From assembly GCA_022650895.1 (NCBI GenBank), contig JALCQC010000003.1:112052-176051 (forward strand): DNA of 64,000 bases. The letters are read 5' to 3'. This DNA is from Bifidobacteriaceae bacterium (GTDB taxonomy: Bacteria; Actinomycetota; Actinomycetes; Actinomycetales; Bifidobacteriaceae). A model generated the notes under the pieces. That model had not been told where the DNA came from, made no database searches, and saw only the letters and a list, made by a program, of their open reading frames with translations. The translations under genes were made by a program, and so were the position numbers. Shown here in pieces: positions 1 through 64,000 of this stretch (position 1 is the first letter of the stretch; every line of letters begins with the position of its first letter).

Positions 1-637
1 CGAAGATGGCAAGCACGACGAGCAGCACGACGCCGATGACGATGTAGACCGTCTTGATGTCACCGAGGAACTTGGTCTTCTCGGCGACGTCGTTGGCATG
101 GATCGTTGCGGGAACGATGAATCCGAGGATGACAGGAGAGATCACGTTGCCGATGGCGTTGAAGGATTGTGCGAGGTTGAGTCGCATGGACTCGTGCTCC
201 TCATCGCCCAACTTGGTGATGTAGGGGTTTGCGTTGGTCTCCAGCGAGGAAGCGCCGAGCGCGACCACGAACATGGCGACGAGGAACATGCCATAGCTGC
301 CCGAATTCGTGGCCGGAATGGCAAGGAAGGCGCCGACTGCGAACAGAATCAGACCGGAGATGACACCGCCCTTGTAGCCGAAGCGCTTGGCGATCATGCC
401 GGCAGGAATTGCCATCACGAAGTAGGCGATGTAGTACGCGAACTGGAGAAGCGAAGTTTCCGTGGCGTTCAGGTGCATGTACTGCCCGAAGGGGTCACGC
501 AGCGGGTTGACGAGGTTCATCGTCACGCCCCAGATGAGGAAGAGCGAGGTCACCAGCACAATGGCCAGTGTGGCCTTGGAGCCCTTCGTCTCGTCCTTCG
601 GTGCGCCCGCTTGGACTTGATTTTGAGTGGATGCCAT
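1..637 (-). CDS. fucP: MFS transporter, FucP-type L-fucose:H+ symporter (3' part off window)
   Basis: Minus-strand reading from ATG at 637: MASTQNQVQAG...SLFLIWGVTMNLVNPLRDPFGQYMHLNATETSLLQFAYYIAYFVMAIPAGMIAKRFGYKGG..., FucP-like; no stop before the window edge. Confidence 0.85.
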   Translation of the reverse strand, partial: MASTQNQVQAGAPKDETKGSKATLAIVLVTSLFLIWGVTMNLVNPLRDPFGQYMHLNATETSLLQFAYYIAYFVMAIPAGMIAKRFGYKGGVISGLILFAVGAFLAIPATNSGSYGMFLVAMFVVALGASSLETNANPYITKLGDEEHESMRLNLAQSFNAIGNVISPVILGFIVPATIHANDVAEKTKFLGDIKTVYIVIGVVLLVVLAIF

Positions 638-824
638 TTTTACTCCCTCGTAAAAATGAGAAATTTTCTTGGAAATACGGGCCGGATGAGCACCAGTCGG
701 CACTCAGTCACGGCATTCGAAATGAGTGATAGCTGAAAAGATGATAGTGAAAACAGGCAAGGCACGAGCGTGCGGAAGGGTTCGAAGCCCCCGCGCGCCG
801 TGCCTTGAGAACACATCAGAGCGT

Positions 825-1616
825 TCAGCTCAGTGCGCGATCGAGGTGGACATAGCCGCCGTCGACGAAGACCCACTGACCGGTGGTGTGCGAAGCACGA
901 TCGGAAAGCAGGAAGGCCGCGGTGTCGGCGATCTCTTCCGGCTTCGTCATGCGGTGCTCAAGCGGAATCTTGTCCGTGATCACCTGGAGACGAGCCTGCT
1001 GTGCCTTCTCGTCACCGAAGGTCTTGATCCAATCCGCATAGAGCGGGGTCCATGCCTCGGAGACGACGATGGCGTTGACACGCACACTGTCGTGGACCAA
1101 TGCCGCCGCCCACTCACGGGTGAGACCAGCGATGGCGCCCTTTGCTGCGGCGTATGCAGAGGTCTTGCCCTGACCGGTGAACGCGGTCTTGGAAGTGATG
1201 TTGACAACAGCTCCCTTGGAGTCCTTGAGATACTGAACCGCCGCGTGGACGAGCTCATAGTAATGAGTCAGGTTGCCGTGGATCGACTTCTCGAAGTCCT
1301 GCCAGGAGGTAGTCTCGAGATCCTTGTTGTCATTCACGCCAGCGTTGTTGACGATGCCGTCAATGTGACCGTACTTCTGATGGACTTCTTCGACGATCGG
1401 CTTGATCTTGTCGGTGTCGTTGAGATCGAGAAGATGGAAGTCGAACGGGGAACCGATTTCCTCGAGCTCCTTGCGAACCTCGTCCTGCTTGCCGTCTGCG
1501 CGGTTGAGGATGACGACCGTCGCGTCCTCGCGTGCAAGTTGCAGCGAGATGCTGTGACCGATGCCCTTGAAGCCACCGGTGACGATGATGACCTTGCCTT
1601 GAAGATGCAGATCCAT
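825..1616 (-). CDS. SDR family oxidoreductase, probable L-fucose dehydrogenase
   Basis: 263 aa; Rossmann motif TGGFKGIGHS, NNAG, YAAAKG; located between fucP and fuconate dehydratase. Confidence 0.85.
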   Translation of the reverse strand: MDLHLQGKVIIVTGGFKGIGHSISLQLAREDATVVILNRADGKQDEVRKELEEIGSPFDFHLLDLNDTDKIKPIVEEVHQKYGHIDGIVNNAGVNDNKDLETTSWQDFEKSIHGNLTHYYELVHAAVQYLKDSKGAVVNITSKTAFTGQGKTSAYAAAKGAIAGLTREWAAALVHDSVRVNAIVVSEAWTPLYADWIKTFGDEKAQQARLQVITDKIPLEHRMTKPEEIADTAAFLLSDRASHTTGQWVFVDGGYVHLDRALS

Positions 1617-1702
1617 GTGAACTCCTTTGTTCCTGTGTTCGCGCCGGAGTGTACCGGCGCAAATTTCATTTACTTGTGAGGTTGTTTACTTATCAGCCGT
1701 TA

Positions 1703-2986
1703 TCAGCCGCGATACAGATACTTTTCGGCCGTTTCGAGTGTCATTTCGGTGCCGTTGCCGGGAGCTGTCGGTGCAACATAGTTGCCGTTCTTGATCTCGG
1801 TCGGGTGCACGAAGTGCTCGTGCTGGTTGTCGACGTACTCGATCATGCGGCCGTCCATCGTGCCGGAAACCGCGACGTAATCGAACATCGCGAAGTGGCA
1901 CACCGCCTCGCACAGACCAACACCGCCTGCGTGAGGGCATACGACCTTGTCGAACTTCTTCGCCAGCAGATACTCAAGGACGACTTCCTGAGGTCCGGCG
2001 ACGCGGGTGGCATCAATCTGCATGACTCCGAAAGCGTTGGCCTGCAGATACTGCTTGAACATGATGCGGTTCTGCATCTGCTCGCCGGTGGCGACCTTGA
2101 TGGGATCGATGGCGCGGGCGATGGCGGCATGGCCCAGAATGTCATCCGGGCTCGTCGGCTCCTCGACCCACGAAAGCTTAAAGTCATGGAACTTGTTGAT
2201 CCACTCGATGGCCTGAGGAACGTCCCACACCTGATTGGCATCCACCGCGAGACGGACATCGGGACCGATGGCTTCGCGAGCCTTGCCAAGGCGACGAAGA
2301 TCGTCGTCCACGTTCTGGCCGACCTTGAGTTTGATCTGCTTGAAGCCCTTGACCTGAGACTCCTCCTTGGCGAGCTCGACCATCTTCTCATCGGAGTAGC
2401 CGAGCCAGCCGGCGGCAGTGGAATAGCCGGGATAGCCGACCTTGAGGAGGTTGTCGATGCGCTCCTGCTTGCCCTTCTGCCCCTCCTTGAGGATTTCGAC
2501 CGCCTCTTCCGGAGTCAGAACATCCGTGAGATAGCGGAAGTCGAGGGTGGAAACCAGCTCTTCGGGCTCCATCTCCGCCAGCAGACGCCACAACGGCTTG
2601 CCCGCACGCTTTCCCTTGAGATCCCAGAGAGCGGACAGTACCGCGCCGATGGCCATGTGCTCAACGCCCTTTTCGGGACCGAGCCAGCGAAGCTGAGAAT
2701 CATGCACGAACAGGTCCCATGCAAGACGCATGTTGCCGAGGAGCTCCTCGACGTTACGGCCGATCAGCACCTGCGACATGGAATCGATCGCCCTGCACAC
2801 CACGTCATTGCCACGGCCGATGGTGAAGACGAAGCCGTTTCCGCTGAGTCCGTCATCGGCGTCGGTCTTGATGACCACGTATGCGGAAGAATAATCAGGA
2901 TCCTTGTTCATTGCGTCCGAACCAGACAGAGTATCGGATGTCGGGAACCGGAAATCGTAAGTTTTAACTTCTGTAATTTTGCTCAT
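1703..2986 (-). CDS. Enolase-superfamily L-fuconate dehydratase
   Basis: 427 aa; TYDFRFPTSDTLSGSDAMNKDPDYSSAYVV, KLKVGQNVDDDLRR, VDANQVWDV, CPHAGGVGLCE. Confidence 0.88.
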   Translation of the reverse strand: MSKITEVKTYDFRFPTSDTLSGSDAMNKDPDYSSAYVVIKTDADDGLSGNGFVFTIGRGNDVVCRAIDSMSQVLIGRNVEELLGNMRLAWDLFVHDSQLRWLGPEKGVEHMAIGAVLSALWDLKGKRAGKPLWRLLAEMEPEELVSTLDFRYLTDVLTPEEAVEILKEGQKGKQERIDNLLKVGYPGYSTAAGWLGYSDEKMVELAKEESQVKGFKQIKLKVGQNVDDDLRRLGKAREAIGPDVRLAVDANQVWDVPQAIEWINKFHDFKLSWVEEPTSPDDILGHAAIARAIDPIKVATGEQMQNRIMFKQYLQANAFGVMQIDATRVAGPQEVVLEYLLAKKFDKVVCPHAGGVGLCEAVCHFAMFDYVAVSGTMDGRMIEYVDNQHEHFVHPTEIKNGNYVAPTAPGNGTEMTLETAEKYLYRG

Positions 2987-3268
2987 TGAGGCTCCTTTGC
3001 CGAGAGCTTGAAACCCAATTCATTAACCTGATTCAGTATAGATCTTTTCGAAATATGCGGTATCTATCTCGAAAAATTCGGAGACCAAAACAGTGAAACA
3101 GCTCACATTTCCAGACTTTTTCTTCACACGTTCTCGGCGTGTCGCAAATGTGGTATTACTGCCGAGATTACACATTTTATTCGTGTCGTTCCGCCCGCCC
3201 ACCTCGGACACCGCTAATGTTGTCAGCAGCGGGAAGTGCTCGAAAAATGCGAAAGAAGACGATGAGAT

Positions 3269-4282
3269 ATGGCAGGTGCTAGCAAAAAAATTCGTGTCAC
3301 AGATATTGCGCGCCTCGCCAAGGTATCGCCTGCCACGGTTTCCAAAGTCATCAACGGACGTCACGACGTGGCTGACTCCACGCGCTCACTTGTCGAAAAG
3401 GTCATGAAGGAAGTCGGATTTTCTAAAAGTCTCGTCCAGACAAAAACCGCACAGACCATCGAAATCATCGTCACCTACATGGAGAACAACGGAACCATCG
3501 CTCTCACCCGCGAAGCCACACGCCTCGGAGAGACCATGGACATCGGTATCACCGTGTCCCAGGCCAGCGGAACCACCAATAGGGACGTCTACCGCAGCGT
3601 CATCGACCGCAACCCGCTCGGCGTGATTCTCCTACTGAACAAGATGCCGGACAGGGACGCGGCGCTTCTGACCGCACGCAACATTCCGTTCGTCATCATC
3701 GACCCCGTAAGCGATGTCCCATCGCATGAATACAGCGTGGGCATCGACAACTGGTCAGCGGGCTTCGATGCCGCCACGCACCTGCTGGACCTCGGCCATC
3801 GGCGCATCGCCGCCATCACCGGTCCGAAGGATGCGCGCTCCTCGCTCGGACGGTATGCCGGCTATGCAGCCGCTTTGGGAACGGCGGGAATTCCGGTGTC
3901 CAAAGACCTTGTGCGCAACGGAAACTTCCTCTCGGACGAGGGATACAAGGCCGCCTGCGAATTGCTGGATATGCCAGTGGACAAGCGCCCCACCGCCATT
4001 TTCGCCTTCAATGACCTCACTGCCGTCAGCATCTACCGCGCTGCCTACGAGCGCAACATCCGTATCCCCGACGAGCTGTCGGTCGTCGGCTTCGACAACG
4101 TGTACCCCGCCGCCTACATGGCACCGGCGCTCACCACGGTCAATCAGCCTTTCGACATGATCACGAAGAGCGCGTTCGATCTCATTCTCACTGCCCGCGC
4201 CGGCAGCGTCGAGCAGCGCCACATCGTGCTGCCCACGCATTTGGTGGTGCGGGGAAGCACCGCCCCGCCTCGGGACATCTAG
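3269..4282 (+). CDS. LacI family transcriptional regulator
   Basis: 337 aa; N-terminal HTH IRVTDIARLAKVSPATVSKVING, PBP-like effector domain; divergent from the fucose genes. Confidence 0.93.
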   Translation: MAGASKKIRVTDIARLAKVSPATVSKVINGRHDVADSTRSLVEKVMKEVGFSKSLVQTKTAQTIEIIVTYMENNGTIALTREATRLGETMDIGITVSQASGTTNRDVYRSVIDRNPLGVILLLNKMPDRDAALLTARNIPFVIIDPVSDVPSHEYSVGIDNWSAGFDAATHLLDLGHRRIAAITGPKDARSSLGRYAGYAAALGTAGIPVSKDLVRNGNFLSDEGYKAACELLDMPVDKRPTAIFAFNDLTAVSIYRAAYERNIRIPDELSVVGFDNVYPAAYMAPALTTVNQPFDMITKSAFDLILTARAGSVEQRHIVLPTHLVVRGSTAPPRDI

Positions 4283-4391
4283 CTCTCCGCAGCCATCCAC
4301 AACAAGATCGCACGGCTAGATCCGAAGCCGCGCATAGCGATCCTCAGCCTGGGATCCACCGCGATCTCAGGCTGTCCGAAAAATTCGAATA

Positions 4392-5813
4392 TCAGGCCTC
4401 AGCGCCACTCGATGTCATGTCCTCAAGCTCCACCCCGTTGGTCTCGGGCAAGAACTTACGGACGAAGATGTAGCCGAGCACGGCCATCACCACGAAGATG
4501 ACGTAGGTTGCCGAAAGACCGATATAATCCCGCAGCACGGGGAACGTGGTGGTGACGAGGAAGTTGCCCACCCAGTTGGCGGCGGTTGCGAGGGCGACGG
4601 CCAGAGCACGGATGGAGTTGGGGAAGATCTCGCCGATGACGACCCACATCACGATGGCCCACGATGCGGAGAAGATGAAGAAGAAAATATAGGAGCCTGC
4701 AATCACAACCCAGGGCCACGCGCCGCTGAGCACGATGGAGCCGTCTGCACCCGTGCTGCCTTGCGAGAAACCAATCGCAATGATCGCGAGGAAAACGGCC
4801 ATCCACACGGAACCGACCCGCAGCAGCTTACGCCGACCGATCTTGTCAATGAGCAGCATGCCAATGATCGTTGCGATGAGACTCATGACGGTGCGTACAA
4901 GCGTTGCGTTCAAGGACTGCTGCTCGGTGAGGCCGACCATCTGCCACAGGCTGGAATCGTAGAACATCACCACGTTGCAGCCCGAAAGCTGCTGGAACAG
5001 GGCCACGCCAATACCGATCCACACCACTTGCTTGAGACCGAAAGCAGGTCCGCGCAGATCGCCCAGGTGAGGCCGATTCCCAAGTTCGTCCTTGAGGGTG
5101 CGCTCGATCTCGGCAACCTTGCCGGCAGGATTCGTCTCGCCAGTGATCGCACCAAGGATGGCGACCGCCTCCTCACTGCGCCCCTTCATAACGAGATAGC
5201 GCGGAGACTCGGGAAGCGTGAAAGCGAGAACGAACATGATGGCGCCCGGAATGGCGGTTGTGATGAGCATCCAGCGCCACGTGTCGAGCCCGAACCAGAA
5301 CGGCTGGGCGGCTCCCCCGGAGGAGGCGGCGTAGATGTCGTTGACGATGAGAGAGCAGGTGATGCCGAGCACGATGGCGAGCTGCTGGAAGCCCGTCAGG
5401 AAGCCACGATGCTCGACGGGCGACATTTCGGAAATATAGGCGGGCCCGATGGCGGAGGTGAAGCCCACGCCGATGCCACCGATGATACGAATGATCACAA
5501 AGAGAACGAAGTTGCCAGCAAGACCAGAGCCGATGGCGCCGATGACGAAGAGGACGGCGGCGAACTGCATGACCCTGACGCGTCCGAAACGGTCCGCCAG
5601 AGTCCCTGCGAACCATGCACCTGCGATGCATCCAAGCAGCGCGCACGACACCGAAAAGCCGCTGAGAAAGCTGCTGAGCCCGAAGCCGACATCGACCCGT
5701 GCGATGGCATCAACGGCACCGTTGATGACGGAGGTATCGTATCCAAAGAGGAATCCTCCGATGGCCGCAGTCATACAGACCACGACGAGTTTCGCGTTCA
5801 GTTTGTTCGCCAT
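4392..5813 (-). CDS. Sugar porter family MFS transporter
   Basis: GGFLFGYDTSVINGA, PESPRYL, RIIGGIGVGFTSAIGPAYISEMSP; start placed at ATG 5813 (ORF extends to 5873). Confidence 0.9.
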   Translation of the reverse strand: MANKLNAKLVVVCMTAAIGGFLFGYDTSVINGAVDAIARVDVGFGLSSFLSGFSVSCALLGCIAGAWFAGTLADRFGRVRVMQFAAVLFVIGAIGSGLAGNFVLFVIIRIIGGIGVGFTSAIGPAYISEMSPVEHRGFLTGFQQLAIVLGITCSLIVNDIYAASSGGAAQPFWFGLDTWRWMLITTAIPGAIMFVLAFTLPESPRYLVMKGRSEEAVAILGAITGETNPAGKVAEIERTLKDELGNRPHLGDLRGPAFGLKQVVWIGIGVALFQQLSGCNVVMFYDSSLWQMVGLTEQQSLNATLVRTVMSLIATIIGMLLIDKIGRRKLLRVGSVWMAVFLAIIAIGFSQGSTGADGSIVLSGAWPWVVIAGSYIFFFIFSASWAIVMWVVIGEIFPNSIRALAVALATAANWVGNFLVTTTFPVLRDYIGLSATYVIFVVMAVLGYIFVRKFLPETNGVELEDMTSSGAEA

Positions 5814-6190
5814 TGCAACACCCTTTTCCTGCGGTTCCCAACCTCTAGCACCTAATAGTGTGCATATTGCCAAGAATCGTATGACTTATATGACGACAAA
5901 TACGCCACCGACGATAACGAAACTTTCGAGGCAACTCAGGGATGAACTTATTGAATAACAACCAGCCAAGAATGCAGTGTACAACATTCTCGGGATGATT
6001 CGCACGTTCAAATGATTAGATGTTTGCGTACGACAGAATTTTTAGTCGCCCATAGCACACCCATCCCATCCTTCGAAATTTTCAGTCTCAAAAAGGAGTA
6101 TGAAAAATCCTTTCACTCCATGTCAAGAAAAATGAGGAAGACCACTATGCCCGATCCCCCACTGACGACGCGTAATGAGACAATAGAAAT

Positions 6191-7135
6191 ATGGCAACAA
6201 ACAAGGGTTCGAAGATGGGTTCAGGCGGCAAGCACCGTGGCGCCCTCCGGGGAAAGGGACCCACCCCGAAAGCAGAAGACCGTGTGTATCACAAGGCATA
6301 TCGCGAAAAGAAGCAGAAGGAACGCCGCCAGTTCGCGGATCCTCGCCTCGCTGCAAAGCGTCGCGCCGCGAAGTTCACGTCGGATGCCGATGACTTGGTC
6401 ATCGGACGCAACTCCGTTCTCGAGGCACTGCGCGTCGCAGTTCCCTCCAAGGAGCTTTATATCGCCTCCCGTCTCGAGGCAGACGACCGCACGCGTGAGA
6501 TCATCAAACTCGCAGGGCAGCAGGGACTGCACATTCTCGAGGCAGACCGTCTGGAAATAGACCGCATCGCGCGCTCTCATTCCCACCAGGGTGTGGTACT
6601 CAAGGTGCAGCCGTATGAGTATTCCTCGTTGAGCAAGCTGGTTGACAAGGCCACCACGTGGCATTCGAATGGAGGCCCGGCGCCTCTCTTCGTCGCCCTT
6701 GACGGCGTGACGGATCCGCAGAATCTCGGCGCGGTCATCCGTTCGGCGGCGGCCTTCGGTGCAAGCGGCATCATCCTGCCGGAGCGCCGCTCGGCGTCCG
6801 TCACGGCGGCCGCATGGAAAGTCTCCGCAGGAGCCGCAGCGCACCTGCCGGTCGCGCGCGTTGTGAATCTCAACAAGGCGATCGATGCGTTGCACGAGCA
6901 GGGTTTCTATGCCATCGGCCTGGACGGCGGTGGCAGCGCCATGATCGGCGAAACCGGATTCGAGAAGGATCCGCTCGTCATCGTTCTGGGTGCCGAAGGC
7001 AAGGGGCTGAGCCGTCTCGCCAGCGAGAAATGCGACGTGATCGCCAGCATCCCGATTTCGGGTCGTGTGGAATCGCTGAACGCTTCGGTGGCGGCGGGGA
7101 TTGCTCTTTACGCAACCGCACACGAACGCCAATAA
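6191..7135 (+). CDS. rlmB: TrmH/SpoU family 23S rRNA (guanosine-2'-O)-methyltransferase
   Basis: 314 aa; VIGRNSVLEAL, LDGVTDPQNLGAVIRSAAAFGA, VLGAEGKGLSRL, IPISGRVESLNASVAAGIALY. Confidence 0.92.
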   Translation: MATNKGSKMGSGGKHRGALRGKGPTPKAEDRVYHKAYREKKQKERRQFADPRLAAKRRAAKFTSDADDLVIGRNSVLEALRVAVPSKELYIASRLEADDRTREIIKLAGQQGLHILEADRLEIDRIARSHSHQGVVLKVQPYEYSSLSKLVDKATTWHSNGGPAPLFVALDGVTDPQNLGAVIRSAAAFGASGIILPERRSASVTAAAWKVSAGAAAHLPVARVVNLNKAIDALHEQGFYAIGLDGGGSAMIGETGFEKDPLVIVLGAEGKGLSRLASEKCDVIASIPISGRVESLNASVAAGIALYATAHERQ

Positions 7136-7156
7136 GCGTCAAAGTACTGATTGACG

Positions 7157-7212
7157 AAAACCGCGAACTCTCTTTCCAGCAAAAAGCCGGAAACTCAGAG
7201 TCCGCGGTTTTT
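7157..7212. terminator. Candidate bidirectional terminator between convergent rlmB and DUF4032 gene
   Basis: Imperfect inverted repeat AAAACCGCGAACTCT...AGAGTCCGCGGTTTTT with A/T flanks. Confidence 0.6.
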
Positions 7213-7220
7213 CATATCGG

Positions 7221-8744
7221 CTAAGCGGCCCACACCGCCGCATCCTGGTCGTTTTCAGCGTCCAGGTCGGCTTCGCTCGGGCCGGCGTTGGCGACATTGC
7301 CGTTAGCGGCGTTGCCGTTAGCGGCGTTGCCGTTACTGCCACTTTTACCCGTGCCGTCGCCGTTTCCGTCACCGCCGTTCTCGCTGTCAGAATCCTCCGA
7401 ACCGTCTGATCCCACTGCGGACTCGTCGTCGATCACGCCGGAATCCGCATCCTCGTTGATCTCCGCCAGCGCCTGCGAGTCCATCTTGGTGTTCGGCAGC
7501 ACGTCCTCGATGTAGCCCTGCACGGCATCCGCCATCGGAACATCGTGACCCACCTGCTCGGCCATGTACCAGCGGTGTGTGAGCACATCGTGGAAGAACT
7601 GCGCGGGCTCGACGGTGGAACGGTATTCGGCCGGGATCATGCGGACGGTGGGTTCGAAGACCTCGCGCATCCAATCGGTGGCCACGACTTCGAGGTCGTC
7701 GTCCTGCCTCCACGTGGAGGCCTTGTAGGCATCGAGATCGTTCAGAAGGCGACGCGCCTGGTTCTCCTGCACGTCCAGACCGGTGAGGCGCAGCAGCTTG
7801 CGGGAGGCGTAACCGGCGTCCACGACCATGGGCTTCACCGTCACCTGCTTGCCGTCGTCGGCCGTCTTCATCTCAAGCTCGTCCACGTCGAATCCGAGAT
7901 CGTTGAGCTGATTCACACGCTGCTCGATCTTCCACATCTCATCCGGGCTGAAGCTCTCCACATCCGTCAGCGCCGACCACAGCATGTTGTAGCGCTCCAC
8001 AAGGCGGTTACCCACTTCGATCTCGTCCACTTCGCTCGGAAGGAGATTACCCGAATTCAGATCCATCAACTCTCCGATGATGTTCGTGCGGGCCAGATCG
8101 ATGTCGTATAGCCGGCGTCCTTCGGTCAGCGTGGGGTACAAGTCGCCGGTCTCCGCATCCACCAGGAAGGCGGCGAAAGCGTCGGCATCGCGCAGGAAAA
8201 GCACGTTGGAGAGCGACACGTCGCCCCAGTAGAAGCCAATCAGGTGCAGCCGCACCAGCAAAACCGCAAGGGCATCCACGAGCCGCTCAGCGGTATCTGC
8301 CCTCAGATTCCGTGAGAAGAGAGCGCGGTAGGGCAACGAAAAGCGCAGATGCTTAGTCACCAAAATCGATTCCAGAGGCTCTCCCTGCGGTGTGCGACGA
8401 CCTGTGACCACGGCGATGGGCTGCACGCAGGGAATGTCCAACTTGCGCAGCTGCCGCAACAGTTCGTACTCGCGCTCGGCGGCCGTGCGGGCGATCTCCT
8501 TCATGGCGTAGATCTCGTCACCCACGTACACGAAGCGCACAATGTGGCGTGAGATTCCGCGCGGCAGGTTCGCCAGAAGATCCTTCGGCCACTTCGCCAG
8601 GGGGATTCCCCACGGGAGGGTGAACATCTTGGGATTCGACGACGCCGCCGTAATCCGTAGTTGGGATTCCGAACCCCTCCTTGAGGCATCGGCATCGGCA
8701 TTCACCGACGTCGCCTTTAGAATTCGTGGATCCTGAATCGTCAT
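7221..8744 (-). CDS. DUF4032-type kinase-fold protein
   Basis: 507 aa; kinase-like segment YWGDVSLSNVLFLRDADAFAAFLVDAETGDLYPTLTEGRRLYDIDLARTNIIGELMDL; low-complexity C-terminus. Confidence 0.7.
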   Translation of the reverse strand: MTIQDPRILKATSVNADADASRRGSESQLRITAASSNPKMFTLPWGIPLAKWPKDLLANLPRGISRHIVRFVYVGDEIYAMKEIARTAAEREYELLRQLRKLDIPCVQPIAVVTGRRTPQGEPLESILVTKHLRFSLPYRALFSRNLRADTAERLVDALAVLLVRLHLIGFYWGDVSLSNVLFLRDADAFAAFLVDAETGDLYPTLTEGRRLYDIDLARTNIIGELMDLNSGNLLPSEVDEIEVGNRLVERYNMLWSALTDVESFSPDEMWKIEQRVNQLNDLGFDVDELEMKTADDGKQVTVKPMVVDAGYASRKLLRLTGLDVQENQARRLLNDLDAYKASTWRQDDDLEVVATDWMREVFEPTVRMIPAEYRSTVEPAQFFHDVLTHRWYMAEQVGHDVPMADAVQGYIEDVLPNTKMDSQALAEINEDADSGVIDDESAVGSDGSEDSDSENGGDGNGDGTGKSGSNGNAANGNAANGNVANAGPSEADLDAENDQDAAVWAA

Positions 8745-8829
8745 GGCAGCCTCCTCGAGGCCGCCCCTGCGACCCTCACGTCAATACTTGAACTATTTCA
8801 AGGATAGCGGGGCAGGGTGGAAAGCGAAG

Positions 8830-8845
8830 TGTTTCACGTGAAACA
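8830..8845. promoter_or_regulatory. parS site
   Basis: TGTTTCACGTGAAACA, perfect 16-bp palindrome. Confidence 0.9.
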
Positions 8846-8906
8846 TCATCGGGATCCTCAGCAAAAGAACGAGTGGACGACGTAAGGCGCTCATCAAGCA
8901 GCACAT

Positions 8907-8963
8907 AAAAAAATGCCGTCCACCCTTGTTCCGTGTCAGGCACGAAACTCAGGCGGACGGCAC
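8907..8963 (-). terminator. Terminator downstream of the ABC ATPase gene
   Basis: TGCCGTCC...GGACGGCA stem followed on the minus strand by a T run (plus strand AAAAAAA). Confidence 0.6.
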
Positions 8964-9057
8964 ATCATTTGAGGAGGAGAGTCTGGAACCGGGTGCAACG
9001 GTTCCAGACCGAAACTGTTCACTACTTACTGCTTTTACTGCTAACTGCTTGTCGTGA

Positions 9058-10197
9058 CTAGTTGAGACGCAGACCAGTCGACGGTGCGAACAAATGCATC
9101 TTCGATGGATCGACGTGGATCTTCACGGTCTCGCCAACCTTCGGCAGAGTGCGCGGAGGAATGCGGACGGTCGTGAGCTTGTTCTGGTCCGACATTGTTG
9201 CCGCGGTTGCGACAGCGGTATCAGAGATGACCTCGTCCGAGAGAATCTGGCCGTAGATGTAACCATCTGAACCAAGGTCCTCAGTGTTCTGAACAAGGAG
9301 CTTGAAGGCATCGGGATCTGCTTCGGACGCGAGCGACGCATCCTCGGGACGGAATCCCATGATGATCTTGCCCTCATCGTCTGCGGTGAGCTTGCTGACA
9401 GCCTCGGTCGGCAGCGACACGGTGTCGTCACCAATCTTGGCATGACCATCAACCACCAAGTGGGTGTTGATGTTCATCGACGGGGAGCCGATGAAGCCAG
9501 CCACGAACACATTGTTCGGGTGATCGTAGAGCTCGGTAGGAGCACCGACCTGCTGCAGCTTGCCCAAGGACAGAACTGCGATGCGGTCGCCCATCGTCAG
9601 AGCTTCGGTCTGATCGTGGGTGACGTACAGGGTGGTGACACCCAGCTGATGCTGCAGAGCAGCGATCTGCGTACGCGTCTGAACACGGAGCTTTGCATCC
9701 AAGTTCGAAAGAGGCTCATCCATAAGGAAGACCTTTGGCTCACGAACGATTGCGCGGCCCATTGCAACACGCTGACGCTGACCACCGGACAGTGCCTTTG
9801 GCTTGCGATCGAGGAACTCCGTAAGGTCAAGGGTCTTGGCGGCCTTCTCAACCTTTTGGCGAATGACCTTCTTATCCTCGCCGGCGATCTTCAGAGCGAA
9901 GCCCATGTTGTCCGCAACAGTCATGTGCGGGTACAGAGCGTAGTTCTGGAAGACCATTGCGATATCGCGGTCCTTCGGCTGCATGGTGGTGACATCTTTA
10001 TCACCGATGTAGATGGAACCCTTGTTGACCTCTTCAAGACCTGCGAGCATACGAAGCGTCGTTGACTTGCCGCAACCAGAAGGTCCAACGAGAACGAGGA
10101 ACTCCCCGTCCTTGATGTCAAGGCTGAGATCCTCTACAGAAGGCGTGTCATTGCCTGGGTAAATACGAGTGACATTGTCGAATCTGACTTCTGCCAT
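9058..10197 (-). CDS. ABC transporter ATP-binding protein, MsmK/UgpC family
   Basis: 379 aa; Walker A GPSGCGKST, signature LSGGQRQRVAMGRAIVREPKVFLMDEPLSNLDAKLR; C-terminal TOBE-like region. Confidence 0.95.
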   Translation of the reverse strand: MAEVRFDNVTRIYPGNDTPSVEDLSLDIKDGEFLVLVGPSGCGKSTTLRMLAGLEEVNKGSIYIGDKDVTTMQPKDRDIAMVFQNYALYPHMTVADNMGFALKIAGEDKKVIRQKVEKAAKTLDLTEFLDRKPKALSGGQRQRVAMGRAIVREPKVFLMDEPLSNLDAKLRVQTRTQIAALQHQLGVTTLYVTHDQTEALTMGDRIAVLSLGKLQQVGAPTELYDHPNNVFVAGFIGSPSMNINTHLVVDGHAKIGDDTVSLPTEAVSKLTADDEGKIIMGFRPEDASLASEADPDAFKLLVQNTEDLGSDGYIYGQILSDEVISDTAVATAATMSDQNKLTTVRIPPRTLPKVGETVKIHVDPSKMHLFAPSTGLRLN

Positions 10198-10544
10198 TGT
10201 TCATTTCCTTTCATCGGCAGGTACGTGCCGAACGATCCGAGTAAAAGGTTTTTTTACTGGTTTTACTTATCACACTGACCGCAGCAAATCACAACACTGG
10301 TAAGCCTTGCTCTGTGTGTTGGTTCGTAGAAGATACTCTTCGTTGAGCCACCATGACTGTATCACAGTTCTCTGGATATGGCTAAGAAACGTTTCGACAC
10401 GCTGGATTTCCTAAGATTCCTAGGTTTCCAGCCGTTTCCCTCAGAGAGGACTGACGCACACGACATTACTTCGCCCCACTCTCCCACTCACTAGAAATCC
10501 AGCTCATTCACTAGACGTCCAAACGAATGCGCAACAATAAAGGT

Positions 10545-12863
10545 ATGAGTGATTCCATTTCCGCCCTCAACCTCGAAGCGGGGCAAGTCGTGGGTGGCTA
10601 CACGCTCGTCTCACGGCTCGGCGGCGGTGCAATGGGAACGGTGTGGACGGTCAGGGACGACGCGGGACAACTTTTCGCCATGAAAATCCTCCGAGATTCC
10701 CTCAGCGAGGAGAACGAACTCGCCTCCCACAACTCCGACGAACGCCGGGAGGAAATGACTGCCCGCGAGCGCCTGCGACGAGAGGCCTTGGCTCTCAGCA
10801 GGGTGCGGCACCCGGGCGTGGCCTCGATTGTGGACATGGAGCTCGACGACGCGTTGGCCTTCATCGTCACCGAACGCATTGACGGCGACAACTTGCACGA
10901 CGATGTGGCCAAGAATGGCCCCTACACCGGCGAGGACCTGGAGCTGCTCACAGAAAAACTCTCCTCCGCGGTAGAGGCCGTGCACCAGGCCGGCATCATT
11001 CACCGCGACATCAAGCCCACCAACGTCATGATCTCGGCCACTGGCCCGGTTCTCGTCGATTTCGGCATTGCCATGGGCGAGGGCGAAAACCACGTGACGC
11101 GCACGGGCTTGGTGATGGGAACGCCGGGCTTCATCGCGCCTGAGGTCATTGAAGGTGCGGAGTCCGACGAAGAGACGGACTGGTGGTCCACGGCCTCCGT
11201 TCTCGCCTTCGCAGCCACCGGGAAACCTGTTTTCGGGGTCAAACCGATCATGGCCGTGCTGGAGCGTGAGGCGTCCGGCAACGCGGATCTTTCAGGGTTG
11301 CCCGCTCGGACCCGTCAGGCGTTTCAGCAGGCTCTCAGTCCCGATCGATCTCAGCGGATCACGCATCGCCAGCTTCTTCAGGTTCTGCAGCAGGAGTCGC
11401 TTGATTCCACCTTCGGTGGTGCTGGAACCGGCGGCGGAAGCGGAAACGCCCCGGGTACGGCCGACGCGATCGGGGGCGCGGCCAGTGGTGCAGCGGCGGT
11501 GATGCACCCTTTTGAGGCGAAGGCAGCAAACGGTGCCGACGCAACCGGCACGCTAGCTGCCCACGCGATATCTCCTCAGATGCCCGCTCAGCAACTACCC
11601 GCTCGGCAACACGGCATGCGTAGCCTATGGACGCACCACCCCGACGACACACTGACGAATACAACGGACGATGAAGCGGAAACGGTCGCCCTGAGCGGCG
11701 CAGACGTCCAAGGGACGCAGGTACTGGGAAATCCAATGACGCCAGTGACGTCAGTACTGCCAGAGGCTCCAAAGACGTCAGTGACTCCAGTCCCCGAACC
11801 CACGCACGTCATGCCACAGGGAGGACTGGGAAACGAGGAGCCACAAACCTCACCGACGCCACTCGGACAGCTGCGACAACCTGTTCCGGCAGTCACCTCG
11901 CAGCCACTCGAACCGGCGGAAGAACCGACGGAAATGGAGGATGCGGAGACGGTACCCGCGGTAACACCCGTGGTGATTCCTCCGCTGCGGCAAACATTCG
12001 ACGCGCCGGACGAATCGCGGGAACCCTATGGGCAGCAGTATCTGCCGGGGACGGACGCGGAACGCCCTCTCTACGCACCTACCTTCAACGATCTTGTCCG
12101 CGAACGGGTCGGCGGCAATGCCGGACGCCTGCTCGCCGTCATCCTGACGGTGCCAATTGCCCTCATGTGTGCCTGCCTTCCGGTGGCGGGTGCCATCACG
12201 GGAATCGTTCTGCTGTGGCTGGCACGGTCCCGCGGCTACTCGCTTCATGCGCAAATACTGCGTGAATCCAAGCATGGCGGAAAGAGAAAACGACGGGATG
12301 GGGTCGTTGCCGTCGTTTCGTTTCCCTGGCACCTGTTGCATGGACTGCTGTCGTGCATTCCCGCCGCGGGAGTGTGGACGCTGGGCTACATCATCGTGAA
12401 CCTTCTGGGGACGACGCTCACTTCCTCCCCGACCGCGATGAGTGGGATCACGCTGTTCTCGCGATCTTTCACATACTCTCTTCTCGCGGGTGCACCCCGA
12501 GCGGTCGGCGGCATCATACTTGGTCTCACCGCTGCGGCGGCATGGCTGGTATGCACATGCACCGGTACCGCACCCACCCCGGCTCTGACGGGGTTCGCCT
12601 CGGCGTGGAACTCCATCAAACACGGTTTCACCGCAGTGAAAAGTGCAGGCTATGACGGCGATGTCAACGACTTCCCCTCCGATGCCGGCACCGTTGGTTT
12701 CCGCGCCACCCCAGACCCTGACAACGTCATGGGAATGGGCAGACACTCTCCGCTCGGAATTCTTCTGGGCATTCTCCTCGCCGCTTTCGTCGTGGCTGCC
12801 GTGGCGGCATTCCTCGTGATGCCGAGTGTGGATTGGTCACCGCTGCTGCTGTGGGAAAGTTGA
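10545..12863 (+). CDS. Membrane-associated serine/threonine protein kinase
   Basis: Kinase motifs LGGGAMGTVW, MKIL, IIHRDIKPTNVM, LVDFGIA, GTPGFIAPE; C-terminal hydrophobic segments. Confidence 0.9.
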   Translation: MSDSISALNLEAGQVVGGYTLVSRLGGGAMGTVWTVRDDAGQLFAMKILRDSLSEENELASHNSDERREEMTARERLRREALALSRVRHPGVASIVDMELDDALAFIVTERIDGDNLHDDVAKNGPYTGEDLELLTEKLSSAVEAVHQAGIIHRDIKPTNVMISATGPVLVDFGIAMGEGENHVTRTGLVMGTPGFIAPEVIEGAESDEETDWWSTASVLAFAATGKPVFGVKPIMAVLEREASGNADLSGLPARTRQAFQQALSPDRSQRITHRQLLQVLQQESLDSTFGGAGTGGGSGNAPGTADAIGGAASGAAAVMHPFEAKAANGADATGTLAAHAISPQMPAQQLPARQHGMRSLWTHHPDDTLTNTTDDEAETVALSGADVQGTQVLGNPMTPVTSVLPEAPKTSVTPVPEPTHVMPQGGLGNEEPQTSPTPLGQLRQPVPAVTSQPLEPAEEPTEMEDAETVPAVTPVVIPPLRQTFDAPDESREPYGQQYLPGTDAERPLYAPTFNDLVRERVGGNAGRLLAVILTVPIALMCACLPVAGAITGIVLLWLARSRGYSLHAQILRESKHGGKRKRRDGVVAVVSFPWHLLHGLLSCIPAAGVWTLGYIIVNLLGTTLTSSPTAMSGITLFSRSFTYSLLAGAPRAVGGIILGLTAAAAWLVCTCTGTAPTPALTGFASAWNSIKHGFTAVKSAGYDGDVNDFPSDAGTVGFRATPDPDNVMGMGRHSPLGILLGILLAAFVVAAVAAFLVMPSVDWSPLLLWES

Positions 12864-12958
12864 GAAAGTTGAGATTGTGCCTCTGTTATCAGCACAACTC
12901 ACTGACGCATAGCTAATATTGGTGAGGATTGACCGCAGACCGCACACAAGGACACAGC

Positions 12959-13954
12959 ATGGCACAGAGACTCTCGAAGCAGCAGCGCGAACGCGAAGAG
13001 GCAGAGCGTAGGGCTCAGCTCGCGCGCGATCGCAGAAATCAAACGATTATCGGCGTCGTCGTCGTTGCGGTACTCGTCGTCGTACTGGTGGTCGCGGGAG
13101 TTCTTATCTGGCGCGCCAACCAGCCAGCACCGACGACTACAAAGGCCAGCGCGAAGGCCGAGATCTCTGCAGTCAAGGAAAAACCTGCGGCAGCGGGAGA
13201 CGAATATGGCTTCATGCTGTCGAAAAACGGCATCAACGAGCCGATTGACGACGTGCCGACCGTTCAGGTCTACATGGACTTCATGTGCCCCGCCTGCGGC
13301 ACCACCGACCGCGCCCTCGCCTCAACGTGGAAGAGCATGGTGAACGCGGGTCAGCTCAACCTCGATGTGCACCCCAACGCCTTCCTCGATTCCAGCTCTT
13401 CCGACGAATACTCGACGCGTACCGCCTCAGCCGTAGTCTATGTGGCGCAAAACGAACCGCAACATCTCCTCGCCTTCATCACCGCCCTCTTCGATGAGGA
13501 CTTCCAGCCGCAGGAAGCCAGCAACTACCGCTCCGTCTCCGACGACGCCATCGTGAAACAGGCCGAGAAGGCCGGAGTCTCGGCGGATGTGGCGAAAGCG
13601 TCCGTCGGCGGAACCTACAAGGACTGGGTCAGCGCCGTCTCCTCGTACACGCCGCTGCGCTCCGAATTGCAGCATCCCAGCGGTTCCTACAAGGGTCAGA
13701 TGACCACGCCGACAGTACTGATCAACGGGCATTATTGGGATATCACCGACGCCTACTCCACTACCGGTGACCTCAAGACCTCGTTCATCTCTGCGATGGG
13801 TCTCACCGAAGACCAGGTGGGAGACTCCAGCGTGATGCCAACCATCGGCTCGACCAAGTCGCCTGCGTTCCCCACGGAAAGCGACACAAGCGGCAGCAGC
13901 AACTCGAGTTCCGACGGCTCAAGCTCAGATTCGAGCAGCTCCGACTCCGACTGA
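12959..13954 (+). CDS. DsbA-like membrane-anchored thioredoxin-fold protein
   Basis: N-terminal TM segment; VQVYMDFMCPACGTTDRAL (CPAC motif); TPTVLINGHYW; Ser/Asp-rich tail. Confidence 0.88.
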   Translation: MAQRLSKQQREREEAERRAQLARDRRNQTIIGVVVVAVLVVVLVVAGVLIWRANQPAPTTTKASAKAEISAVKEKPAAAGDEYGFMLSKNGINEPIDDVPTVQVYMDFMCPACGTTDRALASTWKSMVNAGQLNLDVHPNAFLDSSSSDEYSTRTASAVVYVAQNEPQHLLAFITALFDEDFQPQEASNYRSVSDDAIVKQAEKAGVSADVAKASVGGTYKDWVSAVSSYTPLRSELQHPSGSYKGQMTTPTVLINGHYWDITDAYSTTGDLKTSFISAMGLTEDQVGDSSVMPTIGSTKSPAFPTESDTSGSSNSSSDGSSSDSSSSDSD

Positions 13955-14059
13955 TCCAACCCGACGCGGCGGAGAAAAAGAATTTCGATGACACTCCGCC
14001 GCACTTGGGCACACTTTTCGGTATGCTTGTGAACCGGCATATTTTTACTGTGTCTTTTC

Positions 14060-14133
14060 GCCTCCTTAGCTCAGTTGGCTAGAGCATCCGCCTTGTAAGC
14101 GGAAGGTCGTCAGTTCGAATCTGACAGGAGGCT
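14060..14133 (+). tRNA. tRNA-Thr (TGT)
   Basis: 74 nt cloverleaf: GCCTCCT acceptor pairs with AGGAGGC; anticodon stem TCCGC/GCGGA with loop CTTGTAA; T-loop GTTCGAAT. Confidence 0.95.
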
Positions 14134-14289
14134 CCCTTTACTCTCAGTTTGCTCCGTTTACTCTCAGCTTCTTGACCCGCACCTTTTGGCCTGTACCTTC
14201 CCCGCGCCGTCCCCGCAACTGTGACGATACTGCCCGAAACCACGCCGCTGTAATGCGATTCTTATGGAAATCAACGTATCGTTTTGACT

Positions 14290-15285
14290 ATGGCGATTGA
14301 GAAAACTCTTGTTGAAAATGCGGCCACACCCGCTCAACCCCAACGCGCTCACCGCATCATCCCTCACCTGGAAAAATGGAACACCGTTGTCACCGTGGGA
14401 GATTCGGTGAATGAGGGTCTGTGGGACTCCGTGGATCCTGAACTCGACCTCACCAAGCTTGAAAATCAGCAGACGCATGCTGATGCTCCTGTTTTCGGCT
14501 GGGCCGATCGATTGGCGGCGCACCTTTCGCGCCATCGAGTGGAAAAGGGCTTGAAGCCCGTCAACTACGCGAATCTGGCGGTGCGCGGCAAGCTCATTCG
14601 TTACATCGTAGAGACGGAGATTCCGCAGGCATTGGAACTGAAGCCGGACCTCGTCATCATGGATGGCGGCGGCAACGACATTCTGCGTCCCGGCACCAGC
14701 CTCGATCAGGTGGTCCACTTCTACGAATATGGCGTCAGACAGATCCGAGCAACCGGCGCCGACGTCCTTCTTCTTCTGCCGTCCCAGCCGGGTGGCTCGC
14801 TGCTCAGCCTCACCCGCACGAAATCGGCCGATTACTGCGCGCGGCTGCATTCGCTCGCCAACCGCCTTGACTGCTACATCGCGGATCTGTGGGATTACCA
14901 GAACTTTGTGGATGCCCGCCTGTGGAGCCAGGATCGCATTCATCCCACCCCCGAAGGCCACGAGCGTTTCGCACAAATCGCGCTGCTCGGTCTGGGGCTT
15001 CCCGCCGATCCCGCATGGGCGGACGGAAGTCTGCGCAGACGGCTGCCCGGAGAATTGCAGCCGCTTCCAGAACGCGTCCATGAAAACGCCGAATGGTTCA
15101 AAAGCTACGTCCTTCCGTGGGTCGACCGCCGCCTGCACGGCGTGAGCTCGGGTGACAACCGGCTGGGCAAGCGTCTCGAACCGCTGCCCATGCCTCCCAG
15201 CGAACCCCATCCCGGAAGCACTATTCTGCAAGGGCAGGTCTTCGGTACTGCTGCCACACCGGCGCAGCACGCGGACAAGAAATAA
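14290..15285 (+). CDS. SGNH/GDSL family hydrolase
   Basis: VVTVGDSVNEGLWD, DLVIMDGGGNDIL, DRIHPTPEGHERFA blocks. Confidence 0.88.
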   Translation: MAIEKTLVENAATPAQPQRAHRIIPHLEKWNTVVTVGDSVNEGLWDSVDPELDLTKLENQQTHADAPVFGWADRLAAHLSRHRVEKGLKPVNYANLAVRGKLIRYIVETEIPQALELKPDLVIMDGGGNDILRPGTSLDQVVHFYEYGVRQIRATGADVLLLLPSQPGGSLLSLTRTKSADYCARLHSLANRLDCYIADLWDYQNFVDARLWSQDRIHPTPEGHERFAQIALLGLGLPADPAWADGSLRRRLPGELQPLPERVHENAEWFKSYVLPWVDRRLHGVSSGDNRLGKRLEPLPMPPSEPHPGSTILQGQVFGTAATPAQHADKK

Positions 15286-15325
15286 AACAGGAGAGCAGCA
15301 AAGCAACAGCAAAAGGAGCTGACGT

Positions 15326-16945
15326 ATGAGTACACAGTGGACGCCCGGCCGTTTCGCCCGCATCCGCCGCCTCCGCATCGCCATAGCTTCCATCCTCGTG
15401 GTGTTGGTGTGCGTGGCAGGATTCTTTGTCAACGTGCGCAAGACGGTGGCGTTAGAGGTCAACGGAAAGACTCGTGAGGTCACCACATACGCCTCGAGCG
15501 CGACCCGCCTTCTGCAGGAGCAGGGCGTTACCACCAAGACGCACGATCAGATTGAGACGAGTTCCGGTCAGTGGCTTACCGACCACTCGGTGGTACGGGT
15601 GCGGCAGGCCTATCAGGTCACGCTCACCATCGACGGCAAGAAGATTCCCTACTGGACGGTGGCGAAGTCCATGAGCGAACTCGCCCAATTCTTCAAAGAC
15701 GCGCAGACCGAGGCCGTCAAAATCGACGTCAACATCTCCAACGTTTACAACCAGCTCACAGGCGGCCTCGTCATCAATGAGAAGGGGCCTGTCACCGTCA
15801 TCGCAGACGGCAAGAAATCAATCGCGCCCAATGGCAAACTCACTGCGGCCTCCATCCTCGACTCCAAGGGAATCACTCTGGGCAAGGACGACCGCGTCGG
15901 CATAGAAAAAGAAGATTCCACGACGATCCTGAAGGTGGAACGCGTCACGCACGGCACGAAAAAGCGTGTGGTGTCAGTCACCTACCAGAAGGTGACGGTG
16001 GAAGATCCGAACTTGGAGGAAGGCACTACCGAAGTACGCCAAGCCGGCAAGAACGGTGCGAAAACGGAGACGCTGGCGGTCACCTACGTCGACGGCAAGG
16101 CGGAGACGCAAGTGGTGACAGGCTCCGTCACCACCGCGGACCCCGTTGACGAGATCATCGCAGTCGGTACGAAGAAGAAAACGGAACCCAAGACGCAGCC
16201 CGAGAGCAGCGACAAGGATTCGACGTCGTCGAAGACGAAATCCGATTCAAAGGCAGATTCTACAAAGTCGGATATCGATTCGAAGAAAGATTCCACCTCT
16301 TCCGATTCGTCAGATTCAAAAGATTCAGACACGTCCAGCACGAAGAAGTCCACGACCGGCAACTCCAGCACGAAGAAAAAGGACTCCCAGAGCTCATCGA
16401 CGTCCAACAGTTCGAAATCCCCGAGCAAAGGCTCGAGCTCGTCTTCGTCAACTGGCAGTTCATCGGGCTCCAGTTCGTCTGGATCGAACTCCCCAGGTTC
16501 CAGTTCATCGCATAGCGGCTCGAACAGCAGTTCCAACTCCAGCAGTTCTGAAAGCTCCGGCAGCTCCAGTTCAGGCAATTCCAGTGGCTCAAGCAGCTCA
16601 GGATCGTCAAGTTCCTCCTCCACCCGCCACCTCACCGCAGCCGAGGCAAAATCCCTTGCAAAGGGCATGATGCGTGACTTTTACGGCTGGGGCAATTCCG
16701 AGTACAGCTGCCTCGTCACCCTCTGGCAGAACGAATCCGGATGGCGCTGGAACGCCGCCAACTCCTATTCCGACGCCTACGGAATTCCTCAGGCACTCCC
16801 CGGATCCAAGATGGGAACCGGTTGGAAGGACGACGCTGCCGTGCAGATTCGCTGGGGCCTCAGCTACATCAAAAACCGTTATGATTACGGTTCTCCCTGC
16901 AAGGCTTTGGCCAAATGGAACTCGAGGTCTCCACACTGGTACTAA
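15326..16945 (+). CDS. Rpf-like cell-wall hydrolase: DUF348 + G5 domain + Ser-rich linker + transglycosylase-like C-terminus
   Basis: 539 aa; TM anchor, G5-like VERVTHGTKKRVVSVTYQ..., long S/D/G linker, C-terminal SCLVTLWQNESGWRWNAANSYSDAYGIPQALPGSKM; upstream of rsmA as in other Actinobacteria. Confidence 0.85.
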   Translation: MSTQWTPGRFARIRRLRIAIASILVVLVCVAGFFVNVRKTVALEVNGKTREVTTYASSATRLLQEQGVTTKTHDQIETSSGQWLTDHSVVRVRQAYQVTLTIDGKKIPYWTVAKSMSELAQFFKDAQTEAVKIDVNISNVYNQLTGGLVINEKGPVTVIADGKKSIAPNGKLTAASILDSKGITLGKDDRVGIEKEDSTTILKVERVTHGTKKRVVSVTYQKVTVEDPNLEEGTTEVRQAGKNGAKTETLAVTYVDGKAETQVVTGSVTTADPVDEIIAVGTKKKTEPKTQPESSDKDSTSSKTKSDSKADSTKSDIDSKKDSTSSDSSDSKDSDTSSTKKSTTGNSSTKKKDSQSSSTSNSSKSPSKGSSSSSSTGSSSGSSSSGSNSPGSSSSHSGSNSSSNSSSSESSGSSSSGNSSGSSSSGSSSSSSTRHLTAAEAKSLAKGMMRDFYGWGNSEYSCLVTLWQNESGWRWNAANSYSDAYGIPQALPGSKMGTGWKDDAAVQIRWGLSYIKNRYDYGSPCKALAKWNSRSPHWY

Positions 16946-17014
16946 AGTGTGCCTCTGGACTGTTTGCAGGAAGCCGCCCGTCGGCGTTCCTGCAGAGGAA
17001 GACAAAGGACACAT

Positions 17015-19012
17015 ATGACTTCTGAGGCTGGGGTGCGCTTGCTTGGCGCTCATGATGTTCAGCGCCTTGCAGCGAGCATCGGGATAAAGCCGACCAAAAA
17101 GCTCGGTCAAAATTTCATGATCGATCCGGGTACGGTTCGCCGCATCACTCGACTTTCCGGTGTTCAGGAAGGTCAGCATGTGGTGGAGGTGGGGCCAGGC
17201 CTCGGTTCCCTGACCCTCGCACTGCTGGAAGCCGGAGCAAAGGTCACTGCGGTCGAGATAGACCCGGTTTTGGCTCGCCAGCTTCCCTCGACGGTGGCAC
17301 AGTACGCCCCGGAAGCAGCAGAAGAGGGTAATCCCGCCATCATCACCACGGACGCACTGCAGGTCACTGCCGCAGACTTCCGCAACAGCGCCAGCGGCCT
17401 CGATACCACTCAGCCCTTCACGCTCGTCTCGAATCTGCCGTATAACGTGGCCACACCCATCCTGCTCACCTTCTTGGAACGGTTCAGCGGGCTGCACGAC
17501 GCACTCGTACTCGTTCAAAGCGAAGTGGCAGACCGGCTCTCCGCCACACCCGGCAGCAAAATCTATGGATCCCCCTCAGTGAAACTGGCGTGGTACGGCT
17601 CATCCCAAAAGGCGGGCACGGTGGGCAGGAACGTGTTCTGGCCGGTTCCGAACGTCGATTCCTCGCTCGTCGCCTTCACCCGCGATGCCAAGCGGCCTGA
17701 GAATCTGCGCGAGCTCACCTTCTCCATCATCGACGCGGCCTTTGCACAGCGGCGCAAAACTTTGCGCGCGGCACTCAAGGGACTCGTCACCGTGGACCAG
17801 TTGAAGGCTGCGGGCATCGATCCTTCCCTGCGCGGCGAGAAGCTGAGCATCGATGACTTCATCGCCATCGCACAACAGGTGGCGGGAGCAGTGCCAGGCA
17901 GCCGCCCAAAAGTGGTGTCGGGGCTCTCAACCCCCGCGGTGTCCGAAACCCTCCTCGCCGGAAACACCGCCGAGACTGAGGCCGCCGCACCCCACAGAAG
18001 GAAAACGGCACGGCGAACTTTCCTACAGATTCGCACTCCTGCAAAAATCAATGTGACGCTGCACGTGGGCATGCCGGCAAAAGCACCAGGCACTGACGAC
18101 GATGCCAACGACGCCACAACCCAGCGCAGCATGGAAACCGTCTATTGCTCCGTCGGTCTGTACGACGACGTGGAACTCACGCTCAAAAAACGTGGCGCAG
18201 GCTTTTCTCTCGATCTTGAGGGCGACAACCTCGGCGACTTGGTTCTCGACACCTCCGATATGCGTGACAATCTGGCCGTTCAGGCGCTTTTCGCCCTCGC
18301 CAAGGAAGCTGGCAAGGCTCCGAACGTGGGAATTCGCATCGCCAAACGCATTCCCGTTTCTGGCGGACTGGGAAGCGCCTCGGCCGATGCCGCCGCCGTT
18401 CTTGTGGGGCTCAACGAGCTCTGGGAACTGGGCTACAGCACGGCGAAACTCCGCAGCATCGGCGCTTCGTTGCGTCCGGAAGTGGCGTTCTGCATCACCG
18501 GTGGCGTCTTTAAGGGAAGCGGCGCGGGAGACATCATCTCCCCCATTGACACAGAGACTCTGGGCACGCTGAGCACGCTGCTGGCTTCGAGCACGGTGCT
18601 CCTGGGCACCTATCACGAAGGTCTTTCGACGCCGGACGTCTATGCGGAGTTCGACCGCCAACGCGCAGCGGAGGAACGCCCGACCACGGACTCAGGCTCA
18701 GCTGCAAGCTCAGTTTCAGCCGCAGATTTGCACTCAGTCGCAGACTCCAGTTCCGAAGGCACCTGCCACAACGACCTGGGAAACCCTGTTACCGCCCTGT
18801 ATCCACGCGCCGGTGCCGCTCTCCACGACGCACTGTCGGCCGCCCCGGGCGTTCAGGCGTTCATCTCGGGTTCCGGTCCTACGGTGGTGGCCTGCCTGCC
18901 GGATGCCAAGTCGGCATGGAAGGTCATCGGGGCATGGAAGCAAAGCCGCAACGTCGACCGCATCGTGCGAGTGGAGGCCCCCGCGGAAATCTCTATTTCT
19001 TCGGAAGTCTGA
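17015..19012 (+). CDS. Fused RsmA (16S rRNA dimethyladenosine transferase) - IspE (4-diphosphocytidyl-2-C-methyl-D-erythritol kinase)
   Basis: Single uninterrupted ORF: N-terminal KKLGQNFMIDPGTVRRI...VEVGPGLGSLTLALLE...NLPYNVATPIL; C-terminal TPAKINVTLHVG...PVSGGLGSASADAAAVLVGLNELW...FISGSGPTVVACL. Confidence 0.9.
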   Translation: MTSEAGVRLLGAHDVQRLAASIGIKPTKKLGQNFMIDPGTVRRITRLSGVQEGQHVVEVGPGLGSLTLALLEAGAKVTAVEIDPVLARQLPSTVAQYAPEAAEEGNPAIITTDALQVTAADFRNSASGLDTTQPFTLVSNLPYNVATPILLTFLERFSGLHDALVLVQSEVADRLSATPGSKIYGSPSVKLAWYGSSQKAGTVGRNVFWPVPNVDSSLVAFTRDAKRPENLRELTFSIIDAAFAQRRKTLRAALKGLVTVDQLKAAGIDPSLRGEKLSIDDFIAIAQQVAGAVPGSRPKVVSGLSTPAVSETLLAGNTAETEAAAPHRRKTARRTFLQIRTPAKINVTLHVGMPAKAPGTDDDANDATTQRSMETVYCSVGLYDDVELTLKKRGAGFSLDLEGDNLGDLVLDTSDMRDNLAVQALFALAKEAGKAPNVGIRIAKRIPVSGGLGSASADAAAVLVGLNELWELGYSTAKLRSIGASLRPEVAFCITGGVFKGSGAGDIISPIDTETLGTLSTLLASSTVLLGTYHEGLSTPDVYAEFDRQRAAEERPTTDSGSAASSVSAADLHSVADSSSEGTCHNDLGNPVTALYPRAGAALHDALSAAPGVQAFISGSGPTVVACLPDAKSAWKVIGAWKQSRNVDRIVRVEAPAEISISSEV

Positions 19013-20369
19013 CCGTTCCCTTGCCCTTCTCGGCAACCTGCAACTCCCGCAGGATGCGCATCTGCAGCGGAATGGTGATGCCGAGAGCCAAGATGTCCGC
19101 CACCGGCTGCGCCATCTGGACGCCAAGGAAACCGAAAATCGGAGGCAGAATCAGCAGCGCAGGAACGAGTCCAAGGCCCTGACGCGCAATGCCAACGATG
19201 CTGGAGACCAAGGTGCGGCCGATGGTCTGCTGCATCATGTTGGACATCACGATGAAGCCGGACAGCGGCAGCGTGCAGCACTGAAGGCGCAATGCCAACG
19301 CACCATACGACACCACCTGCGGATCGTTGCGGAAGATGGTGATGAGATGCGGGGCAAAACTGATCTGCAAAATTGAGGACACGACCAGCAACACCGTTGA
19401 CGCCTGCACCACGAACCAATAGCCTTTGCGGACACGCGAGAGGATTCCGGCACCGTAGTTATAGCCGCACACCGGCTGGAAGCCCTGCCCGAAGCCGATC
19501 ATGATGGTGTTGGTGAACGTGATGATGCGCGAGACGATGGCCATGGCGGCGATGGCGGCGTCGCCGTAAGGATTCGCCGCAACGTTGAGGAAGGTCACTG
19601 CCACCGACAGCATTCCGTTGCGCAGAAGGCTCGGCAGACCGCCGCCCACCATCTCGCGCAGCAGCAGCATATCGGGCTTGTAGTTACGCAGGCTCAGGTG
19701 CACGGTGCCGGTCTTCGTGTGCAGAATCAGCAGCATCAGGAACGAAACGCACTGCGAAATGGCGGTGGCCAACCCCGCGCCGAAAATTCCCATGCCGAGG
19801 ACAAAGATGAAGATCGGCTCCAGAATGATGTTGAGCACCGCACCCGAAATGATGCCGATCATGGAGTAAGCGGCGAGACCCTGATAGCGCATCTGCGGGT
19901 TGAGCACGAAGGTGGCGCAGTAGAAGGGCGCCGAGAACAGCAGCGGCCTGATGTAGTCCAGAGCAAGCGGCTCGATGGTGGCGGTGGCACCGAAAAGGCC
20001 AACCAACTGACGAATGAAAATCAGGCCGACGACCCCGATCAGCGCGCCCACACCAAGGGCGGTGAAAAAACCCACCGACACCAGGCGGCGAGCGCGTGAG
20101 ATGTTCTTCTTTCCCAATTCAATGGAAAGCTTGTTGCCCGAACCCTGACCGAAAAGCAAGCCCGTGGCCTGAATGATCACCATGATGGGGAAGGCGATGC
20201 CGAGTGCTCCCGAAGCGGACGTTCCCAAACGACCCACGAAGAATGTGTCTGTAAGGTTGTAGATGATGCTGACAACGTTCGCGATGACAGCTGGAATGGC
20301 CATCCGAACGATAAGGCGACGGAGGGGTGCTTGGGTCATCTGGAGATACTTCTCATCCAAAGTGGCCAC
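18993..20369 (-). CDS. MATE family efflux transporter
   Basis: 458 aa; IPAVIANVVSIIYNLTDTFFVGRLGTSASGALGIAFP; multiple TM segments. Confidence 0.92.
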   Translation of the reverse strand: MATLDEKYLQMTQAPLRRLIVRMAIPAVIANVVSIIYNLTDTFFVGRLGTSASGALGIAFPIMVIIQATGLLFGQGSGNKLSIELGKKNISRARRLVSVGFFTALGVGALIGVVGLIFIRQLVGLFGATATIEPLALDYIRPLLFSAPFYCATFVLNPQMRYQGLAAYSMIGIISGAVLNIILEPIFIFVLGMGIFGAGLATAISQCVSFLMLLILHTKTGTVHLSLRNYKPDMLLLREMVGGGLPSLLRNGMLSVAVTFLNVAANPYGDAAIAAMAIVSRIITFTNTIMIGFGQGFQPVCGYNYGAGILSRVRKGYWFVVQASTVLLVVSSILQISFAPHLITIFRNDPQVVSYGALALRLQCCTLPLSGFIVMSNMMQQTIGRTLVSSIVGIARQGLGLVPALLILPPIFGFLGVQMAQPVADILALGITIPLQMRILRELQVAEKGKGTVRLPKK

Positions 20370-20527
20370 GTATTCCTCCCAACAAACAGGCCTAGGTTAA
20401 CAAATTCACACGAATTACGCCCGGGAGCAATCAAACGACGAGATTACGTGAAGCTTTGAGTCCAGAACCCACGTACCCGCCGTACAGACTAGAGTTGGAG
20501 CCGTATAGCTCTGGGAGAAAGGCAGCC

Positions 20528-21154
20528 ATGACGACACCTGGATCGGTTCAATCCGAGCGCAAAGCACGGAAAGAATTCGTGAGAGACCGCCAGCGGATGG
20601 TCATCACTGTTGCCGTATGCTTCCTTGTGGCGTGCGTCGTTCTCGCCACCCTCACCATCCTGGGGGTCTTCAAGAAGGAAGAGGAAAAGGCCGTTGTTGA
20701 CGCCTCGACCAATTACGGCGTGAGCGCTCCCTGCATCGCCAAAGACACCACTGCTCCCGATTACACCGCCATCACCGTCCGCGTTCTCAACGGCACCTCA
20801 AAGTCCGGTCTGGCGAGGGCTTTGGGGCAGGCACTAGCGAACCGTGGCTTCGTGTTGCAGGGCGTCTCCGATTACCAGAAAAACGACGTTGCCCGCACTG
20901 AAATCCGTTTCGGCGAAAAGGGTCTGTCAGAGGCCTATACGCTCTACGCCCAGTTCAATGACGCGATTCTGCGCATGGACAACCGCACCGACAAATTGGT
21001 GGATGTCATCGTCGGCGAGACTTTCGACGATTTGAACGACACCGATCAGATCTCAACGACCGCAGGCACCAAACTCACGTCGGTCGGTGGGTGCGTCGCT
21101 GCGTCGAAACTAACGGATCTGCCGGCAGCCACCAAGCACGACGCGGTGAAGTAG
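20528..21154 (+). CDS. LytR C-terminal domain membrane protein
   Basis: TM segment then ITVRVLNGTSKSGLARALGQALANRGFVLQGVSDY (LytR_C-like). Confidence 0.85.
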   Translation: MTTPGSVQSERKARKEFVRDRQRMVITVAVCFLVACVVLATLTILGVFKKEEEKAVVDASTNYGVSAPCIAKDTTAPDYTAITVRVLNGTSKSGLARALGQALANRGFVLQGVSDYQKNDVARTEIRFGEKGLSEAYTLYAQFNDAILRMDNRTDKLVDVIVGETFDDLNDTDQISTTAGTKLTSVGGCVAASKLTDLPAATKHDAVK

Positions 21155-21206
21155 CCCTGTCCATGGGCGCCAACGCCAGTTTCGACACGTCAGCTATTTC
21201 GACACG

Positions 21207-22634
21207 TCAGTTTTGTTCCTTCCACCACCGCTTGAGTTCCTCCACTGCCACGTCCTCGTCGACCTCGCCATTTTCCATGCGAAACTCCAGCATGTGCTTG
21301 TAGGCCTTGCCCACCATCGGCCCGGGTTCCAGCCCCAGCAGCTCCATGATCTGGGAACCATTTAGCGTTGGCCGAATGGAGTCGAGATCCTCTTTCTTCT
21401 TCAGCTCGCTCACACGGGCTTCCATCTCATCCATCGCCTGATCGAACATAAGCGCCTTGCGCTTGTTCTGCGTGGTGGCGTCGGCGCGCGTGAGGCGGTT
21501 GAGGCGGTAATAGAGGGGGCCGGAGTCGGCCACATACCGCCTTACTGCGGAATCGGTCCATGGTTCATCCACGTAACCGTGGAAGCGCAGATGCAACTCG
21601 ATGAGCTTGCAGACGTCCGCGATGACCTGACGATCGAAACGCAGCGCGCGCAACCGCTTCGCTGCCATTTTGGCACCCACCACGTCGTGATGGTGGAAAC
21701 TGACCTTGCCGCCGGCTTCAAAACGACGGGTCTTGGGCTTACCAATATCGTGCAGCAGCGCCGCCAGACGCAACACCAGATCCGGTGCCGGCACAGGGCC
21801 TTCGGCGTCGGTCTCCAGCGCGATGGCACGATCCACCACCGTGAGCGTGTGTTCGAAGACGTCCTTATGACGATGGTGCTCGTCGATTTCAAGCTGGAGG
21901 GCGGGCACTTCGGGAATCACGCGCTCTGCGAGGCCGGAATCCACCAGCGCCTCGATCCCGGCGTGGGGATTGTCGGAGAGCAGCATCTTGACGAGTTCAT
22001 CGCGCACGCGCTCTGCCGAAACGATGTCGATGCGATCTACCATCTTCGTCAGCGCCTCGGCGGTGGAGGCCTCGATGGTGAAACCGAGCTGGGCCACGAA
22101 GCGGATAGCGCGCATCATGCGCAGCGGGTCGTCGTCGAAGGACTGTTCCGCAGAGACAGGGGTGCGCAGCAATTTCCGCTGCAGATCGTTGGCGCCATTG
22201 AAAGGATCGACGAAAACGAGGTCTGGCACACGCAGCGCCATGGCATTCACCGTGAAGTCGCGGCGGGAAAGATCCCCCTCCAGGTTGTCACCATAGTTGA
22301 CTTCAGGCTTACGGGAGTTCGGATCATACTTATCGGAGCGGTAGGTGGTCACCTCAACGGAAATCTCGGTGCCGTCTTTGGAACGACGTTTGGCTCCCAA
22401 GGTGCCGAATTTACGGCCCATATCCCAGAATCCCTCGCCCCAGCGGCGCAGAATGGGCTCGAACTGCTCTGGACGCGCCGAAGTGGTGAAATCAAAATCG
22501 TGCGCGGTGCGGTGCAGCAGAAGGTCACGTACCGGTCCGCCCACGAGGGCGAGCTCATAGCCTTGCTGCTGAAAAAGCCTGCCTAATTCGATCGCTTCCG
22601 GTCTGACCTCAAACGTCACGGATGCACCTTTCAC
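21207..22634 (-). CDS. cca: CCA tRNA nucleotidyltransferase (HD-domain type)
   Basis: 475 aa; LVGGPVRDLLLHRTAHDFDFTT, RRDFTVNAMALR, LLHDIGKPKTR, HHHDVVGAKMA. Confidence 0.93.
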   Translation of the reverse strand: MKGASVTFEVRPEAIELGRLFQQQGYELALVGGPVRDLLLHRTAHDFDFTTSARPEQFEPILRRWGEGFWDMGRKFGTLGAKRRSKDGTEISVEVTTYRSDKYDPNSRKPEVNYGDNLEGDLSRRDFTVNAMALRVPDLVFVDPFNGANDLQRKLLRTPVSAEQSFDDDPLRMMRAIRFVAQLGFTIEASTAEALTKMVDRIDIVSAERVRDELVKMLLSDNPHAGIEALVDSGLAERVIPEVPALQLEIDEHHRHKDVFEHTLTVVDRAIALETDAEGPVPAPDLVLRLAALLHDIGKPKTRRFEAGGKVSFHHHDVVGAKMAAKRLRALRFDRQVIADVCKLIELHLRFHGYVDEPWTDSAVRRYVADSGPLYYRLNRLTRADATTQNKRKALMFDQAMDEMEARVSELKKKEDLDSIRPTLNGSQIMELLGLEPGPMVGKAYKHMLEFRMENGEVDEDVAVEELKRWWKEQN

Positions 22635-22779
22635 TCACGAACTGCCGACGAATCTTTGCGCACTCCAGCTTACCTGCACCCTCACCTAGCGCCGCCTCCC
22701 CGCGGCTGTATCATGCGTGAAAACAGTGGAAAATATACCATTACCCCACCTGCACAATCATTTACGTAAAGTAGTGACT

Positions 22780-23376
22780 ATGACTACTCCGAGGGACGTT
22801 GCCCGCATGCTGCGCGGTTCAGCCACGCCCTCGCAGCAAATCAAGCCCCTGGAAGAGCCCGCTCACCCCAGTCCGGCCATGATGCCGAAGAAGCGGACGG
22901 AACCTTCCACGCCGTCCACCTTCGCCTCCCTCGACGCCCGCGAACTACCGGTTCAGCGTGAGTACTCGGCCGGTGGCCTCATCTTCAACGAAAACGATGA
23001 AGTCGCCATCATCGCGCGCCATTCGCGGTCAGGACACCTGGAATGGTGCCTGCCCAAGGGCCATATCGAAAAGGGCGAGACTCCCGAAGAGACAGCCGTG
23101 CGGGAAGTCCACGAGGAAACTGGCATTCTGGGCCGTATCACGGGTTCCATCGCCACCATCGACTACTGGTTCACAGGTGACACCACGCGCGTGCACAAGT
23201 TGGTGCACCATTACGTTCTTGAAAAAGTTTCGGGTGAACTTAGCGTGGAGGGAGACCCCGATCACGAAGCAGAGGATGCGGCGTGGGTAAAATTCGATGA
23301 GCTCAACAATGTGCTGAGCTACCCCAATGAACGTCGAATCGTTTGGCTCTATTCAAGGAAGTATCACCGACAGTGA
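22780..23376 (+). CDS. NUDIX hydrolase
   Basis: Nudix box GHIEKGETPEETAVREVHEETGI. Confidence 0.93.
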   Translation: MTTPRDVARMLRGSATPSQQIKPLEEPAHPSPAMMPKKRTEPSTPSTFASLDARELPVQREYSAGGLIFNENDEVAIIARHSRSGHLEWCLPKGHIEKGETPEETAVREVHEETGILGRITGSIATIDYWFTGDTTRVHKLVHHYVLEKVSGELSVEGDPDHEAEDAAWVKFDELNNVLSYPNERRIVWLYSRKYHRQ

Positions 23377-25859
23377 CTGCAAAACACCACCGTTCCGTTG
23401 CTGCACGCCTTCGGCACGGACTTTTGGCAGCGCTTAGCGCCTGCGCGGCGTTGACGGTGAGCGCTGTCGGCGTCACCGTTCCGCTTTCAGGCGGCTCCAA
23501 CGGCTCAGGTGTCACGACGGCGTCCAGTGTTGCCACCGCCGCAGCAGCGGAAAATACCGTGAGCAGCCAGGTGTCCGTGATCTTAAAGAAGACCACCGCC
23601 ATCGTCACCGACACCTCGGGCTACGAGGCCACCATCGAGATCAAGAACTCCAGCGACACCCCCCTGCAGGAGGGAACACTTACCCTCAGCACCTCGTCGT
23701 CCTCTTTCAGCTCGTCGACGTCAATGCAAAACTGGGCAGACGCGGAAACGCATGTTCCCACTCCCCTCACCCTTGATACCGAGAGCGTTCCTGCCCTGAA
23801 AAAGGGCGGTTCCACCACGTTGCACGTCGGGCTGGAGTCCGATGATGCCGCCCTCGGCCGCATCCATTCATGGGGAGCCAAGCCGCTGCTGCTGAACTAC
23901 CACGCGCTGACGGATACGGAACAGACCGCTGACCAGACTGCAGTCGACTCCCAGTTACACTCTTACTTCACCCGCTCCCACGATGGCTTCAAAGAGGCGG
24001 CCACACCGAAAATCACCATCACGACGGTGCTTCCCCTCACAGCAGTGAAGAAGGATATCGAAAAAGACGGCATCCACGACCTCATCAGCGACCCGGCGAC
24101 CGGCACCGACATCACGCAGGGATCGGATGAAGCAGCGACCGAGACGAAAAACGAAGTCTCCCTCGCTAACAAACACCGGTCCCTTCAAGTCATCGCCGAC
24201 CCGGACAGCCTTCTCAACGCCGGTAATCTCAGGCAATCGGCACTAGCGGGACTCATGCAGCCCTATGCTTTCGACATCACCTCACGAGCGCTGGTCAACT
24301 CGCAGACATGGGCGAAGGCGGGCATTACGGATTCCGCGTGGGATGCTGACGCCGCACACACATTGGCGAAAACTCGGCTTCAGGAGGTCAACGACGCCGC
24401 CTCCAACAGCACAGATGATGATTCTGACTCAGCGAACTCCAAGGACTCTACAGATTCAGCTGATTCCACGGATTCCGGAAGTTCCACAGATTCAACAGAC
24501 TCTACCGACTCCGAAGCGACGAAACTCACCACTTCCGATCTCACGCCCATCGCATGGGAAGGCAAGTATTCCTGGGACAACACCAGTCTTTCGCTTGCAA
24601 AACAGCAAGGCTATTCAACGGTGATCTCCGAGACGGCAGAGCATTCCATCCAGGCGAATGTAGTGTCCGGACGCCAGAACGTGGAGACGGAGAACGGGGA
24701 AGTCACCGTCCTCGTGGCCGATGAGACGCTTTCCACGCTGGCACAGGGTGAACAGACCTCTGCCACGGCCCAGGCCGAGGAAAGTCAGGCGGGGCGCCTG
24801 GCACGCTTTGTTGCCCAGACCGCACTCTTCCAGATGCAAAGGCCCTACGTCTCGCGCAATCTTCTGATCTCCCTCGGCGATGTGCCTTCCATTTCCGCGG
24901 CAAACGAGATTCTCACCGCCCTCGAATCATCGGATTGGGTTTCACGCGGAACCATCGCGTCACTCATCAAAAGCGCGCATACCTCCACCGACACTGACAC
25001 GGGCACAGACACGAGCGGCGACAACGATGCCGACACCAGTGCCGACAACGACAGCAGCTCCTCCGACGACACCGATCTGCAACCCGACAATTCCGCGGAC
25101 AACGAGAACTTCACCCTCACCACCACGACGGCAAGCGACGCCCAAATAAAGGAAGTGGAGAATGCCCTCGACCGTCTCGAAGTCACGACGACGGCCATTG
25201 AGCGGCTACGCACCGCCATCATCAAAGAATCAGCCATCACCCAGGATGACGAGGGGGCCAAGAACAGCGATCCTCAGGCGCTGTCACGCCAGAATGCGCA
25301 GGAGAACGACGGTGACAAAGTCACGGCAGCGCAATGGCTCGGCAAGCTCACCACCGTCCATCAAGATTTGGCACTCATGGCCTTCGGGGCCACCAGCTCT
25401 GTACGCAACTCCATGCTGACGGCCGACGAATCCATGGCGGAAACCCTGTACTCATCGGTGAGTGTGGTACCTCCCTCCGGCATCAACGTCTTCAGCGAAA
25501 CGGCGCAGACGCCGACGACCGTGAAGAACATGCTGCCCTTCCCCATCTCCATCATGCTGCGGGCAACCACGGATTCCAACGCCATCACCATCACCAGTAA
25601 ACGCAACATCGAGGTGCCCGCGGGCTCGGAGGCACAGGCGACCTTCAAGATTCGTGTGGTGGGAACGGGTTCCGCGATCGCAACCTTCGCCACGGTCGAC
25701 AGGGACGGGCATGCTTTTGGTACCGCTCAGAGTTCGACCATCAAAAGCCAACTCACCATCTACGATATGAGCGGCAACGTTCTTATTATTCTTGCCCTGC
25801 TGCTGGGAGCCGTCGGCATCTATCGGCAGGCCACCCGACGGAAGGACCCCGACCAGTGA
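23373..25859 (+). CDS. DUF6049-type secreted/membrane protein
   Basis: Signal-like N-terminus, C-terminal TM; between NUDIX and murJ as expected for Actinobacteria; GTGA start/stop overlap. Confidence 0.75.
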   Translation: MTAKHHRSVAARLRHGLLAALSACAALTVSAVGVTVPLSGGSNGSGVTTASSVATAAAAENTVSSQVSVILKKTTAIVTDTSGYEATIEIKNSSDTPLQEGTLTLSTSSSSFSSSTSMQNWADAETHVPTPLTLDTESVPALKKGGSTTLHVGLESDDAALGRIHSWGAKPLLLNYHALTDTEQTADQTAVDSQLHSYFTRSHDGFKEAATPKITITTVLPLTAVKKDIEKDGIHDLISDPATGTDITQGSDEAATETKNEVSLANKHRSLQVIADPDSLLNAGNLRQSALAGLMQPYAFDITSRALVNSQTWAKAGITDSAWDADAAHTLAKTRLQEVNDAASNSTDDDSDSANSKDSTDSADSTDSGSSTDSTDSTDSEATKLTTSDLTPIAWEGKYSWDNTSLSLAKQQGYSTVISETAEHSIQANVVSGRQNVETENGEVTVLVADETLSTLAQGEQTSATAQAEESQAGRLARFVAQTALFQMQRPYVSRNLLISLGDVPSISAANEILTALESSDWVSRGTIASLIKSAHTSTDTDTGTDTSGDNDADTSADNDSSSSDDTDLQPDNSADNENFTLTTTTASDAQIKEVENALDRLEVTTTAIERLRTAIIKESAITQDDEGAKNSDPQALSRQNAQENDGDKVTAAQWLGKLTTVHQDLALMAFGATSSVRNSMLTADESMAETLYSSVSVVPPSGINVFSETAQTPTTVKNMLPFPISIMLRATTDSNAITITSKRNIEVPAGSEAQATFKIRVVGTGSAIATFATVDRDGHAFGTAQSSTIKSQLTIYDMSGNVLIILALLLGAVGIYRQATRRKDPDQ

Positions 25860-28800
25860 GCAGCAGCGTTGGGCGCAATTCGCTGATTATGGCCTCGGGA
25901 ACACTTGCTTCCCGCCTGACCGGACAGATTCGCACCATTCTCCTCGCCGGCGCCATCGGCGTGACCGGCGTCGCAGCGGATGCGTACCAAGTGGGCTCTC
26001 AGATGCCGCAGGTGGTCTACAACCTGCTGGCCGGTGGCCTTCTCAACGCCATTCTCGTCCCGCAGATCATCAAAGCCTTCCAGAAACGCGATTCCTCCAG
26101 CCGCATCAACAAGCTGCTGACACTGTCCATCATCATTCTCTTTGCGTTCACCGCGGTGCTGATGGTCGCGACGCCAATCCTGGTGAACATCTACGTCAAC
26201 TCCGGCTGGACACCATCCCAGAAGGCCCTGGCGAATGCATTCACGCTGTGGTGCATGCCCCAGATATTCTTCTACGGCCTGTACACGGTGGTGGGCCAGG
26301 TACTTGCGGCAAAAGACAAATTCGCCGCCTACGCCTGGAGCTCGGTGGCCGCAAACATCGTCAGCTGCATTGGCTTCGGCATTTTTATCGCAATGTTCGG
26401 CAACGCCAAAAGCCAGCCGCTCGACTTCTGGACCAACGGCAAGATGGCCCTCACCGCCGGCACATGGACGCTCGGCGTGGCCATGCAGGCACTCATTCTC
26501 CTCATCCCGCTGAGCAAACTCGGCCTCAAGCTCCGCTTCGAATTCGGTTTCCGCGGCATCGGCCTGCGCTCCATGGGCAAGGTGGCCGCATGGACGCTCG
26601 GAATGATGGTTTTCGACCAACTGCTCGGCATCCTCAACACCCGCATCACCACGGGCGCTCCCGTCGTCACGGGGGATCGCCTCGGCACTGCGGGCAGCCA
26701 GGCGTACATGCAGGCGTACCAGATCTGGATCCTGCCCTATTCACTCATCACCGTTTCACTGGCAACCGCCATTTTCCCGCGGCTCTCCCGGGCGATAGCA
26801 GACCACCGCATCGGCGACGCCCGCACCGAACTCAGCAGCTCCCTGCGGACCAGCGGCGTGCTGATGGTCTTCTTCACGGCAGCTTTCCTAGCGATTCCTA
26901 CGCCGATCATCCGCTCGCTTCTCCCCTCCGTCGGAGTCCACGATGCCAAGCTCATGGCGATAGGTCTCATCGGCCTTTCCATCGGCCTGCTGCCCTGTTC
27001 CGTCAATCTGCTGCTCCGCCGGGCCTTCTATGCCTTTGAGGACGGCCGGAGTCCGTTCTTCGTGGCGCTCGCGCAGAACGGTGTGCAGGCCGTCATGATG
27101 TTGACGGCCACCCATTTCCTCGACGCCCACTATTGGGTTGCCGTCCCCGGTGCCTGCATTGCGCTGAGTAACGTCCTCATCGTCTTCATCCCTTACATGT
27201 TCCTGCGCAAACGCATGAATGGACGCATCGATGGCAAGCGCATCCTCACCACCTATGCCAAGACCGCCGTGGCCGGAGCCGTCACCACGGTTCTCGGCAT
27301 CCTCTTCAGCCGTGTCTGCGAGCGCCTTGTGGGAGCCGATATCAATGGCAGCACGCCAACCTTGGGGTGGGTGCAGGCAGTGACCATCAGTGCACTCGTC
27401 GGCATCGCAATGCTCGTGGTGTACATGGTGATGCTGTATGTACTGCACGTTCCCGAGGCCACCAGCATGCTCGCCGGAGTCTCAGCGCGCGTCAAACGGT
27501 TGCTTCACAGGGGTTCACAGAGTGCGAAGGCAACCGCCACGCCCGGCCCTGCGCCCTCGGCTAAGCCCACGGGACGCACCGTCACCTCGTCCCCCAGTGC
27601 GGCAACTGCGCAGAATCGGGAAAATTCCAGCGTTCCGCAACCCCCACAGACAGCCCGTCCCGGTAGAATGACACCGAGAACGAGCGTTGGGAGCGTGCGG
27701 CATATGATTCCTGCAATTGGCGATACCATCAACAACAGGTACACCCTCATTGCGCTGTACCGTTCGGAGCCTGGCCTGAGTGCGTGGCTTGCCAACGATC
27801 ACACCCTGGTGCGCGACTGCCAGCTCTTCATCATCTCGGACTCTTCGAAGCTTGCGAAGGTCAATGCCATCGCGTCGTCGCTGGCACTTTCCCGCGACTC
27901 TCATTTCACTCACGTACTGCATCTGCAGAAGCAGTCGGGCGTCTCTATCATCGTGACGGAAACCGACGCCGGCATCTCGCTGCACGAGCTTCTCAGCAAT
28001 ACCTCGCATTCGCCACTGGGCATCGAGGCCATGCGTACCATCACCGGCGAGACCGTGCTCGCAGCGGACAGCCTGCGTAAGGTGTCCCTGAACCATCAGG
28101 CCATCAGCACCCACATCATCCGCCTCACCTCCACGGCGGTCACTTTGGCAGACGCACCGGTTTCTCCCCTACTCACCACCGCAGTGAAGCGCAGCTCGTT
28201 CAACGAGTCCGATGAGAGCCTTGCAGTTCGCCAGATCGGCGCGGTTCTGTATGAGATGATCACCAAGACTGCCTACAGCCCCAATTCCGATCCTGAGACG
28301 ATCCGGCGCACTTTCGCCGCCTACCACGACACCATTCCGGTCGAATTCATCAGCATCTGCACCCGCGCCCTTGGAATTCCTCAGGAGGACGGAACCGTTC
28401 CCGTTCCGCTCTTCACCCTGCAGGAGCTTTTGGTGCTGCTGGGAACGTGGCAAAAGCCAAGTGAGCTAGACAGCGATCAGATCGATCTTCCTTCGAAGCA
28501 GGCAGCCGCCTCTATCGAATCCGCAACCCTGGCACCCGTCGAACCCCGCAACATCGTCGATATCCCGGATTCCCTCGTTGCCGATGACGCCGCCGACCAA
28601 GTACACGCCCAGCAGTCCGATCAGTCGCCGTGGCGTGCCAACCAGCTGCTTTTCGCCGGAGCGGACGCCGTGGAGGAAATCAATTCGGATTCGCCGAACT
28701 TCCTGTCGGCCTTCGAAAGCTCCTTCCAGAACTCCGTCGACCAGCTCGACCACGTGGACGCCGGCTTCGGCACCGGTCTCACCAGCGACGAACTCGCCAC

Positions 28801-30043
28801 GGCACGGCCGACCGAAGCGATGCGGGTGACGCATCCCACGCAAAGTCTCTCCGGAGAAGCGGACGATACCCCCGAAAACGCACAGACTCCTACCCCGGGC
28901 ACCTCGAATTCCGGAGCTGCCACACCATCGGGTTCAGGCTCCGCATCCGGTTCCGGCACAGGTCCTTCCGGTTTGAACTTTGGCTCCAGTTCGAGTTCTG
29001 GTGCCGCGTCAGATTCCGCGATCCCGCTACCCAGCCCTCAAGAACTCGCCGCAGCCGGAATGACGGCAGCCGCAGCGAGCGGTGCCGGAAGCGAGCAAGG
29101 GAAAACCGGTTCCCCGACTCCCGCACAGACGGGTACCCCAACCTCGTCCCCAATCTCGTCCCCGACCTCCGCCGCTGCCACAAGTGCCGCCGAAACCGTT
29201 TCAGGCGACGATGAGGACGCCGGCGAAGTCACCGCCATCATTCAGCCCATTCCGCCGACATTCGCACCCGCCGTGGAGAAAGAACGGCTCAAGGAAGCTC
29301 AGGCGAAGACAGCCCAGCGCAAAGAGGCCCGTAAGAACGGCGAGAAAACACCCAAGCGCAGGAACTTCGGGCGTAACACCGCCATCGTCATCGCGGGAAT
29401 CGCCCTCGTCGGCGCACTCATCTGGGCCATCAGCGCCGTGGGATTGACCCCACGCAGCTCCACCGCTAACTCAAACGGGTGGACGGTCGATGTGAACAAC
29501 ACTCCGTTGCCCGATGGAAGCATGCCGAAGACCACGGACTCCGACACTGCCTCAAGTGACTCGAATACATCAAACAAGGCCAAGAGCAATGCCGACAGTA
29601 GCAGCAGCGACTCCAGTGCCGACACTGCCAAGAAGAAGACCACCGAAACCGTGGAGACCAAAGACAAGAACGCTTCCAAAGTCCCCACTCCGGCAACGCC
29701 TAAGGTAACCAACACCACCGCCTACGCCATCTCGAACACCAGCGTCATCCGGAACGTATCGGGCCTCAAGGGAATCGGAATTCACGTTCACCTCTCGAAG
29801 GCGCAGCCCGTGCAGCGCGTGCAGATCACTGCACGCACAGGCGGCGGCAAGGCGTCGCTGTACGCCAATTCCACTGCCACCAACCCGAACAACGGTGACT
29901 CCCTCGCCGACTTCAGCTTCAAGGAGGGCGGGAAGGTGACGCAGGTGACGCTCGCCCAACCAGTGACCACGCAGGATCTCGTCATTTGGGTGTCACAACA
30001 ACCGACCTCCGGATTCTTCTACACTGCCATCAAGGTGTACTGA
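25856..30043 (+). CDS. murJ: Multidomain lipid II flippase MurJ (MviN) with pseudokinase-like and extracytoplasmic C-terminal domains
   Basis: 1395 aa; SSVGRNSLIMASGTLASRLTGQIRTILLAGAIG MviN start; kinase-like region from about residue 615; TM NTAIVIAGIALVGALIWAISAVG; C-terminal beta-rich region. Confidence 0.88.
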   Translation: MSSSVGRNSLIMASGTLASRLTGQIRTILLAGAIGVTGVAADAYQVGSQMPQVVYNLLAGGLLNAILVPQIIKAFQKRDSSSRINKLLTLSIIILFAFTAVLMVATPILVNIYVNSGWTPSQKALANAFTLWCMPQIFFYGLYTVVGQVLAAKDKFAAYAWSSVAANIVSCIGFGIFIAMFGNAKSQPLDFWTNGKMALTAGTWTLGVAMQALILLIPLSKLGLKLRFEFGFRGIGLRSMGKVAAWTLGMMVFDQLLGILNTRITTGAPVVTGDRLGTAGSQAYMQAYQIWILPYSLITVSLATAIFPRLSRAIADHRIGDARTELSSSLRTSGVLMVFFTAAFLAIPTPIIRSLLPSVGVHDAKLMAIGLIGLSIGLLPCSVNLLLRRAFYAFEDGRSPFFVALAQNGVQAVMMLTATHFLDAHYWVAVPGACIALSNVLIVFIPYMFLRKRMNGRIDGKRILTTYAKTAVAGAVTTVLGILFSRVCERLVGADINGSTPTLGWVQAVTISALVGIAMLVVYMVMLYVLHVPEATSMLAGVSARVKRLLHRGSQSAKATATPGPAPSAKPTGRTVTSSPSAATAQNRENSSVPQPPQTARPGRMTPRTSVGSVRHMIPAIGDTINNRYTLIALYRSEPGLSAWLANDHTLVRDCQLFIISDSSKLAKVNAIASSLALSRDSHFTHVLHLQKQSGVSIIVTETDAGISLHELLSNTSHSPLGIEAMRTITGETVLAADSLRKVSLNHQAISTHIIRLTSTAVTLADAPVSPLLTTAVKRSSFNESDESLAVRQIGAVLYEMITKTAYSPNSDPETIRRTFAAYHDTIPVEFISICTRALGIPQEDGTVPVPLFTLQELLVLLGTWQKPSELDSDQIDLPSKQAAASIESATLAPVEPRNIVDIPDSLVADDAADQVHAQQSDQSPWRANQLLFAGADAVEEINSDSPNFLSAFESSFQNSVDQLDHVDAGFGTGLTSDELATARPTEAMRVTHPTQSLSGEADDTPENAQTPTPGTSNSGAATPSGSGSASGSGTGPSGLNFGSSSSSGAASDSAIPLPSPQELAAAGMTAAAASGAGSEQGKTGSPTPAQTGTPTSSPISSPTSAAATSAAETVSGDDEDAGEVTAIIQPIPPTFAPAVEKERLKEAQAKTAQRKEARKNGEKTPKRRNFGRNTAIVIAGIALVGALIWAISAVGLTPRSSTANSNGWTVDVNNTPLPDGSMPKTTDSDTASSDSNTSNKAKSNADSSSSDSSADTAKKKTTETVETKDKNASKVPTPATPKVTNTTAYAISNTSVIRNVSGLKGIGIHVHLSKAQPVQRVQITARTGGGKASLYANSTATNPNNGDSLADFSFKEGGKVTQVTLAQPVTTQDLVIWVSQQPTSGFFYTAIKVY

Positions 30044-30100
30044 GTCGGCATAGGAAACTCTCTCATAACTTCATATAGTCCACTCCCAAAGGAGGCAATC

Positions 30101-31432
30101 ATGGCCGCTGAGACGCCAGAAACGCAACCCACCGCCCCAAAAGTCATCAGTAACGATCCATGGTTCGGCATGTACGCCGACCGCGCCGAGGTAATGCGTG
30201 CCTCGGAGATCCGTGCACTGTTCGCAGTGGCGTCGCGTCCCGAAGTCGTCTCACTGGCGGGAGGAATGCCATATCTCGAGAAGATGCCGTTCGACCGCCT
30301 CAGCGAGCTTCTCGCCAAGATGCTGCGCGAAAAGGGCGATGTGGCATGGCAGTACGGCTCTGCGCAAGGCGACGATCACCTGCGCGAACAGGTGCTGGAG
30401 ATCACGGCCCTCGAGGGCATCACCGACGCGCAGCCCGACGATGTGGTGATCACCAACGGTTCCCAATCGGGACTCGACCTCATCACCCGCATTATGTGTA
30501 ACCCCGGCGATGTCGTGCTTGCGGAGGCCCCGAACTACGTGGGTGCTCTCGGTGTGTTCCAAAGCTTCCAGGTGGACGTTGAAAACGTGCCGCTCGACGC
30601 CGATGGTCTGATTCCGGAGGCCTTCGAAGAGGCGATCATCGCGCAGAAGAAGCTCGGCAAGAAGGTGAAGTTCCTCTACACCGTGCCGAACTTCCACAAT
30701 CCCGCCGGCGTCACTCTGAGCGTGGAACGCCGTCCCAAGATCCTCGACATCGCTCGGCGTCACCACGTGCTTATCGTGGAGGACAACCCTTACGGACTGC
30801 TTGGTTTCGATGGTCAGACCTACCCCGCGCTGCGGTCCATGGACGCGAACCAGGTGGTGTATCTCTCTAGTTTCTCGAAGATCATCGCCCCGGGAATGCG
30901 CGTCGCATGGATGATCGCGCCGCCGGCCATTCGCCACAAGCTGGTTCTGGCCAACGAATCGGCCATCCTCTGCCCCTCCAACATGAGTCAGATGACCATC
31001 TCCACCTATCTCGACAACTTCGATTGGAAGAAGCAGATCAACGAGTACCGCGGCATGTACAGAGAACGCTGCGACGCCATGGATGAGGCTCTGCACGAAT
31101 ATCTGCCATACTGCTCGTGGAACAAGCCGAAGGGCGGCTTCTACATCTGGCTCAAGATCCCTGAGGGCCTCGACGCCCGCGCCATGCTGCCCCGCGCCAC
31201 CACAGCCCGCGTGGCCTACGTCTCCGGCACCGCCTTCTATGCCAACGGCGAGGGAACGCACCACATGCGCCTCAGCTTCTGCTACCCCACCCCGGAACGC
31301 ATCAAGGAAGGCATCCGCCGCCTCGCTGGCGTGATGGACGAGGAGAAGGCCACCACTGAGCTTTTCGGCACCGTCGGCCGTCCCGATCCCGACCCCCGTG
31401 ACGTGGAGCATCCGGGCCCCGCCTCGCTTTAA
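30101..31432 (+). CDS. PLP-dependent aminotransferase (class I/II, MocR/2-aminoadipate type)
   Basis: 443 aa; VSLAGGMPYLEKMPFD, ITNGSQSGLDLI, EDNPYGLLGFDG, YLSSFSKIIAPGMRVAW. Confidence 0.92.
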   Translation: MAAETPETQPTAPKVISNDPWFGMYADRAEVMRASEIRALFAVASRPEVVSLAGGMPYLEKMPFDRLSELLAKMLREKGDVAWQYGSAQGDDHLREQVLEITALEGITDAQPDDVVITNGSQSGLDLITRIMCNPGDVVLAEAPNYVGALGVFQSFQVDVENVPLDADGLIPEAFEEAIIAQKKLGKKVKFLYTVPNFHNPAGVTLSVERRPKILDIARRHHVLIVEDNPYGLLGFDGQTYPALRSMDANQVVYLSSFSKIIAPGMRVAWMIAPPAIRHKLVLANESAILCPSNMSQMTISTYLDNFDWKKQINEYRGMYRERCDAMDEALHEYLPYCSWNKPKGGFYIWLKIPEGLDARAMLPRATTARVAYVSGTAFYANGEGTHHMRLSFCYPTPERIKEGIRRLAGVMDEEKATTELFGTVGRPDPDPRDVEHPGPASL

Positions 31433-31551
31433 CCACGCACCGTCAACCGCCACCAGCGACAGACAACTAGTGGCAAACAAGCGACAAACAACTATAGAAA
31501 CAGTACGGAGAAGGTGGTTCGCCGCAGAACCGCCCCAGTGAGGAGTTCGAA

Positions 31552-32529
31552 ATGGCAGCAAACGCATCAGGCCAATCCGCAAAGGTGCTCGTGCTGTGTG
31601 GCGGCTTGAGCCACGAGCGCGACATCTCCATGACGTCGGGACGTCGCGTAGCCGGTTACCTCGAAGAGGCCGGCTGGGACGTCAGCACGCACGACATGGA
31701 CGGCAACCTTCTCGACTATCTGTCGGACGAGGACACCCGCCCCGACGTGGTGTGGCCCCTGCTGCACGGCGCCAACGGGGAGGATGGCTCCATCAGGAAC
31801 ATCCTGGAGCTGGCGCACCTGCCGTACATCGGAACCCGCCCCGTCCCCGCGCGCACGGCATGGAGCAAACCCGTGGCCAAGAACGTGGTGGCGCGCGCAG
31901 GACTTTCGACGCCGAAGTCAGTGACGCTTCCCGAATCCATGTTCATGGAATTGGGTGCGCAGAAAGTCATGAAGCTGCTCATCGATTCCTTCGAGTTGCC
32001 GCTGTTCATCAAGCCCACCATGGGCGGCTCCGCACTCGGCTGCTCGCTGGTGTCCACTCCATCGGAAATAGCTCAGGCCATGGTCACATGCTTTGCCTAC
32101 GGGCAGGTAGCGCTCATCGAAAGGGCCATCATCGGCACCGAGGTTTCGGTTTCCATCATCGACACGGGTGACGAGCCACTAGTTCTTCCTCCCATCGAGA
32201 TCGAAACGGCCGGCATCTACGACTATGAGGCTCGCTACACCCCCGGCCCCACGAAGTACTACGTTCCGGCCCGCCTCGACGAGGCAACACTGAAACTGGC
32301 ACAGGACAAGGCGTTGGAGGCACATCACGCCCTGGGACTTGAGGACATCTCCCGAACTGACTTCATCATCGATTCCGAGGGTATTCCGCAGTTCCTCGAG
32401 GTGAATGTGGCACCGGGCATGACGGAGTCGTCGCTTCTTCCCCAAGCCGCCGTCGCTGATGGCCACTCGCTGCCCGAACTGTATTCGGCACTGGTGGAGA
32501 AGGCACTGGCACGTGGCCCGCGGAAGTAA
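31552..32529 (+). CDS. ddl: D-alanine--D-alanine ligase
   Basis: 325 aa; VLCGGLSHERDISMTSG, LLHGANGEDGSI, FIKPTMGGSALGCSLV, FLEVNVAPGMTESSLLPQA. Confidence 0.92.
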   Translation: MAANASGQSAKVLVLCGGLSHERDISMTSGRRVAGYLEEAGWDVSTHDMDGNLLDYLSDEDTRPDVVWPLLHGANGEDGSIRNILELAHLPYIGTRPVPARTAWSKPVAKNVVARAGLSTPKSVTLPESMFMELGAQKVMKLLIDSFELPLFIKPTMGGSALGCSLVSTPSEIAQAMVTCFAYGQVALIERAIIGTEVSVSIIDTGDEPLVLPPIEIETAGIYDYEARYTPGPTKYYVPARLDEATLKLAQDKALEAHHALGLEDISRTDFIIDSEGIPQFLEVNVAPGMTESSLLPQAAVADGHSLPELYSALVEKALARGPRK

Positions 32530-32654
32530 GTAAGCAGCCGCGCACCTTGGCTGCACAGCCTTGGCTGTATTCTCATTGACAACGTGAGCGACACCTCACT
32601 TTGCCAATGAGGGAATCTCTCGATTTCACGGCGCGGGTGCGCTAGTTTTAACGT

Positions 32655-33605
32655 ATGTCCGAATCTTCTGAATCATTCCATGACGTCATCATCGTCGGTT
32701 CCGGCCCTGCCGGATACACCGCAGCCCTATACCTGGGCCGGTCCGAATACAAGCCTTTCGTTCTTGCGGGAGCGCTCACGCCCGGCGGCCAGTTGGTAAA
32801 CACCACCACCGTCGAGAATTTCCCTGGCTTCCCGGAGGGCATTCTCGGTCCCGATCTCATGGACAAGATGCGCGAGCAGGCAGAGAAGTTCGGCGCCACC
32901 ATCGAGTATGACGACGTCGTTTCCGCCGACCTCACCGGCCCCCTCAAAACAATCACCACTGATTCCGGGGAAACCTACACGAGCAAGGCTGTCATTCTCA
33001 CCACCGGTTCCGAATACCGCAAGCTCGGGGTGCCTGGCGAGGCGGAGTTCGCAGGGCACGGGGTCTCCTACTGCGCCACTTGCGACGGCTTCTTCTTCAA
33101 GGACAAGAAGATCGTGGTGGTCGGCGGCGGCGATTCCGCCTTCGAAGAGGCCAACTTCCTCTCCCGCTATGGTTCCTCGGTGACGTTGTTGGTGCGCCGT
33201 GACGAATTCCGCGCTTCCCAGATTCTCGTCGACCGCGTCAAGAACAATCCCAAGGTGACCATTCTCACCAACACTGCCGTCGATGAAATCAAGGGCGACA
33301 GCGCAAATGGCGTGACGGGCCTGTCTCTGCACAACACAAAGGATGGCTCCACAAGCGAGATCGAAGCCTCTGGCGTGTTCATCGCCATCGGTTATACCCC
33401 CCGCACCGATTTCATCGAGGGACAGGTGAAGCTGGATTCTGACGGCTACATCGTCACAGAAGGCGCCTCCACACAGACCTCTCTTGCCGGTGTCTTTGCG
33501 GCAGGCGATGTCAGTGACCGCACCTACCGTCAGGCGATTTCGGCAGCCGGCATGGGCTGCAGGGCCGCCATCGATGCGCAGAACTATCTGACGTCTCAGG
33601 AGTAG
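32655..33605 (+). CDS. trxB: Thioredoxin-disulfide reductase
   Basis: 316 aa; [82 protein letters not shown]. Confidence 0.96.
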
Positions 33606-33625
33606 AACGGCGGAACTGGGTGTGC

Positions 33626-33692
33626 CGAACGTGTGGGCACTTGCTGTGGTGTACCTCTGGGTGCGCAGCGGCAAGTGCCCACATGGCGTTCG
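33626..33692. terminator. Large imperfect inverted repeat downstream of trxB
   Basis: CGAACGTGTGGGCACTTGC ... GCAAGTGCCCACATGGCGTTCG. Confidence 0.6.
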
Positions 33693-33695
33693 GGA

Positions 33696-33711
33696 TGTTT
33701 CACGTGAAACA
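33696..33711. promoter_or_regulatory. parS site inside a 30-bp perfect palindrome
   Basis: TTCGGGATGTTTCACGTGAAACATCCCGAA (33689-33718). Confidence 0.92.
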
Positions 33712-33829
33712 TCCCGAAGAGTTCTCTAGTACGGTCTCCGTCACAAATCCTCCGGCATCATCCTCCCAGTACCATCACCGTCCACCATGACCCTCTGGCA
33801 CATCACTACGGGAGCTGCCGCCCGCTGTC

Positions 33830-34825
33830 CTAGCGGAGATCGTATTTGACCTTCAGACGCTCAAGCTTTTCAAGAAAAGGCCGCGCGAGCACGAAGAGAA
33901 AGCACACCGTGGAAATGGCGTGCACCAAATCCATTGGAGCGCCCGAAACATACACCGCCAACAGGGACATCGGAGTGATCTGGGCGGAGTACATCAGCAA
34001 CGACGCCGGATTCATGATGAGACCATAGATGAAAAAGATGCTGAAGAATCCAAAAAGACACAGAGTCCACCGGTAGGCCGGCAAAATGTGAGCACGATGC
34101 AGCCCACCCGCAACAAAGCCGATGATTCCGAACGCCAACATCTGCCATGGAGTCCAGGGTCCCTGCCCGAAGAAGATGTTCGATACGAGCATGGTCATGC
34201 TTCCCACGATGAAGCCGGTTTCCCGCCCCAGAGACACACCGCTGATGATGACCAACGCCGCCACGGGCTTGAATTGCGGAAGCATGAAAAAGACACTGCG
34301 CCCGGCAACTCCAAGAGCGATCAGAGACGCAATCACCACCAGTTCGCGCGCGTGTGGCTTGCGGGTATCGAAGAGGAAAAGGAACAGCACTACCCCACAC
34401 AGAATGATCAGGATGCTGAGCGCTAGCGTATAGCGCACGCCGAGCCACATCTGCCCCAGTATGACCGCGGGAAACAGCAAGAGAACGAATGCCGTCTCGG
34501 TGAAGAATTGCCACCGTCCGCTCTTCCCGACCGGTCGGCACCATTTCACTGGCCCCTGTACCAGCTCGACATCGCTTTCCGTGATTTCCTGGGTCGCGGA
34601 GGCATCAGAAGTGACCGCAGTAGCGATACCAGAGCTGATACCAGACTTCTTGCCGCCTTTTTGATTGGCGCGTTCCATGGCATCGGTAACGTCCGTACTA
34701 TCCGCGGGGCCTACTGCGTCTGTAGCGTCCGTGGCGTCCGTGGCGTCTGCAGTGCTGACAGTATCCGCAGCAGAGTCCGCACGACCGTACAGTCCATCTA
34801 CGAACGAATGGAGTGCTTCAGACAT
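33830..34825 (-). CDS. ECF transporter substrate-specificity (S) component, possible cobalamin-type
   Basis: 331 aa; six-TM-like; PQFKPVAALVIISGVSLGRETGFIVGSMTMLVSNIFFGQGPWTPWQMLAFGIIGFVAGGL; cotranscribed with EcfA/EcfT. Confidence 0.82.
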   Translation of the reverse strand: MSEALHSFVDGLYGRADSAADTVSTADATDATDATDAVGPADSTDVTDAMERANQKGGKKSGISSGIATAVTSDASATQEITESDVELVQGPVKWCRPVGKSGRWQFFTETAFVLLLFPAVILGQMWLGVRYTLALSILIILCGVVLFLFLFDTRKPHARELVVIASLIALGVAGRSVFFMLPQFKPVAALVIISGVSLGRETGFIVGSMTMLVSNIFFGQGPWTPWQMLAFGIIGFVAGGLHRAHILPAYRWTLCLFGFFSIFFIYGLIMNPASLLMYSAQITPMSLLAVYVSGAPMDLVHAISTVCFLFVLARPFLEKLERLKVKYDLR

Positions 34826-36711
34826 GCGATAACCTCGTCTTTCGTTACAGCTTCGGGGAACCAGTCACGGGCGATACGACTCGCGCTGGTGGTATAGAAG
34901 TTGTTGGAACTGAAGAAAGTATTGACCGGCTCAACGCTCACCACGCGGCCGTTGAAAAAGAGCCCTGCGCGATCGGCTGCTCGGGCGGCGAATTCGATAT
35001 CGTGTGTCACCATCACAGTCGTTACTCCATGGTTTTTGAGCAGCTGCAAAAGTTCGATCACTCGCTTCTTCGCCTCTTCATCCAAACCCTTGGTGGGTTC
35101 GTCGAGCAGTAGGATCCTCGGTCGAAGCAGCAGAACCTTCAGAAGTGCCACCAGTTGCTGCTCACCTCCGCTGAGATCGAAGGGATGTCGGTCCAGTACC
35201 TCAGTGATACCGAGCGCTTCCGCCCCCTGTGCGATCTCTTCTTTCTCCCGCTCCGCAAGCTTTTCTTCATTGCCCCTCCCACGCAGTCGGTCCACCATGG
35301 GCAGTCGGTGTACCAGGGAAACGGGAGGAAGCACGGACGCCAAGTCGGCGGATACGGTCGATTTCACAAACATCGTCTGTGGATCCTGCGGAAGAACGCC
35401 CAGATAATGGTCAAAAAGCCTCTCCTCGGGAATGCGGGTAAGCCTCTTCCCCTCCAGCCGTACCGAACCCCGATAAGGCCGCCGCACCCCACTCAACAGC
35501 GAGATGAGGGTGCTCTTACCACTTCCGTTGGAGCCTACAAGTGCGAGAATCTCTCCCTTGCGAACGCTGAGATCCAACCCGCGCAGCAGATCCGGTTCAG
35601 CCGCACCGTAACGAAACCAGAGGTTCCGCGCCTCAAGGGCAACGGGAGCCGTGACCCGCTCATCTTCAGACTGCTCTTCAGCTTCTGTCTGAAGTCCGGA
35701 TGCGGGTTTGGGCGCGGAGCTCAGTTCAGGTGTGGGCGCGGGCACGGGCCCAGATTCTGATTCATGTTTAAGAGTGGGCGCAAGCACGGGTGCAGGTTCG
35801 CGACCGGCCCTCTCTTTTTGCGTGCGTTGCGGAGGCTCTCCCAGCATTGATTCAATCCACTGCTGCCCCTCTCCGATGGTCAGCGGAATCGGCCGCTGCG
35901 TCACTGCGGATGTTTCACGTGAAACATCTGTACGGCTCTCCATGAAAATCTGCGCTGCTTGCGGCATGGCCGCCGCGTACTGAGGATAGCGCCGCATGAT
36001 CTGCGGAATCGCTTCTTGTGGCGTTCCCGAAACGGCAATATGCCCCTCTGCCATAAACAGCAGCTGCGTGGCAAACGGTAGGATCTTCTGAAGCTCGTGC
36101 TCGGCCACCAGGATGGTGACACCGAGCTCATAGTTGAGGCGATGCAGCATCTGAATGAAAGAATCGGCTGAAATGGGATCCAGCTGCGCAGTGGGCTCAT
36201 CGAGAATGAGAAGGCGCGGATTCATCACCATGGAACTGGCGAGGTTGAGAATCTGCTTCTGACCTCCCGAGAGTTCGCTCACGTCTTTGTCAAACCATTC
36301 CTGGATGCCAAAGAACGTCGATATCTCGGCCACCTTGCGCTGTATCTCAGAGGAAGGCAGTCCCAGATTCTCCAGCCCGAAAGCCAGCTCGTGCCACACT
36401 TTATCGGTGACAATCTGGCTCTCCGACCGCTGCATCACAAAGCCGATATCCTCAGCGATAGCAGTGGACGAATCGGAGACGGCGGAGGAATCTCTCGTCA
36501 AAGGCTTTCCCTGCCACAGAACACTGCCCGTACGGGTGCCCGCATCCGCCAAGACGGGGTGCAATTGCTTCAGGAACGTCGTCTTCCCACTGCCATTCGC
36601 ACCCAGTAGAACGGTGAAGCTGCCCTCTTCCACATCGCATGAAACGGAATGCAGCAACGGCTCTCCCTGAGGGAAAGCAAAACCAAAGTCACGTACGGAG
36701 ATGAGAGCCAT
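34798..36711 (-). CDS. ECF transporter ATPase, tandem two-ATPase (EcfA-A') protein
   Basis: Two ABC modules: LLGANGSGKTTFLKQL...LSGGQKQILNLASSMVMNPRLLILDEPT and LVGSNGSGKSTLISLLSG...LSGGEQQLVALLKVLLLRPRILLLDEPTKGLD; start taken at ATG 36711. Confidence 0.93.
   Translation of the reverse strand: MALISVRDFGFAFPQGEPLLHSVSCDVEEGSFTVLLGANGSGKTTFLKQLHPVLADAGTRTGSVLWQGKPLTRDSSAVSDSSTAIAEDIGFVMQRSESQIVTDKVWHELAFGLENLGLPSSEIQRKVAEISTFFGIQEWFDKDVSELSGGQKQILNLASSMVMNPRLLILDEPTAQLDPISADSFIQMLHRLNYELGVTILVAEHELQKILPFATQLLFMAEGHIAVSGTPQEAIPQIMRRYPQYAAAMPQAAQIFMESRTDVSRETSAVTQRPIPLTIGEGQQWIESMLGEPPQRTQKERAGREPAPVLAPTLKHESESGPVPAPTPELSSAPKPASGLQTEAEEQSEDERVTAPVALEARNLWFRYGAAEPDLLRGLDLSVRKGEILALVGSNGSGKSTLISLLSGVRRPYRGSVRLEGKRLTRIPEERLFDHYLGVLPQDPQTMFVKSTVSADLASVLPPVSLVHRLPMVDRLRGRGNEEKLAEREKEEIAQGAEALGITEVLDRHPFDLSGGEQQLVALLKVLLLRPRILLLDEPTKGLDEEAKKRVIELLQLLKNHGVTTVMVTHDIEFAARAADRAGLFFNGRVVSVEPVNTFFSSNNFYTTSASRIARDWFPEAVTKDEVIACLKHSIRS
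35911..35926. promoter_or_regulatory. parS site within the ECF ATPase CDS
   Basis: TGTTTCACGTGAAACA; encodes DVSRETSAV in the minus-strand frame. Confidence 0.9.
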
Positions 36712-36712
36712 T

Positions 36713-37717
36713 TCAATCTTCCTTCTGCAGCACAGAGGCATACGGCAAGCGGCGGTCTGCCTGGCTCCCTGATAAAGCCCTTTGCTCATAGAGTCTCCAC
36801 TGCAACGCCGCCACCCCTCGTAACACCAAAGGAAGGTTGGCAAATACCGCAAAAACGACAACACCTATCCACGTCCATGCCGTTGCGTTTATCTCCACAA
36901 TCCCGCTGACGGCGATACTGGGATCATACTGAGACTCCAAACCGCCACTAAAAATGGACACGACAACAAGCGCTGCAGCCACAACGATCCCGCACAGAAG
37001 TCCCACGTTCCGCGCATCCCATCGATAGGGCGTGTACGACGTGCGGCGACGGTGCCCATAGGCCCGCGCCTTCATGGAATCGCTGACATGAATGGCATTT
37101 TCGAGTGACCATGTGAAAAGAGCGGAGGTCACCGCGAGCGCAGTACGCACCTTCTGCCATTTCCCGCTCCACCAATTCTGTTTTCCTGTCGAAACTGTAC
37201 GCGCACGTGCACTCCCAAGGTATTTCTGGCTGACGGCAGTGGCCTTGTATTGCCGAATGAAGAGCGGGATGAAACGAAAGCTCATGGAGAGAATCAACGA
37301 TGCCGTAGGGAAAATCCGACCAACCGCATACACGAATTTATCTCTCGTCAGCACCGCGTTGACGCTGACAAACCAGCTTGTGGCCACGGCGAGCGTACCT
37401 GCCAGAACAATGCCATATACGATGGCTTCAAGTGTCAAAGAATTGCCGTTATCGAAGGTGTAGAGCAGGGTGACGCCGTTGTGGTTGAACATCGGATTGA
37501 TGAGCGCCACCACAACGATCCCAGGAAGAATGAAAGCGGCATTAAGCGTGAGCACGTGGCGGAAACCCTTGAGCGCGATGGCATACAGGGTGGCGGAAAG
37601 GTATGAGATCACCAGGATAATCGGGTGAAGGCAAAACATGCTGATTCCCAGCACGCTGACGAAGAAAGCGAAATTGACGAGGGGATGGCACTGGGTGAAG
37701 GGGTCGGTGCGGACCAT
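36713..37717 (-). CDS. ECF transporter transmembrane (T) component
   Basis: 334 aa; DPFTQCHPLVNFAFFVSVLGISMFCLHP, FIPLFIRQYKATAVSQKYLGSARA, SMKARAYGHRRRTSY (EcfT-type). Confidence 0.9.
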   Translation of the reverse strand: MVRTDPFTQCHPLVNFAFFVSVLGISMFCLHPIILVISYLSATLYAIALKGFRHVLTLNAAFILPGIVVVALINPMFNHNGVTLLYTFDNGNSLTLEAIVYGIVLAGTLAVATSWFVSVNAVLTRDKFVYAVGRIFPTASLILSMSFRFIPLFIRQYKATAVSQKYLGSARARTVSTGKQNWWSGKWQKVRTALAVTSALFTWSLENAIHVSDSMKARAYGHRRRTSYTPYRWDARNVGLLCGIVVAAALVVVSIFSGGLESQYDPSIAVSGIVEINATAWTWIGVVVFAVFANLPLVLRGVAALQWRLYEQRALSGSQADRRLPYASVLQKED

Positions 37718-37891
37718 TCCACACCCTCCTTCCCGCGGGACATGTCGAAGTCTCCCACATCATATCTGCGCATCGCAGCCTATGTGCCACTCTGCCTGTT
37801 TACCTCTTACCTTGCCTGCATCTGTCGCGCCAAACTCACGGCCTAACCCGCCGGCTTGCCAAACTCACTATCAAACCGCCATCAAATCCGT

Positions 37892-39229
37892 CTACATGCC
37901 TCCGCCGATGTCCGCTCCCAACTCACGCGTGTACCGCCACTTGACCACGGACCCATTATGCAGGCTCGTATACTGCGAGGCTCCATAGTTGGGGAACCAA
38001 CCGTCCACGCTATACATCCAACCAGAAGCGCTGCCCGCATCAAATTCGTAGAGCTGGCCTATGCCCTCGATATACGCCGATCCATACATTGGCGTGTAGG
38101 AAGACTCCATCTGAATCTTATGCGCCTTCGTCACGGAGACGAGGAGATCGTAGACGCTCTCACCTTGCTTGGCAGTAACGGTTGTCGGTGCCAGAATCCA
38201 GCCATTTGCTGGCACATAGGCTCGTTTGTTCGCACTCACTTCCGCCAGATGCCCCACGAGGGTCTTGGCATCGATGGACACCGTCACGCGGATGGTTCCG
38301 TCCGATTTACTGCTGCCACCTGCTGTCTTCCCCGAGGAACTCCCCGACGTGGCATTACTTCCCGAAAGCGCAGAGCTGTTTCCTGATGCACCGGAAGCAC
38401 CCGAGGTGCTGGATGACGTGCCAGAACCGGTACCTGTCGAACTCGAACCGCTGCCAGTGCTACTACCGGCCCCGCTGCCGTCTGCCAACGTACCGGAACC
38501 ATCAGCGCCAGCCGACGCCGCTGCCCCGTCACTTCCTTCTCCTGCATCATGGGAGCCATCAGCACTATTCTTGCCACCGGATGCCTTGGTGTCCGATTTC
38601 GAGCCCGCTCCGCCCACGAAATACACCGTCTGATGCGTCACCGTGACCGTCGACGTCACCACCGTTGTTTTCTTCTGAACGCTCAGCTTCGGAGCAGCAG
38701 AGGAGATCTGACGCAATTCATTGTTTTGCTTTGCGACTGCGACGACACGGTTTGCGGACCATTTCGAGGGAACCGTGATAACGAGTTGGGGGCTTCCCGC
38801 CAACTCGAAGTTTGCGATGGTTGCCGACAGCGCATACGGAGCGTTGGCGGCAGCCTTCTTCACCGCATCGAGATTCTTCTCCGACAGGGTGACCTTGAGC
38901 TTCTGTTCGGTGGGATTCTTGATCTGTTCCGCTTGATAGCGCCACTCATAGGCATATTTACCGCTCTTTCCAGTGAAGCTGTAAGTACCGGTCTTGCCGA
39001 CAAGAGTCTTCATCTGATCAGCCGTAATGACACCATTGCTTGGCAGTTTCGTCGTCTTCGCCAAGGACTGTTGTGCGGAGGCACCGGTGACCCCAGCAGC
39101 ACCAGTGGCGTCGGCGGCGGTACCGCACCCCGCGAGCGCCCCCACGCTCAAAACCGCACTGACGAAAATCCCGACGATCTTTTTAAGATTTCTCACTACT
39201 ATCTGCCTCATTCCCCGTTTGTCCACCAC
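37892..39229 (-). CDS. Lipoprotein with C-terminal DUF4430-like (transcobalamin beta-domain-like) module
   Basis: 445 aa; lipobox VGALAGCG; Ser/Gly linker; C-terminal SVYDLLVSVTKAHKIQMESSYTPMYGSAYIEGIGQLYEFDAGSASGWMYSVDGWFPNYGASQYTSLHNGSVVKWRYTRELGADIGGGM. Confidence 0.85.
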   Translation of the reverse strand: MVDKRGMRQIVVRNLKKIVGIFVSAVLSVGALAGCGTAADATGAAGVTGASAQQSLAKTTKLPSNGVITADQMKTLVGKTGTYSFTGKSGKYAYEWRYQAEQIKNPTEQKLKVTLSEKNLDAVKKAAANAPYALSATIANFELAGSPQLVITVPSKWSANRVVAVAKQNNELRQISSAAPKLSVQKKTTVVTSTVTVTHQTVYFVGGAGSKSDTKASGGKNSADGSHDAGEGSDGAAASAGADGSGTLADGSGAGSSTGSGSSSTGTGSGTSSSTSGASGASGNSSALSGSNATSGSSSGKTAGGSSKSDGTIRVTVSIDAKTLVGHLAEVSANKRAYVPANGWILAPTTVTAKQGESVYDLLVSVTKAHKIQMESSYTPMYGSAYIEGIGQLYEFDAGSASGWMYSVDGWFPNYGASQYTSLHNGSVVKWRYTRELGADIGGGM

Positions 39230-39257
39230 TCACTGACGTTGTGGCACTGCCCATCGT

Positions 39258-41246
39258 TCACCGACGCACTCCACCCTTGCGAATTTTCGCCGTAGCAATG
39301 CCCGCCACAACGATGACCAGCACAATCGTTGCAATGACAGCAGCGATGATCGCGGCCCTACGTGAACCCTCTGCCTCTGTCGTCATACGGGCAGGATCGG
39401 ATTCAGCCGCTGCATCTGCGGAGTTTGCGTCATTCGTCGCGGGAGAATTCTGAGCATTCTCATCGGAGTCATATTCCTTAGCGGAGAATTTCCAGTCTTT
39501 CGCGGACTTGTTTTTTCCGTTTTTCTCCTTGCCAACTACTCCAGCCGCCTCACTTGTTCCAGCCGCTTTAATCCTGGTTGCCCCACTTATCCTGGTCATT
39601 CCAGCTCCGCCCATGACACGTGACGCCACAGCATCAGAAAGTACTCCCGCTGCCGGGCTGCTCACCTGTTTGATCTGCTTCCTGAAGGTATTCAGTGCAT
39701 TGTCTCGGACCAATTCACTAGAGCTTTTTGTCTTTGTTGCGCTCTTTGAGTTTCCGCGGGAAGCTGTGGTTTTATGCGTATTTTCGGTCTTCGTGGAGGT
39801 GCTTGAGCTCCCCTTACTTCCGGTGTTTTCACTGGTTCCAGTAGTCGTGGAGTCTCCCGTTGTTGTGGAACCATCGGAGTTCGCGGTATTTCCTGTTGCG
39901 TCAGAATTGCCGGAGTCACCTGTGTTTTCCTCGGAGTTTGTTCCAGATTCTTCTCCCGACGATGATCCGTCCCCCTGATTCTGTGAATCATCAGCTGAGG
40001 ACTCATCGTTTTTGAAGGTCACATCGCTCATGTCATAGAGAGAGGACGCTCCGGAAAGATAACGGTCATAGGCGACCAGCGCATAGAAATCCTGCTCCGT
40101 TGCCATTGCATTCACCGTGCCTGCATCCACCGGCCGATAACAAAATCCTCCACCATCGACGGAATAACTCAGAAGCATCTCGATCGCGCTTGTGCCCTCC
40201 CCCTTCACAAAGCGGGAGTCGGTACTTGAAATTCCCAATGCACTGAGCGCGGTGACAACCTGAGCCGAAGAATTAGAATTCTCCGCTCCCCAAGAGGCAA
40301 ATCCACCATCATTGAGCTGAATGCTGCTTAAATAGTCCACCGCCTTCTCGATGGCGTCAGTGATCTTATTGCCGGTGTCGTATTTCGTCTCCTTCAACGG
40401 AGCCAACGCCTCGAGCGCCATGGCGGTGTAATCAGGATCAGAGTTCCACGAGTTGTTCGCCTTTCTCAGGCTCAGCAAGGAATCAACGAGCGCTTCGACG
40501 GTGACGGGCTGTGAGGTCGCGCTGTCCCCGGTTGAAGAAGAAGGTGCGACAAACTGATATTCCGGCCGCAGTTCCCATGCGATAAGCGCGAAAGTCGGCC
40601 CGTTCGGTCCTTGTCTTGTGATGTTTTCAAGGTCAGTAAGATGATCGAAAAGGTTGAAGCCCCCGATGTTCTGGGCGTCATAACCCATCGCTGTCAGCGC
40701 GATGATGATGCGGTCGTAATCCGTTGCCTTGGTGGCGTTCGTCAACGCTCCATCATTGGCCTTCAGCTGTGCAACGACATCGTCGTAATACTGTTCATAT
40801 AGTTTCGCCGTCGCAGCACCGGAAGTATCCGTACTTGAACTTGTGCCAGTGCCTGCACCCGCAGCTACAGAATCCTGCACATCCCTCGCCAGGGCGAACA
40901 TCTGCCATTCCGATACCGTGCCAAAAACTGATTTGCCTTCAGTTTTCTGCGTGATCTGGCGCAGAAGATACTCACGTGTTTCCTTAAGGGTCTTCCTGAG
41001 ATCCTGGGAGATTGTTGCTTCGGAAGACTGCGAGGTCTGCGCTGCAACGGTTTGCGCACCTGTACCCGTACTGGTTTGTGTACTAGTTTGTGCACTTGTC
41101 TGTCCGCTGACGGTATTGCTTCCGGCACCATTATCCGCCGCCACAGCAAGGTTCGCGGGAATCAACGTGGCGACTCCCAATAGGAGTCCTACAGCGGCAT
41201 TCACCCACGCTGCCGTACCTCTTTGTCCCGGGAATTTCTTACCCAT
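39258..41246 (-). CDS. Secreted, C-terminally TM-anchored prenyltransferase/squalene-cyclase-repeat (alpha/alpha barrel) protein
   Basis: Signal peptide, repeat-like IIALTAMGYDAQNIGG / LAPLKETKYDTGNKITDAIEKAVDYLSSIQLNDGGFASWG / VVTALSALGISSTDSRF; Ser/Thr linker; C-terminal TM + RKGGVRR; start chosen at ATG 41246, which has an AAGGAG Shine-Dalgarno. Confidence 0.82.
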   Translation of the reverse strand: MGKKFPGQRGTAAWVNAAVGLLLGVATLIPANLAVAADNGAGSNTVSGQTSAQTSTQTSTGTGAQTVAAQTSQSSEATISQDLRKTLKETREYLLRQITQKTEGKSVFGTVSEWQMFALARDVQDSVAAGAGTGTSSSTDTSGAATAKLYEQYYDDVVAQLKANDGALTNATKATDYDRIIIALTAMGYDAQNIGGFNLFDHLTDLENITRQGPNGPTFALIAWELRPEYQFVAPSSSTGDSATSQPVTVEALVDSLLSLRKANNSWNSDPDYTAMALEALAPLKETKYDTGNKITDAIEKAVDYLSSIQLNDGGFASWGAENSNSSAQVVTALSALGISSTDSRFVKGEGTSAIEMLLSYSVDGGGFCYRPVDAGTVNAMATEQDFYALVAYDRYLSGASSLYDMSDVTFKNDESSADDSQNQGDGSSSGEESGTNSEENTGDSGNSDATGNTANSDGSTTTGDSTTTGTSENTGSKGSSSTSTKTENTHKTTASRGNSKSATKTKSSSELVRDNALNTFRKQIKQVSSPAAGVLSDAVASRVMGGAGMTRISGATRIKAAGTSEAAGVVGKEKNGKNKSAKDWKFSAKEYDSDENAQNSPATNDANSADAAAESDPARMTTEAEGSRRAAIIAAVIATIVLVIVVAGIATAKIRKGGVRR

Positions 41247-41289
41247 TCTTCCGCTCCTTGCTGCTTTCAATCTCTTCATCACAAATTCA

Positions 41290-41460
41290 AGTGTCAGATT
41301 CTGACGGTCGCCATCGCCGTCTCGATCCTGTGTTTCAGCAGTTACCCGCCAGCGGGTCCTGCCCCAGTCCAAGGATCACCTTCAGGGTGAACTCGGCCGG
41401 TCGGCACCATGCCCACAGAAACCCAACCACGGCGCCCATTGAGTCCACTCATGCTGTTAC
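41290..41460 (-). promoter_or_regulatory. Structured leader candidate upstream of the ECF/exoprotein operon
   Basis: Perfect hairpins TCACC-CTGAA-GGTGA (41376-41390), ACCCG-CTGG-CGGGT flanked by GCAG/CTGC (41338-41362), GTCAGA-A-TCTGAC (41293-41305). Confidence 0.4.
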
Positions 41461-41760
41461 GCATGAGCACATAACATCTCCACTGAAAACACTACATCTA
41501 GTATTGTTCACATCTTTCAACACCACAGTTAGTGTATGGGGCTCATGCACGACTCGCAAGCTCGCCCGCAGTGACACTTTTCACAAGAACTACTTTGGCA
41601 GCACTATTTGCCCCGCAGATTCACCCTTCTCTCTACCCTCATTCGATCTCAACTAGTGATCTCTACTAGCCCCCTCCCGTGCTGAACTGAGCCCAATCTC
41701 GGAGAATTTACAGCCCTTTGTAACAGCCGATAGAAAATGCGAAGAGGGAAAGGGAGAGGA

Positions 41761-41808
41761 CAGGCAATCAGGCAATCAGGCAATCAGGCAATCAGGCAAT
41801 CAGGCAAT
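41761..41808. repeat. Six perfect tandem copies of 8-bp unit CAGGCAAT
   Basis: Direct reading: (CAGGCAAT)x6 then CT. Confidence 0.97.
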
Positions 41809-41910
41809 CTTAATTTGCCCGATCTCCCGACTCACCCTCACCTCAAAACTTTCGTTTTCAAGATGAAAATCATTATTAATAAATTGGATGTACTAACTTG
41901 TATTCTGACA

Positions 41911-41926
41911 TGTTTCACGTGAAACA
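41911..41926. promoter_or_regulatory. parS site in AT-rich intergenic region
   Basis: TGTTTCACGTGAAACA. Confidence 0.92.
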
Positions 41927-42658
41927 TACTTAAAGATTAAAGAAGTCGCTTTTTCACAAAGGAAGTTGTCTTTTGTCTATCTACCGTGAAAGTGCACCCT
42001 GCACGGCACTCGAAAATAAATTTGTAAAATCGGTGAGACGTTAATTTCATTTTTCCAATAGATGCTGAAACATCAATGGTTTCAAGCGGAATTTGATGAA
42101 TAGCAGTTGACAGTCTTCAATGAGAGTGTAGAAGATTCGCTCTAGCGCTCTTGCTTCGTAGAAAAGTCGGACTCGTTGGAGTTGTCGACCGCGAAACAGA
42201 AGTACAGTCTTGAAAAAGCAAATTTGAGAATACACCTAAAAATTTGCATACCCATCTATAGCGATTATCAAAAGATACCATTTGTTACTGCAGTAAAAAC
42301 AATATAGTAATTCGGATTTACTTTATATTTTGCTAATATCACGTCACCCTCCGCACAGCGAACGCAATATGTAGTATTTCAAGGACCATCTGCCGAATAG
42401 AACCTACACATGACAGAGTGTAATAACTCTTCCTCTGATATATAGCCTCATCCGACATCAGCTGCACGCCCGTGAAATTAATCTTTCCGGGCTTGATAGT
42501 GACGTATCAAACAAACTGAAAAGTAAAATTCGTTTCCCTCATCGTTTTCCGTACGAACATGAACTTCTTCTTCGTTACAAGTTTTGTATTCTGTTCATTT
42601 CAGAGCTTCTGAGAGAAGGACATATTCACTATTTCCGTTCATTTTCGGAACGTATCTC

Positions 42659-44125
42659 TCAGACCCAACCGTCCTGTGAACGATTCGTTTTCTCACCAAC
42701 GAGCATGTTGGTAATCCGCTGAAGATCTTCCTGCGAGGAGAAGGTGATCTCAATCTTTCCCTTCTTCTCATCTCCGCGGATAGTTACCTTGGTATCGAAA
42801 TGATCTTCAAGCTTTTGCGGTAGTTCAGACGATGCCCAGAAAGTCGACTTCTTGCGCGGTCTCTTCGTGTTCATCTCCGTCGTGCCGTGTTGAAGAGCAA
42901 CAATTTCCTCGGTTGAGCGCACGGAAAGACCCTCTGCAACGATGCGTGTCGCCAAATCGAGCATCTGCTTTTCCGAATCAAGTCCAAGAAGTGCACGCGC
43001 ATGACCTGCCGAAAGTACACCCGAGGCCACACGTTTCTGTACGGAGCCAGGAAGCTGCAGGAGTCGCAAAGTGTTTGCGATCTGCGGTCTGGATTTGGAA
43101 ACAGACTGCGAAAGCTGCGCCTGTGTTAGGCCGAACTCCGTGATCATCTGCTGATAGGCCGCAGCTTCTTCAAGAGGATTCAGCTGAACACGATGAAGAT
43201 TCTCAAGCAAGGCATCGCGAAGCATCACGGAATCTTCCGTCGTCTTCACGATGGCAGGAATGGTCGTCTTCCCTGCGAGCTTGCTCGCCCTCAGCCTGCG
43301 TTCACCCATAATCAGCTCATAGCTAGCCGAAGAGTTCTTCCCTTCAACTTTTGCCTCGGCAGAGGTTGGGTTGGCGACCTCTTGCGAGGTCTCGCTCCTA
43401 GAACTTTCAGAACCTGTTGCTGAATGGACTGCAACCCGACGCACAACGATGGGCTGCAGGACACCGACTTCTTTGATGGAGTCCGAGAGCTCCTGCAATT
43501 CATCTTCCCCAAAGACGCTGCGTGGCTGAAACTCGTTAGGCTCAATGTCATCAATATTGAGCTCAGCGAGGTACGCGCCCTTCACTTCTTTCAGTTGCGG
43601 CGCGGCCTCTCCTTGAGGAGTGCCACCATCCTTCGCTGAAGTTTGAGATGTCTCAGCACTCTGCTCTGTCTTTGTGGAAACTTTCCCCGTTTTCCCCGCA
43701 TTCACGTTCCCGGCATTCACACCATCGGAATCGGGATGAACAGAGTCAGACTGTTGCTGCGAGACCGAAGAAGCGGACGTTTCACGTGAAACATTACGTT
43801 CCTGAGAGTGTGCAACCTCCCGCGTATTGGAGAAGAACATGTCACTGGGATGAGCGATGGAACTCCAGTCCGGAATGGGCATGCGGGAATCTGTGACAGC
43901 CTTCGCTGCACCACGCGTATTTTTCCCGGTCTGTGCAACCTTCTTCGCGGATTTCTTCGAAACCGCCTTCGGGCTCTGAACCTTCTTCTCCGCCGCCGAC
44001 TTCTTCTGTGCGGTTTCTTCTGCTTCTGCCTGCGCCTCGAGATCGAGCAACGTATTGGGCGCTTTCTCCTCAGGAATCGTCGGGAACAGCGCTCCGAGCC
44101 CCTTACCAAGCCTCGACTTTGCCAT
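42659..44125 (-). CDS. parB: Chromosome partitioning protein ParB
   Basis: AKSRLGKGLGALFP N-terminus; IDDIEPNEFQPRSVFGEDELQELSDSIKEVGVLQPIVVR; LIMGERRLRASKLAGKTTIPAIV; HTH GLTQAQLSQSVSKSRPQIANTLRLLQLP. Confidence 0.96.
   Translation of the reverse strand: MAKSRLGKGLGALFPTIPEEKAPNTLLDLEAQAEAEETAQKKSAAEKKVQSPKAVSKKSAKKVAQTGKNTRGAAKAVTDSRMPIPDWSSIAHPSDMFFSNTREVAHSQERNVSRETSASSVSQQQSDSVHPDSDGVNAGNVNAGKTGKVSTKTEQSAETSQTSAKDGGTPQGEAAPQLKEVKGAYLAELNIDDIEPNEFQPRSVFGEDELQELSDSIKEVGVLQPIVVRRVAVHSATGSESSRSETSQEVANPTSAEAKVEGKNSSASYELIMGERRLRASKLAGKTTIPAIVKTTEDSVMLRDALLENLHRVQLNPLEEAAAYQQMITEFGLTQAQLSQSVSKSRPQIANTLRLLQLPGSVQKRVASGVLSAGHARALLGLDSEKQMLDLATRIVAEGLSVRSTEEIVALQHGTTEMNTKRPRKKSTFWASSELPQKLEDHFDTKVTIRGDEKKGKIEITFSSQEDLQRITNMLVGEKTNRSQDGWV
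43778..43793. promoter_or_regulatory. parS site within the parB CDS (15/16 match)
   Basis: CGTTTCACGTGAAACA; encodes NVSRETSAS. Confidence 0.88.
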
Positions 44126-44272
44126 CTTCACTCCATATCGTCGTCATCACGGAACAGAACACAAGCACAACACATGTAAAAACTACACTCACTGATTATC
44201 CGGAGAGAAATTCCCCTCATAAACAGCGAAAGGCACCGCCACAGTTATTTACTATCTACCTTTATCCACTCG

Positions 44273-45262
44273 CTACGCTTTCCCGACCTTCTCATATTCA
44301 CTCCGTTTCACAGGAGCTCCTCTCCGAGCAATCTCAAGCGCCGCCTCACGATAGGCGATGGCACCAGAGGACTTCCCGTCATAAGCAATGATTGACTGTG
44401 CGAAGCTTGGTGCTTCGGAGATTCTCACCGCTCGAGGAATCGTCGCTTTCAGGAGAATCGAGGGGTAATGCCTCTGAACCTCTTCATAGACCTCTCGGCT
44501 GAGGGAAGTGCGCCGATCGTACATCGTTACCAACATCATCGAAATTTCAAGGTCCGGATTGAAGCTCGACTGCACAAGCTGAATCGTCTTCAGCAGTTGG
44601 CCCAGACCCTCAAGCGCATAATATTCTGCCTGAATCGGTATCAGTACTTCCTCTGCCACTTTCAAAGCATTCAAAACGAGGAGACCCAGGCTTGGCGCGC
44701 AGTCAATAAAGATGTAATCGTATTTTTTACGAGTTGTTGAGAGGTACTCGTCCAAGGCGTTTTTCAGCAGATCGGTCCGGTTCGGCAATGTCGAAATCTC
44801 AAGTTCGGCACCACTCAAATCAATATTCGACGGAACCACGTCAAGCGTTTTGAAATCTGGACATACCTGGATAACCTCTTCGATTCCTTGCCGCCCTTCA
44901 ATGACGTCATAGACAGAAGGTGTGTCGCCAGAATGCTCAATTCCCAGCGCCGTGGAGGCATTTCCCTGTGGATCCATATCCAGAACGAGCACCTTCATAC
45001 CGGCCTCGGCAAATGCCGAAGACAGATTGACGGCCGTGGTGGTCTTCCCTACCCCACCCTTTTGATTTGCCACCGCGATAATGCGGGTACGACGCGGACG
45101 GGGAAACTTCACGGAAGAAACCTTCTGCATCCTCTCTGACTCGTCAAAGAGGTCTGCACCCAGGGAGCTGTTTGAATCACCAAAAATGCGACGAAGAACT
45201 TCGTTCGCAGATTCGATACTCTCTGAGGGAGTGCTCGATGTTTCACGTGAAACACTTGCCAC
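44273..45262 (-). CDS. parA: Chromosome partitioning ATPase ParA
   Basis: 329 aa; IIAVANQKGGVGKTTTAVNLSSAFAEAGMKVLVLDMDPQGNASTALG. Confidence 0.96.
   Translation of the reverse strand: MASVSRETSSTPSESIESANEVLRRIFGDSNSSLGADLFDESERMQKVSSVKFPRPRRTRIIAVANQKGGVGKTTTAVNLSSAFAEAGMKVLVLDMDPQGNASTALGIEHSGDTPSVYDVIEGRQGIEEVIQVCPDFKTLDVVPSNIDLSGAELEISTLPNRTDLLKNALDEYLSTTRKKYDYIFIDCAPSLGLLVLNALKVAEEVLIPIQAEYYALEGLGQLLKTIQLVQSSFNPDLEISMMLVTMYDRRTSLSREVYEEVQRHYPSILLKATIPRAVRISEAPSFAQSIIAYDGKSSGAIAYREAALEIARRGAPVKRSEYEKVGKA
45239..45254. promoter_or_regulatory. parS site overlapping the 5' end of parA
   Basis: TGTTTCACGTGAAACA; encodes SVSRETSS right after the start. Confidence 0.92.
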
Positions 45263-45391
45263 GGGAATCCTCCATAACTAATCGACTTCACACTAGTGTC
45301 CCGAGAATCGTGGACAAGGAACGCTGTGAAACACCGGTTATGCACACAGGTGGAAAACAAAACAAGCCCTTGTCACACACCAACCACGGAA

Positions 45392-46159
45392 CTAACGTTT
45401 ACGAATCGTCACCACGTAGGTTGACTCAAGTCCCTCACCGACAGGAGCTTCATGCACCTGGGGAGACACCCCATGCTCTTTGCGGATCTCTTTCGCAGCC
45501 TTGTCGATCTCCGTCTGCGCAGAACGCCCCTTCAACGCCACAAAGGTCCCGCCCGACTTTAGCAAAGGAAGCATCCAATGTGACAATTTTGTCATCGGAG
45601 CGACAGCTCTACATGTCACGGCATCAAAATAACGAGCCCCGATCACTTCTTCGGCTCGTGCGCGAATGACCGTGACGTTGTCAAGCGCAAGGTCCTTCAC
45701 CACCTCATCAAGCCACTCGACGCGGCGTTCCATGGTCTCGATGAGAGAGAAAGATACCGAGGGAAACATTGCCGCAAGAACGATCCCCGGGAAACCTGCT
45801 CCCGAACCGATGTCAGCCACCGAATAAGTGCTGGCTTTGGAATCGCTCAGCAGCTTCTCGATGAAGGGAGCAAGCGCCGCCGAATTAAGGATGTGGCGTT
45901 CCCACAGGCGCGGAAGTTCGCGGGGGCCTATTAGCCCACGCAACTCTCCCTCTTCTTGCAGTTTCCCGTGAAACATTTCCATCTTCGGCAATGCCTCGCC
46001 CAAAACATCACGAAGCAGCGGAGAACCGTCAAGCTCATCCTTCACAGGCGCAGTAGACCCAGCAGACGTGGAAGTACCCACAGCAGCTGTTGCAGTGACT
46101 CCGTGGTTATGCCGCGACTCTTGGGATTCTTGTGACTCTTCTGGTTCTTGAGGCATCAT
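45392..46159 (-). CDS. rsmG: 16S rRNA (guanine527-N7)-methyltransferase RsmG
   Basis: 255 aa; LWERHILNSAALAPFI, VADIGSGAGFPGIVLAAMFP, CRAVAPMTKLSHWMLPLLKSGGTFVALKG. Confidence 0.95.
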   Translation of the reverse strand: MMPQEPEESQESQESRHNHGVTATAAVGTSTSAGSTAPVKDELDGSPLLRDVLGEALPKMEMFHGKLQEEGELRGLIGPRELPRLWERHILNSAALAPFIEKLLSDSKASTYSVADIGSGAGFPGIVLAAMFPSVSFSLIETMERRVEWLDEVVKDLALDNVTVIRARAEEVIGARYFDAVTCRAVAPMTKLSHWMLPLLKSGGTFVALKGRSAQTEIDKAAKEIRKEHGVSPQVHEAPVGEGLESTYVVTIRKR

Positions 46160-46948
46160 TTATTCTTCCGAAGCCTCGTCTTCGTCGGAATCAGTGTCTG
46201 CATCGTCTTCGGCGCCAGTGTCAGCGTCTACATCATCGAGATCGTCCTCATCAACATCATCAACATCATCAACATCATCAACATCATCAACATCATCGAT
46301 GTCGTCGTCCACGACATCCTCATCCGTCTCGTCTGCATCATCGGCAGCCGAATCGTCGGCTGTGCTGAGATCAGCGGTATCTAGAGTGTCGGTGTCACGA
46401 ACCTCATCATCGCCCTCGTCCGCAATCTCTTCCTCGTCTTCGGCAGCCGCACTCGCGGATGCCTTGAGGTAGATGGTGACGTAGCGATGCGGTTCTTCTC
46501 CATGAGAGCGAGATTTCAAACCCTCATCACGAACGACGTCATGCACGATCTTACGTTCGAAGGAATTCATGGGGTCGAGGTCTTCTGGTTCGCCACTTTC
46601 GCGAACATCCTCAATGGCATCGAGAGCCAGCTTGCGCAACCCTTCGCGCTGCTTCTTGATGTACCCATCAACATCGAGAAGAAGGTGGGACCGCTCCCCT
46701 GTCTTCTCTTGGACAGCCAGACGCGTCAGGCGCTGTAAGGCCTCGACGACCTCCCCGTTCTTGCCGGTGAGGTGCTTGATGTCGGTGTCATCGTCGGCCA
46801 CGATCTGCACGACAGCGCGACCATTGCGAACACCCATCTCGATGTCGCCTTCATAGTCGAGGATATCCAGGAATCCCTCGAGATAGTCAGCGGCAATATC
46901 TGCCTCATCATTCAACTGCTCAACTGTCGGCTGCTCATGATCTGACAT
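46160..46948 (-). CDS. jag: Jag/KhpB KH-R3H RNA-binding protein with long acidic C-terminal tail
   Basis: 262 aa; DIKHLTGKNGEVVEALQRLTRLAVQ, R3H-like MNSFERKIVHDVV; tail ...DDIDDVDDVDDVDDVDDVDEDD... Confidence 0.93.
   Translation of the reverse strand: MSDHEQPTVEQLNDEADIAADYLEGFLDILDYEGDIEMGVRNGRAVVQIVADDDTDIKHLTGKNGEVVEALQRLTRLAVQEKTGERSHLLLDVDGYIKKQREGLRKLALDAIEDVRESGEPEDLDPMNSFERKIVHDVVRDEGLKSRSHGEEPHRYVTIYLKASASAAAEDEEEIADEGDDEVRDTDTLDTADLSTADDSAADDADETDEDVVDDDIDDVDDVDDVDDVDDVDEDDLDDVDADTGAEDDADTDSDEDEASEE
46248..46297. repeat. 9-bp tandem repeat (about 5 copies of ATCATCAAC) in the jag acidic tail
   Basis: CATCAACATCATCAACATCATCAACATCATCAACATCATC; encodes DDV repeats on the minus strand. 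Confidence 0.92.
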
Positions 46949-47033
46949 GTTCGCTCCTTAAGCTTTGTGCGGGCGTCGTTGCCGCTGTCTACGCATACTG
47001 GTTGTTAGTCTAATTGCGCCACGCAACAAGTGC

Positions 47034-48014
47034 TTACTTCTTCTTGCGCTTTTTACGAACGGGCTGTGCACGCTGATACGAACCGTGGGAGGCACGCTTC
47101 TCTGCCTCTTCCTTCGCTTTCTGAAGCTGCTCCTCTTCGATGGAAGGCAGTCCCTCGCGACGGCGGCGAGCCTCTTCGCGTTCACGATCGCGCTTTTCCT
47201 TCTGCTCGTGCGCAGGAGAACCCGGGGTCGGGAACATGTGGACCTGCCACATCGACTGCCCGAGTGTCCAAAGGTTGTTTGTGAGCCAGTAGAGCAGCAC
47301 GCCGAAAGGCATCACGATGCCGGAGAAGATGTACATGACCGGGAAAACGTACGCCATGATCTGCTGAGTCCGGTACTGGGTACCCTGCATGGAAGCGCGC
47401 GGCAGATTGCGACGGGTGTTGTGGAACTGCATGTAGAACATGGTCAGACACATGAGGGCCACAAAAATTCCGATAGTTATTTTGCCGCCACCGGAGACGG
47501 TGCTGAACATGTCGGAGAGCTTCACATTGATGAAGACCGTGTTCTCAATCTCTCCAGCAACCTCTTTCGTGAAGGCGCCGATGGGACTGCTCTTACCATT
47601 CGCGATGGTCGTGATGGAACGCAGGACGTTGAAAAGCGAGAAGAACACTGGCATCTGTATGACAGACGGCAGGCAGGAGCCCATGGGGTTGGTGTGATTA
47701 TCCTGGTACAGCTTCATGGTCTCGCGCTGCATTGCTTCTTTCGAAGCCGCATCCGTTTTGCCCTTATACTTGCGCTGGATACGCATCATTTCGGGCTGGA
47801 TTGCCTGCATGTTGCGCATTGAATGCATCTGGCGCAGAAAGAGCGGGAAAATACAGGCGCGCACAAAGAACGTCAGGAAGATGATGCTGAGGCACCACGC
47901 AAAACCCGGGCCATCTTTCATTCCGAAGAAGACGAAAACGGAGTGGAAGAAATACATCACCCATGAAATCAGCCACTCAAGTGGGTAGAAGATGGAATAA
48001 AACGCTTGCATCAT
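47034..48014 (-). CDS. yidC: Membrane protein insertase YidC
   Basis: 326 aa; YPLEWLISWVMYFFHSVF, QIMAYVFPVMYIFSGIVMPFGVLLYWLTNNLWTLGQ. Confidence 0.96.
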   Translation of the reverse strand: MMQAFYSIFYPLEWLISWVMYFFHSVFVFFGMKDGPGFAWCLSIIFLTFFVRACIFPLFLRQMHSMRNMQAIQPEMMRIQRKYKGKTDAASKEAMQRETMKLYQDNHTNPMGSCLPSVIQMPVFFSLFNVLRSITTIANGKSSPIGAFTKEVAGEIENTVFINVKLSDMFSTVSGGGKITIGIFVALMCLTMFYMQFHNTRRNLPRASMQGTQYRTQQIMAYVFPVMYIFSGIVMPFGVLLYWLTNNLWTLGQSMWQVHMFPTPGSPAHEQKEKRDREREEARRRREGLPSIEEEQLQKAKEEAEKRASHGSYQRAQPVRKKRKKK

Positions 48015-48355
48015 GATGCGAACTCCTGGCGTGAGGTGTCAATGGGTGAATGATCGTGCGCTGAAAATGGCAACGGTGTTATCCGTGGTTCTTCATGTGC
48101 TGATGACCACGAGAAACGATAGAAAAGCGAGAATTTCTGAGGAACGTCATCAATGCCGCCATCAACCCACGGCTGGCATCTCAACAGGCGCAGTATGCCG
48201 AGCACTCCCCCACGCAGAAAACCGAAACGGGAAATAGCGGTGGCCATATAGCTTGAGCAGGTGGGGTAATACTTGCATCGCGCAGGGAAAAGCGGAGAAA
48301 TCTTCCGTTGATAAAAAGCAATAAGGCGCAATGAGAGGGAGGTATGCGTACGCAT
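48011..48355 (-). CDS. yidD: Membrane protein insertion efficiency factor YidD
   Basis: IAFYQRKISPLFPARCKYYPTCSSYMATAISRFGFLRGGVLGILRLLRCQPW. Confidence 0.93.
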   Translation of the reverse strand: MRTHTSLSLRLIAFYQRKISPLFPARCKYYPTCSSYMATAISRFGFLRGGVLGILRLLRCQPWVDGGIDDVPQKFSLFYRFSWSSAHEEPRITPLPFSAHDHSPIDTSRQEFAS

Positions 48356-48356
48356 G

Positions 48357-48791
48357 TTACTTATCCCCGTTCTGCGCCTGTGCCGATAAAGAACTTTTCT
48401 GATCACGCTGCGAAATCTTTGTAAAGAGCTTACTGACCTGGGCGTCAAGAGAGTCAAAATCCGCTTTCGCAGCGCTGGGTCGCGCACGCAGAATCACGTC
48501 GCATCCTTGCGGAAGGACTCCTTGATGACGCTGCGCCAGTACCCTGAAGCGGCGCTTGACCTTATTTCTCGCCACGGCGTTTCCAACAGCTTTGGAAACG
48601 GCCAAGCCAAGCCGAGAAGAAGGAGCGGGAGCTACCGATCCTTCACTTCCCTCACTGGGCTGCTGATAGGTCTGAGGTGAAAAATGGGCATAAAGAACGC
48701 GCTGATGTGGCAAAGCATAGTGCGCCACGATATCAGCGCTCGTAACTCTGTTTCGCAGACGTAGAACACCTACGAATTCAGAATGATTCAT
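48357..48791 (-). CDS. rnpA: Ribonuclease P protein component
   Basis: [30 protein letters not shown]; start set at ATG 48791 (ORF extends to 48881 and would overlap rpmH). Confidence 0.9.
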
Positions 48792-48819
48792 TAATCTGTC
48801 CACCTGGAGACCGGTGGCA

Positions 48820-48954
48820 TCAGGCAGACAGAGACTTACGGCCCTTGGCACGACGGCGGTTGATGGTTGCGCGCCCTGCACGCGTACGCATGCGAAGACG
48901 GAATCCGTGCTTCATGTGACGACGGCGGTTGTTCGGCTGGAATGTTCTCTTCAT
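48820..48954 (-). CDS. rpmH: 50S ribosomal protein L34
   Basis: Read from sequence: [44 protein letters not shown] (44 aa); absent from the ORF track because of length. Confidence 0.98.
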
Positions 48955-49087
48955 ATCACGTGCTCCCGTTTTTGGCCATGGGTATCCATGACTCCTCATG
49001 AGTCAAGCCCTACTAAACTACACACTTTGGACGCTAGAGTCAAAGCCGACTGGCCAAATATCTACAAAACCGTGCATTTCCAAGGAC

Positions 49088-49176
49088 TTATCCACATAAA
49101 TCACACGCGTGTTATTCACAAATTACATTGATGTTATTCACATTTAAGTAATTCCAACGGGGGAGCCTGTGGATAA
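49088..49176. promoter_or_regulatory. DnaA boxes in the rpmH-dnaA intergenic region
   Basis: TTATCCACA at 49088-49096, TGTGGATAA at 49168-49176, plus TTATTCACA variants at 49112 and 49134. Confidence 0.8.
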
Positions 49177-49236
49177 CTTGTCTCCGCTGACGTATACAAA
49201 TGAAGTTTATTCTTCAACGTTTCCAAGGGAGAGAAA

Positions 49237-51021
49237 ATGAGTGATCAGCTGACCGATTCTCAGTCAGAGGCATCGGCATTGTGGAACAGTGCTTACGCTC
49301 TGATGACACAGAATCCACAGCTGAGCATCCGCGATCGCAGCATTCTCAAAGACATCACTCCTGCAATGGTTTTCGACTCGATGATCGTACTGGTCGCGCC
49401 GAACGACTACACAAGGATCGCCATCGAGAATCAGCTCGATGAACCCGTTCAGTCAGCATTGACGCAGGCAGCGGGACGCTCCATGAGCTTCGTCATCAAG
49501 ATCCGCTCAAATAGAACCCCTTCACATCCGGCCCCGGCGACCGCACCCTCCACCAGGCATATTTCCACGCCTCCAGCGACGACGTCTCAACAGCAAACGA
49601 CCGCAGCTTCGTCCGCACACGATTCACAGCAATCAACAACGTCGCCAGCGCCGCAAGAAGCATCAGCGCCGTGGGGGAGCAACCCGTCTGAGTCTGGGCC
49701 AGTTTCTCACGAGAGCTCAGAGGCCGCGCGCAAAGTGTCGGTTGACACAGGAACCCCCGATACACGAACTTCAGACACACGAACTCCAGACGCGCACAAC
49801 CAGCCGTCCGAGCACATGACGCATGCCACTCAGGATGTGTTACAAGGTTTTGGCAACATCGGCGATGACAGCCTTCTGCCGAGTAAGCGCCGACCGGCAG
49901 CAGCAAAAAATCATACTGCAGGAAGCGCCCACGGCAGGCAGCAGAAGGAAATTGCCTTCCACCGCGATGAAAAGTCCCACCTCAACAAGGACGCGACCTT
50001 CGATAATTTCGTGCCGGGAGAATCAAACCGTTTCGCCAGGGCAGCGGCCTTTGCCGTATCGGAAGCACCGGGAAACTCATACAATCCGCTCTTCATCTAC
50101 GGCGGCTCCGGTCTGGGCAAGACCCACCTTCTCAATGCCATCGGCAACTACGCCCTGAATTTGTACCCCGACCTTAAGGTCCGCTACGTCAACTCAGAGG
50201 AATTCACCAACGAATTTATCAACGCGGTGAAGGAGGGTGCGGGTTCCGATGGCCAAATCACAGAATTCAACCGGCGCTACCGCGAAGTTGACCTGCTGCT
50301 GATCGACGATATTCAGTTTCTCGGTGGAAAAACCGAGACAGTCAACACCTTCTTCCACACCTTTAACGCGCTGTACAACGCCAATAAGCAGATTGTGGTG
50401 GCGTCCGATGTGTCTCCAAAACTATTGCAGGGCTTTGAGCAGCGACTCATTTCGCGATTTGAAATGGGACTTACCGTTGACGTGCAACCGCCGAATCAGG
50501 AGACCCGAATCGCGATTCTTCGGATGAAGGCCTCGACGAGCAAGTTGAAGATGGATGTCCCTATGGAGGTCCTCGATCTCATCGCGCAACAGGTCACTGA
50601 CAATATTCGTGAGCTTGAGGGAGCGCTGACGCGAGTCGTCGCCATGGCAAGCCTCAACAAGCAGCCTGTGACAACGGCTCTCGCTGAGCAGACACTACAG
50701 GACTATTTCGTTTCGGACGTACAGGTAACACCCACCGACATCATTTCCCAGACTGCCGCTTACTTCCAGCTGACTTTTGATGATCTCGTCAGTGCTCGCC
50801 GCTCCAAGAATATTGCTCTCGCACGTCAGGTCGCAATGTACATCTGCCGAGAAATGACAGGGCTGTCCTTGACAAGTATCGGTGAGATTTTCGGCGGCCG
50901 TGATCATACGACCGTCATTCACGCATATCAGAAGATTTCTTCCGAGATGTCGGAAAAGCGCGAGGTCTACAACTACGTCAATGAACTGACCTCCAAGCTG
51001 AAGCAGCGGATCGAAAAATAA
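49237..51021 (+). CDS. dnaA: Chromosomal replication initiator DnaA
   Basis: 594 aa; [40 protein letters not shown]-terminal [15 protein letters not shown]. Confidence 0.98.
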
Positions 51022-51039
51022 AAAATTCACCTTGAGGTG

Positions 51040-51290
51040 GAGATCCGTAAGAAAAGTTATCCACATACTTATCCACATGAATAGGGAACTTCGGTGCATA
51101 ACACGTATTTTTCTGTGGATGAAGTGTTGAAGCAGTGTGGTCGACACACCTTGAAATGTGGATAATTTCAATGACCTCGCGACGGCTGTGGATAACTGCG
51201 CGACTTATCCACAATCGTTCTTCAAGTTATCCACAATTGTGGATTGCTGCTGTGCGCTGCAAATAGGCGCGTCCACCGAGTTATGCACAT
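51040..51290. promoter_or_regulatory. oriC: Putative oriC (DnaA-box cluster between dnaA and dnaN)
   Basis: TTATCCACA at 51057, 51069, 51205, 51227; inverse TGTGGATAA at 51157, 51187; variant TGTGGATGA at 51114. Confidence 0.92.
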
Positions 51291-51420
51291 ATTCACAGCC
51301 CCTATAACGATGACTAATTGAAAACTTACTAAATCAGTCGTCACCTTTTTAGGCTTTGGAGGATGTGAGTCGAGTTCGAGCGCGAACAGTAGACTTGAGA
51401 ACACAGAAAGTGAGGAATTA

Positions 51421-52548
51421 ATGAAAGTAGAAATTGATTCAGGCGCATTTGCTGACGCAGTTGCGTGGGTAACCAGAATTATTCCTGCACGCCCAGCTAC
51501 ACCATTGCTTTCTGGCATCAAGTTGGATGCAGCCGATGGAGATCTTCATCTCTCCGCTTTCGACTACGAAGTTTCTTCGCGGTACCACATTGCTGCAGGC
51601 GTTGACGAAGGCGGAACAGCAGTTGTCCTAGGCAAATTGCTCGCTGATATCGCAAAATCTTTGCCTTCTGACAACAAAACCATCCTCACCACGGACGGAA
51701 ACCGTCTCAACATCACTTCCGGAAAATCTTCCTTCAACCTGCAGTTGATGCCCGCTGCAGAATACCCTGACCTTCCTCAAGTTCCCGGGAAAATTGGTTC
51801 CGTCGACGGAAAAACTTTTACTGACGCCATCGCTCAAGCCTCAGTAGCAGTAGCTCGTGATGAAAACCGTCCTGTTCTCACTGGCATCAAGCTTTCCTTT
51901 GACGGCGACCGCGTCGTTCTCACCTCAACTGATCGATTCCGTCTTTCGCGCGCCACTTTCAACTGGACTCCGGGGGATGTGGACCTTGATACGACCGCAC
52001 TTATTCCCGGTTCAGTTTTGAAGGATGTTTCCCGTTCCATCGACACTTCTCAAAATGTCATTATTGGGTTCGATCCGCAATCACGGAACCTGATGAGTTT
52101 CGACAATGCCGACCGCATTTCAACAGCTCAACTGATTGACGGCGAATTTCCAACGGTGGATCGACTTTTTGCGGATGAATATCCGATTCATGTGGTCATC
52201 GCGCGCCAGGAACTCATCGAATCGTTGCGCCGCGTCTCCATTGTCGCCGAACGCAACGCTCCGATTCGCATGGAATTCACGCAAGACGAAGTCAAGCTTT
52301 CCGCTGGAACCGCTGACGAATCCCAAGCTTCTGAAACTGTCGCGGTTGATCTCGATGGCGAACCAATCACCGTAGCCTTCAATCCTTCATATTTGTTGGA
52401 TGGTCTTTCGGCAATCAGTGAACCTTACGTTCGCATCAAGATGACGACAGCGGTAAAAGCTGTCGAATTCAACGGACAACAGGAAAAAGACGACGAAGAA
52501 TCATTGGCATATCGCTACTTGTTGGTGCCAATGCGTTTCACTAACTGA
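51421..52548 (+). CDS. dnaN: DNA polymerase III beta sliding clamp
   Basis: 375 aa; MKVEIDSGAFADAVAWVTRIIPARPATPLLSGIKL; C-terminal YRYLLVPMRFTN. Confidence 0.97.
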   Translation: MKVEIDSGAFADAVAWVTRIIPARPATPLLSGIKLDAADGDLHLSAFDYEVSSRYHIAAGVDEGGTAVVLGKLLADIAKSLPSDNKTILTTDGNRLNITSGKSSFNLQLMPAAEYPDLPQVPGKIGSVDGKTFTDAIAQASVAVARDENRPVLTGIKLSFDGDRVVLTSTDRFRLSRATFNWTPGDVDLDTTALIPGSVLKDVSRSIDTSQNVIIGFDPQSRNLMSFDNADRISTAQLIDGEFPTVDRLFADEYPIHVVIARQELIESLRRVSIVAERNAPIRMEFTQDEVKLSAGTADESQASETVAVDLDGEPITVAFNPSYLLDGLSAISEPYVRIKMTTAVKAVEFNGQQEKDDEESLAYRYLLVPMRFTN

Positions 52549-52556
52549 TAACTGAT

Positions 52557-53981
52557 ATGACATTTAGAATTGACCGTTTGGCTTTGGATCATTTCAGGTC
52601 CTGGAGCCAAACGGTTCTTGATTTCAGCCCCGGCATCAACGTTCTTGTCGGAAAAAATGGAATCGGCAAGACCAATATTGTCGAAGCTATCGAGTTTTTG
52701 GCGACAGGAGCGAGCCACAGGGCCAGCGCCTCAAAATATCTCGTGCAACGAGGCGAGACAAAGGCGACTGTTCGAGCGAATGTCTTTCACAGAACAAATT
52801 CCGCAGAAATCGAGTCACTGAAAACCATTGAGGTCACCATTCCTCAACGAGGTGCCATACGGTCGCGGATAGATTCCGGTCCCTCGCGGTATTTCCGTGA
52901 CATCGCGGGAACAGTGAAGGCTGTTCTTTTCAGCCCACGGGATCAGCAACTGGTTTCGGGGAATCCTGCCGACCGAAGAAGCTTTCTGGATTCCGCCGCA
53001 ACAATGATGTTTCCCGACTATTACTCGTTGTTGCAGCGTTTTCGTCAAATTGCAAAGCAACGTACTGCTGTGCTGAAAAGGATTGCCGATTTTACGCCCC
53101 AGCAAAGAGCTTCCAATCAGGGAATGTCCATGACCGAGCTTGAAGTGTGGACCTCACAGTTCATTGATGTAGGAATCGAAATTACGCAAAGACGTCAGCG
53201 GGTAGTGACGGATCTCAGCGTTCCCTTTACTCGTATTTACAATGAATTGGCCCATGGTGAAGGGTTTGCGACATTACATTATGTACCTTCTTTCGCGGAA
53301 GTAGTGAGCGTCAAAGAACCTCAAAGTGTAACTGACACAGATACAGAAGCTGCGATGATGGACGTTTCGAACTCCATTGACGAAAGATCGACGACCGAAA
53401 TAAATTTGTCGGAAACCGACAAAAAATTAGTTCATGACAGCATCAAGCAGGGGATTGCCGAACACTTCCAGCGCCTCTATCCTGGCGAGGTTGCACGTGG
53501 CGTCAATTTGATCGGCCCTCATCGTGATGATCTTTTAGTGAGTCTCGATGGTGAACCGGCGCAGGAATTCGCATCGAACGGCGAACTCTGGACTCTTGGT
53601 CTTGCATTGAAGATGGCCCAGTTCGACTATGTGGCGAACGACGATACGCCTGTTCTGATCCTTGATGATGTCTTCGCCCAGCTTGATGAATCCCGCCGTC
53701 AGCAGATTCTCGCGTTCGCCGCCCATCAGCAACAGGTGTTCATTACCGTGGCTGCTCACAGCGATATTCCTCCGGTGGGGAAGATCAATATCATCGATGT
53801 AGAGGCAGTGGCCGCGAAAATGAGTGAGGGTGGCGCTCTTGAGGCGGATGTGCGGAATCTGCTCGGGAGAAAGAGCAGCGAGAACAGTAAGAATAAGAAT
53901 AAGGAAAAGAGCAGCGAGGAAAGGGATGATGGCGACTTTCCTGATGCCGCCACTTCACGCGGAGAGGGGGAGCAGCAGTGA
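52557..53981 (+). CDS. recF: DNA replication/repair protein RecF
   Basis: 474 aa; LALDHFRSW, GINVLVGKNGIGKTNIVEAIEFLA, TPVLILDDVFAQLDESRRQQIL. Confidence 0.96.
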   Translation: MTFRIDRLALDHFRSWSQTVLDFSPGINVLVGKNGIGKTNIVEAIEFLATGASHRASASKYLVQRGETKATVRANVFHRTNSAEIESLKTIEVTIPQRGAIRSRIDSGPSRYFRDIAGTVKAVLFSPRDQQLVSGNPADRRSFLDSAATMMFPDYYSLLQRFRQIAKQRTAVLKRIADFTPQQRASNQGMSMTELEVWTSQFIDVGIEITQRRQRVVTDLSVPFTRIYNELAHGEGFATLHYVPSFAEVVSVKEPQSVTDTDTEAAMMDVSNSIDERSTTEINLSETDKKLVHDSIKQGIAEHFQRLYPGEVARGVNLIGPHRDDLLVSLDGEPAQEFASNGELWTLGLALKMAQFDYVANDDTPVLILDDVFAQLDESRRQQILAFAAHQQQVFITVAAHSDIPPVGKINIIDVEAVAAKMSEGGALEADVRNLLGRKSSENSKNKNKEKSSEERDDGDFPDAATSRGEGEQQ

Positions 53982-54478
53982 TGGTGCCTCCCGTTGTGCG
54001 GCTGAAACTTGATGAGCGTCTGTTGCCGCGCCAAGTCGCCCGTCGTTACATACGCAGGTTTATCTCCCGGTCGGAGAGGGAAGCGAAATCCGAGGCAGCA
54101 TGGCGTAATTTCGGCAAGCCCGGCCGTGATCCTTTGAAAGCAAATTCTGTTTTCGCACAATTGGCACAGCGCGGTGAGTGGCTCCCGCATTTGAAAGCGG
54201 CCGATCTGGCCGAGCATTGGAGCGAAATTGTGGGGGAGAGCATCGCGCGGCACACCAGGATTGTTTCGTTCGACGAGGGGGAACTGGTCATCCGAGCGAC
54301 GTCGACTGTGTGGTCGACGCAGCTTAATTACATGATTCCACGGCTGCAGAAGGTGGTGTCGGAGAGACTGGCTCCCGTCGAGGTAAAAAAGATTACCGTG
54401 AAGGGACCTAATTCCTATACGTTCAAAAAGGGAAAATATTCAGTTCCTGGTCGCGGGCCGCGAGATACATGGGGTTAG
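53981..54478 (+). CDS. DUF721/DciA family protein
   Basis: LKAADLAEHWSEIVGESIARHTRIVSFDEGELVIRATSTVWSTQLNYM; downstream of recF as expected. Confidence 0.9.
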   Translation: MVPPVVRLKLDERLLPRQVARRYIRRFISRSEREAKSEAAWRNFGKPGRDPLKANSVFAQLAQRGEWLPHLKAADLAEHWSEIVGESIARHTRIVSFDEGELVIRATSTVWSTQLNYMIPRLQKVVSERLAPVEVKKITVKGPNSYTFKKGKYSVPGRGPRDTWG

Positions 54479-54506
54479 GAAGCAGGGGTTAGGAAGCATC
54501 TTGTGG

Positions 54507-54525
54507 AGCCTCCTTCGGGGAGGCT
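54507..54525 (+). terminator. Hairpin terminator downstream of the DUF721 gene
   Basis: AGCCTCC-TTCGG-GGAGGCT followed by a T-rich tract. Confidence 0.7.
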
Positions 54526-54729
54526 TTGTGACTCTTTCTCCCAGCGTCAAATTAAGCCGTTTCTGGCCCGCAAAAGTCGTGCTTTCCTAGTATTCTTATA
54601 GCTATATAGAAATTAGCTTGTACAAGGCGCGATATTTTTGCTTCTGGGGGTATTTCTGGGTTAGACGTATTCGTCAAATAACCTGAGACCTCACGGTGAG
54701 GCAATCGCTCATGGAAAGGATAGGCTCGA

Positions 54730-56838
54730 GTGGCCCTTAATAGCGACGAGTCGGTGACCCCTGAAAATACAGGAATGGATCAGTCTTCTGACGACTACAT
54801 TGATCAGGGAGATCTTGCAGACGGTGAACTCGATTCCACAATGATGCCCGACCACTACACCGCTTCCGATCTGAAGGTTCTTGAAGGCCTTGAGGCGGTC
54901 CGTATCAGGCCAGGCATGTATATCGGTTCCACGGGTCCCCGTGGACTTCATCATCTGGTGTACGAGATCGTTGACAATTCGGTTGACGAGGCTTTGGCGG
55001 GATACGCAAGCCACATCGAAATCACCATTCTCAAAGATGGCGGAGTCAGGGTTGTCGACAACGGCCGTGGAATTCCGGTTGATGACGTTCCCGGAGAAGG
55101 TCGATCCGGCGTTGAGGTCGTCATGACGAAGCTCCATGCGGGCGGTAAGTTCGGTGGCGGCGGCTACGCGGTTTCCGGCGGTCTGCACGGCGTGGGTATC
55201 TCTGTGGTGAATGCTCTGTCCACTCGCGTCGACATCGAGGTACATCAGCAGGGATACGTCTGGCGTCAGACCTTCAAGGATCAAAAGCCTGTCGCTCCAC
55301 TCGCAAAGGGAGAGGCTCTGGAGAATCCCGACGAAACCGGCACTTCGGTGACCTTTTGGGCGGATCCGGCCATCTTCGAGACGACGAATTACGATTACGA
55401 GACTCTTCGTACACGCTTCCAGCAGACCGCGTTCCTCAACAAAGGATTGCGCATCACTCTCACCGATGAGCGCATCGCAGCCCATCAAGAGGATGAAATC
55501 GCTTCCGATGGTGACAACGTGGCGCAGGAACTGGGTACCACGGTCACCTACCAGTACGATAACGGCATTCGGGATTACGTTGAGCATTTGGTGTCCACCA
55601 AGAAGGCGACGCCCGTCGTGAATGACATCATCGACTTCGCCGCCGAAGACGTGAAGATTGGCATTTCTGCAGAGGTCGCTTTGCAGTGGACCACCTCGTA
55701 TTCCGAGACGGTGCGCACCTTCGCCAACACCATCACCACAACGGAGGGTGGCACCCATGAAGAGGGTTTCAGGGCCGCTCTCACCGGTTTGGTGAATCGT
55801 TACGCCCGCGAAAAGGGCCTTCTCAAGGAGAAGGACGACAATCTCTCCGGCGAGGATGTGCGCGAAGGCTTGGTGGCAGTTCTCTCCGTCAAGTTGACGA
55901 ACCCGCAGTTCGAAGGGCAGACCAAGACCAAGCTGGGCAATTCCGAGGCAAAGACCTTCGTACAGCGCGTGATGACGGACAAGTTGGGAGATTGGTTCGG
56001 AGCTCATCCGAACGAAGCAAAGTCCATCATTCAAAAGGGCATGGAGGCTTCTCGCGCCCGTTTGGCGGCAAAGAAGGCGCGTGAAACCACCCGACGCAAG
56101 TCGATTTTCGAAAGCGCCGGCATGCCCGACAAGCTGAAGGATTGCCAATCCAACGATCCTTCGGAATGTGAGCTCTTCATTGTGGAGGGTGACTCCGCAG
56201 GTGGTTCTGCAATTCAGGGACGAAACCCCGAGATTCAGGCGATTCTTCCTCTTCGCGGAAAGATTCTCAACACGGAGCGGGCCTCCTTCGACCGCATGAT
56301 GAAGTCCGACACCATTGAGGCGCTCATCACGGCAATCGGTGCGGGGTACGGCGATGACTTCGACATCACTAAGGCGAGGTATCACAAGATCATCATCATG
56401 GCGGATGCAGATGTCGATGGCGCGCACATCGCAACCTTGATTCTGACGCTTTTCTTCCGCTATATGCGTCCGATGATCACGGCCGGCTACGTGTACGTCG
56501 CCATGCCGCCGCTGTACCGCCTGAAGTGGACCAAGGGCGAACACGACTATGTGTACACCGATGCGGAGCGCGACAAGGCGCTTGCAGCCGGCAAGGCCGC
56601 AGGTCGCCAGCTTCCCAAGGGTGAAGGAATCCAGCGGTACAAGGGTCTTGGCGAAATGACCTACCAGGAGCTGTGGGAAACCACCATGGATCCCGACAAC
56701 CGCATCGTCAAGCAGATTCACATTGAAGATGCAGAAGCTGCGGACGACACTTTCACCATGCTGATGGGTGATGAGGTGGAGCCTCGCCGCCTGTTCATTC
56801 AGCGGAACGCCCACGATGCTCGCTTTATCGATGCGTGA
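54730..56838 (+). CDS. gyrB: DNA gyrase subunit B
   Basis: 702 aa; EAVRIRPGMYIGSTGPRGLHHLVYEIVDNSVDEALAG, EGDSAGGSA, DADVDGAHI. Confidence 0.98.
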   Translation: MALNSDESVTPENTGMDQSSDDYIDQGDLADGELDSTMMPDHYTASDLKVLEGLEAVRIRPGMYIGSTGPRGLHHLVYEIVDNSVDEALAGYASHIEITILKDGGVRVVDNGRGIPVDDVPGEGRSGVEVVMTKLHAGGKFGGGGYAVSGGLHGVGISVVNALSTRVDIEVHQQGYVWRQTFKDQKPVAPLAKGEALENPDETGTSVTFWADPAIFETTNYDYETLRTRFQQTAFLNKGLRITLTDERIAAHQEDEIASDGDNVAQELGTTVTYQYDNGIRDYVEHLVSTKKATPVVNDIIDFAAEDVKIGISAEVALQWTTSYSETVRTFANTITTTEGGTHEEGFRAALTGLVNRYAREKGLLKEKDDNLSGEDVREGLVAVLSVKLTNPQFEGQTKTKLGNSEAKTFVQRVMTDKLGDWFGAHPNEAKSIIQKGMEASRARLAAKKARETTRRKSIFESAGMPDKLKDCQSNDPSECELFIVEGDSAGGSAIQGRNPEIQAILPLRGKILNTERASFDRMMKSDTIEALITAIGAGYGDDFDITKARYHKIIIMADADVDGAHIATLILTLFFRYMRPMITAGYVYVAMPPLYRLKWTKGEHDYVYTDAERDKALAAGKAAGRQLPKGEGIQRYKGLGEMTYQELWETTMDPDNRIVKQIHIEDAEAADDTFTMLMGDEVEPRRLFIQRNAHDARFIDA

Positions 56839-56894
56839 TCCCTTCCCAAGGGCATAAAGCAGAGTCAAGCTTAAAAAGAACCGACTGCGGGTGT

Positions 56895-56910
56895 TGTTTC
56901 ACGTGAAACA
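56895..56910. promoter_or_regulatory. parS site in the gyrB-gyrA spacer
   Basis: TGTTTCACGTGAAACA. Confidence 0.92.
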
Positions 56911-56973
56911 TCACGGCGATGAAAAGCACCGAGCATCACCCGCGACAATCTTTGAACCAATGAAGGAATAAAA

Positions 56974-59817
56974 GTGGCAGACGACACGAATGATGACGAC
57001 TTCAGGTCATCAGACAGTAATCCCGAGAATCGATTGGAGGCCTCTCTCCGTCCTTCCGACGGACTGCTTCCTGGAACGCGCGTGCAGCCGACGGATTTGC
57101 AGACGGAGATGCGCGAATCCTATCTGGCATACGCAATTTCCGTTATCGTGGAACGTGCACTTCCCGATATTCGCGACGGTCTGAAGCCGGTCCATCGCCG
57201 AGTGGTGTATGCGATGTACGACGGTGGCTACCGTCCTGATCGCGGCTACAACAAGTGCTCCCGCGTGGTGGGTGACGTCATGGGTAAGTATCACCCGCAC
57301 GGCGACTCCGCCATTTACGACACACTGGTGCGCATGGCGCAGCCGTGGTCCATGCGCTACATGTTGGTGGACGGCCAGGGCAACTTCGGTTCGCCGGGCA
57401 ACGACCCTGCCGCGGCAATGCGTTACACCGAGTGCCGCATGGCCCCGCTTGCCATGGAAATGGTGCGCGACATCGACAAGGACACCGTCGACTTCGTTCC
57501 GAACTACGATGGAAAGACCCAGGAGCCGACGGTTCTGCCGTCCCGCTTCCCGAACCTTCTGGTCAACGGTTCCGCCGGTATCGCAGTGGGTATGGCAACC
57601 AACATCCCTCCTCACAACATGCGTGAAGTCGCCGACGGCGTTCACTGGGCGCTGGATCATCCAGAAGCCTCCCGCGAGGAACTTCTCGAGAACCTCATCC
57701 GCATCATCAAGGGACCCGATTTCCCAACTGGCGCAACGATTCTTGGCCACAAGGGAATCGAGCAGGCATATCGCACCGGCCGTGGTCTCATCACCATGCG
57801 TGCTGTTGTCAACACGGAGGAAATCCGTGGACGCATGTGCCTCGTTGTGACCGAGCTTCCGTATCAGGTGAACCCTGACAAGCTGGTGACCTCCATCCGC
57901 GAAGCAGTGCGTGACGGCAAGATTCAAGGCATTGCCGATATGCGCGACGAGACGTCAGGCCGCACCGGTCAGCGTCTGGTGCTCGTTCTGAAGCGCGATG
58001 CCGTTGCCAAGGTCGTTCTCAACAACCTCTACAAGCATTCCCAGCTGCAGCAGACCTTCGGTGCCAATATGTTGGCACTCGTCGACGGAGTCCCACGTAC
58101 TCTGAGCCTGGATGCCTTCATCCGTCATTGGGTCCGGCACCAGCTCAACGTGGTTGAGCGCCGTACACGCTATCTCAAGCGTGAGGCGGAAGAGCGCGAC
58201 CACATCCTTCAGGGGTATCTGAAGGCTCTCGACATGATCGAAGAGGTCATCGCTCTCATCCGTGCTTCACGTGATGTGGATTCTGCGCGTAGCGGCTTGA
58301 TGGAACTGCTGGACGTGGATCAGGTGCAGGCGGACGCAATTCTCGCCATGCAGCTGCGTCGTCTGGCCGCTCTCGAGCGCGAGAAGATCGTCGATGAGCA
58401 CAACGAGCTCATGAAGAAGATCGCCGATTACGACGACATCCTCGCCCATCCGGAACGCCAGCGCAAGATCGTGGGAGACGAGATGGACGAGATCGTCACC
58501 AAGTACGGTGATGACCGCCGCACGCAGATCCTTCCGTTCTCCGGCGACATGGCCGATGAGGATCTCATCGCCGAGCGCAATGTTGTCGTCACCGTGACCC
58601 ACGCCGGCTACATCAAGCGCACCATGGCCGATGACTACCGCTCGCAGCACCGTGGTGGGAAGGGCATCAAGGGAGCCTCGCTGCGTGAGGACGATGTGGT
58701 GGATCACTTCCTCACCACGTCTACGCACAACTGGCTTCTGTTCTTCACCAACAAGGGACGTGTGTACCGCATCAAGGGCTATGAGATTCCGGAAGGCTCT
58801 CGTGACGCCAAGGGCCAGCATGTCGCCAATCTGCTGCAGTTCCAACCCGATGAGAGCATTCAGCAGGTGCTGTCCATTCATGACTACAACGCTGCGGACT
58901 ATTTGGTGCTTGCCACTAGGTCCGGCAAGGTGAAGAAGACCAAGCTCTCTGAGTACGATTCCACGCGCCAGGGTGGTCTCATCGCAGTGCGTCTGACGGA
59001 TCTTGATATCACCGACCTCCTGCATGGAACGAATGCCGAGAACGTCACCGTGACGGACACGGCGGAAGACGACGACGAGAACACAGGCGTCGTCACCGAT
59101 GAGTTGGTCGGTGCAGCGTTGTGCAATGCAGACGACGACATCATCTTGGTGTCGCGGCATGGCATGAGTGTGAAGTTCCGGGCGAACGATGAGCAGCTGC
59201 GTCCTATGGGACGTCAGACGGCCGGAGTTCAGGGCATGAAGTTCCGCGAAGGAGATTCGCTGCTGTCCATGGAAGTCATTCCTGCCGACTCTGACAAGGA
59301 CCTGTTGGTGGTGACGAACGAGGGCTTTGCGAAGCGCACGGCTCTCAGTGAGTACCGTCTTCAATCGCGTAACGGCTACGGCGTGAAGGCCATCAATTTG
59401 GTTGAAGGCCGTGGTTCGTTGGTGGGTGCCTTGGTGACTTCGGATGACGACCAGGTGATGGCCATTATGAAGTCCGGCAAGGTGATTCGCTCCAATGTGA
59501 ACGAGATCAACCGCACTGGTCGCACCACGCAGGGAGTGACGCTTGCAAAGCCCGACAAGGGTGACGAGATCATTTCCATCGCTCTGAGTGAGGACCGCGA
59601 CGAGGATGAGGTCGCGGAGGTTTCCGGAGAAGAGAAGGCGGTGCCGACTCCCTCCGAAGCATTCGATCAGGACGCAGCACAGTCACAGTCCGCTGCGGTC
59701 GCCGCACCTGCGTCGGGTTCTGACACAGAAGCCTTCCAACAGGCGGCTCAGGTAGCACCAGAGGAAACTGATGCCTCTCAGGGTTCCGCCGATGAGGAAT
59801 CCCACACCGAGGAATAA
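56974..59817 (+). CDS. gyrA: DNA gyrase subunit A
   Basis: 947 aa; [55 protein letters not shown]. Confidence 0.98.
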
Positions 59818-59862
59818 AACCGAATATGGACGGGGAAGGTGACTTCCCCATCCTCAGCGATC

Positions 59863-59908
59863 AAGAAGGCGGACGGTCCAGATGAAATTCTGGACCGTCC
59901 GCCTTCTT
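59863..59908. terminator. Bidirectional terminator between convergent gyrA and AGE epimerase gene
   Basis: Perfect 20-bp stem AAGAAGGCGGACGGTCCAGA-TGAAAT-TCTGGACCGTCCGCCTTCTT. Confidence 0.88.
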
Positions 59909-60001
59909 GTGTTCACTGCCAACTACCTTGCGAGCATTGCTCTCAATGCATCATGATTACGTGCATACGCATGGACACGTATGCACATGCCTTTGCTGCG
60001 A

Positions 60002-61255
60002 TCAGGCAGCGTTCTTCACGGCCGCGGCGATGGAGGTAGCGGGGTCGTTGAAGGGGATGAGTGTCGACTGGAAGGCGTGGTACAGGTCGGACTTTCCAGG
60101 CCAAACGGTGCCAATGACGTGGTTGTTTTCGTCGAGCTGGTGGAACCAGGAACCGCTGACAGGGTCGAAGAGATATTCATCCATGAACGCTACGAACCGC
60201 GAATACCAGTCGGCATACTCCTTCTTTCCCGTCGTGGCGAACAGGGTGGAGGAGGTGTTGATGGCTTCGGCAATGGTCCAGTGCATACGGTCGTGAACCA
60301 CTGGCTTGCCCTTCCAATCGGTGGTGTACACGATGCCGGGGTTGCCATCAACGTTCCAACCATCCTTGAGCGCACGGTTGAAGAGTTCCTCGGAGGCATG
60401 GATGAAGGGCTGCGCTTCCGGAGAGTCCTTGCCATAGGTGGACAATGCCCACTGGGTGATGAGTCGGGCCCATTCAATGCCGTGGCCTGGAGTTGCGCCG
60501 TAGGGCTTGAACTGGTCGTCTTTGTTGTCAGCGTTGTACTCGAAGTCGGGAGTCCATTTCTCGTCAAAGTGCTCGGGGATGCGCCAGTTGTTGTTCTTGG
60601 CCCAGTCAACGACGTGAGCAACGATGCGGCCCGCGCGCTTGCGGTAGTTTTCGTCGCCGGTTGCATCGGCAACGGCTAGGAAGGCCTCGGTGGAGTGCAT
60701 GTTGGCGTTGATGCCGCGGTAGGTATCGAGCTCGGTCATCTCCGTGTTCCATGTATCTGCGGCGAGACCCACCTCATCGTCCCAGAAGAAGCGATCGTAG
60801 GTTTCCAGTGCCTTCTCGAGGAGTTCTTCGGAACCGGGGCGCTCGATGAGTCGAGCGGAGGTTGCCGCGAGAATGACGAAGGCGTGGGCATAGCAGACCT
60901 TGTTGGGTTCGATGCCCTTCAGACTGATGGAGGGGTACCATCCGCCGTGTTCGTCATCGTGAAGTGGGCCGTTGAGCCCTGCGATCATGGCGTCAACGAT
61001 TTCCTCGGCTCCTGGGTAACCCAACAGGGTTCCGATGGAGTAGACGTGCGACATGCGGCATGAAATCCACGTGTGGACGCCATGGGAGGTGTCGATGCGT
61101 CCGAAGTCATCAAGCCAGCCGGCACCGCCCCACGGAGACGCTACTCCGCGGCCGAAGTCGAGGAGTTCATAGGTCTGCGATCCCATGAACAAGCGGTTGG
61201 CCTGTGTGCCGAGCTGGTATTTTTTAGCTGTAGGTGTGTCATTGTGCGACATCAT
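60002..61255 (-). CDS. AGE family epimerase/isomerase (possible mannose isomerase)
   Basis: 417 aa; GWLDDFGRIDTSHGVHTWISCRMSHVYSIG, RGINANMHSTEAFLAVADATGDENY, TPGHGIEWARLI. Confidence 0.88.
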   Translation of the reverse strand: MMSHNDTPTAKKYQLGTQANRLFMGSQTYELLDFGRGVASPWGGAGWLDDFGRIDTSHGVHTWISCRMSHVYSIGTLLGYPGAEEIVDAMIAGLNGPLHDDEHGGWYPSISLKGIEPNKVCYAHAFVILAATSARLIERPGSEELLEKALETYDRFFWDDEVGLAADTWNTEMTELDTYRGINANMHSTEAFLAVADATGDENYRKRAGRIVAHVVDWAKNNNWRIPEHFDEKWTPDFEYNADNKDDQFKPYGATPGHGIEWARLITQWALSTYGKDSPEAQPFIHASEELFNRALKDGWNVDGNPGIVYTTDWKGKPVVHDRMHWTIAEAINTSSTLFATTGKKEYADWYSRFVAFMDEYLFDPVSGSWFHQLDENNHVIGTVWPGKSDLYHAFQSTLIPFNDPATSIAAAVKNAA

Positions 61256-61316
61256 GACCCCTTCGTTGGGTTGTTAACTAATTTAACATTCAAAAGCCAT
61301 GATACTCGGTGTCTAC

Positions 61317-61334
61317 TACTAAATCGCTTTAGTA
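61317..61334. promoter_or_regulatory. LacI-type operator-like palindrome
   Basis: TACTAAATCGCTTTAGTA with central CG, upstream of the AGE gene. Confidence 0.6.
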
Positions 61335-61474
61335 AAGGGCGGAACGACAGGGGTGTTTAAGTTACATCGGAGTGATTTACAGGGAAAAAGAAGGGATAAA
61401 GGAGGAGAAAATACCTAAATTTTCTGACTTTTCTCAGGAAAGTTGACAATTTCGCGAAAAGGGGACATCATGTA

Positions 61475-61490
61475 ACTAAACCGATTTAGT
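61475..61490. promoter_or_regulatory. LacI-type operator-like palindrome
   Basis: ACTAAACCGATTTAGT with central CG, upstream of the GH38 gene. Confidence 0.65.
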
Positions 61491-61649
61491 AAGTGTATTT
61501 CGGCTGACAAAGGCGTCCCACATCCGCGAGGCTGCAGCGAAGTTGCTGTTGCATAGCCACACGTTCGATGCCTTGGAAAAACAGAAGACCGCAGCAGTTT
61601 GCATACCGAAGAAGTTTGCAAAAGGGAACTCAGGCATCGAAGGATTCGC

Positions 61650-64000
61650 ATGTTCTTGAAAGTCGATCAGCAGTTGGAACGGACTACACGCGTTGTTCGT
61701 CAGCGCATACGCCCGCACATTCATCCCGTGGTCTCGAAATGCTCTGTAGAAGCTTTTGATATTCCGGGGGAGCCCATTCCTTCCGGAAAGTTCCTTGCCG
61801 ATGTTGCGGCAGGTGCTGTGGAGTTCTCTCCCTTTACCGTTGGCGCGCCCTGGGGCACCACCTGGGGCACCACCTGGTTCAAGGTGGAGGGCACGGTTCC
61901 CGCCGATCGTTCAGACCGCGCCATTGAGCTTGTCATGGATATGGGATGGTACGACCACTCCGTGGGAGGCCACATCGAAGGCCTCGTCTACCGCGCAGAC
62001 GGTACCGCCATCAAGGCACTACACCCAAAGAACTATTGGATTCCACTCGTCAGCAAGGACGGGGTTGCGGATTCCTGCGTGCAGGCAGACGGCAGCTTCA
62101 CTCTTTACGTGGAAGCGGCATGCAATCCGCTCATCCTCGGCGTTCCTCCTTTCATCAAGACGGAGCTGGGCGAACGTGCGACAGGAAAGCCCGAGGAACA
62201 GTACATTCTGCGTTCCGTTGACGTCTGCACCTACGAGCCTGACGTCGAAGGCCTATGGATGGATATCGACGTGGTCAGCTCTCTTATCAAGGAACTCGAC
62301 GACACCAGCCCGCGCTACTGGAAACTGGCGAAGGCCTTGCAAAACTCTTTGAATCTCTACGATGAGCGCGATCTCTCCACGGTCGCTCCGGCACGACGTG
62401 CTCTTGCCGATGTGTTGAGCAAGCCGGCATCAGCCTCGACACTTCACCACAGCGCCATCGGCCACGCCCACATTGACTCCGCATGGCTGTGGCCCGTGCG
62501 CGAAACCCGACGCAAGGTAGCTCGCACGGTCAGCAACGTTCTCGCTCTCATGGATGAATATCCCGATTTCAAGTACGCCATGAGTTCCGCACAACAGTAC
62601 GCGTGGTTGGAAGAGGATCATCCCGACCTCTTTGCACGTGTCCAGCAGAGAGTCGCCGAGGGACGTTTCATCCCAGTCGGTGGCATGTGGGTCGAATCCG
62701 ATGGCATGCTGCCCACCGGTGAGTCACTCATCCGTCAGATCAGTTTTGGCAAGCGGTATTTCAAGGAGAAGTTCGGTATCGAACCCAAGGGCGTGTGGCT
62801 TCCGGACAGCTTTGGCTACACCGGAGCCTGGCCTCAGATTGCCAAGCGCGCCGGGTACGAGTGGTTCCTCACGCAGAAGATCTCATGGAACGACACCACC
62901 AAGTTTCCCCATCACTCCTTCGAGTGGGAGGGTATCGATGGGTCTCGCATCTTCACCCATTTCCCTCCCTCAGATACCTATGCCGCCGAAGTGACCGCCA
63001 AGGAATTGCACTATTCCGAGTCGAACTTCCAGGACAAAGATCTTTCGCAGAATGCCATGATGCTCTTCGGCTACGGGGACGGCGGCGGCGGTCCCACGCG
63101 TGAAATGATGGAGCGGGTCCACCGCTTCTCCGATCTTGAAGGCGCGCCTCGCGTCGAGATCGGCGAGCCCGACGACTTCTTTGACACAACCAAAAAAGAG
63201 ATGAGCGAAGCCACGGATGGTCGGCTTCCTTCATGGAAGGGTGAACTCTACCTTGAGCTTCATCGCGGGACCCTCACCTCTCAGCAAGACATGAAGCGCG
63301 GTTGCCGCCAGGAAGAGGCGCTGCTGCGTACTACTGAGTATCTGTGTGCGGCCGCCGGACTCAAGGATCCCCAGTACATGTATCCCAAGGAGGAGCTCGA
63401 CGGCATCTGGCGTACGCTGCTGCTCAACCAATTCCATGACATACTTCCGGGATCCGCGCTGGCGTGGGTGCATCGTGAAGCTCGTGAGGACTACAAGCGC
63501 GATCTGGCCCGGCTCCGCGACCTCGCGAAGACTGCCTGCGTCGTCATTGAGAAAGCAACGGGTGCCGATCTCATCGAAAAGGCACGCATCTCACAGTTCA
63601 GTGCAGAGGGGTCTTCGTGGACTGCCCAGTCAACGACACCTTTCTCTGAAGTGCCTGCAACGGTGACACACGAGGGGAAGGATATCGTCCTCGATAACGG
63701 CGTCTTGCGCGTTCGCGTGAATCCGCAGGGACGCATCAGTTCCCTCCTCGATGAAGGCGCGCACAGAGAACTGCTTCCAGAAGGTGCTCTTCTCGGCGGC
63801 TACGAGCTTCTCAAGAATGAGCCCTCCGTATGGGATGCTTGGGAAATCGAACGTGACGCGCTACTGCGTGCACGGCGGATGGACGGCTCCTCGGTCGTCT
63901 CCGCTCGCGTTGATGACACGGGAACTGCAGAGGTCGTGGTCCGTCTGAATGATCCTTCGGCCGACATCGACACCCATATTCGCTTGAGGCCGCAGTCCGC
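61650..64000 (+). CDS. GH38 alpha-mannosidase (3' end off window)
   Basis: Open frame to the window edge; HSAIGHAHIDSAWLWPVRETRRKVARTVSNVL, GVWLPDSFGYTGAWPQIAKRAG, LLNQFHDILPGSALAWV. Confidence 0.93.
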   Translation, partial: MFLKVDQQLERTTRVVRQRIRPHIHPVVSKCSVEAFDIPGEPIPSGKFLADVAAGAVEFSPFTVGAPWGTTWGTTWFKVEGTVPADRSDRAIELVMDMGWYDHSVGGHIEGLVYRADGTAIKALHPKNYWIPLVSKDGVADSCVQADGSFTLYVEAACNPLILGVPPFIKTELGERATGKPEEQYILRSVDVCTYEPDVEGLWMDIDVVSSLIKELDDTSPRYWKLAKALQNSLNLYDERDLSTVAPARRALADVLSKPASASTLHHSAIGHAHIDSAWLWPVRETRRKVARTVSNVLALMDEYPDFKYAMSSAQQYAWLEEDHPDLFARVQQRVAEGRFIPVGGMWVESDGMLPTGESLIRQISFGKRYFKEKFGIEPKGVWLPDSFGYTGAWPQIAKRAGYEWFLTQKISWNDTTKFPHHSFEWEGIDGSRIFTHFPPSDTYAAEVTAKELHYSESNFQDKDLSQNAMMLFGYGDGGGGPTREMMERVHRFSDLEGAPRVEIGEPDDFFDTTKKEMSEATDGRLPSWKGELYLELHRGTLTSQQDMKRGCRQEEALLRTTEYLCAAAGLKDPQYMYPKEELDGIWRTLLLNQFHDILPGSALAWVHREAREDYKRDLARLRDLAKTACVVIEKATGADLIEKARISQFSAEGSSWTAQSTTPFSEVPATVTHEGKDIVLDNGVLRVRVNPQGRISSLLDEGAHRELLPEGALLGGYELLKNEPSVWDAWEIERDALLRARRMDGSSVVSARVDDTGTAEVVVRLNDPSADIDTHIRLRPQS

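Follow-up and report, generated by a model that had tools for sequence, protein, structure and literature searches.

The analyzed window, a 64,000-nucleotide stretch of the genome of a Bifidobacteriaceae bacterium, harbors five intact open reading frames on its minus strand (window positions 33830 to 41279), which are transcribed in the order B, D, T, A, and S. The first gene, B (about 39258 to 41279), encodes a secreted protein of 673 amino acids when read from an ATG at 41279, this being the likely start codon, with 41246 and a TTG at 41372 also possible. Its product possesses a hydrophobic, signal-like N-terminus, a strong C-terminal transmembrane helix (residues 643 to 661) by which it would be anchored, and an alpha/alpha toroid domain (40005 to 41024), which was delimited using a 54-sequence alignment and a structural model and to which Pfam assigns a weak SQHop_cyclase_C match (8e-5). 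The product of D (37892 to 39229; 445 amino acids) is a lipoprotein with a lipobox (LAGC, residues 32 to 35), in which an N-terminal beta domain is joined by a low-complexity linker to a C-terminal DUF4430 domain (37895 to 38269; Pfam, 1.9e-14; mean column identity of 71% in a 53-sequence alignment). T (36713 to 37717; 334 amino acids) encodes the transmembrane coupling protein EcfT, as indicated by a Pfam CbiQ match (3.3e-6), predicted transmembrane segments, and two A-R-A motifs, while A (34798 to 36711; 637 amino acids) encodes a tandem EcfA-A′ energy-coupling ATPase, whose single chain carries two nucleotide-binding domains, each with a full set of Walker A, signature, and Walker B motifs (Pfam ABC_tran over two stretches; NCBIfam ECF_ATPase_1, 8e-92). 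The last gene, S (33830 to 34825; 331 amino acids), specifies an S component which bears a low-complexity N-terminal extension, matches the ECF S-component families of Pfam, and is of the CbrT type on the basis of profile match and identity.

The gene content put forward in a preliminary description of this DNA, namely, a minus-strand operon encoding an alpha/alpha-barrel exoprotein, a DUF4430 lipoprotein, EcfT, EcfA-A′, and an S component, is borne out by these intact reading frames and by the agreement of the Pfam and NCBIfam assignments. The tight spacing that it reported holds for S and A, which overlap by 28 nt, and for the gaps between A and T (1 nt) and between D and B (28 nt), but not for D and T, whose separation of 174 nt is the sole loose spacing in the operon. 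As T, A-A′, and S are encoded within one operon, the transporter is of the group I (dedicated) ECF type. An identical gene set occupies the same chromosomal site, adjoining parB/parA, in two congeners, G016 (locus L168) and G028 (L170), the T gene of G016 not having been called under the open reading frame filter used; the operon is therefore a product of neither chance nor contamination. The lengthy spacer separating parB from B contains an 8-bp unit, CAGGCAAT, repeated head to tail (41753 to 41816), and elsewhere in the window the minus strand carries an msiK RNA motif (10199 to 10256; Rfam RF01747, 59 bits).

Comparison of the S component with CbrT-type proteins, as proposed in the preliminary description, gave a clear outcome. 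CbrT was the only match to the S sequence in the PDB using phmmer, and a profile built from 26 orthologues matched CbrT (6FNP_A) with an E value of 2e-16, the next chain, 4HZU_S, following at 0.004. The S component, which shares 57 to 78% identity over 181 columns with its orthologues, thus did not cluster with another vitamin or metal family, an outcome which had been named in advance as grounds for rejecting the cobalamin assignment.

The preliminary description further equated the barrel of B and the DUF4430 domain of D with the two domains of intrinsic factor and transcobalamin, an equation to be abandoned if neither protein resembled them. A model of D, built from 42 orthologues, displays a confident N-terminal beta domain and an equally confident C-terminal DUF4430 domain separated by a disordered linker. 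When this fold was searched against the PDB, every one of the 17 best matches was to transcobalamin, haptocorrin, or intrinsic factor, at E values of 2.2e-5 to 2.9e-4, with the first match thereafter at an E value of 0.03, and the DUF4430 domain aligned with the isolated human transcobalamin beta domain (5NO0) with a TM of 0.77 by target length. In the model, two strands (residues 339 to 344 and 349 to 355) follow a helix at 324 to 334 and may correspond to the beta-hairpin insert located behind the helix in transcobalamin-like SLBB domains. D, therefore, clearly resembles the beta domain, whereas the correspondence of B holds only at the level of fold class. The toroid model (pLDDT of 90.9) is essentially all-helical, and its matches are alpha/alpha toroids in general, headed by terpene cyclases at a TM of about 0.5, with no transcobalamin or intrinsic factor, and hence no specific structural link to the transcobalamin alpha domain, among the 50 matches listed. 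Because its nearest folds are terpene cyclases, the likeness of the barrel to intrinsic factor rests on its pairing with D and not on its fold. Searches of the PDB with sequence profiles of B and D returned no match to animal intrinsic factor or transcobalamin, the link having been provided by the fold search of D alone.

To place the operon among its relatives, 80 loci with relatives of the S component were annotated, the toroid-DUF4430-T-A-S layout being found in most of them. The distribution of the two domains onto two separately anchored polypeptides, as previously described, is thus correct for this operon but is not peculiar to it, separate B and D genes being usual in the Bacillota. 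Several of the loci (L031, L080, L007, and L002) encode large surface proteins which contain several toroid and/or DUF4430 domains and adjoin the same importer genes, and some of these proteins carry S-layer, Big_2, or ChW domains. Several cysteines that are common in DUF4430 domains of the Bacillota (in DCG, YGCS, and YTCDLG) are all replaced in D (37895 to 38269), as if disulfides had been lost in this lineage. Rfam models were scanned against 24 loci, comprising 23 from the Bacillota and one from the Bifidobacteriaceae (L001), and a cobalamin riboswitch, oriented like the operon, immediately preceded its first gene in 12 of the 23 Bacillota loci (L002, L003, L004, L008, L010, L016, L018, L023, L031, L035, L062, and L080). 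At the Enterococcus locus L002, another such riboswitch and genes for diol dehydratase come after the operon.

Within the family, a DUF4430 domain of the D type is confined to this genus (3 of 151 genomes). Fifteen other family genomes possess an S homologue in the absence of DUF4430, and the capture pair is accordingly not needed for import in general. In the S component tree, the members of the genus are united in a single group with support of 97/99, and the sequences nearest to it are from Enterococcus (67 to 71% identity). The nrdJ-linked S genes from other Bifidobacteriaceae are set apart by a long branch of their own; the two S groups are nonetheless joined by profile comparison (hhalign, 99.9%). 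This placement, near Enterococcus and far from the S genes of other Bifidobacteriaceae, suggests that the whole five-gene set was transferred from the Bacillota, with the fork near Enterococcus itself being weakly supported.

A search of the genome for B12-dependent enzymes, also called for in the preliminary description, identified a plausible consumer of the imported vitamin. Apart from the transporter, the genome carries in tandem (G000 C2:51999-54948; L167:7954-11053) genes for an adenosylcobalamin-dependent class II (nrdJ-type) ribonucleotide reductase, RTPR (E value of 4e-225; 1,026 bits to 1L1L, a solved B12-dependent reductase), and for the adenosyltransferase PduO. The only other ribonucleotide reductase found was the class III enzyme NrdD, no class I NrdA/E being detected in this genome; the corrin-ring gene cbiC was absent from this and related genomes, and the B12-binding domain PF02310 from this one. 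Enzymes with a B12-binding domain (MetH and mutases) were considered as consumers, and none exceeded the cutoff in the family. These absences are provisional, as the genome is a draft of 88% completeness; G016 (95% complete) likewise lacks a class I reductase and CbiC. The cell thus appears unable to make B12 and without a class I reductase, so that import would serve the supply of DNA precursors.

Across the 151 family genomes, PduO and full-length RTPR are restricted to one identical set of 16, each of which also encodes a CbrT-type S homologue, a co-occurrence whose naive P value of about 1e-19 is overstated because the genomes are related. Two further genomes are positive for S: G028, which is 76% complete and in which part of an RTPR gene lies at the end of a contig, and G030, in which the match is weak. 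No class I reductase was seen in 14 of the 16 genomes, and the B12 supply should, as a consequence, matter for the growth of these organisms. In other genera of the family, the S gene resides in nrdJ-(T)-A-S-pduO clusters (L171 to L180), which are similar in layout to the nrdJ-cbrS-cbrT-pduO cluster of Lactobacillus delbrueckii (PMC5997447) and most of which are preceded by paired NrdR-like boxes, and these genomes encode no DUF4430 proteins.

A cobalamin riboswitch (RF00174) was found neither in the window, including the leader of the operon, nor in the genome, and a search of the leader for an unrecognized version, using Rfam at E values of up to 10, gave nothing relevant. One stretch of the leader (41282 to 41470) folds better than its shuffled counterparts (z of −3.67), an indication of a structured leader which was set aside because neither G016 nor G028 conserves it. 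A consensus scan instead located two NrdR-box-like palindromes on the minus strand, ACACTAACTGTGGTGT (41520 to 41535) and, 31 bp from it, ATACTAGATGTAGTGT (41489 to 41504), the pair being situated 210 nt upstream of the likely B start codon. The consensus and spacing applied are reportedly those of Rodionov and Gelfand from 2005. Scored against this consensus, the pair (25 of 32) is the best in the window, in which the next scores 20, and exceeds the best score from 100 Markov windows (22). Its conservation in G016 and G028 means that the operon is headed by such a pair in three members of the genus; comparable pairs are found ahead of nrdJ in this genome, G016, and the majority of the other family members inspected. 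The genome also contains an NrdR gene (E value of 1.4e-47) which, together with putative boxes about 31 bp apart upstream, would place the operon in an NrdR regulon, as judged by this consensus.

A similar arrangement recurs in Lacticaseibacillus pantheris, in which the operon, at a locus devoid of a riboswitch, is preceded at a distance of about 110 nt by a pair with a score of 25 (L005:4085-4132), and the RTPR gene by a further NrdR-like pair (L194:3528-3575). The RTPR gene reads as two open reading frames in that assembly, which reflects either a true break or a sequencing error. As a check on the scan, the pair detected at L010 was found to adjoin a putative divergent nrdD start. In Pseudomonas aeruginosa, two NrdR boxes lie ahead of each ribonucleotide reductase gene set (PMC4409342). 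The occurrence of NrdR-like boxes before both the operon and nrdJ suggests a coupling of B12 import to the supply of dNTPs. It is probable that in this genus and, separately, in Lacticaseibacillus, the capture operon has come to share the paired NrdR boxes of the B12-dependent reductase gene in place of the riboswitch of its relatives, whereby corrinoid scavenging would be scaled to the demand for DNA precursors via occupancy of the boxes by the dNTP-sensing repressor NrdR.

Taken together, the operon is proposed, with a probability of roughly 0.85, to encode a dedicated (group I) CbrT-family ECF importer for cobalamin or cobinamide which is equipped with an extracellular capture pair and feeds RTPR. 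The surface cobalamin or cobinoid capture system envisaged at the outset is well supported by the family of S, the fold of D, the riboswitches of orthologous operons, and the presence of RTPR and PduO. The transmembrane-anchored toroid of B and the transcobalamin-like beta domain of D most likely hold the corrinoid clamped between the two proteins on the outer side of the membrane and would then pass it to the S component, which, with EcfT and EcfA-A′, is presumed to carry it into the cell. Following adenosylation by PduO, the resulting adenosylcobalamin would serve RTPR; import would in this way support DNA-precursor supply, with the operon appearing to be under NrdR control together with nrdJ.

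That the transporter is instead dedicated to another micronutrient, such as riboflavin, folate, heme, or a metal, might be argued from family names, since the best Pfam name for S is ECF-ribofla_trS (1.4e-8), its best NCBIfam match is a weak FolT-family hit far under the cutoff, and T and A match cobalt-transport families. This is, however, highly improbable, as CbrT is by far the closest solved relative of S, roughly half of the scanned orthologous operons are headed by cobalamin riboswitches, and S co-occurs almost perfectly with RTPR and PduO. An emphasis on incomplete corrinoids, whereby mainly cobinamide would be taken up and completed inside the cell, draws on the ability of CbrT of Lactobacillus delbrueckii to take up cobinamide as well (PMC5997447), yet L. 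delbrueckii itself lacks the lower-ligand genes CobS/CobU/CobT (PMC5997447), and we regard this emphasis as improbable for the present operon.

The division of labor between B and D invites more debate. Cobalamin could be imported by the ECF transporter without B and D forming a joint sandwich, each binding a corrinoid or something else (e.g., the cell wall) by itself, or D acting as the sole capture protein. The absence of a specific likeness between the barrel and the transcobalamin alpha domain is in keeping with such an arrangement, as are the additional N-terminal beta domain of D and the further DUF4430 proteins and extra toroids in related operons. It is nevertheless considered rather unlikely, because B and D are adjacent in most loci, because toroid and DUF4430 are fused in one chain, as in transcobalamin, at L031, L080, L002, L023, and L062, and because cooperation of the two domains has been argued previously (Burroughs et al. 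2007; PMC1796856). Clamping of the corrinoid between B and D consequently remains the preferred model.

Since the core idea was published by Burroughs et al. in 2007 (PMC1796856), the operon represents a further example of a predicted system. In the open-licence literature searched, we found no test of that prediction of a transcobalamin-like receptor and, as a weak negative, no description of such a capture system in the Bifidobacteriaceae, of the association of CbrT with RTPR/PduO in this family, or of the NrdR boxes. The present analysis strengthens the 2007 prediction of a Gram-positive transcobalamin-like receptor by adding the identity of the S component, the riboswitch linkage, and a dependent enzyme, and it indicates the presence of B12 users in a family that is not generally regarded as containing them. 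The newest element of the finding is the NrdR link; judging from the NrdR-like boxes, scavenging of the vitamin would appear to be directly coupled, at the regulatory level, to the synthesis of dNTPs.

Among known systems, the closest parallel is provided by the transcobalamin-like domains of low-GC Gram-positive bacteria, which are found fused with toroids and in operons with CbiO/CbiQ, usually in hosts without B12 synthesis, and for which B12 scavenging was predicted (Burroughs et al. 2007; PMC1796856). As in those SLBB systems, the present operon combines genes for a toroid and a secreted beta-grasp domain with those for a transporter of the CbiO/CbiQ kind, in a host in which no CbiC was found and which, by this measure, appears to lack B12 synthesis, and its DUF4430 domain probably belongs to the transcobalamin-like SLBB clade, the beta-grasp matching the transcobalamin beta domain. 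It differs in belonging to the Bifidobacteriaceae, in the CbrT type of its S component, in having a host genome that also encodes RTPR and PduO, and in being preceded by NrdR-like boxes and not a riboswitch. With CbrT of L. delbrueckii (6FNP), encoded in an nrdJ-cbrS-cbrT-pduO cluster (PMC5997447), the operon shares the S family and a genomic link to B12 use, in the form of nrdJ and pduO and, at orthologous operons though not here, of riboswitches; L. delbrueckii CbrT draws on an ECF module that also serves other S components, whereas here the genes for T, A-A′, and S accompany those for an extracellular capture pair. The resemblance to animal intrinsic factor, transcobalamin, and haptocorrin lies in a DUF4430 domain with the transcobalamin beta-domain fold and an alpha/alpha toroid partner encoded alongside. 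Unlike the animal proteins, in which toroid and beta domain follow one another in a single chain, the two are here separately anchored proteins (two reading frames 28 nt apart), and the toroid is of the same broad fold class only, with no sequence similarity by the profiles used. In BtuF-BtuCD and in Bacteroides BtuG, proteins that are to our knowledge unrelated to those of this operon, surface or periplasmic capture of a corrinoid feeds an ATP-driven importer, as is proposed here.
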